In this document: one piece after another, positions 1-49,485 of the stretch | How positions within the stretch are numbered: the stretch's first letter is position 1 | How the letters are laid out: the number at the start of each line of letters is the position of its first letter | Source: a virus | Virus record (IMG/VR): IMGVR_UViG_3300036900_000045 | Location: 1 to 49,485 of that record | Length of the DNA stretch: 49,485 bases | Direction: 5' to 3' (one strand) | Translations under genes and position numbers: made by a program | Notes under the pieces: generated by a model | Database searches by the model: none | What the model saw: the letters and a program-made list of their open reading frames with translations, nothing else | What the model was told of the DNA's origin: nothing

Positions 1-127
1 TTAGAAATGATCGCGCCCATGGTGTTAGCCATGGCGTTAGCCTCCGGGTCCGCGTCGTACCACGTATTCCGGGCGACCCATTCCTTCATCCACTGCGGGC
101 GCTCGGGCGCAACCACCTGTTGGTTAG
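1..127. repeat. 127-bp terminal overlap of a circular contig (left copy)
   Basis: These 127 bases are identical to 49359-49485. The reading frame that runs off the left edge on the minus strand continues exactly in frame at 49358, so this is the signature of a circular assembly rather than two separate genes. It may be a k-mer-length assembly overlap. It does not prove that the virion DNA has direct terminal repeats; a circularly permuted, headful-packaged genome would give the same picture. Confidence 0.95.
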
Positions 128-581
128 TGGCAGCGGCGGACGTATCGGGCTTAGCCTCCCGATGGTCCTGCATTTGCGTAGTCAGTTGCGCGACCTTAGC
201 GCCGTCCGCGTTGTTAACGGCCTCCGCAAGCTGGGATTCAAGGGCGGCGTAGCGCTCGGACCACTCCCGCGCGGCCGTCGCCGTGGCGATCTTCTTGAAT
301 TCGCGGCCGTCCGCTTCAAGCTGGGCGACCTGATTCTTAAGGCGGTTAACCTCACTGTCGCTGGCGGCGAGGCGCGACCGCAGGATCGGGTTAAGCTCGC
401 GGCCCTTCTCAAGAAACTTGTCGGGCGGGAGCCATTCCCCCTTGCCCTTATATTCCTCGGGGCCGGTCCAACCCTGCTGCTTAGCCGCCGCAATGACGGT
501 CGGGTCGTACTTAGCGGGGTCGAATTGGCGGTCGGTTGCGCCAGCGGCGGCGACTTTGGGATCGTTTGCGACAGTGCTCAT
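1..581 (-). CDS. Putative scaffolding-like head protein, N-terminal part (gene spans the contig join)
   Basis: The ATG is at 581 and overlaps the stop of the GroES-like gene in an ATGA junction. The frame stays open to base 1 and continues at 49358 down to the stop at 49094, giving a 281-residue protein. This part (about 193 residues) is highly charged, with a stretch rich in Leu, Glu, Lys and Gln around residues 75-150 that should form a helical coiled coil. Position between portal/GroES-like and the capsid genes, acidic composition and predicted helix are typical of scaffolding proteins, which guide capsid assembly and then leave the head. I recognise no motif, so the role rests on position. 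Any annotation treating the window as linear will break this gene in two. Confidence 0.6.
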   Translation of the reverse strand, partial: MSTVANDPKVAAAGATDRQFDPAKYDPTVIAAAKQQGWTGPEEYKGKGEWLPPDKFLEKGRELNPILRSRLAASDSEVNRLKNQVAQLEADGREFKKIATATAAREWSERYAALESQLAEAVNNADGAKVAQLTTQMQDHREAKPDTSAAATNQQVVAPERPQWMKEWVARNTWYDADPEANAMANTMGAIIS

Positions 582-958
582 GCGGCCTCCTTAGCCTTAG
601 CTTTACTACGTTCGATTTTACGTGCTTCTGCTTCCGATAGGTTATAGTTAGCGACAGCCACTACATCCGTATCGTTAATTACTCGGTAGGTTCCTCCGTC
701 TTCGCCGGTGAAGATAAGGCCGCTGTAGCGTCCAAAGATGATGCGGTCGCCGACGACGGCCCAAGGGGCGGCGCTGTCTTTCCAGCACTCGGGGCCAACC
801 GCGACGACGCGGCCATACATCTGCGCGAGCGCTTCTTTGTCCTTTTGGCTAGCCGTAAATAGGATGATGCCGCCACGGCTTACCTCCTCAACCTCGGCGG
901 GCTCGATAACTAGCCTCCAGCCCGAAGGGAAGATACCACTGGGGTTAGGGGCAGTCAT
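578..958 (-). CDS. GroES-like co-chaperonin
   Basis: The 126-residue product follows the GroES fold order: a first strand (GWRLVIEP, residues 13-20), the mobile-loop region with GGIIL (residues 29-33), the GRVVAVGPE turn (49-57), a GDRIIFGRYSG segment (70-80) and a final strand ending in DVVAVA. Host GroES and phage equivalents such as T4 gp31 cap GroEL and allow folding of the capsid protein. It lies between portal and the scaffold-like gene, with ATGA overlaps on both sides, which fits a capsid-folding role in the late operon. It is slightly longer than bacterial GroES (about 97 residues) because of a charged, Ala/Lys-rich C-terminal tail. Confidence 0.75.
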   Translation of the reverse strand: MTAPNPSGIFPSGWRLVIEPAEVEEVSRGGIILFTASQKDKEALAQMYGRVVAVGPECWKDSAAPWAVVGDRIIFGRYSGLIFTGEDGGTYRVINDTDVVAVANYNLSEAEARKIERSKAKAKEAA

Positions 959-1218
959 GACTGGTCCTCCATATCGTCTGCGTTGAGGTCGATCAGTTGC
1001 TTAAGTAGCTCGGCTTGGCCTACAGCATGGGCTACAGCTATCGAAGTCTGGTAGGAAGTATCCTTAATGAACTCCCTATTGCAGAACGACTCCTGAATCG
1101 CCCCCAGTTGCTCCACCAGCCGCGCCCAAACCCGGCGCGTTACCGAGTCCGAACGCCAGCGGTTGAACTCCAGCGCCGCCGCCGTTACTTCCTTGGCTTG
1201 TTCCTGTTCCTGTGTCAT
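955..1218 (-). CDS. Small late protein of unknown function overlapping portal
   Basis: The 87-residue protein starts at ATG 1218 behind a plausible ribosome site (AAGGAT) and ends in an ATGA overlap with the GroES-like gene. Its first 143 nt lie inside the portal gene in another frame, which is an unusually long overlap for this compact genome. The product is mostly helical by composition, begins with a Gln/Glu-rich segment and ends Asp-rich. I recognise no family. The coupled stop/start to the next gene is the main argument that it is real. Confidence 0.6.
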   Translation of the reverse strand: MTQEQEQAKEVTAAALEFNRWRSDSVTRRVWARLVEQLGAIQESFCNREFIKDTSYQTSIAVAHAVGQAELLKQLIDLNADDMEDQS

Positions 1219-3235
1219 TGGCGTTATCCTTGTGCAATTGCAAGAGGTCGGTTAGCACTTCAATGCTGCGCAGCATCCCCTCTTGACGGACCTGCGCGGC
1301 GTTAATTGCGGCGTTGATCTTAGCTACTTCGGCGTAGTCCTGCTCGCTCGCGGCATTCGCGGCGTGTTCTTGAGCCTGCGCGTACAGATTAGTGATGCGG
1401 GCGTAGGTTTCCTGCACGTCCAATTGCAGCCGGATACGCTTTTCTTGCATCCCGGACTGAAGCTCAAGGTATTGCAGTTGCAGCTTTTGGCTATCGACCT
1501 GCACCTTCATCATTTGCGGGTTGGGTTGCGGCGGCGTCGCGTTCTTAGAGCCCGCGCCGGGGAAAATAGTGTCGATATCGGTCACGCCGAAGGCCCGATA
1601 GTAGCGGCGGACGACCGCGTCGATGTTATGGCCGGGGACGGTGGACGCGGTTTGGAAAACAAGCTGGGCTTGGGCGCGTTTTTGGCTATCCGTAACGATA
1701 TTCGGGTCCGCGACGGGCATAACGCCGTAGTCTTCAGCTTGGTAGTCCTGTTCCGACACCTTAAACCACTTCCCATCGCGCCGATACTCGCCTTCGATGG
1801 GGTTGCGGCGGTTAAGGAGGTAGAATTTGCGGAATTCTTCCTTAGTTGCGCGGTGAATGCGCTTAAAAATGGCCGCAAACGTGCGCGAACCGTTCTCGTT
1901 AAGGATTTGGACTACCTCGGACTTAGCGTTTTGCCCCAGCGCCTCGCCAAGTTGGACCTCATTGGCGCTGCTAATGCGCGACGCAAAGTCAACGAGGAAC
2001 GTTAGAAGCTCTAAAAGGACGCGGCTGGGCTCCCTAACGTCGAGGGGGTAGATGGATTTGCGCAGATCGTCGCCGGTCGAGTCAACAACCTTCCACTCGA
2101 AGGGCGTAAAGGCCGTTGTACCCTTCTTGATGCGGACGCCGCGCCCAAGGAATCCGCCGCCGAGGGTCGCCATCGTGCCGCCGTCGATCAATTGATTGAT
2201 TAGGCTATCGACGGAGTCGTTGAGCGGGCCAATTAGGCTGCCGAAACCAACATCGTAGAAGCCGCCGTCCGGCGACGGGATGAACGGAATTTTGGTGTAG
2301 CACTGTTCGGCCGTAATGCGGCGGACCGTGCCACTGGACCCGGACTTGTAGGTAATGTCACGAGGGCGATAGCGGGTGATGATGCGGCGCACCTTGCCCG
2401 TAACGCGCTCAATGACCACCGTGTAAGGCTCGTCATAGCCGTCGTGGTCGAGGTCGAGCATACATTGTTGCTCGATGAACGCGAGGCTAAGGGATGGGGT
2501 GGGCGCGGGTTGGGGCGGGTTGACGCCTTGGGCCTTATTGCGGGCGGCTTCAAGGGCGTCGATGGACGGGGCGGGCGGCGACTTAGTCCCCTCAAGCCAC
2601 AAACCCTGCAATTCGTAGTCCGTAACCTCCTGCCGCGTCCGCTCAAACATCTCGCTAATACGGGGGCAAGTGTCGAGGCTCGACGTGTAGTAGTGGACTA
2701 CGAGGTTTTGCGGCAGCACGAGGTCGCTGCGGCGCTGGCGGCTAATCGGGTCGTAGTAGGTCTTCTTAAAGACCGTGCCGAGGATCGGGAGCGCGATTAG
2801 GCCCTTATCGGTTTCGGCCTCCCAGTTAGTGCATTCCTGCAATTGGTAAGACATATGGCCGCCGATGCGGGCGCACCGATCAATCTCGGAGTCCGGGGGA
2901 TCGACGCCGACCGGGACGCAATGGACCGCGCCTTGCGCCGGAACGAGGGCCGGGTAGGCTTTGCTATGGAAGCTAATGGCGCTGATGGTAAGGAGGGGGA
3001 ATTTGACGTTGGAGCAATTAGGCCATGGATAGGTCTTGTTCTCCATGACCTGTAAGGCCGTATTAAGGACGCGGGCGTAGCGGGCCTCCCACGCGGCGCG
3101 GCTCGTCTTATCCTCCTCGAAGCCGTGCAAGCACCATTGGCCGATTAGATTGCGGTCCTCCTCGCTCATGTTAGCAGCGAGGTTAGGCTGCAGGGACATT
3201 TCGGCGGGCACGCCGCGATAGGTTAGTTCAAGCAT
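1076..3235 (-). CDS. Portal protein
   Basis: At 719 residues this matches the P22-type portal length (about 725). It forms the dodecameric ring at the capsid vertex through which DNA enters and leaves. Support comes from size, position directly after large terminase, and the N-terminal layout with an aromatic MENKTYPWPNCSNVKFPLL segment (residues 64-82) typical of podovirus portals. The C-terminal third is a long Gln/Ala-rich helical region (roughly 575-670), consistent with a portal barrel, followed by a Gly-rich tail. The start ATG overlaps the stop of the small upstream membrane gene (TAATG). Confidence 0.85.
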   Translation of the reverse strand: MLELTYRGVPAEMSLQPNLAANMSEEDRNLIGQWCLHGFEEDKTSRAAWEARYARVLNTALQVMENKTYPWPNCSNVKFPLLTISAISFHSKAYPALVPAQGAVHCVPVGVDPPDSEIDRCARIGGHMSYQLQECTNWEAETDKGLIALPILGTVFKKTYYDPISRQRRSDLVLPQNLVVHYYTSSLDTCPRISEMFERTRQEVTDYELQGLWLEGTKSPPAPSIDALEAARNKAQGVNPPQPAPTPSLSLAFIEQQCMLDLDHDGYDEPYTVVIERVTGKVRRIITRYRPRDITYKSGSSGTVRRITAEQCYTKIPFIPSPDGGFYDVGFGSLIGPLNDSVDSLINQLIDGGTMATLGGGFLGRGVRIKKGTTAFTPFEWKVVDSTGDDLRKSIYPLDVREPSRVLLELLTFLVDFASRISSANEVQLGEALGQNAKSEVVQILNENGSRTFAAIFKRIHRATKEEFRKFYLLNRRNPIEGEYRRDGKWFKVSEQDYQAEDYGVMPVADPNIVTDSQKRAQAQLVFQTASTVPGHNIDAVVRRYYRAFGVTDIDTIFPGAGSKNATPPQPNPQMMKVQVDSQKLQLQYLELQSGMQEKRIRLQLDVQETYARITNLYAQAQEHAANAASEQDYAEVAKINAAINAAQVRQEGMLRSIEVLTDLLQLHKDNANDTGTGTSQGSNGGGAGVQPLAFGLGNAPGLGAAGGATGGDSGVVLQ

Positions 3236-3360
3236 TATTCGTCGTCCTCCCAGTAGCCATGGAACAGGAGCCAGCCCAGTACGGCAATGTAGACGGCGCC
3301 GACAAGGGCGCAGCCCACAATAGAGGTAAGGGAACTCCAGCTAGCGAACGGAAATACCAT
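3235..3360 (-). CDS. 41-residue single-span membrane protein
   Basis: This short gene sits between large terminase (its ATG is two bases after the terminase stop) and portal (TAATG overlap). The product has one hydrophobic segment from about residue 11 to 33 (SLTSIVGCALV..., then GAVYIAVLGWLLFHG) and an acidic tail ending WEDDE. Function unknown. Tight coupling on both sides makes it a real gene. A membrane role in late infection, such as an accessory lysis or head-anchoring peptide, is only a guess. Confidence 0.65.
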   Translation of the reverse strand: MVFPFASWSSLTSIVGCALVGAVYIAVLGWLLFHGYWEDDE

Positions 3361-3362
3361 GG

Positions 3363-4976
3363 CTAGTATCCAGTGGTTAGGTTGCGGCCCGCGGGCGGCT
3401 GCCACAGGTCAAAGTCGCCGTCCCAGCGGGAGCGCGGCGCGGCCTGATCGGCCTCGTCGTTAGAATCTTGGGCATCCGGGCCGCCTTCGTGCAGGTCCTC
3501 AAGTAATAGCCCAAGAATGGACTGGGCGTCAACCTGATCGTCGTGCGCGGCGCGAGGGAACCGGGTCATTTCTTCCTGTAGGTTAAGGAACCAGTCCGCG
3601 TTGTGGTTATAGAAGACGTGGTGGGCGCGGGTCGCCGATTGCCAAGCGCGGGCGCGCTGCCGCTTATCCTTAGTCGAGGCGATCTTGTAGGGGCTAATGT
3701 AGCGTCCGCTAGTGCGCTGCGCCTCGTTAAGGAACGGTTCAATGGACTTTTCAATAACGCCCTTCTCGAAGGCGTGGAACTCGGGCTTCCATGTCTTTTG
3801 AACGTTAAGTATTTCCTCAACGATCTCCATGCCGTCCATACGGCCGCGCCGCACGTCGAGGACATACTTAAGGCCCTGTGCATCAACCCCGACGACAACA
3901 CAGACGGTGTAGTCGCCCCGGTCGTCCTTAGTTACCGCGAGGTCCCACCCCGCGTAGCGCCGCAGCGTCGCGTCCGTTAATGGGTTTGAGCCCTCCGGGT
4001 AGGGCAGCAAATCAGTCCGATAAAAGTATGCGTCCTGCTCTGATACGGGATTATTAAGGTATTCCTGCGAATAGCCATCAGGATCGCCTCGTTCCACAAA
4101 GGATTGTCGCTTATCCTGAAACCATTGGGCATCATACTTGGAAGGCCAAAGGACATTACTGAAGTCGTCAAAGCCTTCATGCGCCTTATAGCGCTTCGCG
4201 TGCCATACCTTCTCCGACCGGAGGCACTTCTCAAGGAAGCTATCGAAGTGGAGCACCGTTCCGACGACACGGTAGAGGCAGCCGTTCTTCTTGCCGGCCG
4301 GGATGGCCGCCCGCATGACCCATTTGCTAAATTTTTCGCGCCGCTCTTTCGACTCAACTTGTTCATCCTCCTCAACGTCGTCGAAGATCATTAGGTCCGG
4401 GCGCAGCGACTTCCATTTAAGGCCGCGCATCTTCTGTTCGGCGCCCCGCGCCACAATGCGGAACGTGTAGCCGTCCGCTAGCTGGACGATAAGGTTGTTC
4501 TCGCTGTCCTTAAGGAACCGGACGATTTGGAAGTCGCGCCGCAGGTCGTCGTTCTCGCTAAGCTCTTGCGCAATGCCGCGTAGGAACTCGACGGCGATTT
4601 CGTAGGTTGAGCTAATGATAACGCAGAACTGCCGCTGCCGGAACAGCATGCAGGCTAGCGTATAGGCGTGGGTAACGGCGGTGGACTTAGCGTGGTCGCG
4701 CGGCGCGGCGATAGCTACGAATTGGCGCGGGCTGCAACACATATCCCACCATTCGATGTGACACGGCGGGGATGCAACGGGCTCGTCGTAGCCCGCATAG
4801 AGATAGCGTAAGCAAAAGCCCCCGATGATGCTGCTGTTAAGGGGGATGATGGGCCGCCCGTCGCCCCGGCTGGGCGCGGACTGCTCGTCCCACCCCGGCG
4901 CAAGGAAGTCCGGCGCAAGCCCCTTAGTCCTGCGGTTGCCGCCCTCGCGCGCCAGCCCCTGCCCCCGCATTACCAT
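3363..4976 (-). CDS. terL: Terminase large subunit (packaging ATPase-nuclease)
   Basis: The 537-residue motor protein pumps DNA into the head and cuts it. A Walker A-type loop, AAPRDHAKST, lies at residues 90-99, and Walker B LMIFDDVEED at 195-204 with the catalytic acidic residue. The C-terminal RNase H-like nuclease shows GWDLA (Asp345), a following GDYT (Asp355) and HDDQVDA (Asp479/480 and Asp483). YSQEYLNNP (302-310) is common in this terminase group. The start at 4976 follows a 434-bp non-coding region; small terminase lies upstream of it on the same strand. Confidence 0.93.
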   Translation of the reverse strand: MVMRGQGLAREGGNRRTKGLAPDFLAPGWDEQSAPSRGDGRPIIPLNSSIIGGFCLRYLYAGYDEPVASPPCHIEWWDMCCSPRQFVAIAAPRDHAKSTAVTHAYTLACMLFRQRQFCVIISSTYEIAVEFLRGIAQELSENDDLRRDFQIVRFLKDSENNLIVQLADGYTFRIVARGAEQKMRGLKWKSLRPDLMIFDDVEEDEQVESKERREKFSKWVMRAAIPAGKKNGCLYRVVGTVLHFDSFLEKCLRSEKVWHAKRYKAHEGFDDFSNVLWPSKYDAQWFQDKRQSFVERGDPDGYSQEYLNNPVSEQDAYFYRTDLLPYPEGSNPLTDATLRRYAGWDLAVTKDDRGDYTVCVVVGVDAQGLKYVLDVRRGRMDGMEIVEEILNVQKTWKPEFHAFEKGVIEKSIEPFLNEAQRTSGRYISPYKIASTKDKRQRARAWQSATRAHHVFYNHNADWFLNLQEEMTRFPRAAHDDQVDAQSILGLLLEDLHEGGPDAQDSNDEADQAAPRSRWDGDFDLWQPPAGRNLTTGY

Positions 4977-5044
4977 AACCGGCCCTTTATTTTTTGCGCA
5001 GCGGTAAGGGGTGGCATATGCAAATTTTGCAGTTCGAGGGTTTT

Positions 5045-5058
5045 CCCCCCTAGGGGGG
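5045..5058. repeat. 14-bp perfect palindrome CCCCCCTAGGGGGG
   Basis: Six C, TA, six G. As RNA it could fold only with a very tight turn, and no T-tract follows on either strand, so it is a poor intrinsic terminator. As DNA it is a symmetric protein site candidate just upstream of large terminase. Its centre is CTAG, one of the YTAR words. Confidence 0.7.
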
Positions 5059-5122
5059 CTAAGGCTAAGGCGCGGTCGGCGCTTAGAGGCAGCGCAGCTG
5101 GGCCGGAGCTTAGGCTAACAGG

Positions 5123-5139
5123 TTGGCACGGCCATTGCT
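5123..5139 (+). promoter_or_regulatory. Sigma-54-type (-24/-12) promoter, perfect consensus match
   Basis: TTGGCACG-GCCA-TTGCT matches the sigma-54 consensus YTGGCACG-N4-TTGCW at every fixed base, with GG and GC elements at the correct spacing. It would fire rightward from about 5150, antisense to small terminase and the helix-turn-helix gene, toward the rightward block at 6334. An 11-bp core (GGTTGGCACGG) recurs at 6231-6241 in front of that block. Whether sigma-54 really uses it is untested; it may instead be a phage-specific repeat. Confidence 0.5.
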
Positions 5140-5410
5140 TAGCGGTTAGGCTAGCAAGCAATGTGCCATGGTAACTTGTTAACTTAAGGTAGCACGTTAG
5201 CATTGGAGGCTAAGCTATTGATTGTTGCACTGCACAACGATAGTGAGTGCTAACGATAATAGGCTATAGGACGCGAGCTAAGGGGCCTAGGAGGCGGGCG
5301 CAAGTTAGCCTAAGCAAGGGTAAGGGCCTAAGCCTTAGCGTAGCGCCTAGCGCGTCCTGAGCGGTTTCACTATTTTGGTGCATTGCTTAAAGATTAAGCG
5401 CCTGTAAGGC

Positions 5411-5938
5411 TTAGCCGATAACCGGAGGGTCCGCGTCCGTTGGCGCGGGCGCGTCAGGCATGTCGAGCTTGTTAGCTTGCGCCATCAATCCGCTTAGCTT
5501 GTCGGCTAGTGCGTAAAGAGTTGAGCTAGCCTTAGAGGCCACAAGCCCGCCAGTAATGAGAGCGTGCTTGTCGATAAGGATGGACGCCACAACAGCCGCA
5601 TCCTTAGCCTTGAGAGGGACATAGGTTACGCGGCCGTACTTATCGACGTGAGGGTCGCCGCGCGCCAGTGACTCATCCAATACGCGCAGCGCCTTGCCAA
5701 CCATGCCGGTTATGCAGTGCGCGTAGTTGACCCTTATCGCTTGGCTCACTTCAGAAAGGAAGTTAGCTCCATCATCACTGTTAGCCCAAACCTCAATAGT
5801 CTTACGCGGGATGCCCGTTTCACGCGACGCGGTCGTGAATGAGCCCGTTTCAGCATAAACGCCGAGGGCGAGGTAGCGTGAGGCTAACGGCCACGTCCCA
5901 GAGGGGCTTAGGGCGGGCGCTTCAACGGGCGCAGTCAA
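5411..5938 (-). CDS. Putative terminase small subunit
   Basis: The 175-residue protein has an N-terminal helix-turn-helix-like stretch around residues 24-55 (GVYAETGSFTTASRETGIPRKTIEVWA spans it in two pieces), the usual DNA-binding part of small terminases, then a helical middle and a Pro/Asp-rich tail. It lies upstream of large terminase on the same strand. The likely start is TTG at 5938, with AGGGGA a good distance upstream; it overlaps the end of the preceding gene. Small terminase would recognise the packaging site and regulate the motor. The assignment rests on helix-turn-helix plus position. Confidence 0.65.
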   Translation of the reverse strand: MTAPVEAPALSPSGTWPLASRYLALGVYAETGSFTTASRETGIPRKTIEVWANSDDGANFLSEVSQAIRVNYAHCITGMVGKALRVLDESLARGDPHVDKYGRVTYVPLKAKDAAVVASILIDKHALITGGLVASKASSTLYALADKLSGLMAQANKLDMPDAPAPTDADPPVIG

Positions 5939-6092
5939 GCAAGTCCCCTTTGAGACAAAGGCTTACAAGGGCTACAGAGACCCCCAGCCGCTCGGCAAGG
6001 TCGGGGGCCGCAAGGTCGGGCTCGGCGCGGCGTAGGGCCGCAAGCGCAGTCAGGAAGGGGTTTCCACAGGGGTTCGGCATAGGTGCGTCCAT
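5922..6092 (-). CDS. Small helix-turn-helix protein (Cro-like)
   Basis: From ATG 6092 the product is 56 residues. Its C-terminal half reads LAERLGVSVALVSLCLKGD, a clear helix-turn-helix with the usual Gly at the turn. The frame is open further upstream, but only weak starts lie there, and the inverted repeat at 6106-6121 sits just in front of this ATG, as expected for an autoregulated repressor. The gene overlaps small terminase by 17 nt, so the pair is probably co-transcribed. It could control the neighbouring transcription units. Confidence 0.6.
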   Translation of the reverse strand: MDAPMPNPCGNPFLTALAALRRAEPDLAAPDLAERLGVSVALVSLCLKGDLLDCAR

Positions 6093-6105
6093 GGGGGATT
6101 GAATA

Positions 6106-6121
6106 CCACAACATATTGTGG
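6106..6121. promoter_or_regulatory. Operator-like inverted repeat CCACAA-CATA-TTGTGG
   Basis: Perfect 6-bp arms around a 4-bp spacer, 14 bp upstream of the helix-turn-helix gene start. Size and symmetry fit a dimeric helix-turn-helix repressor. No second copy was noticed in the window. Confidence 0.55.
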
Positions 6122-6200
6122 CCCGCGAGCCCCGAAACCCCAACATTTTGTATGCATGATGCACAGGGGCCAACAGCTAACCGGGGCCGCGCATCCGCTA

Positions 6201-6226
6201 GCCTAAGTTACATCAGTAACATAAGC
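6201..6226. promoter_or_regulatory. Operator- or activator-like imperfect inverted repeat
   Basis: The core GTTAC-ATCA-GTAAC is perfect (6207-6220). Arms extend to 11 bp with 9 of 11 positions pairing. It lies just upstream of the sigma-54-like element at 6233-6249, where an activator could bind. Confidence 0.45.
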
Positions 6227-6232
6227 TAAGGG

Positions 6233-6249
6233 TTGGCACGGTTATAGCA
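6233..6249 (+). promoter_or_regulatory. Sigma-54-like promoter before the rightward AAA block
   Basis: TTGGCACG-GTTA-TAGCA differs from the sigma-54 consensus at a single base in the -12 box and keeps the GG and GC elements at the right spacing. It lies about 85 bp upstream of the first rightward gene (6334) and shares GGTTGGCACGG with the perfect match at 5123-5139. Predicted transcription would start near 6261, giving a leader that contains the 6275-6297 hairpin. Confidence 0.45.
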
Positions 6250-6274
6250 TTATGGACGCGGGGCGCGTTAGGGA

Positions 6275-6297
6275 CTAAGCTAGCGGAGCTAGCTTAG
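6275..6297. repeat. Perfect 10-bp-arm hairpin in the leader of the 6334 gene
   Basis: CTAAGCTAGC-GGA-GCTAGCTTAG folds with ten pairs and a three-base loop, ending 36 nt before the ATG at 6334. No T-run follows, so it is not a classical terminator. It could be an operator, or an mRNA structure affecting stability or translation. Both arms carry two YTAR words. Confidence 0.6.
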
Positions 6298-6333
6298 CCA
6301 ACGGGGCAGGGCGGCAACCAAGAAAGGGACAAC

Positions 6334-6546
6334 ATGCAATTGCACAATTTCAGCGGTCAGTATCTCCCGCGTTCCATTACGGATAGCTGGACTCCTGAGA
6401 CCATGGTTCAAATCATTCGTTCATGGGGTTACAGCGTCGAACAAACGCAACAAACTTCGCGTAGCGCGATGGTTGTCGATACGCCCCATTACCGCGTGTA
6501 TTTCAATGGCTACGTTATGGGGCGCGGCGAACCGTCCAACGTATAG
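6334..6546 (+). CDS. Unknown 70-residue protein, first gene of the rightward AAA block
   Basis: ATG at 6334 follows AAAGGGAC at a good distance. Its leader (ACCAAGAAAGGGACAAC) resembles that of the next gene (ACCAAGAAAAGGACAAAC), suggesting a shared expression signal. The product is soluble, begins MQLHNFSGQYLPRS and has no motif I recognise. It stands alone between two hairpins (6275-6297 and 6557-6584), so its transcript may be separately controlled. Confidence 0.65.
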   Translation: MQLHNFSGQYLPRSITDSWTPETMVQIIRSWGYSVEQTQQTSRSAMVVDTPHYRVYFNGYVMGRGEPSNV

Positions 6547-6556
6547 GGCTAACTCT

Positions 6557-6584
6557 GTTAGCGCCTTAGCGATAGGGCGCTAAC
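6557..6584. repeat. 9-bp-arm hairpin between the first two rightward genes
   Basis: GTTAGCGCC and GGCGCTAAC pair perfectly around a 10-base loop. No T-run follows. It may attenuate transcription or protect an RNA end between the 6334 and 6623 genes. Confidence 0.5.
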
Positions 6585-6622
6585 GGGGCAATCAAGCCCA
6601 CACCAAGAAAAGGACAAACGCA

Positions 6623-8122
6623 ATGGCAACCAGATACGGGAAGTGGAGCGGTTATCTGCCTAACGGCGAGCGCGTTGTTACCGGCCGTAAGCATTGGGCT
6701 GCGCCAGACGATAACCTGCCGGTGCAAGTGGGAGAGGAGATTACGCTGGTAAGCAAGAAAGGCGCGGCGGTTGTCGTGACGGTGCGCACCACGGCACAAG
6801 GCAAATGGGGGCCGATGTTCACGTTCGACTACGTTGCGCCGAGCCAACAGAAGCAAGCTATCCCGGAGTCCGTTGACCCGTTCGAGGATACGCGCACCGT
6901 GGAACAGGCGGCGACACAAGCCGCGCAACCCATCATCAACGCCATGGCCCCTCCCATTACGGCCGGTAGCGATGCCGATGCCAAACTCAAACAGGCGGGC
7001 GCATTGCTCCAATCCCTGTTGGGCGGGTTCGATGAGGCGAAGGTCCGGGAGGTTGTTAACGCCACGGTGCAACAGGCCGTGCAGGGCGCGTTGCAACAGG
7101 CAAAAGATGAATCACGGACCATCAGCGACCAGTCACGCGCCCTTGTTAACGCCATCCAGACGGCCGACGCGAACATTCGTAAGGCTGAGGAAACCGCGCT
7201 GCAGATCGTCGCGGATATGGACCGGATTGCGGCCGACGCACTTGCCCGCGCTGCGATGCAGGTCGCTAAGGCTAACGCGCCTCTGATCCTGCAAGTGGGC
7301 ACTAAAACGCCTGTAGCGCTCAAGGATCACACGCACCCGCTGTTTGCCAAGATCGCGGCCCTTGTCGCTATCGGAGGCGTCAATATCCTCCTGATCGGCC
7401 CGGCCGGGTGCGGTAAGACCCATATGGCGCATCAATTGGCGAGCGTGTTCGAGCGGAAGTATGGCACCGTGCATTGCACGGCGGGCATGAGCGAAAGCGC
7501 TGTTGCGGGATGGCTCCTGCCCATCGGCGATAACGGGCGCTTTTCCTACACGCCTAGCGAATTCGTTACGCTGTATGGGGAAGGCAACAGCATTTTCCTT
7601 ATCGATGAAATCGACGCGGCCGACCCCAACGTGTTGATGTTTCTAAACGGGGCGCTTGCTAACGGGGCGCTGCATATCCCGCACCGGCTTGATAACCCGG
7701 TCGTACAGCGCGGCCCAAACCAAACCATCATCGCAGCGGCTAACACGTTCGGAACGGGCGCTAACAGACTCCACAGCGCCCGTAGCGCCTTGGACGCGGC
7801 AACCCTTGATCGGTTCTATCCCGTTGTCATGGATTACGACAAGGCGCTAGAGGCCAACCTGTTGGGGCTGCCCGTTCCGGCTAACGAAGCATGGGTTCCG
7901 TCCGACGCGCCCACGGAGCGAGAGCTTCAGGAACTTGGGCAGTGGGTTATCGCGCTGCGCGAGACGGTTAAGCAAAACCCCGGCATCCAGCGCATTGTGT
8001 CAACGCGGACTATTCAGAAAGCGCTGTTGGCCCGGAAGGCTGGCCTATCGTCGCGTGAGATTAAAACAGACATTCTCGCGGGGTGGTCCAAGGATGAGCT
8101 TGCTAAGGTCAGGGGGCTTTAA
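6623..8122 (+). CDS. MoxR/CobS-like AAA+ ATPase
   Basis: The 499-residue protein has a variable N-terminal half (a small beta-rich start, then a long Ala/Gln-rich helix, residues 115-215) and an AAA_5-type ATPase domain. Walker A is GPAGCGKT (259-266), Walker B FLIDEID (325-331), the sensor 1 region AAAN (371-374), and DRF with a likely arginine finger follows near 396-398. This class (MoxR, CobS, NorQ) usually works with a von Willebrand A partner to remodel another protein. The next gene, joined by a TAATG overlap, may be that partner. The coding sequence from 6660 to about 7045 is poor in YTAR, so the N-terminal part may be a newer acquisition. Confidence 0.8.
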   Translation: MATRYGKWSGYLPNGERVVTGRKHWAAPDDNLPVQVGEEITLVSKKGAAVVVTVRTTAQGKWGPMFTFDYVAPSQQKQAIPESVDPFEDTRTVEQAATQAAQPIINAMAPPITAGSDADAKLKQAGALLQSLLGGFDEAKVREVVNATVQQAVQGALQQAKDESRTISDQSRALVNAIQTADANIRKAEETALQIVADMDRIAADALARAAMQVAKANAPLILQVGTKTPVALKDHTHPLFAKIAALVAIGGVNILLIGPAGCGKTHMAHQLASVFERKYGTVHCTAGMSESAVAGWLLPIGDNGRFSYTPSEFVTLYGEGNSIFLIDEIDAADPNVLMFLNGALANGALHIPHRLDNPVVQRGPNQTIIAAANTFGTGANRLHSARSALDAATLDRFYPVVMDYDKALEANLLGLPVPANEAWVPSDAPTERELQELGQWVIALRETVKQNPGIQRIVSTRTIQKALLARKAGLSSREIKTDILAGWSKDELAKVRGL

Positions 8123-8940
8123 TGGAATCCTTTCTGTATAACAGCATTGCAGACTACACGGCGGATATTCAGCGCGGGATGGCTGTTGCATCGCAGCATA
8201 ACCGTGGCGTGTTCGAGCACTACAAACAATGGACGCAATCACAGAGCGGATGGTTCGGCCCCTTCAAGTCCGATTGGGCAGCCGCAGAACGCGCTATTAC
8301 GGAAGACTGGCCGGAAGGTCGGGAGACGGTGCAGCGCCTTGCCGACAGCCTTCGGAATCAGGTTGCGCTGCCTCAGAACGTTGCCAGGCGCATTCGCCGC
8401 TGCGACCAAGGGGACAGCCTTGAGTATCACGATGTATTAGCTGGAAGGCTCGGGACCGCATGGCGCAAGGCCAAACGGGACCGCATAGCCCTTGCGCCGA
8501 CCGAGATTTGGCTAACCTGTTTCAAGGGGATGAGTGGTAGCCAACATGGCGACATACTCCAATGGCGCGGTGCGGCTGTTACGGCCCTTGCCGACCTGCT
8601 AACAGAGGCGGGTTATAACGTTGGCATCCTTGCCTATGCGGACCATGAACACCCGGTTCAAGGTATGGACTCGCACGTCGAGATAATCGTTAAAGACCCT
8701 CTCGCGCCGATCAACATGCAGACCTTGGTATCGGCCTTAGTCAATCCGGGGTTTCATCGCATTCTGCATTTCCAATGGTGTTGCAGTCGTACTAACAAAG
8801 CTCACGATGGGTTCGGGGCTAAGCGGCCCCACGCTTACCCCGATACGCATATCCAAGGGACGGAGGAGCTTCAAACCGAGTCCGACGCAAGGGACTATCT
8901 TGTAAGCACCTTAGCGCGGATTCAGGGGGAAACACAATGA
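8122..8940 (+). CDS. Partner of the AAA ATPase, possible VWA-like (DUF7192-like) protein
   Basis: The 272-residue product is translationally coupled to the ATPase (TAATG). Its C-terminal half alternates hydrophobic strands and helices, for example PTEIWLTCFKGMSG, AGYNVGILAYAD and SHVEIIVKDP, an order seen in von Willebrand A-like domains that pair with MoxR/CobS ATPases. A complete metal-binding DxSxS site is not visible. I recall similar phage proteins grouped as DUF7192, but that needs a profile search. Inferred role: substrate adaptor or effector of the ATPase. Confidence 0.55.
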   Translation: MESFLYNSIADYTADIQRGMAVASQHNRGVFEHYKQWTQSQSGWFGPFKSDWAAAERAITEDWPEGRETVQRLADSLRNQVALPQNVARRIRRCDQGDSLEYHDVLAGRLGTAWRKAKRDRIALAPTEIWLTCFKGMSGSQHGDILQWRGAAVTALADLLTEAGYNVGILAYADHEHPVQGMDSHVEIIVKDPLAPINMQTLVSALVNPGFHRILHFQWCCSRTNKAHDGFGAKRPHAYPDTHIQGTEELQTESDARDYLVSTLARIQGETQ

Positions 8941-9176
8941 ATCAACTCCGCACCCTCCGCACGGCAACCCGGCGCCGTGCGGACTTCGTAGTCGTGCTAA
9001 CCCCTTGGGAGTCCCTAGTCCGCCCAGTCACTGACGCGGCGAGACAATGGGCCGAACATGCCTATCCGGCCGCTCCCAAGGCTCTACAGGCTACGCTAAT
9101 CGCGCGGACGGCCCACGACCTTAACCAAATGGTTGAGGCGCTTAGCGCGGCCGGGTTCAGTTTGGAGGTGCTATGA
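8937..9176 (+). CDS. Unknown 79-residue protein
   Basis: Starts in an ATGA overlap with the preceding gene and ends in an ATGA overlap with the next. The product is basic at the N-terminus, then helical, with a hydrophobic Leu/Ala-rich C-terminal helix (LNQMVEALSAAGFSLEVL). No family recognised. Its context is the AAA/partner operon. Confidence 0.6.
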   Translation: MNQLRTLRTATRRRADFVVVLTPWESLVRPVTDAARQWAEHAYPAAPKALQATLIARTAHDLNQMVEALSAAGFSLEVL

Positions 9177-9295
9177 GAACCATAGCACTCGCGTTCTGCC
9201 TTTGGCTTGCTAGCCCACATGGGCTAGTGATCTTATTCACGCTCGTAGCGCTTTACGCGCAAGCCGGTCTATACGGGAAAAGGATAGGGCCATGA
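9173..9295 (+). CDS. 40-residue membrane peptide
   Basis: Begins MRTIALAFCLWLAS and has two hydrophobic stretches (residues 3-13 and 17-31), ending in a basic tail (GKRIGP). It is linked by ATGA overlaps on both sides. It could be a one- or two-span inner-membrane peptide. Function unknown. Confidence 0.55.
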   Translation: MRTIALAFCLWLASPHGLVILFTLVALYAQAGLYGKRIGP

Positions 9296-9501
9296 AACCC
9301 CGTCGCCTGTTCCACGCCAACAATATCCGCCATTGCGCCTTGTGCGGCCGACCACAACCCGCCACGGTCTACGGCCTGTTAGTCCAAATGGCTAAGGATG
9401 CGGGCATCAAGCTAGCACGGCCCAACAGTTACTATCTTGGTCCGCACTGCGCCGACACAATCCGTAAGCTACTGAAAGGGGGCTATACGGCATTAGGCTA
9501 A
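9292..9501 (+). CDS. Small Cys/His protein, possible zinc finger
   Basis: The 69-residue product contains HCALCG (residues 14-19) and a later GPHC (50-53), a pattern that could bind one zinc. It begins with a basic MKPRRLFH. It is the last gene of the rightward AAA block, directly before a bidirectional terminator. No family recognised. Confidence 0.6.
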   Translation: MKPRRLFHANNIRHCALCGRPQPATVYGLLVQMAKDAGIKLARPNSYYLGPHCADTIRKLLKGGYTALG

Positions 9502-9522
9502 GCGCCTTAGCCGTCTAAAGAA

Positions 9523-9544
9523 AAAGGGGCCGATTGGCCCCTTT
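9523..9544. terminator. Bidirectional intrinsic terminator between convergent blocks
   Basis: AAAGGGGCC-GATT-GGCCCCTTT forms a nine-pair stem with a four-base loop and short A/T flanks on both sides. It sits between the rightward gene ending at 9501 and the leftward gene ending at 9569, so it can stop transcripts from both directions. Confidence 0.85.
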
Positions 9545-9568
9545 CCTTTGGTGCTGTCGGCTGCTTGC

Positions 9569-10165
9569 TTAGCCCAATGCGCCTTCCGGAGCGGTCTTGG
9601 CCTTGCGATAGGCGCGGACGCGGCTGGCGATTTCTTCCATGTCCGCGATCACGTTATAGAGCTGTCGGCCGGTCATGCTGTGCTTGTCAACGGTGTTCTC
9701 GGACGTGTCCTGATACAGCATGGACATGACCTTCGAGGCTTCGGCTTCGTTCGTGAACGGGTGCTTGATGCCCTTGAACGTGATGAAGGACTTGCCCGCC
9801 TCCACGGCAGCGCGGCCCACAAGCGCCATGGCGCTAACGCCGCTCGTGCCGGTCCCGGCTTGGCCGGTGTAAAGGTCGATATCGCCCGACTGCGCGGCCT
9901 TGATGCCATTGTCGAGCAGTTCCAGCGCCTTGGCCTTATCGCCGGTGTCGCTGTAGACCTTGGTCGCGGGGCCGGTAGCCCACGCTTGGAAGCCCTGCAG
10001 CGCGAACCCGATCTTCGCGGCTTCGGACAGGTCTTCCCACTTCACCACGCGGGACTCGCCGCCGTCCACTTCGATGCTGACGGTGTGGCCTTCGTAGTTA
10101 TAAATGCGCGAGAACAGGCGATTGCGCGTCGGTTTGTCGGTCGTGCTGTTGGCTGCGTCGGTCAT
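9569..10165 (-). CDS. Unknown 198-residue protein of the leftward early module
   Basis: The product has a short strand-rich N-terminal part (RLFSRIYNYEGHTVSIEV), then two helical stretches, and ends KAKTAPEGALG. It is soluble, with no signal peptide or known motif. It is the last of three leftward genes transcribed from the 11 kb control region. This gene has few YTAR words compared with most of the genome, so the module may have a different history. Confidence 0.7.
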   Translation of the reverse strand: MTDAANSTTDKPTRNRLFSRIYNYEGHTVSIEVDGGESRVVKWEDLSEAAKIGFALQGFQAWATGPATKVYSDTGDKAKALELLDNGIKAAQSGDIDLYTGQAGTGTSGVSAMALVGRAAVEAGKSFITFKGIKHPFTNEAEASKVMSMLYQDTSENTVDKHSMTGRQLYNVIADMEEIASRVRAYRKAKTAPEGALG

Positions 10166-10217
10166 GTTAGCTCCTGTTGGGTTGGGTGCTACGTTGGGTT
10201 GTGGTGCAATTGCTAAG

Positions 10218-10442
10218 CTACTGCTTTACGCCGCAACCGTCAAGGAATTTCTGACGGTCGAAACGCGGGTTCATGCGGGCGAGACGCGCGGCAATATCCT
10301 TAACCATCGCGTCCATGACTTGCGTTTGGCGGTTATCGTGGCCGGTAGCGTCCGCGTCGGGCAGCGCCTTCCGGGCATCGTTAACCGCCTCCGCGATGGC
10401 GCGGAAATCCGCGCCCGTTGGCATTCCGTTCTGGTTAGGCAT
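10218..10442 (-). CDS. Unknown 74-residue protein
   Basis: Middle gene of the leftward early module, with a good ATG at 10442. The product is charged and helical, begins MPNQNGMPTGADF and ends QKFLDGCGVKQ. No motif recognised. Short and near the promoter, it could be an early takeover protein, but nothing in the sequence shows that. Confidence 0.6.
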   Translation of the reverse strand: MPNQNGMPTGADFRAIAEAVNDARKALPDADATGHDNRQTQVMDAMVKDIAARLARMNPRFDRQKFLDGCGVKQ

Positions 10443-10468
10443 TGCGATTCCTTAAGGCTCAGCCTTGG

Positions 10469-10807
10469 TTAGGCATTGCCTTCCATGGGGGTGTCCGGTC
10501 CGAGCCGCGCATGGGCCAGCGCCGACGCGGCGATCTCCTCGGCGCGTTGGATATCTTCGGCCGTGGGTTCGGGGGGTTCCGCTTCCGCCTCGGCGTCCAA
10601 CTGGACGCGAAGGGCGAGCGCTTCCCGCAGGATGCCTTCGGAGAGCTTGCCGACAACGGTGGGAATATGATCGCCGCCCTTGATCGTAAGAGCGATCAGG
10701 TTCGCCATATCGTTGGCGAGAGCGTTGAGCGCGGTGGTCGGATCGAGCATCGCGGCGAGCGTTTCGATTCGACCGAGAACCGCGAAATTGACTTTGGGGA
10801 TGGGCAT
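10469..10807 (-). CDS. Unknown 112-residue protein, first gene of the leftward module
   Basis: ATG at 10807 follows AGAGGAATCC at a suitable distance. The product is an Ala/Leu-rich helical protein with an acidic Glu/Pro segment around residues 72-85 (EAEAEPPEPTAEDI). No known domain. Almost no YTAR words occur in this gene, unlike the control region just upstream. Confidence 0.65.
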   Translation of the reverse strand: MPIPKVNFAVLGRIETLAAMLDPTTALNALANDMANLIALTIKGGDHIPTVVGKLSEGILREALALRVQLDAEAEAEPPEPTAEDIQRAEEIAASALAHARLGPDTPMEGNA

Positions 10808-11068
10808 GGCTTGGATTCCTCTGATTGGGTCCGCCTTGGCGGTTGGGCTTACTTTTGGACTCGGCAGTAGCCCTAGCCGATAACCCGCATCCTACCCTGT
10901 TAGGCTAGCGTGTCAAGGGGGTTAAGCAAATATTTTTGCGCCGCGCCCGCAAGCGGCCGGGAGGGGTTCGCAGGTCCGCCCCCGGTCCGGGCTGCCCTTC
11001 GGATTGGCTGCCCCGGCTGCCCAGAACCGCGCCAGTTGAGCGCGGCGGCGGACGCCCAGATCGAGACA

Positions 11069-11080
11069 CCTATATATAGG
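11069..11080. promoter_or_regulatory. Palindrome CCTATATATAGG, possible leftward -10 region
   Basis: Perfect 12-bp palindrome. Seen from the minus strand it lies where a -10 box would fall if the right-hand repeat-plus-promoter layout (11372-11419) were mirrored from the left repeat. The corresponding -35 (CAGAAC) is weak, so such a promoter would need an activator at 11114-11143. Confidence 0.35.
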
Positions 11081-11113
11081 GGCCGCGCCTAGGCCGCGTT
11101 CTGCGCCGTTTGT

Positions 11114-11143
11114 CTTGATTGGACTCGATTCACCCTTGATTGG
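11114..11143 (+). repeat. Left repeat pair: two CTTGATTGG units 21 bp apart
   Basis: CTTGATTGG occurs at 11114-11122 and 11135-11143, both on the plus strand, exactly two helical turns apart. Inverted copies with the same 21-bp pitch lie at 11351-11380. The second unit continues as GGTAT, as does the inner right unit. Confidence 0.7.
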
Positions 11144-11213
11144 TATACAAATGCCGATTTCCGGGGCATCTATGCCGGTCGAGCCCTCATAACGCGAACC
11201 TTTTACTAAGTAT

Positions 11214-11264
11214 TTGATATATATACGTATTTTTTTTATAAAAAATTTAAGTAAGCTATATCAA
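11214..11264. promoter_or_regulatory. Face-to-face sigma-70 promoters sharing one -10 region
   Basis: Plus strand: TTGATA (11214-11219), 17 bp, TATAAA (11237-11242). Minus strand: TTGATA (11264-11259), 17 bp, TTATAA (11241-11236). The two -35 boxes are the ends of a 9-bp inverted repeat (TTTGATATA and TATATCAAA). The centre lies in the most AT-rich segment of the genome that I noticed. The minus promoter can serve the leftward module. Confidence 0.55.
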
Positions 11265-11350
11265 AGGCTTACCTGTTGTTAGTGGTTCTTAACCCCCTCC
11301 CGAGCTACGCCGCCCCCTCGACATATGCCCCGTAAATCGCTGATTCCATA

Positions 11351-11380
11351 CCAATCATAGGATTTTCGTTCCCAATCAAG
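11351..11380 (-). repeat. Right repeat pair, inverted relative to the left pair
   Basis: CCAATCAAG (11372-11380) is the exact complement of CTTGATTGG; CCAATCATA (11351-11359) matches seven of nine positions. They are 21 bp apart, like the left pair. The outer right unit ends 10 bp before the -35 box of the main rightward promoter. Confidence 0.65.
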
Positions 11381-11390
11381 AAAAATCCTC

Positions 11391-11419
11391 TTGACGGACT
11401 CCTCTGACGTTGCTACTAT
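11391..11419 (+). promoter_or_regulatory. Strong sigma-70 promoter of the rightward replication block, probably leaderless
   Basis: TTGACG (11391-11396), 17 bp, TACTAT (11414-11419). The expected start of transcription, six to seven bases downstream, coincides with the ATG at 11426, and no ribosome-binding sequence precedes that ATG. The first mRNA would therefore be leaderless, as for lambda cI from its maintenance promoter. Confidence 0.75.
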
Positions 11420-11425
11420 GCACCA

Positions 11426-11806
11426 ATGGCCTACTCCAAAGACCCCGAAACCTTCCCGCGCTCCATGCGAGACGCTATCGGCTACGTCGCTGAAACCGGC
11501 CGTGCTATCACGATCCCCTACGCCTCACACCGCGAAGCTAAAGGCCGTCGCCTCCAGTTCTACGCGCTCAAGACCGCCCTTAAAGCCGCGTCGATTGCGC
11601 CCCCGGAAGGCATTACCCATCACAACGGCGACCCGGCCCGGATGCCTTACTTCCGAAGCCTAACGTTCCGCCTTGTGGGCGCGGACGATTACGCGGACTG
11701 CTGCAAGCTGCAAATCATCCCTATCGACGCGACGGCGGAAGCGCTGGCAACCCAGAAGGCCATCCACGCCGCCATTGACGAATCAATCCAACAGGAAGGC
11801 CAATAA
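11426..11806 (+). CDS. Unknown 126-residue protein, first gene of the replication block
   Basis: The ATG lies at the predicted transcription start, so translation is probably leaderless. The product begins MAYSKDPETFPRSMRDAIGY and contains a long basic helix (HREAKGRRLQFYALKTALKAA, residues 37-57, read in two parts) followed by a beta-rich segment. Basic composition and first position would suit a DNA- or host-binding early protein, but I recognise no family. Ends overlapping the next ATG by one base (TAATG). Confidence 0.65.
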   Translation: MAYSKDPETFPRSMRDAIGYVAETGRAITIPYASHREAKGRRLQFYALKTALKAASIAPPEGITHHNGDPARMPYFRSLTFRLVGADDYADCCKLQIIPIDATAEALATQKAIHAAIDESIQQEGQ

Positions 11807-12102
11807 TGACTACGTGGTATCGCGCCGACCGTTACGCTACCACCGTTGTTCCCGTCGAAGTAACGAGCGCCACGCTAACGCGCCTTACGCTCGTCGGCGG
11901 GCTTGTTGTCCTTAAGCATACCGGCCAGTGGGATTTATACGAAACCCCGCAGGACGCTGAGCAAGCCTTAATCGAAAATGCGCAAGCGGACCAAGCCGCT
12001 GCCGTCATGCTCTTAACCCAAGCAACGCAACGCGCCGACCAAGCGAGCAATAACGCCGTTGCCGCAGCCGCGCAACGGGCTAATGGAATTCCTAAGCCAT
12101 GA
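11806..12102 (+). CDS. Unknown 98-residue protein
   Basis: TAATG-coupled to the gene before. The N-terminal half is beta-rich (VVPVEVTSATLTRLTLVGGL), the C-terminal half an Ala/Gln-rich helix. No motif recognised. Part of a chain of small overlapping early genes. Confidence 0.6.
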   Translation: MTTWYRADRYATTVVPVEVTSATLTRLTLVGGLVVLKHTGQWDLYETPQDAEQALIENAQADQAAAVMLLTQATQRADQASNNAVAAAAQRANGIPKP

Positions 12103-12119
12103 TCTACGAGGGAGATATC

Positions 12120-12278
12120 ATGCACAGGTTTTTTGTCTGGGAACAACGCAACGGCGAGCTTATCCCGAAGGGAACCGTCAGCGCCTTAACGTCTAAGGCC
12201 GCGTTCGAGGTTGCCCGCGATTTGAGGCTGGCCCGCTGGCCGGTTATCAAGTGGGACGGACAAAGGGTCATGCAATGA
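12120..12278 (+). CDS. Unknown 52-residue protein
   Basis: ATG 12120 follows GAGGGAG at ideal distance and gives 52 residues; an alternative ATG at 12099 overlaps the previous stop and adds seven. The product has a beta-strand start (MHRFFVWEQRNGELIPKG), a helix, then WPVIKWDGQRVMQ. This looks like a small phage domain that modifies or senses something, but I know no function. ATGA overlap with the next gene. Confidence 0.6.
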   Translation: MHRFFVWEQRNGELIPKGTVSALTSKAAFEVARDLRLARWPVIKWDGQRVMQ

Positions 12279-12664
12279 GCCGCCGCAACAAGCGCAAGAC
12301 CATTAACGAGCCGCCGAAGCTGTGGTTCCACGGCGAGAGCGAACTAGACCGCGTTCTTATGGGAGTCGTCCCGGAACGGCTACTTCCCTCCCGATCCGCT
12401 GTCGCGACGGCCAAACCGGACAACAACGCTACGCCGTTCCAACCCACCCTTTACGCACTGGTCGCGCAATACAGCCGCCAGACCTGCACTCGCTGTTGCA
12501 CGACGCAGGTTTGGTTTGACGGCCTGTTTAGCAAGACTACCACGACGGACGGCTCGACCTACAGCCCCATTACGGGCGACATTACCAAGGCCGCGCCCGA
12601 GCTTGCCCCGGCCCAACCCATAAGCGCCTGTTACGCTTGCCTTAGCGGGGTGCAACATGTCTAA
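12275..12664 (+). CDS. Cys-rich 129-residue protein, probable zinc ribbon
   Basis: Start chosen at 12275 (ATGA overlap); the frame extends 24 nt upstream. A basic N-terminus (MSRRNKRKT) precedes CTRCC near residues 78-82 and CYAC near 121-124, two knuckles that together could bind a zinc ion. Function unknown. It could bind nucleic acid. Confidence 0.65.
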   Translation: MSRRNKRKTINEPPKLWFHGESELDRVLMGVVPERLLPSRSAVATAKPDNNATPFQPTLYALVAQYSRQTCTRCCTTQVWFDGLFSKTTTTDGSTYSPITGDITKAAPELAPAQPISACYACLSGVQHV

Positions 12665-13409
12665 CCTGACGGACGCCGCCGACCTCTTTCGCTCGATCCT
12701 CGGCCAGACCCGGCCCAAGCACACGGCCATCCTCAAGGCCCTAACCGACGAGCAAATCTCTCATTCCGTATTCATGGGGAAGGACAAGGCTAACAAGCCC
12801 CAACCCCATTACCTGTTGGACGAAGCGGGGGCGGCGAAACTAGCCGCTTTCTTGGAAGCGCGACAGCGAGCCGCAAGCCAGCCGACCTCCCCGGCCCCGG
12901 CGAGCGCTCCCGGAATCGCCGCCTCCGTGGAGTCCTTACGCACCGATCAGGCCGCGCTGCTCGATATGGTAAGCGAGCTTAGCGGCACCGTGGACACGCT
13001 GCACAAGGCTGTCGAGCACCTGCAAGGCACTTATGCGGACCTGCTTAAAGGCATGGACCCTAAAGACCGCGAGCGGATGCCCGCCGTGGTTAAGCTGCCG
13101 ACGCATTATAAGTGGAAGGTTGTTATCGCCGGGGGCCACAGCCGCATGTTTACCACCCTCGAAGAACGCTTCCACATGCTTAGGCTAGTCCACATCGCAC
13201 CCGAAGGCCAACGGCCCGAAATGTCGCAGCGCCAGTCCCTTCCAGCCGCCGACCTGTGCCTAATGATGTGCAGCGCGATCAGTCACGAAAACGCCGCTAA
13301 GGCCGTTCGGTTTTACGGTAAGGACAAGATCGTTAACGTCAACGGCTCCCTATCCAGCGCTGAAGCCGCCCTCACGGCATGGCTTCACGAACGGGAGGCC
13401 GCAGCGTGA
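12657..13409 (+). CDS. Unknown 250-residue protein with central coiled coil
   Basis: The product has a helical N-terminal domain (to about residue 70), a Pro/Ala-rich linker (80-95), a heptad-like helix (about 96-135), and a C-terminal alpha/beta domain that includes KWKVVIAGGHSRMFTTLEER. No nucleotide-binding loop is evident. Multidomain architecture suggests an oligomeric binding protein. Overlaps both neighbours by a few bases. Confidence 0.65.
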   Translation: MSNLTDAADLFRSILGQTRPKHTAILKALTDEQISHSVFMGKDKANKPQPHYLLDEAGAAKLAAFLEARQRAASQPTSPAPASAPGIAASVESLRTDQAALLDMVSELSGTVDTLHKAVEHLQGTYADLLKGMDPKDRERMPAVVKLPTHYKWKVVIAGGHSRMFTTLEERFHMLRLVHIAPEGQRPEMSQRQSLPAADLCLMMCSAISHENAAKAVRFYGKDKIVNVNGSLSSAEAALTAWLHEREAAA

Positions 13410-13708
13410 AGAAGCCTAACGATCCGTTGTCAGCCAAAAAGGCTAGCGCTACGGTAGGGATTCGGGAGCCTAAAGTTGAACGTTGGCCTACCGGCCCCGT
13501 TCCTGAAGGCGAGCCCTACGGTTACTTTACCTGTTTAGAATGCCGTAGATCAACGCCGAACGAAAATCTAGGCAGGGAAAACCTTAAGGCGCACACCAAA
13601 ACGTGCCTAGCTTGCTTACCGATGCGTAAGCCCCGAAAGCCCAGTGTCAACAAGAGCGTTAAAAAGCGCTACCAAACCGGCCGCTTGCCTAAGTGGATGT
13701 ATTCATGA
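13406..13708 (+). CDS. Basic Cys-containing 100-residue protein
   Basis: GTG at 13406 overlaps the preceding TGA (GTGA); an ATG further upstream (13379) would overlap more. CLEC (residues 43-46) and a later H-x5-CLAC (66-75) form a classic C2H2/C4-like spacing, flanked by Lys/Arg-rich segments (KPRKPSVNKSVKKR). Probably a small zinc-finger nucleic-acid-binding protein. Confidence 0.65.
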   Translation: MKKPNDPLSAKKASATVGIREPKVERWPTGPVPEGEPYGYFTCLECRRSTPNENLGRENLKAHTKTCLACLPMRKPRKPSVNKSVKKRYQTGRLPKWMYS

Positions 13709-13902
13709 CCCCCATTAACGGCACGGACATGGGCGAGTCTTACGCTAAAATCGCCGACGCCGCCCTCGACATAACCGGCGCGGAACAGTGCGAAGTCCTT
13801 ATCGATTGGAGCCGTAAGGTAATTCACGTCAACGTTAACGGCGTGTGCGCCTTGCGCGTGTGCCGGATCAAGGAAATTAGCTTAGGGGAGTCGCCGCGTT
13901 GA
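13705..13902 (+). CDS. Unknown 65-residue protein
   Basis: ATG 13705 makes an ATGA overlap with the stop of the preceding gene; a start 12 nt upstream is possible. The product shows a compact alpha/beta pattern, a helix (YAKIADAALDITG) then strands (CEVLIDWSRKVIHVNVNG). No family recognised. Confidence 0.6.
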   Translation: MTPINGTDMGESYAKIADAALDITGAEQCEVLIDWSRKVIHVNVNGVCALRVCRIKEISLGESPR

Positions 13903-14186
13903 ACGAACCTATCTTTACAGCCCTCTCCGAACAGGACATGGCCGCGATGCGGACCAAGCTCGTTGCGGCCGGGGGCGACGTTACCAAGGCCGGTCTAACC
14001 CTCCAAGACGTGCGCAACGCCATCTACACTAAAGCCCTGCGCGTCAACCCGAATATCGAATCGCAAGACGCCGCCGACGCGGAAGGCAAGCCTAAGAAAC
14101 GGGCTAAGACCGCCAGCACCAAGCGCGGCACCGTGGACCTTGCCCAGATGGATAAGCTAAACACGGACGGGCCGATCATTGGGTAA
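13899..14186 (+). CDS. Unknown 95-residue protein with basic tail
   Basis: TTG start at 13899 follows AGGGGAG and overlaps the preceding stop (TTGA). The N-terminal half is helical; residues 64-80 are very basic (GKPKKRAKTASTKRG), suggesting nucleic-acid contact. Function unknown. Confidence 0.6.
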   Translation: MNEPIFTALSEQDMAAMRTKLVAAGGDVTKAGLTLQDVRNAIYTKALRVNPNIESQDAADAEGKPKKRAKTASTKRGTVDLAQMDKLNTDGPIIG

Positions 14187-14412
14187 GTTCAGCCACCCCA
14201 AGTTTGACCGCGTTGTTACCGTGCTAGCACCGCGCGGCGTCACACTGCACCTATCCTTGTCCGAATCTGTCCGCTTACGCGAGGCACTGCTTGAAGCCGA
14301 GCTTAAGATAATAACAGGAGATAACCACCATGCGATGCAACAACTGTCTACGGCCCCGCGATCCGGGCTCCCTGTTTCAAAGCGAGAAGGTCTGCAAAGA
14401 CCGCGACGGTAA
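14179..14412 (+). CDS. Possible 77-residue protein, weak start
   Basis: TTG at 14179 overlaps the preceding stop. The first 50 residues (a strand pair with RGVTLHLSLS, then the helix ESVRLREALLEAELK) look like real protein. The last part runs 83 nt into the next gene in another frame and has less convincing composition. No clear ribosome site. Possibly real, function unknown. Confidence 0.45.
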   Translation: MGKFSHPKFDRVVTVLAPRGVTLHLSLSESVRLREALLEAELKIITGDNHHAMQQLSTAPRSGLPVSKREGLQRPRR

Positions 14413-14509
14413 CGCCCGTAAGCTAACGGCCACGACGCTGCTGTGCGCGGCCTGTAAGCAAGCCCTTAAGGCCGCTGGCCTTGACATGCGCGAGGCGATG
14501 GGGCGCTAG
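14330..14509 (+). CDS. 59-residue zinc-ribbon-like protein
   Basis: ATG 14330 follows AGGAG with nine bases between. CNNC (residues 3-6) and CAAC (39-42) are two CxxC knuckles about 33 residues apart, the layout of a small zinc ribbon. The stop overlaps the GTG of the nuclease gene (TAGTG), so it is coupled to it. Possibly an accessory DNA-binding protein. Confidence 0.65.
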   Translation: MRCNNCLRPRDPGSLFQSEKVCKDRDGNARKLTATTLLCAACKQALKAAGLDMREAMGR

Positions 14510-15438
14510 TGCCTAACCTCCTGTCAACGGCCATCCCTTTGGCCTTTCCCGCCGTGGTCGATAACACTATGATTACGGCTTACCGCTCCTGCCCTAAGAA
14601 GTTTTGGTGGGGCTATATGCGCCAGTTCGCGCCTACGGCCGAGTCCGTCCACCTTCACGCGGGAGCAGCGTTCGCTAAGGGCCTTGAGGTTACGCGCCGC
14701 GAGTGGGCCGACAACGGCCGCAGCTTTGAGGACGCCATTGCGCTCGGCGGCGCGGCACTGTTGGCGCACTACGGCCACTTCGAGCCCTTCGAGGCCGATA
14801 ACGGCAAGTCCGCCCTCAACATGCTCGGCGCGTTGGGCTACTACTTCAAAACGTGGCCCATCGACACGCCAAACCTTAAGCTCTACAAGGCCCCCGACGC
14901 GAACCGCCACGCTATCGAATACGCGCTAGCCGTCCCGATCCCCGACTTCTTGCACCCGACAACGGGCGATCCCCTTATCTACGCGGGCCGCTTCGACAGC
15001 ATTATGATCTGGCGCGATTCTATGTTAGTCGGGGAGGACGACAAGACCGCCACGCAGCTAGGCAAGTCGTGGGTTAACGGTTGGCGCTTAAGCAACCAAC
15101 TGTTAGGTTACACATGGGCTTGCGGTCAATACGGTATTAAGCTCGGCGGCTTTAACGTGCGCGGCGTCGGCCTTTATAAAAACGACTACGGCCAAATGGA
15201 ATCGCTGCAAATGATCCCGCGATGGAAGCTCGAAGTCTTTTACACCGAGCTACTGGCTACCCTCGCGGACATGCGCCGCTCTTGGGAGTCCGGGCATTGG
15301 CGTAAGGACCTCGGAGACGCTTGCAAGGCTTACGGCGGCTGCCGTTACGTTACGCTGTGCGACAGCCAATACCCTGAAGATTGGTTGCAGGGGAACTACG
15401 TGCTGCATAAATGGAATCCACTGGCGAGCCGTGACTGA
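14509..15438 (+). CDS. Fe-S cluster PD-(D/E)XK exonuclease (Cas4/AddB-like)
   Basis: The 309-residue protein has the RecB-family nuclease motifs in order: YRSCPKKFWW (25-34, Cys28), HAGAAF with a conserved His (His50), GRFDSI (Asp163), GEDDKTA (Glu176/Asp177 and Lys179) and a Q motif helix (QLLGYTWA, Gln197). Cys272, Cys278 and Cys284 near the C-terminus, with Cys28, make the four-cysteine 4Fe-4S signature of Cas4 and AddB nucleases. Likely role: single-strand end resection for recombination-dependent replication, together with the Sak4-like and SSB-like genes downstream. GTG start. Confidence 0.82.
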   Translation: MPNLLSTAIPLAFPAVVDNTMITAYRSCPKKFWWGYMRQFAPTAESVHLHAGAAFAKGLEVTRREWADNGRSFEDAIALGGAALLAHYGHFEPFEADNGKSALNMLGALGYYFKTWPIDTPNLKLYKAPDANRHAIEYALAVPIPDFLHPTTGDPLIYAGRFDSIMIWRDSMLVGEDDKTATQLGKSWVNGWRLSNQLLGYTWACGQYGIKLGGFNVRGVGLYKNDYGQMESLQMIPRWKLEVFYTELLATLADMRRSWESGHWRKDLGDACKAYGGCRYVTLCDSQYPEDWLQGNYVLHKWNPLASRD

Positions 15439-15769
15439 CTTTAAGGTAGGGCAATCCGTAGTTTACATCGGCACAAGCTGGGGCAAGGTCCTTAAAGGTG
15501 CTATTGGGACCGTTAAGGATCAGTCTCCTAACAAGGATTGTGTTATAGTCCACTTCCCCGACACCTTTGGTCAGTTAGGTTACCAAACAGGCATTTATGG
15601 TCCCGACTGCATTAACGTCTTTAAGTATAACGTTGAGGTGCTAGTAACTGAACCAACGCCGCCCGCACCTATAACCCTCAAGCCTACCCCCGCCCTAACC
15701 GACCCTCTCGCCGTTTATATCCTTGAACGGCTCACCGAATTAAGAACCCAACGAAAGGCCGCGCAATGA
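15431..15769 (+). CDS. Unknown 112-residue protein, SH3/KOW-like start
   Basis: GTG at 15431 overlaps the nuclease gene by 8 nt. The first 70 residues are beta-rich (KVGQSVVYIGTSWGKVLKGAI and GTVKDQSPNKDCVIVHFPD) and resemble a small SH3-like barrel. A Pro-rich linker and a C-terminal helix with LERLTELRTQRK follow. The fold call is from pattern only. Confidence 0.6.
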   Translation: MTDFKVGQSVVYIGTSWGKVLKGAIGTVKDQSPNKDCVIVHFPDTFGQLGYQTGIYGPDCINVFKYNVEVLVTEPTPPAPITLKPTPALTDPLAVYILERLTELRTQRKAAQ

Positions 15770-16014
15770 GCCGTGCATCCCGCTTCGTTATCGTCCCCCG
15801 CGACATTCAAACCGGCGCGGACAGCTTTAAGCGCGTCTACGATATCGACCTGCAGAGCGCCAACCGCCAGACCCTAATGTATGGCAACCAAGGCTACACG
15901 CGGTTACGGGACGCGCACCGCGCCGTCGATCTAATCCGCAAGGTCGCCAGCGAAGCCATCATTACGCTAGGTCGCCCCCGCATCGATCGTTCACTTTTGC
16001 CAAAAGAGGACTAA
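15766..16014 (+). CDS. Unknown 82-residue protein
   Basis: ATGA-coupled to the gene before. The product begins MSRASRFVIVPRDIQTG and carries a central helix with basic and acidic faces; Arg-rich overall. No motif recognised. Confidence 0.6.
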   Translation: MSRASRFVIVPRDIQTGADSFKRVYDIDLQSANRQTLMYGNQGYTRLRDAHRAVDLIRKVASEAIITLGRPRIDRSLLPKED

Positions 16015-16017
16015 GCC

Positions 16018-16470
16018 ATGACTCCCGAACAAGCCGATAACTTCCGAGTCCTGATCCGTCACATGCGGACCAACGTAAATCGCGTCCTAAACATGGACCA
16101 ATTCTTGACTGAATGCGGCACTCCTGCCTGTGCGTTAGGGGAATGCCAACTTATATTTGGGTGGAAAGAGGCCCAAATGATCCGCGAAATGAACTGTGAC
16201 AGCCCTGAGTTTGGCTTAGAAGACGAAGAAATTAAGGCGTTGTTCGGCACAGAGTCGGTAAACATGTGGCGATGCGACACAGTAGGCCCCCAAGAATGGG
16301 CCGATGAAGCCGAGAGCGTCCTTAACGCTCACGGCTATACCTTAGACCCGGTCGCCCCGGTCGGGGTCGTATACGACCCCGATAAGATCGCCGCCCAGTC
16401 CTTCCTTTCCCGCCTCCGCTGCCTCGCGGACGCCCCAGTTATCCCCTCTGAAGCTAAGGAACCGCAGTGA
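16018..16470 (+). CDS. Unknown 150-residue phage protein
   Basis: The product begins MTPEQADNFRVLIRHM and contains CGTPACALG (residues 33-41) and several conserved-looking Trp and Glu positions. Similar proteins occur in many phage replication regions without an assigned role, as far as I recall. Ends overlapping the GTG of the Sak4-like gene. Confidence 0.65.
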   Translation: MTPEQADNFRVLIRHMRTNVNRVLNMDQFLTECGTPACALGECQLIFGWKEAQMIREMNCDSPEFGLEDEEIKALFGTESVNMWRCDTVGPQEWADEAESVLNAHGYTLDPVAPVGVVYDPDKIAAQSFLSRLRCLADAPVIPSEAKEPQ

Positions 16471-17327
16471 CCGACCAACAACGCCAAGCCCCCAACGTCC
16501 TGCTAATGGGCGAGATTACCAGTGGTAAGACTCACGCCGTCCGAACCCTCGTTGACGCGGGAATTGAAGTCTTCTACCTCGCCACCGAACCCGGCTTCGA
16601 GGAAATGCTAGGCGATATCCCCTCCGATAAGCTACACTGGAACTACGTCGCGCCTTACCAAGACGACTTTACGGTCGTCCGCAAGAAGGCCGAGCTTATT
16701 CGGGACTTCACCGACGCCCAGCTTAAGGCCATGGGCGGCATCAACAAGGAAAAGCACACCCAAATTTTCGACATTATGAACCTGTGTAACGACTTCCATG
16801 ACCTGCGCACCGGCCAGAAGTTTGGCGATGTGGGGTCGTGGGGGCCGGACCGCGCGTTCGTGATCGACGGCCTAACCGGCCTAAGCAAGATGGCCGAAAA
16901 GCTCAAGATCGGCGACAAGCCGTTCATGGAGCAAAACGACTACTACGCCGCGCAGCAAATCCTCCGCGACCTTATCGGGACCTGCGTCTCCAACACTAAC
17001 TGCCTGTTCGTGCTGACGGCCCACATTGAATACGAGCCCGACCTTGTTGCGGGCGTCCGCAAGCTAATGGTCCGCACTATCGGCCAAAAGCTCGCGCCCG
17101 ACATTCCCACCATGTTTAGCGACGCCATCCTTACGGAGCGCAGCGCTAAGTTGGACCCTAAAACAGGCAAGCCGACATTCCACTGGGTTACGATCCGTGA
17201 AGGCGTCACCACCAAGGCCCGCAACCTGCCGTGGTCCGAGGACCTTAAGGCGGATTTCGGCCCGTTGGTCGCTAACTGGCGTAACAAGTGGATCAACGAA
17301 CAGGACAAGCCGGGGGCCGCGACATGA
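16467..17327 (+). CDS. Sak4-like single-strand annealing ATPase
   Basis: A 286-residue RecA-fold protein. Walker A is GEITSGKT (15-22), Walker B AFVIDG (130-135), followed by a core with LFVLTAHIEYE (sensor-like, about 180-190). Small RecA-like ATPases of this size next to an SSB are typical Sak4 recombinases. With the Cas4-like nuclease upstream and the SSB-like gene downstream it forms a recombination set. A plain RecA-like ATPase of other function remains possible. GTG start. Confidence 0.72.
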   Translation: MTDQQRQAPNVLLMGEITSGKTHAVRTLVDAGIEVFYLATEPGFEEMLGDIPSDKLHWNYVAPYQDDFTVVRKKAELIRDFTDAQLKAMGGINKEKHTQIFDIMNLCNDFHDLRTGQKFGDVGSWGPDRAFVIDGLTGLSKMAEKLKIGDKPFMEQNDYYAAQQILRDLIGTCVSNTNCLFVLTAHIEYEPDLVAGVRKLMVRTIGQKLAPDIPTMFSDAILTERSAKLDPKTGKPTFHWVTIREGVTTKARNLPWSEDLKADFGPLVANWRNKWINEQDKPGAAT

Positions 17328-17596
17328 GCCTTAACGTCCTACACGCAGCCGAAAAGCTGGAACAGGAAACGAGCCTCGTGTATCGCGGCTTAATCGACAT
17401 TACAGCTCAAGCGGCTATCAATGCCGTCCTGTTTGAGGCGGGCGCTCTTGCCCTAACGAAAGAAAACGTTAAGGCGCGGTTCAAGTCCATCGAGGACCTA
17501 CTTCTGCACCTAGCCGCGATCCTAGAGCCCGCCCGTAACCAAGGCAAGGATGTAGCCCTACTACTAACGTCCTTCCGCTCCGACCTTAAAGAGTAG
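17324..17596 (+). CDS. Unknown 90-residue helical protein
   Basis: ATG 17324 makes an ATGA overlap with the Sak4-like stop. The product is almost wholly helical, with a mixed hydrophobic-charged repeat (DITAQAAINAVLFEAGALALT). Placed between the annealing ATPase and SSB-like genes; it could be an accessory factor, but no motif supports that. A 78-nt gap follows. Confidence 0.6.
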   Translation: MSLNVLHAAEKLEQETSLVYRGLIDITAQAAINAVLFEAGALALTKENVKARFKSIEDLLLHLAAILEPARNQGKDVALLLTSFRSDLKE

Positions 17597-17674
17597 CACC
17601 AAGCGCCGTGGGGCCGCTTCCAATTCTGCCCCGCCATCGTAACAGTAACCACAGACCAAGGAAGCCAACCAACC

Positions 17675-18160
17675 ATGTTCGACGTTAATAAGTTTGAAGC
17701 TCAAGAACACGCCGAGGTAGCAGATAGTACCTTTACCCCTTACCCGGCTGGCGATTACACCGCGCAGATCGGCGTCGAGGAAGCCGACCTCAAGTTCACG
17801 ACCGGCGAGAAGAACGGCCGACCGTGGGCCATAATGGCGCTCCGCTGCTGGCTCGCGGACCCGTCCGGCACTATCGCTAAGGTAATGGGTGCGCCGCGCA
17901 ACGCCAACGGCTACGCCTACACCTATCGCATCATGCTGGACCTCGCGGAGAACGCGACGGTCGAGGAGCCCATTTTGGACTTCTCGCCCAACCGCAACCT
18001 CGAATTGGGGCGCGTTCAAGAGGCGACGGGCAATAACCAGAAGGGCTGGAAATTCAGCGCCTTTCGTGGCCGCAAATTCAAGCTCCGGCTCGAAATCGGC
18101 CCGCGTAAGGACAAGCCCGAACTGATGGAGAACAAGGTCACGGCGGTCAGCGCGGCCTAA
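17675..18160 (+). CDS. SSB-like / DUF669-like single-strand DNA-binding protein
   Basis: 161 residues. A beta-rich core (DYTAQIGVEEADLKFTTGEK, then PWAIMALRCWLAD) is consistent with an OB fold, and the end shows GWKFSAFRGRKFKLRLEIGP with many basic and aromatic residues for single-strand DNA contact. Phage annealing ATPases usually have such a partner nearby. The stop is followed by a frame that stays open to the next gene. Confidence 0.62.
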   Translation: MFDVNKFEAQEHAEVADSTFTPYPAGDYTAQIGVEEADLKFTTGEKNGRPWAIMALRCWLADPSGTIAKVMGAPRNANGYAYTYRIMLDLAENATVEEPILDFSPNRNLELGRVQEATGNNQKGWKFSAFRGRKFKLRLEIGPRKDKPELMENKVTAVSAA

Positions 18161-18457
18161 AAGAATAGCGGGGAGAGTAGATTCTTTCCCACTGCTACCG
18201 CGCCGGGGTTTGCACCGTTCGCGGGGGTTAAGGTAAACGGCCCTGACTTGCAGACTTGGAGCGCCGGTCCCAAGCTATACCAACCGGCATATTTTCTCTA
18301 TGGGACCCCTGTGCTAAAGAACTCAAACGGCCAAACGCGAGGGATAACGAGACATGAGGCAGCGTCTCGCGCAGCTAGCTTACTGGCCCCCTTGGGGAGT
18401 CCGCCTAGCGCTTGGGTTCCACCCCTTCCTTGTAGCCTAAAACACGGAGAACACATC
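18161..18457 (+). other. 297-bp gap with an open reading frame in phase with both neighbours
   Basis: No clear gene. The frame of the SSB-like gene remains open after its TAA stop right through to the next gene (start 18458), so both are in phase with no stop between. A 28-codon frame (18354-18440) begins MRQRLAQLAYW behind AGGGATAA and could be a short peptide. YTAR density is like the backbone. A decayed domain, a regulatory leader or a small gene are all possible. Confidence 0.4.
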
Positions 18458-18784
18458 ATGGAATTTATCGACATTGAACTTGGGGATAGCGTAATGCTGA
18501 TCCGCGACCCGCAGGGCGATTGCATTGCGCGGCTGCCTTTCGGCGGCTCTTCGGACCCTAATACCTACGGGATGAGCATACAGGTAGGAGACAACGCGAC
18601 GTGTCGCTACCGCACCCGAACATGGACACTGGCCCTCGCCGACGAGCTTAAGGCTAAGGGCTACGGCTACGTCCCCATCCGTTCGATCACCATGCACGAA
18701 CACGCGCACCTTACCTACGTGCAGAACGCCACGACTGACGCTAACGTCCGCGCAGCCCTGATCGCGGCGAAGGTGGCACCGTGA
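18458..18784 (+). CDS. Unknown 108-residue protein
   Basis: ATG 18458 follows ACACGGAGAACA. The product starts MEFIDIELGDSVMLIRDPQG, a beta-rich segment, and carries HEHAHL near residues 79-84, a His cluster that could bind metal. The frame extends upstream without stop (see 18161-18457), but no good start lies there. No family recognised. Confidence 0.6.
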   Translation: MEFIDIELGDSVMLIRDPQGDCIARLPFGGSSDPNTYGMSIQVGDNATCRYRTRTWTLALADELKAKGYGYVPIRSITMHEHAHLTYVQNATTDANVRAALIAAKVAP

Positions 18785-18978
18785 GCGCGTCCGCCAGCCA
18801 ATTGCTTTTTGAAAACCAAGGCGACGTGCAGCTTTGGATCGGCGTCCTTACGGCCCGCTGTAACAACCCCGGCTGTACGGGCGTCGGGGAGGCTATCGCC
18901 GACGCCGATAGCGCCGTGCGGGCCATTCGGATGCGCGTCCCGAGCATCATGCAAGGCCAACCGCTGCCGCGCGGCTGA
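18781..18978 (+). CDS. Unknown 65-residue protein
   Basis: GTG at 18781 overlaps the previous stop (GTGA). The product has CNNPGC (residues 27-32), then an Ala/Asp helix. It ends TGATG with the next gene. Function unknown. Confidence 0.55.
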   Translation: MSASASQLLFENQGDVQLWIGVLTARCNNPGCTGVGEAIADADSAVRAIRMRVPSIMQGQPLPRG

Positions 18979-19169
18979 TGGACCCGCGCTGGCTAATTGT
19001 CGAACGGGTGTGGGAGCGGCGCGAGGCTTGCGCCGCTTGCCGCTACTTCGTCCGCGAACGCGAGCCGCACGGCGAAACAACCGTGCGCTGCGAACTGCTG
19101 GAATCCAACGCCGCCGAGCCGGAATGCTGTGACGGTTACGACGACGAAAACGCTAAAGTGCCGCTATGA
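18978..19169 (+). CDS. Cys-rich 63-residue protein
   Basis: Contains CAAC (18-21), a later Cys (38) and CC (50-51), flanked by charged residues, and ends in an acidic YDDENAK. A possible zinc-binding protein. Coupled on both sides. Confidence 0.6.
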   Translation: MDPRWLIVERVWERREACAACRYFVREREPHGETTVRCELLESNAAEPECCDGYDDENAKVPL

Positions 19170-19303
19170 TCGACTTCGCCGCGCTGTTCTTTGGACTAGT
19201 CTTAGGCTTCGCGTTAGGGGCCTATTTTACGTTTACTTATTGGGCGCAGGGCTTTATTAAAGGGGCTCTAGAGCATACGCTTAATGGGCTAGACGAACAA
19301 TGA
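19166..19303 (+). CDS. 45-residue single-span membrane peptide
   Basis: ATGA overlaps on both sides. Residues 3-25 are a Gly/Phe/Leu-rich transmembrane segment (DFAALFFGLVLGFALGAYF). The rest is polar and ends LNGLDEQ. It lies directly before the two genes with twin-arginine signal peptides, so an envelope-related set is plausible. Confidence 0.6.
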   Translation: MIDFAALFFGLVLGFALGAYFTFTYWAQGFIKGALEHTLNGLDEQ

Positions 19304-19752
19304 ATCGCCGCTCCTTCCTCCAGTCCTGCATCGCGCTCGCGGTTGCCCCCGCCATTGTGCGGGCGGATAGCTTAATGCGCGTTATTAACCGCGATACGTT
19401 AATTCTAACCGAACTGGGCTGGCAGGAACAGCTAATGGAACTGCTACGCAACGGCCATGAAGCGCTCGCAGTCGCCCCGACGCAGCTTTACGTTCCGATC
19501 ATGTTAGCGGAACAGGCCGAGCGTATCATCGGCGCTCCGATTATGGACCACAGCGTCAAGTTCATCGGCGGCGCGGGCTGTTTGGCGGAAGTCAATAAAG
19601 AGCTTGAAGCTCGCTATGGCTCTCTCGCCGCCCGAACAGCGCGGTCCGCCGAATACGAATCCCTTAAGCGTGAGGCGAGCGAAAAGGAACGCGTTGAGCG
19701 TCAAGCCAAAATAGCCTTGTTCAAGTCGGCTAAGGACTGCGGTCAGCTATGA
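19300..19752 (+). CDS. Tat-signal protein, first of two tandem paralogues
   Basis: The 150-residue product begins with a twin-arginine signal: MNRRSFLQ, a hydrophobic Ala/Val core, and a likely cleavage site after VRA (residues 20-22). RRSFLQ fits the S/T-RR-x-F-L-K pattern except for the first position. The mature part is alpha/beta with a basic C-terminal helix (residues 110-145). The next gene has the same N-terminus, 23 of about 28 residues identical, but a different C-terminal part. Export of folded phage proteins to the periplasm during the replication phase is unusual. Function unknown. Confidence 0.7.
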   Translation: MNRRSFLQSCIALAVAPAIVRADSLMRVINRDTLILTELGWQEQLMELLRNGHEALAVAPTQLYVPIMLAEQAERIIGAPIMDHSVKFIGGAGCLAEVNKELEARYGSLAARTARSAEYESLKREASEKERVERQAKIALFKSAKDCGQL

Positions 19753-20033
19753 ACCGGCGCGGCTTCTTGCAGAGCTGTATAGCGCTGGCTGCGGCCCCGG
19801 CTATCGTCCGTGCCGACAGCCTAATGCGTGTAATCCCGCGCGAGGCTACCGTAATTCTGCCACAGGGCTTTGGGCTAGCACAGATTAAACGAGAGGGATC
19901 GAGCATCCCTTACATGACAATTGACGAGGCCCAGATGGCTAGTGCGACCGTAATTGGTCGTTATTGGCCTAAAGGCCATCGCTTTGAAGTTATAGAGACG
20001 TATAATGCGCTGCCAAGCCGTAGGCCCCGCTAA
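19749..20033 (+). CDS. Tat-signal protein, second of two tandem paralogues
   Basis: 94 residues with MNRRGFLQSCIALA and APAIVRADSLMRVI matching the preceding gene almost exactly through residue 29. At the nucleotide level the two copies differ at many third positions, so the signal has been kept by selection at the protein level rather than by recent duplication. The mature part is short and beta-rich. The gene overlaps the polymerase start by 29 nt. Confidence 0.68.
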   Translation: MNRRGFLQSCIALAAAPAIVRADSLMRVIPREATVILPQGFGLAQIKREGSSIPYMTIDEAQMASATVIGRYWPKGHRFEVIETYNALPSRRPR

Positions 20034-21669
20034 CGCTCGGATCGCCCTTATCGGGGAAGCCCCCGGCGAACAGGAAGACCGCGACGGCATGCCGTTCGTC
20101 GGCTCCGCAGGGCAGGAGCTTGACCGCATGTTAGCCGACGCCGGTATTGCCCGCGCCGACTGTTGGATAAGCAACTGCGTTCAAACGCGCCCGGAAAGGA
20201 ACGACATTGACCTGTTCATTAACCCCAAGAAAACGCGCCGCGAGGGCGAAGTCCGGTTCCGCGACAAGTGGGTCGCGCCCCATGCCGCCGCCGACCTTGA
20301 GGCCCTGTACAGTGCGCTTGCGGAACTTAAACCGGCGGTTATTGTCGCTCTCGGCAACACTGCCCTCTGGGCGCTCACTAATTGCAAAAGTGTCGATAAA
20401 TGGCGGGGTAGCATATTATCGTGTAACGCGCCGGGGCTGGACGGCATTACCGTCATTCCAACCTACCACCCTGCGGGCGTCCTCCGGCAATACGCGTGGC
20501 GTCAGATTACGATTAACGACCTACGCCGTGCCGCCGCTGTAGCCGCCGACCCGAGCGGTTACATTATTGAGGAACCCGAGCGCCGCTTCATCCTTAACCC
20601 TGATTACGATAAGGTGTGTCATACACTGGGCTTCATTAGGGATATCGTTCTTGCCACGCCTAGCCGCCTAATCTGCGACCTTGAGATTAAGCGCAATGAA
20701 ATAGTCTGCCTAGGGCTGGCGTGGAGCCGCCACGACGCTATTTGCATCCCGTTCTACAACGAGCGCGGCCGCACCTTCACAGCCGAACAGTCCGCTTACA
20801 TTTGGGATTTGCTTAACGCGATCTTCAACCATCCCAATTGTAAGCTGTCTAACCAGAACATCAGCTTCGATATCCAGTTCTTGTATGAAAAGGCCGGACT
20901 GTGGCCCAAGGCGCACTTCGATACTATGGTCGCGCAAAACGTCCTGTTCCCCGGCACCCCCAAGTCGCTCGATTACCTCGCCTCGATGTATTGCGACTGG
21001 TATCGATATTGGAAGGACGACGGCAAGTTCTGGGATAAGCCCATCGTGTTCCCGCAGCTATGGCATTACAACTGCCTCGACTGCGTCTACACGTATGGGG
21101 TCCAAGAGAAACAGGAGCTTGCATTAGCGCAGCTTAACCTCGAATCCCAGAACCGCGAACAGGTCCGCATCCTTAACCACGCGATCACCATTATGTTCCG
21201 GGGCGTCCGCGTCAACAACGCCCGCAAACAAACCCTACGCCGCGAGCTTCTTAGCTTACGCGAGGGCCTAGTAACCGAGGCCGAGCTTCTTGCTTCTATT
21301 AAGCTAACAGGCGACAAGGGCGGCTTTAGCCCTCAAAAGCTAAGCAAGTTCTTCTACACCCGGCTCGGCCTTAAGCCCATCATGAAGCGCACTAAACTGG
21401 GCATGAAAGTAACCTGCGACGACGACGCTATGCAGGAAATAGGCAAGCGCGAGCCGCTACTGTTCCCCCTAACAAGCCGCATCAACTTAGTGAGGTCCTA
21501 TGACACCGCTATTGAAGCTGTTGAGGCTCGTGTTGATCGTGATGGCCGTTGGCGTTGTAGCTATAACATTGCGGGAGCTAATACTTTCCGCTTCAGCAGC
21601 GCTACAAACCCATTCGGAAGCGGCCTCAATCTACAAAACCTTACTGCCGGTAAGGAAATAACGAAGTAA
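20005..21669 (+). CDS. Uracil-DNA glycosylase fused to the N-terminal part of a split family A DNA polymerase
   Basis: 554 residues. Residues 1-185 are a family 4/5-type uracil-DNA glycosylase: GEAPGEQED (17-25), PFVGSAG (30-36) and TYHPAGVLR (153-161). The usual N-terminal Cys pair for the Fe-S cluster is absent or shortened. Residues 220-375 are a DEDD 3'-5' exonuclease (Asp225/Glu227, Asn283-Asp289, YNCLD with Asp359). Then comes the polymerase thumb and the first conserved motif FRFSS...LNLQN (528-545). It stops at residue 554, before motif A; the palm and fingers are encoded at 23959-24756. An in-frame TAG just upstream fixes the start near 20005. The glycosylase could remove uracil ahead of synthesis. 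Confidence 0.85.
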   Translation: MRCQAVGPANARIALIGEAPGEQEDRDGMPFVGSAGQELDRMLADAGIARADCWISNCVQTRPERNDIDLFINPKKTRREGEVRFRDKWVAPHAAADLEALYSALAELKPAVIVALGNTALWALTNCKSVDKWRGSILSCNAPGLDGITVIPTYHPAGVLRQYAWRQITINDLRRAAAVAADPSGYIIEEPERRFILNPDYDKVCHTLGFIRDIVLATPSRLICDLEIKRNEIVCLGLAWSRHDAICIPFYNERGRTFTAEQSAYIWDLLNAIFNHPNCKLSNQNISFDIQFLYEKAGLWPKAHFDTMVAQNVLFPGTPKSLDYLASMYCDWYRYWKDDGKFWDKPIVFPQLWHYNCLDCVYTYGVQEKQELALAQLNLESQNREQVRILNHAITIMFRGVRVNNARKQTLRRELLSLREGLVTEAELLASIKLTGDKGGFSPQKLSKFFYTRLGLKPIMKRTKLGMKVTCDDDAMQEIGKREPLLFPLTSRINLVRSYDTAIEAVEARVDRDGRWRCSYNIAGANTFRFSSATNPFGSGLNLQNLTAGKEITK

Positions 21670-21692
21670 ATGGAACGAGGAGAGGGACGTAA

Positions 21693-22070
21693 ATGTATAG
21701 AACCCCGGTTGCACAAATGACGCTCGCCGAACGGCTGCGTCGGTATTTCGAGGACACCGATACCGTCTTGTCGGTGCTCTCCGAGCAGATGCGCCACGAC
21801 CTTCAACAAGCGGCCGACGAGCTGGAGCGCCTTTACGCGATCCCTGAGCCCGACGTGAAGGCGATGGTGGATCGCTTCCTCTGCTGGAAGCTGCCGCAGG
21901 ATTTCGGCCCGGACTGCGGCATCAGCTTCGATGGCCGTAAGGACGACGAGTGGAACAAGAACAAGACGTGGCCGGTCGGCACGAACCTGTTTACCGCTGA
22001 CCAAGCGCGGCAGATGGTCGAACACATGCTCGCGTCCGATAAGCCTGCGGAAAGGGATTCGGATGCCTGA
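21693..22070 (+). CDS. Unknown 125-residue protein, first gene of the polymerase insert
   Basis: ATG 21693 follows GAGGAGAGGGACG. An N-terminal helix (residues 10-45) precedes a compact domain with FLCWKLPQDFGPDCGISFDG (62-81) and WPVGTNLFTADQARQMVEHM (93-112), a pattern I recall from many proteobacterial phages and prophages, where its role is unknown. No YTAR word occurs in its 378 bases, unlike the flanking polymerase parts. Confidence 0.7.
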   Translation: MYRTPVAQMTLAERLRRYFEDTDTVLSVLSEQMRHDLQQAADELERLYAIPEPDVKAMVDRFLCWKLPQDFGPDCGISFDGRKDDEWNKNKTWPVGTNLFTADQARQMVEHMLASDKPAERDSDA

Positions 22071-22191
22071 CGTTTACTACCGGACGTGCAACGAAGTCGT
22101 CCTCTACGGGTTCCTGTTTTGGGCCGACTGGCGGGCGGCGCTGGCTATCTTCGCGCTGCACACGCTCTGGAACATCGTGCATGTGAAATGA
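22063..22191 (+). CDS. 42-residue hydrophobic peptide
   Basis: ATG 22063 follows GAAAGGGATTC. Residues 11-40 are hydrophobic and aromatic (VVLYGFLFWADWRAALAIFA), suggesting one or two membrane passes. ATGA overlap with the next gene. Function unknown. Confidence 0.55.
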   Translation: MPDVYYRTCNEVVLYGFLFWADWRAALAIFALHTLWNIVHVK

Positions 22192-22391
22192 CGTTTACCG
22201 CCCCATTGGTCCGCGATACGGTCAGCACGGTCGGGCCGCCGCACGCGAACGCGGCGCGGCTCTACGCGGAGGCCGACGAAATTCTCAATGAGCCGGAGCT
22301 CGCCGAACTTCTGCGCCAAGCGGCGGCGTTCCTTGAGTTCGATCAACTCGAAATCATCGCGCTCCGCGAGCGCCTTAAAGTTGCACGATGA
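22188..22391 (+). CDS. Unknown 67-residue helical protein
   Basis: ATG 22188 makes an ATGA overlap with the preceding stop. Almost entirely helical (ARLYAEADEILNEPELAELL), it probably forms a dimeric coil. No motif recognised. A 21-nt gap follows before the next gene. Confidence 0.6.
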   Translation: MTFTAPLVRDTVSTVGPPHANAARLYAEADEILNEPELAELLRQAAAFLEFDQLEIIALRERLKVAR

Positions 22392-22412
22392 GATTGCGGA
22401 AGGGCGCGAATA

Positions 22413-22604
22413 GTGGAACCGCTCACGCTTTTGGAACGCTTCGTGGCGTGGCTCTGGACACCTTACGTCTGGACTCAATGCACGGCATCGCATCCGCTTC
22501 CCGGAGGCGAGTGCTACTGCCAGCGCCGCCGCGGGCACCGTGGGCCGCACCGCGATTGGCGCGGCGACTTATTTACTGAGGATGTGAAAGGCGTCTCGAA
22601 ATGA
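22413..22604 (+). CDS. 63-residue Cys/His protein
   Basis: GTG start at 22413. Contains Cys23, then CYC (34-36) and RRGHRGPHRDW (39-49), a Cys/His cluster that can bind zinc and that I recall from small phage proteins. A competing frame on the same strand (22388-22579) lacks such features. Ends ATGA-coupled to the next gene. Confidence 0.6.
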   Translation: MEPLTLLERFVAWLWTPYVWTQCTASHPLPGGECYCQRRRGHRGPHRDWRGDLFTEDVKGVSK

Positions 22605-22804
22605 ACGAAGCCCCTACTTGGAGTGAGGTGCTGCTGGAAAACTGGAGGGCAATGGGCTGGACCGCTATCGGGTTGCTCATGGCCGGGATAACTGGCTACG
22701 ACCTTGGTGCGGGGCAACCACTTACGGCGTGGTGGTGGGCCGGTCTAGTGTGCGTGATCGCATGGCCCTTTATTGTGCGCGAGGAGTATGCCGTAAACCG
22801 TTAA
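22601..22804 (+). CDS. 67-residue membrane protein, two spans
   Basis: Hydrophobic segments at about residues 18-36 (GWTAIGLLMAGITGYDLGA) and 42-60 (LTAWWWAGLVCVIAWPFIV), joined by a short polar loop. Ends in a basic RNR-like tail. Function unknown. The next gene begins directly after the stop (TAAATG). Confidence 0.65.
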   Translation: MNEAPTWSEVLLENWRAMGWTAIGLLMAGITGYDLGAGQPLTAWWWAGLVCVIAWPFIVREEYAVNR

Positions 22805-22969
22805 ATGGACCCGCTCCGCGCCGCCCTTGAGGCTAATATCCGTTTCTTCGAGCGCCTAGGCGAGGTCTGCTACGGCCACGCCCGCCACCTTGAGGGTTTG
22901 CTCGATAAGCCCCCTGACGCTAGGACCGCCGCCCCTAAACCAACCCTACCCGACGACATTTTAGGATAA
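22805..22969 (+). CDS. Unknown 54-residue protein
   Basis: Begins directly after the preceding stop. A single helix (RAALEANIRFFERLGEVC) is followed by a Pro-rich tail ending PDDILG. The gene carries YTAR words at backbone density, unlike the genes on either side of it, so it may be an older resident. Confidence 0.55.
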   Translation: MDPLRAALEANIRFFERLGEVCYGHARHLEGLLDKPPDARTAAPKPTLPDDILG

Positions 22970-22972
22970 CTT

Positions 22973-23152
22973 ATGGCCCTCACCACCATCGAACAGCTTG
23001 GAACCCAGTTGACTCATAACCTGCAGCGGGGACTCCGAGCCGCCGCCCACGGTAACTACCAAGACGCCGCTGACCGCATTAGGGAAGTCGAATCGCTGGC
23101 GCAAGTGCTTAAGGCGCACCTTGAGGGGTTGGTTAAGGAGACAGGGCAATGA
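22973..23152 (+). CDS. Unknown 59-residue helical protein
   Basis: ATG 22973. Two amphipathic helices (TIEQLGTQLTHNLQRGLRAA and a second from residue 37 to 55) suggest a helical hairpin. ATGA overlap with the next gene. No function assigned. Confidence 0.55.
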   Translation: MALTTIEQLGTQLTHNLQRGLRAAAHGNYQDAADRIREVESLAQVLKAHLEGLVKETGQ

Positions 23153-23757
23153 GCGACACACCACGGATAGATAAACTCCTTCGGCATCGCCTCAACACGA
23201 ACGGCGGCGACGACTCGGTGCCGCTCCGCGAGTTGATTGGGCAGGCCCACGACGAGATTCGCCGTTTGGACGCCTACGCAGGGGCTCTCGCGGAGGCGGC
23301 TTTCGAAGCCGTGCGCGAATGGAACAGCGTGAGGGAACTCGAAGATTTCGTTCCGCGCATCCAAGCCCTTGCGCGGGCGCTCGAACGTCATCAAATGGGG
23401 CACGAAAAGGAACGGCGCGAAACCGAGGCGCATATCGGGCTGCGAGAGCTTCGGACGCCGGGAATCACGGCGGTCGTCGTGAACGGTAAGACGTGGCGAT
23501 GCCATCCCGCTGAGAACCCCGCGAGCGTATCGGACCCGCTCAACATCGGCCCCGAACGGCTGGCGCGGATATTCCATGAAGCCTACGAAAAGTGGGCTCC
23601 GCTGTGCGGCTACGAAACGCGGCTTGAAACGCGCGACTTCGACCCGACAACCCCGAACGGGAAGCTGATGATTGCGACCTGCGGAGAGGTTATCGCCACG
23701 CTGCAAACCAGCCACAATGAGAACGCCGTGAACCGTTCGGAGGGTTCAAATGGGTGA
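23149..23757 (+). CDS. Unknown 202-residue protein in the YTAR-free block
   Basis: A helical N-terminal half is followed from about residue 118 by a mixed region (KTWRCHPAENP, then RLARIFHEAYEKWAPLCGYE). I recall the FHEAYE..A...GY pattern from phage hypothetical proteins. No YTAR word occurs in 609 bases, and codon choice is closer to an ordinary GC-rich genome, so recent transfer is likely. Confidence 0.65.
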   Translation: MSDTPRIDKLLRHRLNTNGGDDSVPLRELIGQAHDEIRRLDAYAGALAEAAFEAVREWNSVRELEDFVPRIQALARALERHQMGHEKERRETEAHIGLRELRTPGITAVVVNGKTWRCHPAENPASVSDPLNIGPERLARIFHEAYEKWAPLCGYETRLETRDFDPTTPNGKLMIATCGEVIATLQTSHNENAVNRSEGSNG

Positions 23758-23959
23758 AATAACTGAAATGATATTCGACGGGACGCTATGCCAAGTCTGC
23801 GGCACGTTCCTTAACGAAGACCCTCCCGGCTATCCATGCTCCTGCGACGACTGCGCGAGGTTGCAACGGCCTTCGGCCCCGAAGGTGGCTTGCCCAACAT
23901 GTGGTAAGCGCGTTAAGGTAGTTGGGCTGGCCGATCATTGGCGTGACGCGCATAAATAA
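23750..23959 (+). CDS. Cys-rich 69-residue zinc-finger-like protein
   Basis: Three Cys pairs: CQVC (14-17), CSCDDC (30-35) and CPTC (48-51), with a closing H-x4-H (63-68). CPTCGKRV...LADHWRDAH is a classic C2H2 finger. The stop overlaps the ATG of the polymerase C-terminal part (TAATG), so translation of that half depends on this gene. Confidence 0.7.
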   Translation: MGEITEMIFDGTLCQVCGTFLNEDPPGYPCSCDDCARLQRPSAPKVACPTCGKRVKVVGLADHWRDAHK

Positions 23960-24756
23960 TGAACCTCCTTACCGGCCGCCTCCCTAACCTCCGCGAGCTA
24001 ATAATCCCGGACCCCGGCTATGTCATTGTTGACATGGACCTTAAGCGCGCCGATATGTGGGTTACGGCGTGGGAGGCCGAGGACGATTATTTTAAGGAAC
24101 AGTTGCGTGAGGAAGAGCGGGACCCTAGTAAGGACGTTCACGATAGTAACTGCATCGACATATTCGGCGACGCCGCTTACAACCCTGACGGCACTATTAA
24201 CAAGCAGAAACGCCGCGATGCTAAAGTGTTCGGCCATGGCAGCGATTACCTTGCGCAGCCGCCCGCCCTTGCTAAGCAGTGCGGCACCACGCTCGCCGTC
24301 GCCCAAGCCGCCCAAGCTAAGTGGTTCGCCAAGCACCCCGGCATCCCTAAGTGGCATCAGCGCGTCCGTGATACCGTGTGGCGCACCCGTTCCATTAGCA
24401 ACAAATTTGGCTATCGCATCAAGTTTTTCGACCGCGTTGATAACTGTATCCCACAGGCTTGCGCGTGGGTCCCGCAATCGACGGTCGCCCTTGTCATTAA
24501 CAAAGCCTTTTGCGCCATCGCGGAGCAGTTGCCCAAGGTCGAGGTCCTGCTGCAGGTCCACGATAGCCTAACCATGCAAATCCCAATCGGCTCCGAACAG
24601 GAGCTTATCCCTCAAATCGAGGCCCTTAGCTTAATTCCCATCCCCTACAGCGACCCCTTAACGATTCCCGTTAGCTTCAGTGTGAGCGGCGAGTCGTGGG
24701 GCAAGGTGTGGGAATGGGAGAAAACGGAGGAAAGATGGCAACCGAAGACAAAGTAG
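23959..24756 (+). CDS. C-terminal part (palm/fingers) of the split family A DNA polymerase
   Basis: 265 residues starting just before LPNLRELIIPDPG (8-20). Motif A is DLKRAD (Asp27, Asp32), motif B RRDAKVFGHGSDY (85-97), motif C VHDS (200-203; the usual fourth residue is Glu, but the catalytic Asp202 is present). Together with 20005-21669 this completes one polymerase, so the two polypeptides must associate. It has no clear ribosome site of its own and is coupled to the preceding gene by TAATG. Confidence 0.88.
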   Translation: MNLLTGRLPNLRELIIPDPGYVIVDMDLKRADMWVTAWEAEDDYFKEQLREEERDPSKDVHDSNCIDIFGDAAYNPDGTINKQKRRDAKVFGHGSDYLAQPPALAKQCGTTLAVAQAAQAKWFAKHPGIPKWHQRVRDTVWRTRSISNKFGYRIKFFDRVDNCIPQACAWVPQSTVALVINKAFCAIAEQLPKVEVLLQVHDSLTMQIPIGSEQELIPQIEALSLIPIPYSDPLTIPVSFSVSGESWGKVWEWEKTEERWQPKTK

Positions 24757-24974
24757 TTAAAGCAGTCCGTGTTGCGCAGTGGATTTGGCTGTCGTTCTGG
24801 CGCTGGATTTGGCAATGGCGGCTGGAACATGCGCGGCGCTTCCGGCATAACCTCGAAGGCACCATCATCGCTGAGCGCATCCGCGCCGACTACGCCGTCG
24901 ATTACGCCGAGCGTATGGTCGAGCAGTTGGACCGCGAAGCTACGTTCGCCGAGGCGCGGTCGGAGGCGGCGTAA
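24735..24974 (+). CDS. Unknown 79-residue protein, Trp-rich start
   Basis: ATG 24735 follows GGAGG and lies inside the polymerase gene's last 22 nt. Residues 12-31 contain six Trp (IWLSFWRWIWQW), which could sit at a membrane surface, and the rest is a charged helix. Function unknown. Confidence 0.6.
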   Translation: MATEDKVVKAVRVAQWIWLSFWRWIWQWRLEHARRFRHNLEGTIIAERIRADYAVDYAERMVEQLDREATFAEARSEAA

Positions 24975-25426
24975 TGAGCGTAATCGCGTGGGACGGTAAA
25001 ACGCTAGCGGCCGATAGGCGCTGTCTTAATAACGGCCTTATTATGACCACCACCAAGATTCGCCGTATTAAACGGCGCGGGGTTGAAACGCTGTTAGGCT
25101 GGACTGGAGACCAAGACGCGGGGGAATATTTAGCTGAATGGTATACTGGATGCGGGACTGCCGCCGAGTGGCCCGACTGTCAAAAAGATAAAGACAGTTG
25201 GTCACGTCTTATCGTCATTAACCCTGAAGGCGTGTGGACTTACAGCCAACAACCGATTGCCATAAAGATGGAAGACCTGTTTATGGCGTGGGGCAGCGGC
25301 CGGGACTTCGCTATTGCGGCAATGCACTTAGGTAAGGACGCCGTCGAGGCCGTCAAAGTAGCCTCGCGCTTCGAGACCGGATGCGGGAACGGCTTCGACC
25401 ACCTTGCGTTAGGAGAACCTGAATGA
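24974..25426 (+). CDS. Ntn-hydrolase / proteasome beta-like phage protein
   Basis: 150 residues beginning MSVIAWDGKTLAADRR, which resembles the N-terminus of HslV/proteasome beta-like phage proteins where residue 2 becomes the nucleophile (here Ser). Later, INPEGVWTYSQQP and AWGSGRDFAIAAMHLGKDAVEAVKVASR follow the strand-helix order of that fold. Such proteins are frequent in phages of proteobacteria; their substrates are unknown. One-base overlap with the preceding stop. Confidence 0.65.
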   Translation: MSVIAWDGKTLAADRRCLNNGLIMTTTKIRRIKRRGVETLLGWTGDQDAGEYLAEWYTGCGTAAEWPDCQKDKDSWSRLIVINPEGVWTYSQQPIAIKMEDLFMAWGSGRDFAIAAMHLGKDAVEAVKVASRFETGCGNGFDHLALGEPE

Positions 25427-25599
25427 TCTTCTCCATCCGCCCTAAAGAACCCGGCACCCTGCAAACCGTCGAGCGTGGCACCCTGCAGTTCGTCGCGCAA
25501 ACCCTTAAGCTAACCCGCACCGAAATCCCCCAGTTCGAGGCGCTTAAGGTCGGCGAGGGGCTGGACTGCGAAACGTGCGTCGTTACGAGGGTCGCCTAA
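25423..25599 (+). CDS. Unknown 58-residue protein
   Basis: ATG 25423 follows TAGGAGAACC and overlaps the preceding stop. Beta-rich (TLQTVERGTLQFVAQTLKLT); no motif. Ends directly before the helicase-like gene's TTG start. Confidence 0.55.
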   Translation: MIFSIRPKEPGTLQTVERGTLQFVAQTLKLTRTEIPQFEALKVGEGLDCETCVVTRVA

Positions 25600-26814
25600 T
25601 TGCGCCGCGAATTCCCCGACTGGCTTAGCGCGTTCTGTTCCTACGCTTCCTACGGCGAAACGCCCGAGCGCTTCCTTTATTGGTGCGGCGTCAGCGCCAT
25701 CGCCGGGGCGCTTGAGCGTAAGGTCTGGATCGATCAAGGCCGCTTCCTGCTTTACCCTAACTTCTACATTATCTTCGTCGCCAAGGCGGGCCGCATCCAG
25801 AAGTCCACTACCGTTAACGAAGGAATGCGGCTGCTTAAGAAAGTCCCGTCCGTCAAATTCGCGCCCAAGAACACGACATGGGAAGGGCTGATACAGCGGA
25901 TGGACCAGTTGCATAGCTCCGACAACCGCACCCTTGATGAGGATGCCGAGAACACCAAAACGGCGGCCATCATGATCGTCAGCCCCGAATTTAGCGTATT
26001 CTTCGACCCCGACAACACCGGCCTCGTTAGCGCCTTAACGGACCTATGGGACTGCCCGGACGATTGGGACAAGTTTACCATCTATCGACAGGGCGAGACG
26101 TTGGAAAAGCCGTGTCTTAACCTGATCGGCGCGACGACGCCCTCTTGGGTGCGACAGTCCTTTGATCGTTGGACTAAGGAAGGCGGCTTTCCGAGCCGCA
26201 CCCTGTTCATCCACGCGGACCGTAAGGCTAAGTATGTTGCGTGGCCCAAGCGCAACATGCCCGCGAACATCGAAGCGATCCGCGCCCAGTTAATTAAGGA
26301 CCTGTGCCGCATCAACCGCCTTAAGGGCTGTTTCGAGATTACCGAGGAAGCCTACGTGTGGGGCGAGGAGTGGTATAACGAACACTGCCGCAAGCTGGAA
26401 TCCGAACACGGCGACGTGACGGGCTTCCGCGACCGCAAGCAAGCCCACGTTCTTAAGCTCGCTATGGTGATCGCCGTCAGCAAACGCGACCGGCTGTTAG
26501 TTACCTTAACCGACCTTAAAGAGGCCGTCGCCCGCATCGACGCCATTGAAGGCGACTTCGACGACGTGTTCGGCGTCCTTAACGAGCGCGTCGAGCTTCG
26601 GCCCTACAATGACCTGCTAGCCTTCGTCCGCGACAACCCGCGCATCGAATTAACCAAGCTGATGAGTACCCACACCCGGAAGTATCTCTACCACGAAGTC
26701 CAACGCGCCCTTGATTCCCTAGTTGCTAGCGATGTTGTCGGCAAGGTACAGGAAAATGGGCGCATTTGGATTTACCTTAAGGAGCAACCGCATGAACCTA
26801 AAACAGCAGCTTGA
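25600..26814 (+). CDS. Helicase-like P-loop ATPase (DUF3987-like)
   Basis: 404 residues. The N-terminal YWCGVSAIAGALER is followed by the variant P-loop AKAGRIQKST (61-70), in which the second Gly is replaced but Lys-Ser is kept, as in phage DUF3987/primase-helicase-like ATPases. IMIVSPEFSVFF (about 123-134) is a Walker B-like strand and LNLIGATTPSWV (168-179) a sensor region. A C-terminal winged-helix-like segment (about 340-400) follows. Probably the replicative helicase of the phage. TTG start after ACGAGGG. Confidence 0.7.
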   Translation: MRREFPDWLSAFCSYASYGETPERFLYWCGVSAIAGALERKVWIDQGRFLLYPNFYIIFVAKAGRIQKSTTVNEGMRLLKKVPSVKFAPKNTTWEGLIQRMDQLHSSDNRTLDEDAENTKTAAIMIVSPEFSVFFDPDNTGLVSALTDLWDCPDDWDKFTIYRQGETLEKPCLNLIGATTPSWVRQSFDRWTKEGGFPSRTLFIHADRKAKYVAWPKRNMPANIEAIRAQLIKDLCRINRLKGCFEITEEAYVWGEEWYNEHCRKLESEHGDVTGFRDRKQAHVLKLAMVIAVSKRDRLLVTLTDLKEAVARIDAIEGDFDDVFGVLNERVELRPYNDLLAFVRDNPRIELTKLMSTHTRKYLYHEVQRALDSLVASDVVGKVQENGRIWIYLKEQPHEPKTAA

Positions 26815-26962
26815 AGAAGCCCAAAAGAGCCTCCGCGACGCGCGAGAGCTACTACAGCCCCGCGCCCCGCACCCCGAACACTGCAACCACCCTGAGCGCT
26901 GCATCCTAACGGGCCGCTGCGAGCGCCGCGTCCGTGGCGAACTTTGGACCTGCATCGACTAA
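26792..26962 (+). CDS. 56-residue Cys/His protein
   Basis: ATG 26792 follows AAGGAG and overlaps the helicase-like gene by 23 nt. A helix is followed by HPEHCNHPERCILTGRCERR, a dense His/Cys cluster suited to metal binding. Function unknown. Confidence 0.6.
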   Translation: MNLKQQLEEAQKSLRDARELLQPRAPHPEHCNHPERCILTGRCERRVRGELWTCID

Positions 26963-26963
26963 C

Positions 26964-27407
26964 ATGCCGAACCGCGAATTAGCCAAGAAGATCATCAAGT
27001 CGGGTTGGTGCTGCGACTATGCGTTCATCAAATGGCATGAAACGCGGCGGCTTTACGGGACTAAGGATGTTGCTCGGATGCAGTCCGCGACCGTGCTGTC
27101 GAACAAGATGGACCTATCTAAGCGCACCATCATGTACCTGCGGCAGCGGTTCCGCGAGGGGATGCTTAAGTGCCATAAGCTGCCGCGCTGCATGGATTAC
27201 GAGCCCACCATGGGCCTAACCGGATCAGGGGGTAAGGAGAAAGTGGAAGAACGCAAGGTGTTTACCGAGGCCGGGGTCCCCTACAGCGCGGCGATGCCCC
27301 TCAACGCGCGGCCCTGTTGGAAGCGCGGCTGTTGTGAGCCCGCCACCGTCCAGATTGAGGACCTATGGTTCTGTAAGGGCCACGCCGAGACGCTGGATGA
27401 AGAATAA
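26964..27407 (+). CDS. 147-residue Cys-containing protein, last gene of the rightward block
   Basis: Start chosen at ATG 26964, directly after the preceding stop; a start 30 nt upstream is possible. Contains WCCDY near the start, a helix-turn-helix-like stretch (MDLSKRTIMYLRQRFREG, about 49-66) and a C-terminal CWKRGCCEPATVQIEDLWFC that looks like a zinc site with the following HAE. Possibly a late DNA-binding regulator. Confidence 0.6.
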   Translation: MPNRELAKKIIKSGWCCDYAFIKWHETRRLYGTKDVARMQSATVLSNKMDLSKRTIMYLRQRFREGMLKCHKLPRCMDYEPTMGLTGSGGKEKVEERKVFTEAGVPYSAAMPLNARPCWKRGCCEPATVQIEDLWFCKGHAETLDEE

Positions 27408-27410
27408 AAA

Positions 27411-27433
27411 TAAGGGGCCGCGAAGGCCCCTTA
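27411..27433 (-). terminator. Intrinsic terminator of the late (leftward) block
   Basis: TAAGGGGCC-GCGAA-GGCCCCTTA has nine pairs. On the minus strand it is followed by TTTTTATTC, a good U-tract, so it ends the late transcript. It may also stop the rightward block, which ends at 27407, though the T-run on that side is poor. Confidence 0.85.
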
Positions 27434-27458
27434 GCTTAACCAAAGACCGGCTAAGACT

Positions 27459-27974
27459 TTAATACTGAATGGACCACGCGATCCCGAGCGGCGCAGGCGT
27501 CCCATACCACACGCCCCAATTCAAATACCACTGCTCACCGCGCGGAATGATGCAGGTGTCGTAAGGGTGGCCCGGTTGCGCCGTTGGGGCATACGTAAAG
27601 CCGCCGCCCGACGATGCCCATTCGCCCCAGTAAGGGGATTGGCCCTGCGGCGTAGTCTGCGGCGACTTCGACACCGACGCCATATAGGCCATCCCCGGAT
27701 TCGACCCCGGCGCTTCATTGACCATTTGAATCAGAATGGCCTTAGCGCCGTCCGGCAGCATCGGTAGCAGGTAGGTCCCGGCCGCGTAGTAGTGGGTCGC
27801 GCCTTGCGGGCCAAGCGAGGGATAGTTACCGGGTTGACCGCCCCCGCCGTTATCCCCTCCGCCGCCCCCTCCTCCACCTCCACCGCCGCCCCCAGTCTGC
27901 GCGGGATAATACTGGACGCCGTTGACCGTAATGCTGTTAACGCCGTTAACGTCGATGTTGATTTTATCGGTCAC
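27459..27974 (-). CDS. Gly-tract protein, possible tail or receptor-related protein
   Basis: 171 residues. The short N-terminal strand repeat (INIDVNGVNSITVNGVQYYP) is followed by a Gly-only run of 13 and a further Gly-rich stretch (about 28-47), then a compact aromatic beta-rich domain with ILIQMVNEAPGSNPG and a Tyr/Trp-rich end. The layout (short anchor, flexible linker, globular tip) is seen in phage adhesin-like proteins. It is the last gene of the late block. Confidence 0.55.
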   Translation of the reverse strand: MTDKINIDVNGVNSITVNGVQYYPAQTGGGGGGGGGGGGGDNGGGGQPGNYPSLGPQGATHYYAAGTYLLPMLPDGAKAILIQMVNEAPGSNPGMAYMASVSKSPQTTPQGQSPYWGEWASSGGGFTYAPTAQPGHPYDTCIIPRGEQWYLNWGVWYGTPAPLGIAWSIQY

Positions 27975-28249
27975 GGCGTCACCGCCTTAGCGGGCTGCGG
28001 CGGCTGCACCTTACCCTCGTTGTTGAACGTGAACTTGGCCGCGCCGCACTCGGCAACGCCGCCGCCCCCGGCTGTCCCAACGGACTTCCCGCCGAACTGG
28101 GTATATTGGACGGACATGGGGCTACCGTTCCACGTCGCGCCCGTCACGCAAACCGCGCCCGCTTGCCCCTCCATCGCCTTAATAAGCGCGGGGTCCATGT
28201 TGGCGCAGCCCGCCAACAGCACTACTGCTAACAGCATAACCTGTCTCAT
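27971..28249 (-). CDS. Small lipoprotein, candidate outer spanin
   Basis: 92 residues with a lipoprotein signal: MRQVMLLAVVLLAGC, lipobox LAGC with Cys15. The mature part is short, with further Cys at 34 and 68, Gly-rich segments and a Pro-rich end. Position directly after the endolysin and holin candidates suggests an outer-membrane spanin that helps breach the outer membrane. Spanin sequences vary too much for a sequence-only proof. Confidence 0.55.
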   Translation of the reverse strand: MRQVMLLAVVLLAGCANMDPALIKAMEGQAGAVCVTGATWNGSPMSVQYTQFGGKSVGTAGGGGVAECGAAKFTFNNEGKVQPPQPAKAVTP

Positions 28250-28488
28250 GTCTTAGGCTCCTGTTCCTTTGGGGGTTGAGGTACTTGCGGCGGCTCTGAG
28301 GACGCCCTTAACCAGTAGCCCGCCGCCAACGTGGTTAAGTTAATTACGGTCTGCAGGATGGTCGAGCGCTCGGCTTGGTCGCTCTGCACTAACACCGTCG
28401 CCACGCTTACCCCGAAGATGATAAGGATTGCGTAGGTTACTGTGCGCTGCGTTTCCATGCGTTGCCCCGTGACTCGTCTATCGAGCAT
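28246..28488 (-). CDS. Holin candidate, two membrane spans
   Basis: 80 residues. A basic N-terminus precedes a first span (VTYAILIIFGVSVATVLVQ, about 17-35), a polar turn and a second span (STILQTVINLTTLAAGYWL, about 42-60), then a Pro/Lys/Glu tail. Size, two spans and position next to the endolysin fit a class II holin. ATG 28488 follows GGAG; a second ATG at 28458 could give a shorter form. Confidence 0.6.
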   Translation of the reverse strand: MLDRRVTGQRMETQRTVTYAILIIFGVSVATVLVQSDQAERSTILQTVINLTTLAAGYWLRASSEPPQVPQPPKEQEPKT

Positions 28489-28957
28489 CTTCGTAGCTCC
28501 AACCTAACGACCAGTTAGCGTTCCAGTCGTCGCGGCGCGGTTGGCCCGGCCGCCAGAGAAAGTTGTAGTAATCCCAGCCTGCTTGCGTATCGGTCGGCAG
28601 CGGCTTCGGGTGCGTCCACAGCAGCAACCTCGCATAGCAACACGCGAGCGCGTCGTTATGTTCGACGGCTTCGTGACTCGCGGCGATGCTCATGGTCGAA
28701 TAGCCGAGCCCCCGCAGGACTTCCTTAATGTAACTGGAACTGGTCCTGTGGTCCATCACGCCGACCACGCCGCTAGGCTCAAACTGCCACCAACCCCGCG
28801 CCGGTCCATTGTTAAGCTGCGCCCTGTTCGCAAACCCCGACTCTTGGAACGCGATAGCCATTAGCATAGCGCGGGCGGGGCGCGTGTTCATTTCCTGCGG
28901 CAGGAACGAGAACGCGGCGGGGAATATGAAGTCTCGGACGTAAGAGGCGGTATTCAT
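28478..28957 (-). CDS. Endolysin-like lysozyme/transglycosylase
   Basis: 159 residues starting at ATG 28957, two bases after the preceding stop. AIAFQESGF (34-42, catalytic Glu39) and NNGPARGWWQFE (49-60) are the hallmark of the lysozyme-like fold, in which Glu is followed by a Gly-rich beta segment ending in QFE. It would cut the glycan strands of peptidoglycan. No signal peptide or transmembrane anchor, so it needs the holin. Confidence 0.75.
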   Translation of the reverse strand: MNTASYVRDFIFPAAFSFLPQEMNTRPARAMLMAIAFQESGFANRAQLNNGPARGWWQFEPSGVVGVMDHRTSSSYIKEVLRGLGYSTMSIAASHEAVEHNDALACCYARLLLWTHPKPLPTDTQAGWDYYNFLWRPGQPRRDDWNANWSLGWSYEDAR

Positions 28958-28958
28958 G

Positions 28959-29270
28959 CTAGTCGTCCAAGCGGCGCTGCCGCCGAATCTTAGCCCGAAG
29001 GCTCTCCGGCATCGCAATGTTTAGCTTTTCGCGGTCGGGCTGCGTCAGCGATAGGACGTAAATCATTTCATTAAACTTGTCGTCTATCTTCTGGTGCTGC
29101 GCGGCCATGTCCTGTAAGTGTTGGTCTGCGGACTGATGGTGCAGATAGCCTAGCGCTACAATGACCCCGATCAACAAAACGATAATAGTGTCGCGGCCCT
29201 GTGCGGTAGCCTTCCAGCCGCCCGGACCGCTAACCGTAACACCGTCTTCCTTAATCGGCTCTCCACTCAT
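28959..29270 (-). CDS. Membrane-anchored lysis-cassette protein (possible inner spanin or holin)
   Basis: 103 residues from ATG 29270, with a ribosome site overlapping the previous gene. About 27 cytoplasmic-type residues precede one hydrophobic span (DTIIVLLIGVIVALGYL, about 27-43), then a polar helix with HQKIDDKFNEMIYVLSL and a basic end. Single N-terminal span plus helical periplasmic part suits an inner spanin, but a pinholin-type role is possible. Confidence 0.55.
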   Translation of the reverse strand: MSGEPIKEDGVTVSGPGGWKATAQGRDTIIVLLIGVIVALGYLHHQSADQHLQDMAAQHQKIDDKFNEMIYVLSLTQPDREKLNIAMPESLRAKIRRQRRLDD

Positions 29271-29404
29271 TTCTTCCGTCCTCCTTGGGGGCCGCGCCAT
29301 CCCATCTTGCGCATGGTCCCGTAGACATAAGCGTTAGCCTGCTTGCCCTTGTACCCCTTCTTTGCCGCCTCCCGCTTTAGCTTCCGTTCAAGCTCAACGG
29401 GCAC
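29267..29404 (-). CDS. 45-residue basic protein
   Basis: GTG at 29404 follows AAGGAGAAGGAG inside the end of the preceding gene. The product, KRE/KKG-rich with AYVYGTMRKMGW (25-36), matches a small basic motif I recall in many phage genomes near late genes. ATGA overlap with the next gene. Function unknown. Confidence 0.65.
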   Translation of the reverse strand: MPVELERKLKREAAKKGYKGKQANAYVYGTMRKMGWRGPQGGRKK

Positions 29405-32399
29405 GGCGGCGCTCCTTCTCCTTGTTGGCCGGTTCGTCCATGGCCTCCTTACCGCCGATCCGGGCGCTTTGCGCGTTAATCGTGGGCCACGCGCCCGCGT
29501 CGATTAGCCGCTGCAAGGTGTCTTTAGCGTCCGGCCCCGCCCGGTCCTTAAGCGCCTCCAGTGCGGCCCGCCCCTTATCGCTCAACTTGTAACGGGAGTC
29601 CGTATTCATCAGCTCGATAACGTGGTCGCTGACGCGTGGGTTAAACAGCGCCTCGTTCTGCATGTCCCGCATGGCCTTACTAAGCTGCATGTTAGCGAAC
29701 CGGCCGCCCGCGACGCCCGCCACATACACCGGGCTAATGCGGCCCTGTGCCATGTTGTTGAGGTAGCTAAGCCAGCTTGCGCCGCTCTGGCCGCTCGCGC
29801 CCTTGATGAAGTCCATGTCCGTCTCGCCCATAGGGCGGTAGAACTTCGGGTTCGTAAGCCGCTGCCGCTCGGCCAATTCCGCAATAGCCATGAGGTTGTT
29901 GAAATGCTTATCCCCAAGCTCCGCGCCGTAAGCCTGACGGAACAGGGTTTGCGCGCCGCCGATGCCCTTACCGACTTCGGGCTGGCCCGCATTAAGCACC
30001 GCGATCAGCTTGCGCGGGTCATATTCCCCGTTCGTGTAAGGGCTAACCGTTTGCATAAGGAACTTGACGAGCGCCTTCGGCCCCTGTTCCGTGCCCTGCG
30101 TCTCGCGGACGAAGTTAACCAGCTTGTTCATGTCGCCGGGGTTGCTTAGTCCCTTAGCGAGAATGGCTTTAGCTTGGTCCGGGCCGACCGTTTTCGACAG
30201 CAAGTGTCCTGTCACGTCCTTATACAGGTCATGCTGTTCCTTAATCAACTGGTCGTTCGTGGCGACTTGGTTAAAGGCTTGCGTAATGCGGTCGCGGCTC
30301 TGCGGTACGCGGTTAAGCTCGGCGCTGTGGGCATCAACCCACTTATTAAAGGCGTCCGGGCTCGGCGTCCCCGGCTTCGAGAGCACGTCTTTATTAAACT
30401 GGCTCTCCAGCCCCTCCCCAAGAATCTGGTAAGCCTTCATGTTGCGCGGAATGTTAGCCTGTTCGTTGCCGCCGAACATCCGGTCGAATAGCTGCATTCC
30501 GGTCTCGCCCTTCCACGCGTTAGGCAAATCCTCGCTGCGGATGCGCTCCATCCCCGGCTGCGCCCAGCCCGATTCGCGGAACACGTTAGCATTAACGCCT
30601 TCCTTGAAGCGCGGCGCATGGAGTGTCGAATGGTGAGCTTGCGCCTCCGCGAACTGGCGGCTAATTTCAGGGGGCAACGAGCCGTAGGTCTGCTCTCGGA
30701 CGGTGTCGAGAATATCCGAGAGGTTCTTGATCTTGATAGGGTCGCCGCGCCCGGACCGCAGCGCCTCGATATCGTTCGACAACAGCCCCAGCGCTTCGTT
30801 GGCGTCCCGGAGCCGCAGCTTACCCTTGTATTGGTCCATCAAATCGAAGATAGAGCCGAGGTTGCGGATGCTCTTAGGCACGGACGCTGGGTCCGCCGCC
30901 GCCCGCATCGTGTTAACGACCTCTCCGATAGCGTCCTTCATCGGGGCGATGTTGATGCCCACGCGAGCGGCATCAGCGGCGTCGAGCGGCCGCGCGTAAA
31001 GCGCCTCCTCAACGCCCCGCGAAGCGTCCTTCTCGGATTGAGCTAACCCGCGCAACTCCTCGCCACGCTGAAACGCCGTAGGCTGGCCCGGCGCGTCCCA
31101 GTTAGGAATCGCGGCCTTCTCGCTGCGGGTCTGATCTTCGATAGCGCCGATCTTAGCGTTATGCGTCTGGCGCACTTCCTCCAGCGCGTCCGTAATATCC
31201 TCAGCCTTCGGCGCACCGCTGCGGCGGAACAGCCCCTTAAAGCGGGCTACCACGTCGCGCTTTTGGGCTTCCTCGCGTAGCGACCGCGCGGCGACCTCCT
31301 CCTTGGTCCGGGGAATTTGCTGCTCGACCTCGCTAACGAGGTAAGGAGTCGTCGCCCGCTGCGCAAGGCTGTAATCGGCCTGTCCCTTACCACCGCTCGC
31401 CTCAATCGCGTCGTTGAACTCGGCCAGCTTACGCTTAGCCTCCGGGTCGCGGGCCAGAATCTCGGCGTATTGGTTAAGGACGCGCTCGTTGAGGAAGCCT
31501 TTAGCTTCCGCCCGAAGGTCGCCGTAGCGGTCATTAAAGATCGCCCACAGGCTACGTTCGTCCCCGGCCCGCTTAGCGGCTACTACACCTTTAGCCGCAT
31601 CCACGACAGGCGATACGACTTTACCGGCCGCTTCCGTAACCGCTCGCGCTCGCAGGTCGTTAAGGTGGCCTCCTGTTACAGCGCCACCGAGGCTTCCGAC
31701 CACGCGGCCCGTCGTGCCCTCGCCGCCAAATACGTTCTTATCGACGGCCTCGCCTACATCGCCGCCAGCCTCGGCCCCACTACCCGCGCCGAACGCAGTG
31801 ATGGGGCCGCGAAACATGCTAAGGTCCCGCTCGACGGGGAGCCCCGCCTTAGCGATGTTGACCATCGCGGGGCCACGTTGGAACGGCGACATACTAACGG
31901 TCGGGTCGGATAGCATCCGCGCCCCCGCACCAAGAATGCCGCTAATCGGCCCCGGCGCGGGCTCATTAGCCCCGGCCAAATCCATGACCCCTTTAACGCC
32001 CTCCTTGCTTAACAAGGGCACTTTAGCGGCCCGCTCACGTTCCTTACCGACTAACGCGGCCTCCTCGCGCTCGCGCATCTTGGCAACTGAGTAGGGGCTA
32101 ATCATCGGCCCGTATTTCTCGGCCAGCGCGTCAACCATGTCGCTGCCGAATAGAATGCGAGCGCCGCTGATGGGCGGCGGCTCCTTACCCGCAGCGCGGG
32201 CCGCCTCGCTTACGTTACCGAGGAAGTCCTCGAACAGCCCCGCGAGAGACTGCTTACCGACATACTTAGCCCCCTTAACGAACGGCGCGGCGAGCGAGCT
32301 AAACAGTGAACCGGCAGCCGACTCCTTACCGCCCTCCGTAACGGGGGCGGGAGCGGCCTCGTCCTTAGACAGCGCGGGAGCGGGTTGGCTGAAGTCCAT
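29394..32399 (-). CDS. Large internal virion (ejection) protein
   Basis: 1001 residues. Mostly helical, with long charged stretches around 340-480 and 560-700, an Ala/Gly-rich N-terminal third, and no enzyme motif that I can see. Podoviruses eject two or three such proteins into the host to make the trans-envelope channel. Here it follows two other candidate ejection proteins on the same strand (497 and 206 residues), an arrangement like P22 and T7 virion protein sets. A glycan hydrolase motif was looked for and not found. Confidence 0.65.
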   Translation of the reverse strand: MDFSQPAPALSKDEAAPAPVTEGGKESAAGSLFSSLAAPFVKGAKYVGKQSLAGLFEDFLGNVSEAARAAGKEPPPISGARILFGSDMVDALAEKYGPMISPYSVAKMREREEAALVGKERERAAKVPLLSKEGVKGVMDLAGANEPAPGPISGILGAGARMLSDPTVSMSPFQRGPAMVNIAKAGLPVERDLSMFRGPITAFGAGSGAEAGGDVGEAVDKNVFGGEGTTGRVVGSLGGAVTGGHLNDLRARAVTEAAGKVVSPVVDAAKGVVAAKRAGDERSLWAIFNDRYGDLRAEAKGFLNERVLNQYAEILARDPEAKRKLAEFNDAIEASGGKGQADYSLAQRATTPYLVSEVEQQIPRTKEEVAARSLREEAQKRDVVARFKGLFRRSGAPKAEDITDALEEVRQTHNAKIGAIEDQTRSEKAAIPNWDAPGQPTAFQRGEELRGLAQSEKDASRGVEEALYARPLDAADAARVGINIAPMKDAIGEVVNTMRAAADPASVPKSIRNLGSIFDLMDQYKGKLRLRDANEALGLLSNDIEALRSGRGDPIKIKNLSDILDTVREQTYGSLPPEISRQFAEAQAHHSTLHAPRFKEGVNANVFRESGWAQPGMERIRSEDLPNAWKGETGMQLFDRMFGGNEQANIPRNMKAYQILGEGLESQFNKDVLSKPGTPSPDAFNKWVDAHSAELNRVPQSRDRITQAFNQVATNDQLIKEQHDLYKDVTGHLLSKTVGPDQAKAILAKGLSNPGDMNKLVNFVRETQGTEQGPKALVKFLMQTVSPYTNGEYDPRKLIAVLNAGQPEVGKGIGGAQTLFRQAYGAELGDKHFNNLMAIAELAERQRLTNPKFYRPMGETDMDFIKGASGQSGASWLSYLNNMAQGRISPVYVAGVAGGRFANMQLSKAMRDMQNEALFNPRVSDHVIELMNTDSRYKLSDKGRAALEALKDRAGPDAKDTLQRLIDAGAWPTINAQSARIGGKEAMDEPANKEKERRRAR

Positions 32400-33893
32400 T
32401 TATTCCCCCTTCGGCGTTAGTTCGGATACCTTGAAAGTGCGGCCGCCTACGGTGTAAGCCGTAATGCGCTTCTCGCTGTCCCGCGTCACCTTAGCCAGCC
32501 CTTCCTTCTCTAACTGTAACAGGGTGCTAACGTCGGACGCGGCCTTAAGGGCCAGCCCGGTCGGGTTGCCGCCGCGAGCAACGGCGGACCGCTGCGCCTC
32601 CGATTCGACGGCGAGACTTTCGGCGCGGTTAATGTTGTTGAGGGTGTTGATGGTCCCGATAATGTCTTGGGCGCCCTTGCGGCTAAGGCTCGGGGTGCCC
32701 TCGCCAATCGTGGACCAATACTTCTCAAGCCGTTGGAACGCGCCGTTCGCGCTAGTCTCAATCTCCTTACTGAGCCACTTGCCGGGGTCGCGGGCGCGGA
32801 AGTTAGCCATGGCCTGTTGTGATGCCTGTTTAAGGGCCAGCGCGTCCGAGCCGTCGAGGTTATCGTAGCCGGGGGAGGTCTTGAGCTTGTCGCCGATGTT
32901 GTTGGCTAGCGTCGCGGCACGGTCAAACTTCTCGTATTGTGCGTAAGGGTCGGCCTTACCGAGCGTAACCTGCACGTTCTTGATAACGCCCTCGCCGCGC
33001 TTAGTCGCCGAGTCCTTAGACTGCTGCTCAAACCGCGCCGCCGCCTGTTCAAGCCGCTGTTGAGCCAGTTGCAGTTCCTTGTTCTTAACCTCCAGCCGGT
33101 CCGCTTGGCCGTTGCGCCGCGCCTCGTCGCGCTGTTCCGTAAGCATATCAACCTGCTTGCGGTGTTCTTCAAGGGACTGGAGGTTAGCGATGCGGGCTTG
33201 GCGCATTTCGTCGCGGCCCAGCGCCTCCAGTTGCTCCTTCATAGGGATCGTCTTAAGCGCGTTGAGCTTCGCGGCGGCCATATTAGTTTCGTTGGGCTCG
33301 AAGCTGCCGTCAAGGCTGGGCCGGAACCCCATCTTAATCATGGATTCTTGGAACGGGATGCCGTGCGCGGCGGCTTGTTGCCGCACCCCCTCAAGGCCCG
33401 CGTAGAACGTAGTCGGGTTGTCCATCTGGCTAAGAGCGCGGCCGGTGTCCTCGACAATGCGCTTCTTCTCCTCCAAGCTGCGGGTCCGCGCCTTCTCGAC
33501 GGCCTCGTTAGCTTGCCGCGCGTTATCGACGTATTTGTTAACGTCTTCGGGCTTCATCCCGCTAACGGTAGCCTCGCGGGCGAGCGCGCCCTGCGTAAGG
33601 GCGTCCCGCTCCAGCCGCTTAAGCGCCGCATCAGCGCCCACCGTAGGGCTAGCTCCGCCATCGGCACCCTGCGCGGTTGCGCCGATCTGATCGATAGGGA
33701 TGGCTTTGTCGGCGGCGGCCGCGATCTGCGCCGCGCGGCCCTGAAAGTCCAGATATCGCTTATACGAATCGGACTTAATCTGCGTATCGAGCACCTTTTC
33801 CGCCGTAATGGCGTCAAGGCTGCGCGTCCGCGCCTCCGTATTAGCGGTGTTGACGAACGCGCCGTAAGGGTCGAGGGGGAGGAGGTCAGCCAT
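32400..33893 (-). CDS. Internal virion protein, coiled coil
   Basis: 497 residues, rich in Ala, Gln, Glu, Lys and Arg, with heptad-like helices from about 120 to 310 (EEHRKQVDMLTEQRDEARRN is typical). It abuts the 1001-residue gene and overlaps the 206-residue gene by one base. Probably ejected with DNA. No catalytic motif. Confidence 0.6.
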   Translation of the reverse strand: MADLLPLDPYGAFVNTANTEARTRSLDAITAEKVLDTQIKSDSYKRYLDFQGRAAQIAAAADKAIPIDQIGATAQGADGGASPTVGADAALKRLERDALTQGALAREATVSGMKPEDVNKYVDNARQANEAVEKARTRSLEEKKRIVEDTGRALSQMDNPTTFYAGLEGVRQQAAAHGIPFQESMIKMGFRPSLDGSFEPNETNMAAAKLNALKTIPMKEQLEALGRDEMRQARIANLQSLEEHRKQVDMLTEQRDEARRNGQADRLEVKNKELQLAQQRLEQAAARFEQQSKDSATKRGEGVIKNVQVTLGKADPYAQYEKFDRAATLANNIGDKLKTSPGYDNLDGSDALALKQASQQAMANFRARDPGKWLSKEIETSANGAFQRLEKYWSTIGEGTPSLSRKGAQDIIGTINTLNNINRAESLAVESEAQRSAVARGGNPTGLALKAASDVSTLLQLEKEGLAKVTRDSEKRITAYTVGGRTFKVSELTPKGE

Positions 33894-34513
33894 TAGCCTA
33901 GCCCGCTTTCTGAGCCGAATGCAACGTTGGGATCGGAGCTAATGCCGCTGCCCGATCCACTGTTGAACAGCGGCTTAAGCCCGTTGATGCCGCTACCGAT
34001 AGCGTTAACCCCGTTGGTAACGAAGTTTTGGCTCGCCGCAGGTCCGCCCGCCGTGATGCGACCGGCCGAGCCCGGATCACCGAAGCCGATGCCGGACGCG
34101 CCGCCGAGGAACCCAAGCACGCGCATATTGTTCTCGAACTGCTGCTGGATGAAGTTGGACGCGAGCCCTTGGTTAAAGCTGCTAAGGTCCATAGCCAGCT
34201 TACCGTTGCGGTTCGACCCGAACTCGGCCGCGTTCTGGCCGGGGATGCCCGCGCCGTAACGGCCGCCCTGCCCAATTTCCTGTAGGAACTGGAAGTTGGG
34301 ATTCTTAAGGATCGACTCGGGGTTCATGTTAGACAAATCCTGCCACTGCCCCTGCAGTGCGGACTGGAAATAGGGGCGGAGCGCCGCGAACGGGTCGGCC
34401 TGTTGCGCGCCCTGTTGCGTAGCGTCAGATTGGCTTTGACCACCGCCGCTGTTAGCGATGCTATTAACGCCAGCGGCGATGCCAACAACGGCGGCTACTG
34501 TACCGAGGGACAT
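33893..34513 (-). CDS. Small internal virion protein candidate
   Basis: 206 residues: a hydrophobic N-terminus (LGTVAAVVGIAAGVNSIA) that could cross a membrane, a Gln-rich stretch, then Gly/Asn/Ser-rich sequence ending in SGSGSG. Membrane-inserting small ejection proteins often look like this. It overlaps its neighbours by a few bases. Confidence 0.55.
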   Translation of the reverse strand: MSLGTVAAVVGIAAGVNSIANSGGGQSQSDATQQGAQQADPFAALRPYFQSALQGQWQDLSNMNPESILKNPNFQFLQEIGQGGRYGAGIPGQNAAEFGSNRNGKLAMDLSSFNQGLASNFIQQQFENNMRVLGFLGGASGIGFGDPGSAGRITAGGPAASQNFVTNGVNAIGSGINGLKPLFNSGSGSGISSDPNVAFGSESGLG

Positions 34514-34938
34514 AGGTCACTCTCCAAGAAGCTGTAGTCCTGCGCGATAAGGAAGGATTCGAGCGCGTCAACGTCGCGGCTGTTATCCGGGTTGGAGTGA
34601 ACAGTGGTGAACAGCGTATCTGTAAGGGCATAAACGGCCCGCTTAGCGCCTGCTGGGGTCTCGAACGTGTGCGGGGCCATTAGGTAACGCGCCCCTGTGT
34701 GCGCCGACGCAAGAAGGATATGCCCCTTCTGCACGATGCTTACGCAAGGGTAACGGTGAATGTGGCCCACGGCGGCAACCCCGGCCGGAATGTGCATTGT
34801 CCTAACGTAAACGCCGGGAGCCCAATAGTGATCCACCTTAAGCGAGACTTGCGGCAGCCGCCCAATCTCGACCTCAAGGCGATGAATGGCCTCCCGCGTA
34901 ACCGGGACGCTGCGGTTAAACAGAATTAAGTTATCCAT
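34495..34938 (-). CDS. Cupin-like protein in the virion gene cluster
   Basis: 147 residues from ATG 34938, overlapping the tail gene's end by eight bases. GVYVRTMHIPAGVAAVGHIHRY (about 43-64) holds the cupin motif 1 His pair, and a later PHTFETPAGAKRAVYAL (about 89-105) the second barrel half. Cupins in phage late regions are common, possibly structural or sensing; the metal and substrate are unknown. Confidence 0.7.
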   Translation of the reverse strand: MDNLILFNRSVPVTREAIHRLEVEIGRLPQVSLKVDHYWAPGVYVRTMHIPAGVAAVGHIHRYPCVSIVQKGHILLASAHTGARYLMAPHTFETPAGAKRAVYALTDTLFTTVHSNPDNSRDVDALESFLIAQDYSFLESDLCPSVQ

Positions 34939-37300
34939 TGCCCAAGTCCAATGCAAGCTCCAGCGCCTCGGCGCGGAACGGGGTGTTAGCGGTGTGGGTC
35001 CAGCGGAAGGCCCGCCGAATGAAGCAACCTAGCCGCCGCGTCGCGGGCCGCTGTTGGTCCAAGTTGATGGTCCGCGCGTTCGCGTAGGTCTGGTAGTCGT
35101 CGTCGGTCCACGTTACCGTAAGGGTGCTGCCGGGGGTCCGGTCCGCGATGATGGTTAGCCGCCCTTGGTATTTGTTTAAGGCGTTGCCCGCGTCAATCGG
35201 GTTCGTTACGCCCTGCACGGTCATAGCGAGGGTGCTGCTAATGCCATTGCTGTCGCGGTAGAGGTTGTCGCGGAACGTGATAACATAGCCGCCGAGGTCC
35301 ACAAGTTGATAGTCGTAGGTCCCGTCCGTCGCGGCGAAGTGGCTGCCCCACTCGATCCCGTTTCCGGTCCCCCACAAATACCACGTTTGATAGGTCAAGT
35401 CAAATGCATAGCTGACGTGGACGCCGCCGCTTACCGTCAACGTTAGGATATAGAAGTCGTGGCCGCTGCTCTTAAACGGCACCGCCTTAGCGTCCGTAAC
35501 GCTCGGATTCTCAAGGATGCGGTTGATGTAGGGGTCGCTAACTGCGACAGCCTGCAACCCTTCCATCATGTAAACGCGCCGCCCCTGCGACAGTTGGTCG
35601 CGGCCCACCCATATCAGCGTATCGCTCATCGAGACCACGCTGCGGGGGAAGGAACAGCCGACCCGAACGTTAGCGTTCTTAACGGGGCGCAGGTTAGGGC
35701 CTTGTTGAGCGCCGCTGTTGTAGAATAGTTGAGTAGTGTAGCCGCCGAACGCAACCACGTAGTTGCTATATTTGGCAAGCGCCACGCCCTGATCGGACTC
35801 GTAGTCCGCGCCCACGTAGTTGAAGCTCGGCCACGTAAAGGGGTCCGCGAGGGCGCTGCCGTAAATGATCCCGCTAAGGTCCATTACGTAAACGGTTTCA
35901 TCGAGGTTAACGATGCCGGGGACCGTAGCAATCGGATAGCCCTTGTCGGTGATCTGGGCGAGGCTGTTGCCCCACAATACGCTCCCAACCGTAGCGTCCT
36001 TAAACATCAGGTAGGTATTGTTATCGACGGGCACCGCATCAAAGGGGGCTGTACCGCCGCTGCTCGGGATGGTCCAGCTAGCGTTGGCCGCGCCGTTGAT
36101 GTTGGAGCGCCACACTTGCTTATAAAAGGTCGCGGCACCGAAGCCGCCGAGGTTCCACAGGATCGGGGCGCGGACGGAGCTAACACTAGACGGAGCCTGA
36201 AAGGCCAACAGCGCGTTGCCTTCACGGACCGTAAAGCCGGGGGCGGCCGTAACCAACGTCCACGCGCCGCTGCCTGTAGCGTTGGTGTAAACGTCCGAGG
36301 TCCCGACGCCGCCGACCGAGCCGCCCACGACCCAGAACGCGCCGTTATACTCGGTGTAGCCGAAGAACGCGCGGCCCCCACCACCGAACGCGGCGGCGCT
36401 CTCCAGCGTCCACGTAATGCCGTCCGGGCTGCTATAGCAGTCGTTATGGTAAACCGCGCCGGTCGTGTTCTCGCCGCCCACCACGAACATCTTAGCCCCG
36501 TTCGACAGGAGCCCAAATTCCTCCCGCACGGCCCACGACGCATTAACGACCTGCTGCGCCCATGTAACGCCGTCCGTGCTGAACCACACATCGTTGAGGC
36601 TAACAGCGCCGTTGAAGCCGCCCATTAGAAAAATGCCGTTGTTGAAGGCGATGCAGCGGTGGCCGGTGCGGCCGGGGAACGCAGCGTTGGCCGTAAGCTG
36701 CGTCCAGTTAACGCCGTCCGGAGTGACCCAAACGTCATTAAGGTAGCCCGAGGCGTCCGCGCCGCCGATCAGGAACATTTGGTTGTTAAGCACAACCACC
36801 TGAGCGCCCTGACGGGCCGACCACGGCGCGGCGCTAACGACCTGCGTCCACTTCTGCCCGTCCGGGCTCGACCAGATATCGTTATAAACGCTCGCGCCGA
36901 TGCCGCCGATAACCCACATCGAGCCGTTAAAGATGCACGTTGCCATCTTGTAGCGGGCTTGCCACGTCCCGTCGCTGTCTTGCGTCCACGCCGCGCCGGT
37001 CGCGTAATTATTAGCAACAGGGGCGCTCACGTTGTAAAGGACGTTGCTGCGGGCGGCGAACAGGAAGCCCTTGAAATACCACAGCCCTTGAGCCGTTCCC
37101 GGCGTCCCGCCGCCGACCGTGTAGGCCGTGACCGCGCCGGGGCGCTTATGGACGTAGGTCCGGTCGCCGCCGTTAGCGTCCTTATCGATATAACAGTTGC
37201 GCAGGAACGCATCCTGCAACAGGAAGTAGTCGCCGTTCCGCTGGCTAATCCGCGTAGCCAGCGGGTAACGGACCGGGGTGGGGAGCGAGCCGTCAGGCAT
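34931..37300 (-). CDS. P22 gp10-like tail nozzle protein with an inserted six-bladed kelch propeller
   Basis: 789 residues. Residues about 105-415 contain six kelch-like blades, each with a Gly-Gly turn followed by N-D-x-W/Y (IGG..NDIW at 132-143, then 178-191, 226-239, 274-288, 325-338, 385-397). The N-terminal 100 and C-terminal 370 residues resemble the packaged-DNA stabilisation/nozzle family: the last part ends FRWTHTANTPFRAEALELAL, as in other tail tube-closing proteins. The propeller probably projects sideways and binds a partner or surface sugar. It lies directly after the gp4-like adaptor. Confidence 0.65.
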   Translation of the reverse strand: MPDGSLPTPVRYPLATRISQRNGDYFLLQDAFLRNCYIDKDANGGDRTYVHKRPGAVTAYTVGGGTPGTAQGLWYFKGFLFAARSNVLYNVSAPVANNYATGAAWTQDSDGTWQARYKMATCIFNGSMWVIGGIGASVYNDIWSSPDGQKWTQVVSAAPWSARQGAQVVVLNNQMFLIGGADASGYLNDVWVTPDGVNWTQLTANAAFPGRTGHRCIAFNNGIFLMGGFNGAVSLNDVWFSTDGVTWAQQVVNASWAVREEFGLLSNGAKMFVVGGENTTGAVYHNDCYSSPDGITWTLESAAAFGGGGRAFFGYTEYNGAFWVVGGSVGGVGTSDVYTNATGSGAWTLVTAAPGFTVREGNALLAFQAPSSVSSVRAPILWNLGGFGAATFYKQVWRSNINGAANASWTIPSSGGTAPFDAVPVDNNTYLMFKDATVGSVLWGNSLAQITDKGYPIATVPGIVNLDETVYVMDLSGIIYGSALADPFTWPSFNYVGADYESDQGVALAKYSNYVVAFGGYTTQLFYNSGAQQGPNLRPVKNANVRVGCSFPRSVVSMSDTLIWVGRDQLSQGRRVYMMEGLQAVAVSDPYINRILENPSVTDAKAVPFKSSGHDFYILTLTVSGGVHVSYAFDLTYQTWYLWGTGNGIEWGSHFAATDGTYDYQLVDLGGYVITFRDNLYRDSNGISSTLAMTVQGVTNPIDAGNALNKYQGRLTIIADRTPGSTLTVTWTDDDYQTYANARTINLDQQRPATRRLGCFIRRAFRWTHTANTPFRAEALELALDLGNG

Positions 37301-38034
37301 TAGTGTTGTCCCGCGCCCGGCCCCCAGAAGCCGCCTTGGGGGTTAGGCGTGAAGTAGACGGAAGCATCTTCCTCTTGGTAGTTCATCGCGTCGGCCTCGT
37401 ACATATCGGCGCGGCTCTCGATGCGTCGGGCCATCCGTTCGTCGGTGCGGAAGCTAAAGATCGCCCAGTCCCGCGCAAGGCAGAACGTTACGGCCTTGTA
37501 GACTTGTTGCGGGATATCGAAGGTGTCCGAGCCGCTAGTGAGGTCGTTAATGGGGCGCTGGAGGCTAATCAGCAGGTCTTGAATGTTCGCCGCGTTCGGC
37601 ACCGGCCACACGTAGAACACGCCCCGGAGTAGCTGGGGATCGTAGTACCAACTGGTCGGGGTGCCGGGGGACAGCTTAGGCGTCAGCCGGTTGAATTGCT
37701 CCCGCGCAAGCCCGGTCATAGGCGTCGTGTTCTGCGGCGTCGCCGTGTCACCCCACCAAGCCTGTGCGATGCGCTCGGGCCGGACGTTGGTTACGTTCGC
37801 CCCGCTCTCGCCGATAGTGTAGCTAGGTTGGTTAAGGACGACCGGGAAGCTCTTGGTTTGGTATAGCCATCCCTTATAGCCCTTATCGGCCCACCCTTTA
37901 AGGATAACGTTGAGGTTAAAGCGGCCGTCATTAAGCTCCGTGGCGTCCGCCGTCTCGCCGCCCGCAATCGCGCCCGTCAGCCCAATCGCGGCGCTCACGA
38001 CTTGATCGCAGGTAACGCTAAAGGTCGCGGTCAT
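37300..38034 (-). CDS. P22 gp4-like head-to-tail adaptor
   Basis: 244 residues. The N-terminal helices (AAIGLTGAIAGGETADATELN and NDGRFNLNVILKGWADKG) and the C-terminal TFDIPQQVYKAVTFCLARDWA region match the tail accessory factor family that binds portal and the nozzle. It overlaps the kelch-bearing tail gene by one base. Confidence 0.7.
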   Translation of the reverse strand: MTATFSVTCDQVVSAAIGLTGAIAGGETADATELNDGRFNLNVILKGWADKGYKGWLYQTKSFPVVLNQPSYTIGESGANVTNVRPERIAQAWWGDTATPQNTTPMTGLAREQFNRLTPKLSPGTPTSWYYDPQLLRGVFYVWPVPNAANIQDLLISLQRPINDLTSGSDTFDIPQQVYKAVTFCLARDWAIFSFRTDERMARRIESRADMYEADAMNYQEEDASVYFTPNPQGGFWGPGAGQH

Positions 38035-38978
38035 TGGAATAGGGGAATGTAGTATTGCACGAAGTTATAGTAAAGGGAGCCCCACGCAACTTGGTTAGGG
38101 TTGACGGGGCCGGGAGGTCCGGCGACTACGTTACCGAGGACCGCAGCCGCGCCAGCCCCAACCGGGACCGCCGCGACGCCGAGCCCAAGGTCGCCCGTTA
38201 CCACGTTGCTAATAAGGGCGTTCATGCCGGTCGCTTGGTTCTCGAATACGATGGCGGGGCCAGCGGGGCTGTAGAAGATACCAACGGCCCCGGTCGCCTC
38301 AAGGTGAATCCGCATCGGCTCTTTAAGGCGGATAGCGGACTGGATGCCCGTAAGGTCGCCCACGGCGCTAAAGTCGATCCCAACCGCATGCGCTGCCGTC
38401 CCCGCGTAGGTCCATTGGACCCAATTAGCGCTGGGCGGAGCGGACGCAATGTTAGACTGCACGGCCTTGTAGAGCAAGCCGCCGCTGCTAACGATCTGGC
38501 CGTAGTTATAGCGGACGTTAGCGGCCCACGCGGGCACGGACTGGGGCTCAAGGCTCTGTAGCAAGAAGTCGATGCCGATGGACCACCCCGCCGCATCAGC
38601 GCGGCCACCGAACCTAACCCCCTCCGAGAAGTAATTGCTCCCCGCGAGGTTAAGGTCAGCGCCGCTTGTGCCGCCCGTCGCGTTGCTGCGAAGGATATGG
38701 CTGCGGAACCCGAAGGCCATGGCGTTGATCTTACTAGCGTAATCAACGTACAGCCCCTTATCGACGTTAACGAGGTCGATATCCAGATGCTCCGCGCCGA
38801 ACCCGCCGCTATTGCCGCCCGCGTTGCCTACGTCGAGCCGCTGCCCGAGGACGCCGCCCTCCATTAACAGTTCGTACAAGCGCCAAAACCACGACTCCCA
38901 TGGGTCGCCCCACGGCGTCCCCGAAGTCGGGGGCGGGTCGATTAAGGCGCTCGGATCGGCGGCGAACGGCGTAGCCAC
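38031..38978 (-). CDS. Tail appendage protein with carbohydrate-binding-like module
   Basis: 315 residues. Early WESWFWRLYELL is a short anchor-like helix. Around 155-185 the sequence WAANVRYNYGQIVSSGGLLYK followed by PPSANWVQW matches the aromatic layout of chitin-binding-type (CBM5/12) modules. The remainder is Gly/Val-rich beta sequence. Likely a fibre or spike component. Confidence 0.55.
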   Translation of the reverse strand: MATPFAADPSALIDPPPTSGTPWGDPWESWFWRLYELLMEGGVLGQRLDVGNAGGNSGGFGAEHLDIDLVNVDKGLYVDYASKINAMAFGFRSHILRSNATGGTSGADLNLAGSNYFSEGVRFGGRADAAGWSIGIDFLLQSLEPQSVPAWAANVRYNYGQIVSSGGLLYKAVQSNIASAPPSANWVQWTYAGTAAHAVGIDFSAVGDLTGIQSAIRLKEPMRIHLEATGAVGIFYSPAGPAIVFENQATGMNALISNVVTGDLGLGVAAVPVGAGAAAVLGNVVAGPPGPVNPNQVAWGSLYYNFVQYYIPLFQ

Positions 38979-38980
38979 AG

Positions 38981-39241
38981 TTAGCCCTTAGCGGCCCCAT
39001 CGATAGGCACGACCTTGGGGGCGCGCTTAGCGATTTCCGCTTGGACGGCCTTAAGCCGCTCTTGGATGCGCGGGGCCTTAAGCTGGATAAGCTCCATCGC
39101 GTTCTGGAGGGCCGCGAGTTGCGCCATACAGGTTTGGGCCTCCTGTTGCAGGTTGGACATTTCCAACGCGGCGACGCGCTGCAGGGCCTCCGGGAGGGAC
39201 GGGGGGTTAGGTGCGGGGTTGCCTTGAGCTTCAACCGACAT
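38981..39241 (-). CDS. Small coiled-coil protein
   Basis: 86 residues; from about residue 18 to 75 almost all heptad helix (ALQRVAALEMSNLQQEAQ, LKAPRIQERLKAVQAEIAK). Lies between two fibre genes, so it may trimerise or chaperone one of them. No other motif. Confidence 0.6.
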   Translation of the reverse strand: MSVEAQGNPAPNPPSLPEALQRVAALEMSNLQQEAQTCMAQLAALQNAMELIQLKAPRIQERLKAVQAEIAKRAPKVVPIDGAAKG

Positions 39242-39257
39242 AGATGTCTCCTGTTAG

Positions 39258-40589
39258 TTAAACTGCCGTTACCTTACCGTTGTTGTCTACTTGCAAGGTG
39301 CGAACGCCGCCGCCCGCGAAGGCCGCGATGTAGACGTTAGCGATTGAGGCGGGGCCTAGGCGCATGGTGTTGGACTCATCACCCGCGCCGGTGCCCACAT
39401 TACTGCCGATATAGACGTTACCGCTGCCCGCGACAATTTCTTGCCCGCACCCCGCGCCGATAAGAGTATTGTTCGATCCCGCATTAACCGCATATCCCGC
39501 GCTAAGCCCCATAAAAACGTTCTCGTTGCCGCTAACTAGGCTATGCCCTGCGTCGTCACCTACTGCGATGTTGTCAGACCCACTAACGTCGCCCGCCGCC
39601 ATCGCGTGATGGCCGATAGCGAGGTTGTATTCGCCAGCAGCGCTGGCCCCCAACGCGGCCGACCCAATAGCCGTGTTATAACGGCCTGTAAGCATGTTTT
39701 CGAGGGCTTCTAGCCCCATGCCTATATTCTCGGTGCCTGTAGTATTATTAGCCAATACGGATACGCCAATGCCTATGTTGTAGTCCCCGCCAGCGGCGTT
39801 ATTGGCTAAAGACCCGCTACCGATAGCGATAGCGCCTACATAAGCCCCAACGCCCCGCATGGTGTCGGACCCAATAGCGATGGAGTCCTGACAGTCCGCG
39901 CTGTTCTGCATGGCGCGGTGTCCCAAGGCGACGTTGTTAGTGCCCGAGTCCATGCTAGCCCCGGCTTGAACCCCAATGGCGATATCGTGGAGGCCGGAAG
40001 TTATATTCGACAGGGCTCCGGAGCCTAGGCCGAAAATACCGAGTGGCCCCCCAGACTTGATTATAGAATCGACCTGCGCCAGATTACCCAAATCGTCCGC
40101 AAACAGGAGGGCGTTAGGCGTAGCGCCGCTAACCGGATCGCCGATGGTTATACCACCGCCGCCGCCAGCCGCCGCCCAGCTTAGGTTGCTGCCGTCCGTC
40201 TGAAGGAACTGGCCGCCGTGGCCGCCTTGGTCCGGTAGCGGGTCAGTGCCGGGGGCGTTAGCGATAGCGTAGTTGATAACGTCCGCAATGCCGCCCGCCG
40301 TCAACCGCTCCAGCACATACGCGCCCGCGAGCCACGTTTGGGCAATAGTGCCCTCCTGTGCTCGCACCACGGTAGTAAAGTTGTCGCCGCTGCGCACCGT
40401 AACGACAACAATCTCGCGTTGCGTCGGCACAGTTAGGCTATCAACTAAGACACAGCGGAACCACTCGCCCGCACCCGGAGTCGGGAACAGAGCGCCGGTC
40501 GTTGACGTTACGCTAAACGCGGTCGCCAGCGGATTGATGCCCGCCGACAGTTGCGTTGTAGCGAAGTTACTGAAAAGGATGCCGCTCAT
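39258..40589 (-). CDS. Tail fibre with YadA-like head repeats
   Basis: 443 residues. From about 185 to 415 it carries repeated NNxAIG, DxIAIG and ENIGMG units (for example DYNIGIGVSVLANNTTG and RYNTAIGSAALGASAAG), the left-handed beta-roll repeats of trimeric autotransporters. The N-terminal 100 residues begin MSGILFSNFATTQLSAGI, a tail-attachment domain. IGDPVSGATPNALLFADDLG (about 147-166) is shared with the fibre at 41377-42333. Likely host adhesin. Confidence 0.7.
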   Translation of the reverse strand: MSGILFSNFATTQLSAGINPLATAFSVTSTTGALFPTPGAGEWFRCVLVDSLTVPTQREIVVVTVRSGDNFTTVVRAQEGTIAQTWLAGAYVLERLTAGGIADVINYAIANAPGTDPLPDQGGHGGQFLQTDGSNLSWAAAGGGGGITIGDPVSGATPNALLFADDLGNLAQVDSIIKSGGPLGIFGLGSGALSNITSGLHDIAIGVQAGASMDSGTNNVALGHRAMQNSADCQDSIAIGSDTMRGVGAYVGAIAIGSGSLANNAAGGDYNIGIGVSVLANNTTGTENIGMGLEALENMLTGRYNTAIGSAALGASAAGEYNLAIGHHAMAAGDVSGSDNIAVGDDAGHSLVSGNENVFMGLSAGYAVNAGSNNTLIGAGCGQEIVAGSGNVYIGSNVGTGAGDESNTMRLGPASIANVYIAAFAGGGVRTLQVDNNGKVTAV

Positions 40590-40870
40590 GGTCCTCCTAA
40601 TGCGGGGCCGTCGCCTACGGTAACCTCGCCCATTGAATCGTCGTTAGGCCCGCTGCCCTCGAAGACCGGGCTCCAGATACGGGCGAACGGCGTTGATTGA
40701 TCGTCCGGCACGGCGCGAACGAAGTCTTGCGGCTGGCGCGGCTCCCAACAGAACGGGCACACGAAGGCTCCGTCCCAGCGCTGTGAAATCTGCGCGCTCT
40801 TATACACCAACCCGCACTGGTCGCATTGGACGTTGAATTGCCCCATTGCATACCAGTCGTGGCGCGGCAT
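40586..40870 (-). CDS. Small zinc-finger-like late protein
   Basis: 94 residues with CDQCG (16-20) and CPFCWEPRQPQDFVR (38-52), a common phage pattern with two CxxC knuckles and a PQDFVR tail. Located among fibre genes; I recall similar proteins near structural genes in other phages, role unknown. Confidence 0.7.
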   Translation of the reverse strand: MPRHDWYAMGQFNVQCDQCGLVYKSAQISQRWDGAFVCPFCWEPRQPQDFVRAVPDDQSTPFARIWSPVFEGSGPNDDSMGEVTVGDGPALGGP

Positions 40871-41373
40871 TACGCGCTCCCCAGTGCCGCGATGGCGTTC
40901 TTAAGGCGTGCCTCGCGCTCCACCAACCGCGCGGCCCGGTCCGTAAGGTCCGCCTTCTCAACGTCGAGGTTGCGGCGGCGCTCCGTAAGCTCGCGCTCCT
41001 GCTTGCTACGCAGTCGCTCAAACTCGGTGCGCTCCTTACCGAACGCGACGATGCTCGTTTCGAGGTCTTCCTTCGCGGCGCGGTGTTCGTTCCACGCCTC
41101 ATCGAGCTTGGCGCTACGCTCGGCGTGGGCCGTCGCGGCCTCCTCCATTTGCTTGGCCGCCCGCTCACGCTCGTCCATTAGCTCGCTCTCGCGCTTAGCG
41201 ACCTGCTTTTCGCGGATGGATAGCTGCTGTTCAAGGGCCGGGAGGTTGTAGCGCGTGTCCCAATCCTTCACCGCATCCTGCAGCCGCTTAATCTCGTTAT
41301 CGAACTCGCCGCGCGTAGCGAGAATAAGCTGCTGCTCGTCGCGGCGAAGCTCGGCCAGTTGGTTAGGGGTCAT
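40870..41373 (-). CDS. Coiled-coil protein, paired with fibre gene
   Basis: 167 residues, nearly all charged heptad helix (RREQKQ- and EERERAAKQ-type stretches from about 20 to 160). It lies directly after the fibre gene at 41377-42333. A second such protein (42333-42833) precedes that fibre, so fibre and coil appear as an ordered set. Possibly a stalk or assembly factor. Confidence 0.6.
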   Translation of the reverse strand: MTPNQLAELRRDEQQLILATRGEFDNEIKRLQDAVKDWDTRYNLPALEQQLSIREKQVAKRESELMDERERAAKQMEEAATAHAERSAKLDEAWNEHRAAKEDLETSIVAFGKERTEFERLRSKQERELTERRRNLDVEKADLTDRAARLVEREARLKNAIAALGSA

Positions 41374-41376
41374 GGG

Positions 41377-42333
41377 TTAGGGTTCCGTAGCGATTACTTG
41401 GACCGCGCCAGTCGGGAAGCGGGCGACGATTTGGGTCTTGCCCGCGCCGTTATCCTGACAATAGAGGAAGGCTTCGTTGGCGGACGGGGCACCGGGGACC
41501 GTGGTTTCTACGAGGTTAAGGTAGGAACCGAACTTGGCCGAGGCGTCGCCGCCCGTAAGCTCAAGGATAGTGAAGCCGTTGCACTTCAGGGCGCCGCCGA
41601 GCCCATTGGAAGCGACTAGCTCAACGTTACTGGTCGCGCCGCCGTTGGTTAGAGTAAGGACCGAGCTAGCGCCGGGGGCCACTTCAAGGACCCCGCTTAA
41701 CACAAGCCCAACGTCCCCGCTGTTTAGCTGGATCGCGGTCCCGGCAGGCCCCTCGACGGCGCGCGTCGAAGACCGTAGCACTAAAGCGGTAACGCCGTCT
41801 ACGCTGAAACTAAGGAAACCGGGGCCAAAAAATACTGACGGCCCGAGGCCGCCCCCCGAAGTCCCGTCAATAGCGAATTCTAGCCCAAGGGCCTCGCCGG
41901 GGTCGGTTAACTTAAGCGTGCTGCCGTCAAACGTGAAGCCCGCTAATTGAGCTAAGTCGCCTGCGCCGTCCACGAATAGCACAACATTAGGGTCAGCGCC
42001 CGCGACGGGGCTCCCAATGCTCATCCCGTCGAGGTTAGGGGCTTGGATCGGACCGGCGAAGTAGCTCGTTTTAAGGCTGACGCTGTAGATAGCGTAGTCG
42101 GCGACGCCCCCGTCCTGCTCATCAACGTAGAGGCCGCAGTTGATGGTCGCGCCGCCGTTGGGGAACGTGTTGGTGCAGGCATACAGCGCCGCCGCGACGG
42201 CCTTAGTTACGCCGTCCGAAACCTCCGCATAGCCGCCCGCGCCAAGCTGGACGGTGCTGCTGTCCGCGTTGACCCGCGCCGCTTCGCTAGCGGTAAGGAT
42301 GCCGCCCGGAAACCGGGTTAGCTGCTTCTTCAT
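41377..42333 (-). CDS. Tail fibre protein
   Basis: 318 residues, Gly/Ser/Val-rich beta sequence. MSIGSPVAGADPNVVLFVDG (about 104-123) repeats a segment of the fibre at 39258-40589. The end (FLYCQDNGAGKTQIVARFPTG, about 290-310) is typical of fibre tips. Probably a second adhesin or collar fibre. Confidence 0.6.
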   Translation of the reverse strand: MKKQLTRFPGGILTASEAARVNADSSTVQLGAGGYAEVSDGVTKAVAAALYACTNTFPNGGATINCGLYVDEQDGGVADYAIYSVSLKTSYFAGPIQAPNLDGMSIGSPVAGADPNVVLFVDGAGDLAQLAGFTFDGSTLKLTDPGEALGLEFAIDGTSGGGLGPSVFFGPGFLSFSVDGVTALVLRSSTRAVEGPAGTAIQLNSGDVGLVLSGVLEVAPGASSVLTLTNGGATSNVELVASNGLGGALKCNGFTILELTGGDASAKFGSYLNLVETTVPGAPSANEAFLYCQDNGAGKTQIVARFPTGAVQVIATEP

Positions 42334-42833
42334 TATGCCTCCAGCTTGGAAAGGGCGGCTTGGGCCTGTTGCAGGGCACGCTCGCGGCGGTCACATTTAT
42401 CCTCGCGGATAAGGATGCTGGACTCGCGGGCCTTAAGGTCGGCCTCGCGGCGGTCCTGTTCAGCCTTAACGGCGGCCTGCTCGTTAGCGAGCTTAAGGCT
42501 GTTGCTCGTAGCGGCCCGTTGTGCCTCACCGCTCGCCGCATCCAAGGCGGCTTGTTCGGTCTTCATCCGCTTAGCAAACTGTTCTTCGCGCTGTGCCAGC
42601 GCCGTCTCGCGCTCGGCTACATCTGCAACGGCCTTATCTACGGCCACCTTAGCCGCGTCGATAGCGTCGCGCTCGGTAGCGAGCCCTGCTTGGGCCTCGA
42701 CTAGGGTGTTGCGCTTGTCCCATTCCGCAGTCGCGGCCTCAAGCCGCTGCGCTTCGGCCTCCAGCGCCCCTTTAGCGAGGGCGTGGCCGGTAGCGATTGC
42801 GTTACGCATTTCCATAATTTCGCGGGCGTTCAT
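42333..42833 (-). CDS. Coiled-coil protein, paired with fibre gene
   Basis: 166 residues, Ala/Glu/Arg-rich heptads (VAERETALAQREEQFAKRM and a C-terminal DRRERALQQAQAALSKLEA). Resembles the 40870-41373 product in composition and gene position. One-base overlap with the fibre gene that follows. Confidence 0.6.
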   Translation of the reverse strand: MNAREIMEMRNAIATGHALAKGALEAEAQRLEAATAEWDKRNTLVEAQAGLATERDAIDAAKVAVDKAVADVAERETALAQREEQFAKRMKTEQAALDAASGEAQRAATSNSLKLANEQAAVKAEQDRREADLKARESSILIREDKCDRRERALQQAQAALSKLEA

Positions 42834-42842
42834 GACGGCTCC

Positions 42843-43331
42843 TTAGCATTCACGGAAGAAAAGGGTAGCGCACCAGTGGCCAGTAGAGCCGGGAACAGCG
42901 GGCTTACAGATACCAAACCCGCTAGCGGCGCTAGCATTAGCTCGCATAACATCGAACGGCCCCGGCTGCCAAAGCCACCCGTTAAGGGTGCTAAAACCTT
43001 CTTGGGTGGTATAAGTAGCAGCGCCACCACCCGCCGCGCTCGCATTAACCCCGCTAGTTCCCGCCGCCCCCGTAGTATTACCCGTAATGACGGAGGCCGG
43101 GTCGCTAATATCTAGCTTAACGGGGGCTTGCGACGTGAGAGTAGGAAACGCCGTCACCTTAAACGCCAGCCCGACCTGTTCTTGGGCGTTAGTCGTAGAG
43201 CCAGTTTGGCTAACCACGGCTCTGAAGAACTCAAGGCTTTGCGTCGTGCCGGGGTTAGCGAAAACCCACATCATATCGGTCCCGGAGTTGACAGTTACAT
43301 CTTTCATCGGAATAGCGTAAGCACGATACAT
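42843..43331 (-). CDS. Unknown late structural protein
   Basis: 162 residues; beta-rich, with an N-terminal YAIPMKDVTVNSGTDMMWV and Gly/Ala/Ser-rich middle, ending CATLFFREC. Such proteins lie near capsid and tail genes in related phages and are probably virion components. No motif. Confidence 0.55.
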   Translation of the reverse strand: MYRAYAIPMKDVTVNSGTDMMWVFANPGTTQSLEFFRAVVSQTGSTTNAQEQVGLAFKVTAFPTLTSQAPVKLDISDPASVITGNTTGAAGTSGVNASAAGGGAATYTTQEGFSTLNGWLWQPGPFDVMRANASAASGFGICKPAVPGSTGHWCATLFFREC

Positions 43332-43343
43332 TGAGAGGTCCTT

Positions 43344-43643
43344 TTAGACGAAAGTGTGGCCGTTAAACCGCTTATAGCCTTCATACGTGTAGATGCGGAT
43401 TCGGCCGCCGCGCATTTCAATTACGCTGGCGTCCTCCCCCATATAGCGACCATTACGGAGGACGCCGTAGGCATACTGGCCGTTAGGGCATTTAGCGCGC
43501 GGCGCAAGGTTAAGGCCCAGAATCCAACAGTTATTCTCGCGGTCGATAATAGAGGCGGCGGGTGGCGATGTAACGTCGTCGTCGCGCCGCGTATCAGGGT
43601 CGCCTTTGTGGATGGCGTGGGGCATTAAGTCGAGAAGTGTCAT
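43344..43643 (-). CDS. Unknown 99-residue late protein
   Basis: ATG 43643 makes a four-base overlap with the preceding gene's stop. The product begins MTLLDLMPHAIHKG and has a Gly-rich strand region ending RIRIYTYEGYKRFNGHTFV. No family recognised. Confidence 0.55.
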   Translation of the reverse strand: MTLLDLMPHAIHKGDPDTRRDDDVTSPPAASIIDRENNCWILGLNLAPRAKCPNGQYAYGVLRNGRYMGEDASVIEMRGGRIRIYTYEGYKRFNGHTFV

Positions 43644-44599
43644 TGCGGTTTGTATCTCGGGCGTTGCGGCACGTAGCCCATACCACCCCAGCCTTGTAGT
43701 TCTTGCCAACGCTGCCATTGAAGACGCGCCCCTTTAGCTTCCCAATAGCCTACGGGGCCGTCATACATGGGAGCATCAACTGGATCAGGGTAAACTAACT
43801 GGGTTCGATAAGTTATGGTAATCACGGCCAAATTAGGAACCGTAACCTCGGGGCTAAGAACGTCCCTAACAAACAGGAAGGTCCCTTGGTTGCCGCCTGC
43901 TTGGAAAGCGATTAGCCAGTAAACCCCGACCTCCCGCACGGTAATTAAGCCCCCGCTAGAGTTGGTGAGAGCTCTAGCCCACACGGCAGTAGCCGTTTTG
44001 TTCTGCGAGTTATAGCTAAACGTCGTCGCAGCCTGAGCTCCATAGCTAAGTTGCCCGGCTCCAAGGCCGTTAGCAATAAGAGCGCTTAAATCCCCTGAAT
44101 CAAAGCTCTCAACCGCCGCTGACGACCCTGCGATTATACCGGAGGTAGTGGAACCGGCCCCGCCTAGACTAATTTTAAGGCGGGTGAGTGACGCAGGCAG
44201 GGTGTCGTAATTAAGAGCGAGCGTGTTAAGCGGCGACGATGTTGCTCTTAACCTAAGTAGACCCGCGCCCCATGAAGTAGCTGAAAGAGAAGCGTTATTC
44301 GCCCCTACAAAAGGATCAATGTAAGAAGTAATAGCCCCGAAGATGTAGTCATAGAAGTTTCTAACGAAACTCCGCGACCGCATTTCGGTGTCTATAAGAA
44401 CGTCTCCCTCTGGCGTTTCGATCTTAACCCCTACGAAGGCGTTAATTACCGGGATGCCTAGTGACCGTCCATAGTTATTAAGGTCCTCAAATTGCCATTC
44501 GGGCCGCGTTTCGCCCGGCGTGTAGCGAGGAAGGGCTGGGGCCGGGTGCGGCTGAAAGGGACCCGTTCCGGGGGCTTGAATGCGTCCTTCGATCTTCAT
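43640..44599 (-). CDS. Unknown structural protein, probable tail or head component
   Basis: 319 residues. The N-terminal 60 are Pro/Gly-rich, the middle is Ser/Gly/Thr beta-rich, and the C-terminal part ends PRYKPQ with many Trp/Gln (LQWQRWQELQGWGG). No enzyme motif. Coupled by four-base overlaps with both neighbours. Confidence 0.55.
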   Translation of the reverse strand: MKIEGRIQAPGTGPFQPHPAPALPRYTPGETRPEWQFEDLNNYGRSLGIPVINAFVGVKIETPEGDVLIDTEMRSRSFVRNFYDYIFGAITSYIDPFVGANNASLSATSWGAGLLRLRATSSPLNTLALNYDTLPASLTRLKISLGGAGSTTSGIIAGSSAAVESFDSGDLSALIANGLGAGQLSYGAQAATTFSYNSQNKTATAVWARALTNSSGGLITVREVGVYWLIAFQAGGNQGTFLFVRDVLSPEVTVPNLAVITITYRTQLVYPDPVDAPMYDGPVGYWEAKGARLQWQRWQELQGWGGMGYVPQRPRYKPQ

Positions 44600-45132
44600 A
44601 CGACAGAGGTTCCTACGCTAATCGAAGGGAAAGTAGCCACAAGCACCCCAAGCGGGGAAGTGGCCGACGAAATAGTGCTACCGATCTGCTGCCATACAGA
44701 AGGGTTAGAGGGAGGCGTCGCATTAAGGTTATTAGCCAAAGCGAGATAGCAACTCCCATCCGAGTAGATAACCATGTCGTTGCCAGCATAGGTTATAGAG
44801 GCGGACCACGACCCCATAAAGCGGACTAAAGTCGGGGCAGAGAAAGGGGACACTGTGCTTCCGTTACCTTGAACACGGCTACCGTCGCTAGCCCCTTTAG
44901 TTGACAGGTCGTTATAGTCGCCCGAAAAGGCTACTGCAGCGAGGTCCCCCGGCTGCACTCCCGTAGCGTTAAGGGGGTCTCCCGGCGTCCCGTCCCCAAA
45001 GACCGTAGACCCATCAACCGAAATCTTAACAACAGGGTTCTGCGGGTCGGTATTGTCGGTATTGAGACCTGTAACGGACTCAACCCCCGTAAAAGGGGAG
45101 ATTTCCGCGCTTGGATTAACGATATTGCTCAT
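44596..45132 (-). CDS. Fibre-like protein with carbohydrate-binding-like module
   Basis: 178 residues. After a Ser/Thr/Asp-rich start, residues 104-146 show GSWSASITYAGNDMVIYSDG followed by PPSNPSVWQQI, the aromatic spacing of a CBM5/12-like domain, as in the 38031-38978 protein. Likely a surface-binding appendage. Confidence 0.55.
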   Translation of the reverse strand: MSNIVNPSAEISPFTGVESVTGLNTDNTDPQNPVVKISVDGSTVFGDGTPGDPLNATGVQPGDLAAVAFSGDYNDLSTKGASDGSRVQGNGSTVSPFSAPTLVRFMGSWSASITYAGNDMVIYSDGSCYLALANNLNATPPSNPSVWQQIGSTISSATSPLGVLVATFPSISVGTSVV

Positions 45133-45474
45133 TTAGCTCTGTGTGTAGTAACAACGGCCGCTAAGCTGGGCGGCCCCAGACTGGGCAAGAACAAAGCCGT
45201 TGCCCGCACTAGTCGTAAACCACGGCTCCGCGTCGAGGTCTAACACAAAGCTGCCGCCCGCCTTCATCGTAATAGCCCCGGTTAGCGGGGTCGCACCGTT
45301 TATTAGCGTGATGGTTGTCGCATCGCTAACTACGAAAAAGATGCGGAATACCCTAACGGTTTGGATAGCAACGCCCGCAACAATAGCGTTACTCGCCGCC
45401 GCCGCGTCAATTATCGCTTCACTAAGCTGCGACTGGCGGGCAGGAAAGAACCGCGTGATACCCGCACCGGCCAT
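45133..45474 (-). CDS. Unknown 113-residue late protein
   Basis: Beta-rich, with VRVFRIFFVVSDATTITLIN (about 41-60) and a Gly/Phe end; resembles small decoration-like or baseplate-associated sandwiches. One-base overlap with the neighbour at 45474. Confidence 0.55.
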   Translation of the reverse strand: MAGAGITRFFPARQSQLSEAIIDAAAASNAIVAGVAIQTVRVFRIFFVVSDATTITLINGATPLTGAITMKAGGSFVLDLDAEPWFTTSAGNGFVLAQSGAAQLSGRCYYTQS

Positions 45475-45887
45475 TACACGTAAGCCTTAATGCAGAACAG
45501 CGTTACGTCGTAGCTTAGGACCGCGCTGGCGGACCAACCCGTAGTAAGGTAAAGGACCTTACCCGTCTTGCCCGCGCCCGCGTTGTTTTCGGCGGGCGGG
45601 CAGTAGTTCTGTTCGCCGCGCCCCACGTAGCTACCGATCAGCTTAGGGGTCGTCGCGTCCCAGAAGAAGTTAACGGACAGGCCGTCCTCGATGGCGAACT
45701 CAACTTCCGCGACCTTAACCGTGTAAGGGTTGCCGCTGTAGTTGAGGTTGCCGGTCTGGAAGGCCGCCGCCGTGGTGTCGATAAGGGTCGTTGACCCGAT
45801 ATCGGCCGTGTCGAGGATGCCGTAGGCGCGAATAACGTAGTTTCGCACCCCGTTCTCAAGAACTTGGGTGTTTACGCTATTAGCCAC
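45474..45887 (-). CDS. Unknown 137-residue structural protein
   Basis: Begins MANSVNTQVLENGVRNYVIR; beta-rich with GLSVNFFWDATTPKLIGSY in the centre. The sequence style (an N-terminal strand followed by a sandwich) suits a minor virion protein. No motif. Confidence 0.55.
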   Translation of the reverse strand: MANSVNTQVLENGVRNYVIRAYGILDTADIGSTTLIDTTAAAFQTGNLNYSGNPYTVKVAEVEFAIEDGLSVNFFWDATTPKLIGSYVGRGEQNYCPPAENNAGAGKTGKVLYLTTGWSASAVLSYDVTLFCIKAYV

Positions 45888-45889
45888 GG

Positions 45890-46597
45890 TTATCGCTCCT
45901 TAGCCGCAAATACCCAATCGATAGTCGCGTTACGGGCGTTAGCGTCGCCGTTCTGGATGCAGAACGACAGCGCGAGGGTCGCGTCGGGCAGGTAGGTCGA
46001 GGAGGCGTCGAGTTGGTAGACTAGGTTGCCGTCGATGAAGAACGCGGCGAGCGCAACGCCATCGTAATACCAATCGAGTTGAATGAAGGTGTCGGCCGCG
46101 AACGTTCCGACCGCGTTTTGGTTATTCGCGCCGGTCGTCGCGTCCTTCCGCACGCTAATATCGATGTTGGTGTCGCCGTCGTCCTTACGGAAGTAGATGC
46201 CATCCGTGGGAGGCGTCCCAATCGGCGACGCTTGGACGTTGTAAAGGCCACAAATCCAGTCGATCTGTGTGGCCTCGCTGGCCTTAAAGCGGACGCTGAA
46301 GAAGGCTTTTTTGCCCGCCTCCATCAAGAAGTTAGCTACCGACCCTTGAATGCTAACAAGGTCGTTGTCGGCAGCGGTGTTCGTGATAAGGAGGAGGCCG
46401 CCATCACCGGCCGTCAGAGCTTCGGTCGCCCCGGCGTCGGTTTCGCTAACGACCCAGTCAGCGGCGGTGTAGGTATTAAAGTCGGTGAACCACTGGTGCC
46501 ACGAATAAGGCACCGGCATACCGAACATGCCGAGCGGGGCGTCGCGCTCGACGTTGTTAATACCTTTAGGAAAACGGGTGGGAATGTTACGGCTCAT
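45890..46597 (-). CDS. Concanavalin/LamG-like structural protein
   Basis: 235 residues with strand-rich jelly-roll-like sequence: KKAFFSVRFKASEATQID, FIQLDWYYDGVALAAFFID and GNLVYQLD resemble the LamG/concanavalin fold used for sugar binding or capsid decoration. Begins MSRNIPTRFPKGINN, shared in style with other late proteins. A hairpin (46615-46637) precedes its ribosome site. Confidence 0.55.
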   Translation of the reverse strand: MSRNIPTRFPKGINNVERDAPLGMFGMPVPYSWHQWFTDFNTYTAADWVVSETDAGATEALTAGDGGLLLITNTAADNDLVSIQGSVANFLMEAGKKAFFSVRFKASEATQIDWICGLYNVQASPIGTPPTDGIYFRKDDGDTNIDISVRKDATTGANNQNAVGTFAADTFIQLDWYYDGVALAAFFIDGNLVYQLDASSTYLPDATLALSFCIQNGDANARNATIDWVFAAKER

Positions 46598-46614
46598 TTT
46601 TAAGGCTCCTAAGT

Positions 46615-46637
46615 GCGCTAGATTGAGGAACTAGCGC
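46615..46637. repeat. 7-bp-arm hairpin upstream of the 46597 gene
   Basis: GCGCTAG-ATTGAGGAA-CTAGCGC. No U-tract; it ends a few bases before the ribosome site of the LamG-like gene on the minus strand. Possibly an mRNA stability or processing element. Confidence 0.45.
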
Positions 46638-46681
46638 CAGACCCCGTTAAGGGAGAGGCGCAAATAGGAGGATGCTTTAAG

Positions 46682-46774
46682 CTACTTACCGGGCATCTTC
46701 GGAACCGGCTTAATGGGGTAGGGTTGCGCGGGCTGCGGAACGGTCGGCGGATCGGTGCGGCGCTGTCTATTCAC
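46682..46774 (-). CDS. 30-residue Pro-rich peptide
   Basis: GTG at 46774 follows a perfect GGAGG. The product, NRQRRTDPPTVPQPAQP..., is basic then Pro-rich and resembles short peptides seen near phage capsid genes. The frame stays open to 46900 (72 residues), but that longer form lacks a ribosome site. Confidence 0.5.
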   Translation of the reverse strand: MNRQRRTDPPTVPQPAQPYPIKPVPKMPGK

Positions 46775-46917
46775 GGTAATGCCTCCAAAGTTTAGATTAC
46801 GCTGACGATGTGCCGGGGAGTCTTTAATGCACATTAGCCCCCTATCGTCAACGGCTGTTTCGACTGGAGGGGTGTCCTTAATAGCGTTAAAGCTGCACAT
46901 GGTTAAGATTACTAGCC

Positions 46918-46937
46918 AAAGGGGCCGGAGCCCCTTT
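46918..46937 (-). terminator. Terminator-like hairpin after the capsid gene
   Basis: AAAGGGGC-CGGA-GCCCCTTT has eight pairs and ends in a short T-run on the minus strand. It lies 20 nt after the capsid gene's stop, so it may reduce transcription into downstream late genes and protect the abundant capsid mRNA. Confidence 0.7.
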
Positions 46938-46956
46938 AGTTAATACCTTAGCTTGC

Positions 46957-47895
46957 TTAAGGAGCGTTGACTCCGTAAGCGGTGCGGGGGTCGCCCCAGC
47001 CCATGCTATAACGCTCGACCGAGGCCGCTTTCGCGTTCTTCGTGTCGAAGTCGTTATCTTGGTCCAGCCCGCTCTTGTAGCGGTCGAAGCACACCAGTCC
47101 GCCCATCGAGGCCGGAATGTTGTTCTTCAAGAACCACGCGTTCGGCGACGTGAAGAAGTGGTTAACCGCGACGCCCTTGGGAATCGCGTTAAGCATCTTC
47201 ATCGCGTTGATATCGTTGTTGGCCGTTCCCGATTGGTAAACGGACTGAACAATACGCGTCGCGTTGTAGAGGTTGGAGCGATGAACAAGCAACCGCTCCG
47301 GTTGCACTTGGATGATAAGGCCGCGGTCGTTCGTGAACCCGGCGATATCGATAAGTGCGTCCTCCAAGCTGGCTTCCGTCAGGTCAGCATCGACGCTCGG
47401 TTTGTTAGCGTAGGTGCCGCCACTGATGCGGGGGTGGTCGGTGGCGAACAGCGGCTTACCGTCCGCGCCTAGGTACGCGGCGCTGTTGGTAAATCCGTTG
47501 TTGTAGATCGCCGCCGCGACCGTTTCCTTGGTCTGGCGCTGGCTGAAGGCATTCGCAGCGGCCCGACGCATCGACACCGCTTCATAGAGGTTGTCCTGCA
47601 GTTCCTCCATGGTAACGATGTAACCGAGTGCGTAGGTCACATGGACGAGGCGCGCAACGTAACCCTGTTGGTCCGCGTCATACGTGATGCCTTGGCCTTG
47701 AGGCTTGACTTGGGCGAGGCCGAATCCGATATCTTGGACCAGTTCCTCGTAGTTCTTTTCCGAAGGCATCGGGTCAACGAGCTTATCCCATTCCACGGGA
47801 TACTCGTTATAGACCTTGCCCCACCACACCTTAACGCCGGGCCACAGCGCTTTAGGGTGTGAGCCGGTGGTGATAACGCCGCCAACTCCGGGCAT
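46957..47895 (-). CDS. Major capsid protein (Mu gpT-like)
   Basis: 312 residues. The order VTMEELQDN (about 94-102), a central ATDHPRISGGTYANKPSVD segment, then LLVHRSNLYNATRIVQSVYQ (about 203-222) and AWFLKNNIP (254-262) match Mu gpT-type capsid proteins. The sequence contains no obvious cleaved scaffold domain, so a separate scaffold (gene at the join) is needed. YTAR words are relatively few here, perhaps because of codon optimisation for high expression. Confidence 0.75.
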   Translation of the reverse strand: MPGVGGVITTGSHPKALWPGVKVWWGKVYNEYPVEWDKLVDPMPSEKNYEELVQDIGFGLAQVKPQGQGITYDADQQGYVARLVHVTYALGYIVTMEELQDNLYEAVSMRRAAANAFSQRQTKETVAAAIYNNGFTNSAAYLGADGKPLFATDHPRISGGTYANKPSVDADLTEASLEDALIDIAGFTNDRGLIIQVQPERLLVHRSNLYNATRIVQSVYQSGTANNDINAMKMLNAIPKGVAVNHFFTSPNAWFLKNNIPASMGGLVCFDRYKSGLDQDNDFDTKNAKAASVERYSMGWGDPRTAYGVNAP

Positions 47896-47910
47896 ATTAG
47901 GCTCCTTTCC

Positions 47911-48528
47911 TTAAACGCCAGCCGTCAGCCCGAACAACTCGTGGGCGTTAAAGCGGACGAGCCACTGCGCATACGCACCGAAAGCGTTGGGGCCGCCCGT
48001 TTGGAGCAGACCGCACAGCTTAAGCATGAACGTAGACGTTGTGGCGATGGTGGACGAGTCGATTACGGTGGCGCTGAAGGGGCGAGCGGGACTCGGGGCC
48101 GCTACAGTTACCTTCGCGTTGTAGTTCGCCTTGGCCGCAACCTGATTGGTTGCCGTCCCGTCACCCTGAATAGCGAAGTAGGTGTGCGGGTCCTCGCAAA
48201 CCATAACGTAGTAATCCTGCGTCTTGGTAGCGGGGATATAGAAGGAGGCCAAGTTAGGGCCGTCCGCGCCGGACAAGCCCGCGCGAGCGTTTACAGGGAC
48301 GATGCCGACAACAACACCACGCGGCACATCGGTCGCAGCGGCCTTAGCAACCTGCGGGACGCCATAAGCATCCGCGCCGACGCTAGAAGCGCTAAGCACG
48401 ATATCACCAACGTAATAGGCGGAGTTATCCGTAGACGGAATGTAGCGCGTGACTACCTGACCGTTCCACGGCGAGCCGTCGCCATTGAAAATCGGCTTCA
48501 TCCCAAAGGGAGAGTTGACGTTAGCCAA
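47911..48528 (-). CDS. Head-associated structural protein (decoration-like)
   Basis: 205 residues starting MANVNSPFGMKPIFNGDGSP, a start shared with structural proteins of many podoviruses that lie next to the capsid gene. Beta-rich with small loops; probably a decoration or capsid-stabilising protein. No catalytic motif. Confidence 0.6.
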   Translation of the reverse strand: MANVNSPFGMKPIFNGDGSPWNGQVVTRYIPSTDNSAYYVGDIVLSASSVGADAYGVPQVAKAAATDVPRGVVVGIVPVNARAGLSGADGPNLASFYIPATKTQDYYVMVCEDPHTYFAIQGDGTATNQVAAKANYNAKVTVAAPSPARPFSATVIDSSTIATTSTFMLKLCGLLQTGGPNAFGAYAQWLVRFNAHELFGLTAGV

Positions 48529-48554
48529 CGTTATGCTCCTTTCAAGGGATTAAG

Positions 48555-49097
48555 TTATCGAGGGGGGATGCGTGACTGGTGGTCCGGCGAGCCCGGACGG
48601 GCGAGAGACTTAGCTTGTCCAACGTCCAGCTTCGGGCCTTTGCCGGTCATGGCGGTGCCCCCTACGTAGCTATGTGCGGCTTCCGAGTTGCCAATGGTCC
48701 CGGCGAACAGGGATTGCCGAATGCGATCGTTATGTTCTTCGAGGGCGCGTTGGTCCTCGGTCCACATATCGACGGGGATTTTCATAAGGAACAGGTAGGC
48801 GGGGTCCCCGTTAGCGTGCTTGCCTGCGAGGCGGCGTACCTTATCGTCAAGGGCGCTATTGCCCTTAAGGACGCCGTCGTTGATGGTGATTTCGTTGTGT
48901 TTAACGAAGTCATAGCCGCCCGCAAGTGCGCGGGGGACGCGGTCGCCGTCGTCGAGGAACCAATAAGGATGCCATTGGTCCAGCCAGCCCTCCGGGAACA
49001 TAACGTCCAGCTTTTTCTGCATGGAGTTGAACGGGATGCGCTCGCGGCGCGGGGCGGCAGCGGCCTTAGTGTCAGGGGTCGGGGCGGCGTTGGTCAT
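48555..49097 (-). CDS. Unknown head-region protein
   Basis: 180 residues. The N-terminal 20 are Ala/Pro/Lys-rich, then WLDQWHPYWFLDDGDRVP (about 38-55) and a helical middle, ending in a basic RIPPR tail. Position between scaffold-like and decoration-like genes suggests a head completion or minor capsid role. Four-base overlap with the scaffold-like gene. Confidence 0.6.
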   Translation of the reverse strand: MTNAAPTPDTKAAAAPRRERIPFNSMQKKLDVMFPEGWLDQWHPYWFLDDGDRVPRALAGGYDFVKHNEITINDGVLKGNSALDDKVRRLAGKHANGDPAYLFLMKIPVDMWTEDQRALEEHNDRIRQSLFAGTIGNSEAAHSYVGGTAMTGKGPKLDVGQAKSLARPGSPDHQSRIPPR

Positions 49098-49485
49098 TGC
49101 GCTTGGCTCTCGTAGTAGGTTTTAACGTAATCCTCTTGCTTGGCGACCCAGCCTAGCCTAACCATCCGGTCACAGGCAGCCTTGCATTCGTCCGGCATGT
49201 TGTCGTAGGTCTGGGCCTTGGACGACTCGGGGGTTTTACGCACACCGGGAGTTATAACAGTGCTACCGCGAGGGTCAACGCCGACCATATCGGGGTATGC
49301 ACGTTCCATTTCGGCGCGCACCATTTCGGCCAGTTCGAGGCCGACCTTGCCCGTCCGCTTAGAAATGATCGCGCCCATGGTGTTAGCCATGGCGTTAGCC
49401 TCCGGGTCCGCGTCGTACCACGTATTCCGGGCGACCCATTCCTTCATCCACTGCGGGCGCTCGGGCGCAACCACCTGTTGGTTAG
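49094..49485 (-). CDS. Putative scaffolding-like head protein, C-terminal part (continues at base 1)
   Basis: In this linear view the gene enters from the right edge; unrolled, 49358 joins base 1 and the product is 281 residues. This part holds PQWMKEWVARNTWYDADPE and the C-terminal helical KAACDRMVRLGWVAKQEDY, ending YESQAQ. Scaffolding proteins often end in a basic capsid-binding helix; here the end is mixed. See the 1-581 entry. Confidence 0.6.
   Translation of the reverse strand, partial: NQQVVAPERPQWMKEWVARNTWYDADPEANAMANTMGAIISKRTGKVGLELAEMVRAEMERAYPDMVGVDPRGSTVITPGVRKTPESSKAQTYDNMPDECKAACDRMVRLGWVAKQEDYVKTYYESQAQ
49359..49485. repeat. 127-bp terminal overlap (right copy)
   Basis: Identical to bases 1-127. 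Only one copy belongs in the circular map. Confidence 0.95.

Follow-up and report, generated by a model that had tools for sequence, protein, structure and literature searches.

A strand-symmetric excess of TAA/TTA words throughout the genome of a GC-rich uncultivated phage

GC-rich genomes normally avoid TA-containing words, and the question raised by the genome of the uncultivated phage IMGVR_UViG_3300036900_000045 is why TTAA, TTAG, CTAA and CTAG, together the class YTAR, should crowd it in genes of either strand as well as in non-coding DNA, as an original prediction made by eye had claimed. The window analysed is this record taken entire (49,485 bases, 59% G+C), and the 127-bp direct terminal repeat at its ends indicates that the genome is most likely complete. 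Our own codon-scoring script yielded a set of 77 genes, with 91% of the sequence coding. Among these are the portal gene (1076–3235, minus strand) and the large terminase subunit gene (3363–4976, minus strand), both of which were used to find relatives, a DNA polymerase A divided over an N-terminal half with a uracil-DNA glycosylase domain (20005–21669, plus strand) and a C-terminal half (23959–24756, plus strand), and a likely major capsid gene (46957–47895, minus strand) matching the phrog_371 major head protein, as well as genes for head closure and tail fibre proteins, a Sak4-like annealing protein and a primase-like protein. The two genes of the family A polymerase (20005–24756) provide a glycosylase-exonuclease part and a palm part and are separated by a number of small ORFs and one ORF of 202 amino acids; a comparable split is found in Vibrio phage VS-ABTNL-3. 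Elsewhere, an AAA_5 ATPase gene of a type that occurs across many unrelated phages is directly followed by a DUF7192 gene (6623–8940), and the protein of 24974–25426, encoded between the polymerase and primase-like genes, matches an HslV-family peptidase PHROG (phrog_1040, E 3e-26).

The genome contains 798 YTAR sites, corresponding to 16.1/kb versus 10.4/kb expected from base composition. The genome-wide excess is thus real, and recounting the stretches that had been counted by hand returned the same numbers for 15421–16020 (15) and 23959–24756 (17), and 23 rather than 24 sites for 4977–5410. Its proper unit, however, is not the YTAR class as a whole. Genome-wide, TTAA occurs at 2.98x and CTAA/TTAG at 1.79x the base-composition expectation, whereas CTAG, put forward as one of the crowding words, is in fact depleted (0.54x overall and 0.45x in coding DNA), yet reaches 1.5x in non-coding DNA. 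Words outside the class are comparably strong (CTTA/TAAG 2.26x, GTTA/TAAC 2.15x), neither of the two strongest words (CCTTAA, TAAGGA) is a palindrome, and TAA/TTA, at 1.88x, tops all trinucleotides, with CTA at 1.00x. An order-1 Markov model gives z-scores of +6.6 for YTAR, +7.6 for TTAA, +6.9 for CTAA/TTAG and −5.8 for CTAG. With trinucleotides given, in an order-2 model, these become −2.2, −1.2, +1.4 and −7.3, respectively, and since the YTAR excess is then gone, the excess is one of trinucleotides with TAA/TTA as its unit. As a statement on tetranucleotides the original prediction does not survive this modelling; the trinucleotide excess stands.

Coding DNA was compared with synonymous-codon shuffles, a null that keeps proteins and codon usage. 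Words that begin at codon position 2 are in clear excess over these shuffles (CTAA 3.0x, z 18; TTAG 2.7x, z 12.6; TTAA 1.9x, z 11.5), and the nnYT|ARn class is found at 2.23x (z 27). At four-fold sites T has a share of 51% before AA, 39% before AG and 33% before TA, whereas the three GC-rich phages taken as controls have 10%, 14% and 16%, and ahead of most other dinucleotides the share of T is below that of the controls. The odds of T over C are 1.82 in Y_AR versus 0.38 where the next base is not A and, in the mirror context, those of A over G are 1.06 in YT_R versus 0.26 in YT_Y. Ahead of A, T replaces C and G in equal proportion, which is as expected from reduced loss of T and led us to reject simple C-to-T deamination. 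The bias is strand-symmetric (2.0x in plus genes, 2.5x in minus genes), an overall symmetry also seen in the control phages, and occurs in early as well as late genes, with values of 2.5x for the portal gene, 3.5x for the terminase gene and 2.4x and 3.0x for the N- and C-terminal polymerase halves. All 5-kb bins fall within 1.5–3.0x, and the exceptions to this evenness are the likely capsid gene and two dense spacers. The former is the only long gene without the bias (5 sites observed versus 5.0 expected, which are small numbers), the frequency of T before AR being 0.32 in this gene versus 0.54 in the others. Tetramer biases in coding and non-coding DNA correlate with r 0.68, or 0.53 when YTAR and GTAC are left out.

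As the excess concerns both strands and extends to non-coding DNA, the contention that codon choice is not its cause is borne out, and a process acting on double-stranded DNA, as had been proposed, is likely for a bias that is genome-wide, strand-symmetric and shared by coding and non-coding DNA. Selection at the level of translation, through codon pairs or hidden out-of-frame stops, would account for the out-of-frame TAA and TAG favoured at codon boundaries, but is refuted as main cause and is the least probable of the readings considered here. Hidden-stop (ambush) selection would favour every out-of-frame stop, whereas out-of-frame TGA is found at 0.89x even though 31 of the 77 genes end in TGA; codon-pair selection is rejected because antisense TTA is favoured as well and non-coding DNA is likewise enriched. 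Compared with the rule that nnUAnn codon pairs are the class most often avoided in 138 organisms from three domains (PMC2585594), the bias concerns the same words, with out-of-frame UAA/UAG on the sense or antisense strand, but has the opposite sign, these being favoured in the phage, and extends into non-coding DNA. It is also very improbable that the words reflect primer synthesis, with an unusual primase beginning primers at YTA on either strand. The phage carries a primase-like gene, YTAR presents YTA on both strands and CTA is the start site for several Gram-positive DnaG primases (PMC5429622), but this study names CTA and not TTA, while in the phage TTA is enriched far more than CTA, and plus and minus genes behave alike, as judged by gene strand rather than by replication direction.

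YTAR density amounts to 24.1/kb in non-coding versus 15.3/kb in coding DNA, in line with the claim that the excess is extreme in the former. Two spacers, however, contain 40 of the 106 non-coding sites, and the remaining non-coding DNA, at 18.3/kb, lies only slightly above coding DNA; it is mainly because of these spacers that non-coding DNA is the richer. The spacer upstream of the terminase gene (4977–5410) holds 23 sites (53/kb), the highest density of any 434-bp stretch in the genome; were its rate that of other non-coding DNA, at least 23 sites would occur with a probability of 8e-5, uncorrected for the choice of region. The spacer upstream of the likely major capsid gene (46598–46956) holds 17 sites (47/kb). 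The minus strand of 4977–5410 gives a better fold than 100 shuffled versions of it (z −3.3), by pairing of 12- and 14-nt complementary arms made of YTAR-type words. This fold is perhaps a by-product, since palindromic words favour pairing, and the spacer may possibly act as a structured RNA or as a packaging or replication site near the terminase gene. An Rfam search of the dense spacers returned no family and only weak miRNA matches.

These spacers are of relevance to the proposal that selection acts at the DNA level for binding or structure, in that a packing, replicating or silencing protein prefers TTAA/TAA steps, or that the sites are modified. The symmetric, genome-wide nature of the bias, the adjacency of the two densest spacers to the terminase gene and the capsid gene and the complementary arms within the first are all consistent with it, and a protein bound at TAA/TTA sites, as originally suggested, is possible. 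Spacing of YTAR sites, by contrast, displays no clear helical signal at 10–11 bp, and neither thymidylate-synthase-like nor modification genes were found in the proteins scanned, where many small proteins match nothing. In the thymine-hypermodified phages PhiW-14 and M6, moreover, the bias is the reverse of that seen here (TTAA 0.08x and 0.27x, TAA 0.23x and 0.26x, respectively), and phage CAjan is ordinary in its TAA/TTA bias. The idea of a modification site thus finds no support, and selection for binding or structure taken together we regard as doubtful.

The genome is further marked by extreme avoidance of restriction-type words. CCWGG occurs once (position 8384) versus 155 sites expected by composition and 72 by a Markov model, GTAC 26 times versus 180 expected, with zero occurrences in non-coding DNA, and CCCGGG, GTCGAC, GGGCCC, CTCGAG and AAGCTT are among the words that are absent altogether. 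Six-base palindromes number 434 versus 1,015 expected by the Markov model, a ratio of 0.43 that is the lowest of 27 sequences (0.47–0.95 for the others). Those centred on GC or CG are strongly depleted (221 versus 745 expected), whereas YTAR-centred ones are not avoided (104 versus 113). Among the proteins scanned there was no methyltransferase, and the pattern suggests hosts with many restriction systems. One could conceive that restriction or nuclease pressure purged the targeted words and left TTAA-type words behind as safe, and the depletions and the spared YTAR-centred palindromes are what this would look like. When the avoided words were purged in silico from shuffled genes, however, nnYT|ARn rose only from 207 to 213, compared with 483 observed, and the two strongest words, as noted, are not palindromic. 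In this form, the only one that was run, protection from a host nuclease does not generate the excess, and we disfavour it as rather improbable. The depletion of palindromes and of CCWGG resembles known restriction-site avoidance in phages, which accounts for the depletions but, by simulation, not for the TAA/TTA excess; the palindrome depletion is a separate property of the genome.

For comparison we took 258 viral stretches, for the most part IMG/VR entries related through three proteins, together with named phages, a set that is no random sample of phages. None of these shares the bias, the highest values being 1.13x for TAA, 1.41x for TTAA and 1.55x for nnYT|ARn, and stretches of at least 50% G+C have median values of 0.57x for TAA and 0.60x for TTAA. 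A search for relatives of the genome at the DNA level yielded none, and searches with single proteins were equally fruitless. The nearest phages have some 40–48% residue identity in terminase, portal or polymerase (best 48%), and the bias was present neither in relatives taken from portal, terminase and polymerase alignments nor in named phages with single genes in common. These comparisons also speak to the view that the words follow from ordinary composition, that is, from dinucleotide and trinucleotide frequencies and nothing else. The YTAR z-score of −2.2 with trinucleotides given is in its favour, but TAA and TTAA lie beyond the range of all 258 stretches and nnYT|ARn stands at z 27 over synonymous shuffles, so that we consider it highly unlikely and, insofar as the trinucleotide bias is itself exceptional, refuted. 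Somewhat unlikely as well, though less so, is a process specific to this phage, such as an error bias of the split polymerase or a TTAA-preferring packing protein, which would fit a TAA/TTA level about threefold that of comparable phages.

In being genome-wide, strand-symmetric and common to coding and non-coding DNA, the bias is like the genome signatures that phages share with their hosts; it is unlike them in direction and size (TAA/TTA 1.88x) and in that no matching host emerged. The host screen comprised about 1,250 genomes and scored the density of SYTTAARS, which served as a stand-in for YTAR, itself too short, and which also responds to AATT avoidance and low G+C. No host was found among these, and no mesophilic genome reaches the density of the phage (about 1,010 per Mb). 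Nor is this value attained in samples of six groups (the phyla or class of genomes G001, G002, G003, G004, G007 and G008), which we suggest to be Pseudomonadota, Alphaproteobacteria, Planctomycetota, Chloroflexota, Actinomycetota and Bacteroidota, in that order. Several genomes do reach it in the phylum of G005, a phylum to which the Aquificaceae genome G016 also belongs. One member of this phylum, G601 (55–61% G+C), resembles the phage in its high TAA (2.0–2.5x) and TTAA (2.9–5.2x) and in the frequency of T before AA (0.45), but is without the excess of T before AG, and AAA and AAG are high in it as well. G601 was rejected as host on the grounds that CTAG is nearly absent, that its tetramer correlation with the phage is only about 0.25 and that its proteins have a thermophile-like composition (IVYWREL 0.463, versus 0.360 for the phage). 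With AATT also almost absent and TGA strongly avoided, G601 carries an extreme signature in its own right. As G601 has the same kind of bias, such a bias can characterise an entire cellular genome.

Taken together, we favour, at a probability of roughly 0.45, a context-dependent mutation or repair bias that the phage shares with its host, although the screen of about 1,250 genomes yielded no such host. Of the four proposals made originally (a bound protein, a modification site, a context-specific mutational bias and nuclease protection) the mutational one fits best. The reasons are that the bias is even, symmetric and limited to free positions, that the gene with the highest expected expression lacks it, and that it has a cellular parallel in G601. 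The composition reached would be one in which T is favoured in Y_AR and A in the mirror YT_R, and where the protein leaves a base free these preferences would yield the TAA/TTA excess, TTAA above all. Such a bias would act on double-stranded DNA, with these words either losing T and A less often or arising more often, and would most likely stem from the way the host replicates and repairs DNA; selection acting on the capsid gene, and selection against restriction sites, would probably be superimposed on it. Lack of the bias in the capsid gene, within the small numbers given above, fits translational selection overriding a weak or neutral force. Against a uniform bias stand the two spacers, which are far denser than the rest and are left unexplained by it, and mutation and selection are not directly separable from the composition of a single genome.

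Few sequence biases are as widely shared as the avoidance of TA and of nnUAnn codon pairs, for which translation, RNA decay and effects at the DNA level are the competing explanations. The bias of this phage reverses the near-universal nnUAnn avoidance and runs counter to its relatives and to the majority of bacteria. With its strong preference for these words, which extends to both strands and to non-coding DNA, this GC-rich phage provides a natural counter-example by which those causes can be told apart and, if its host were found, would be a pointer to a directly testable mutation or repair mechanism.
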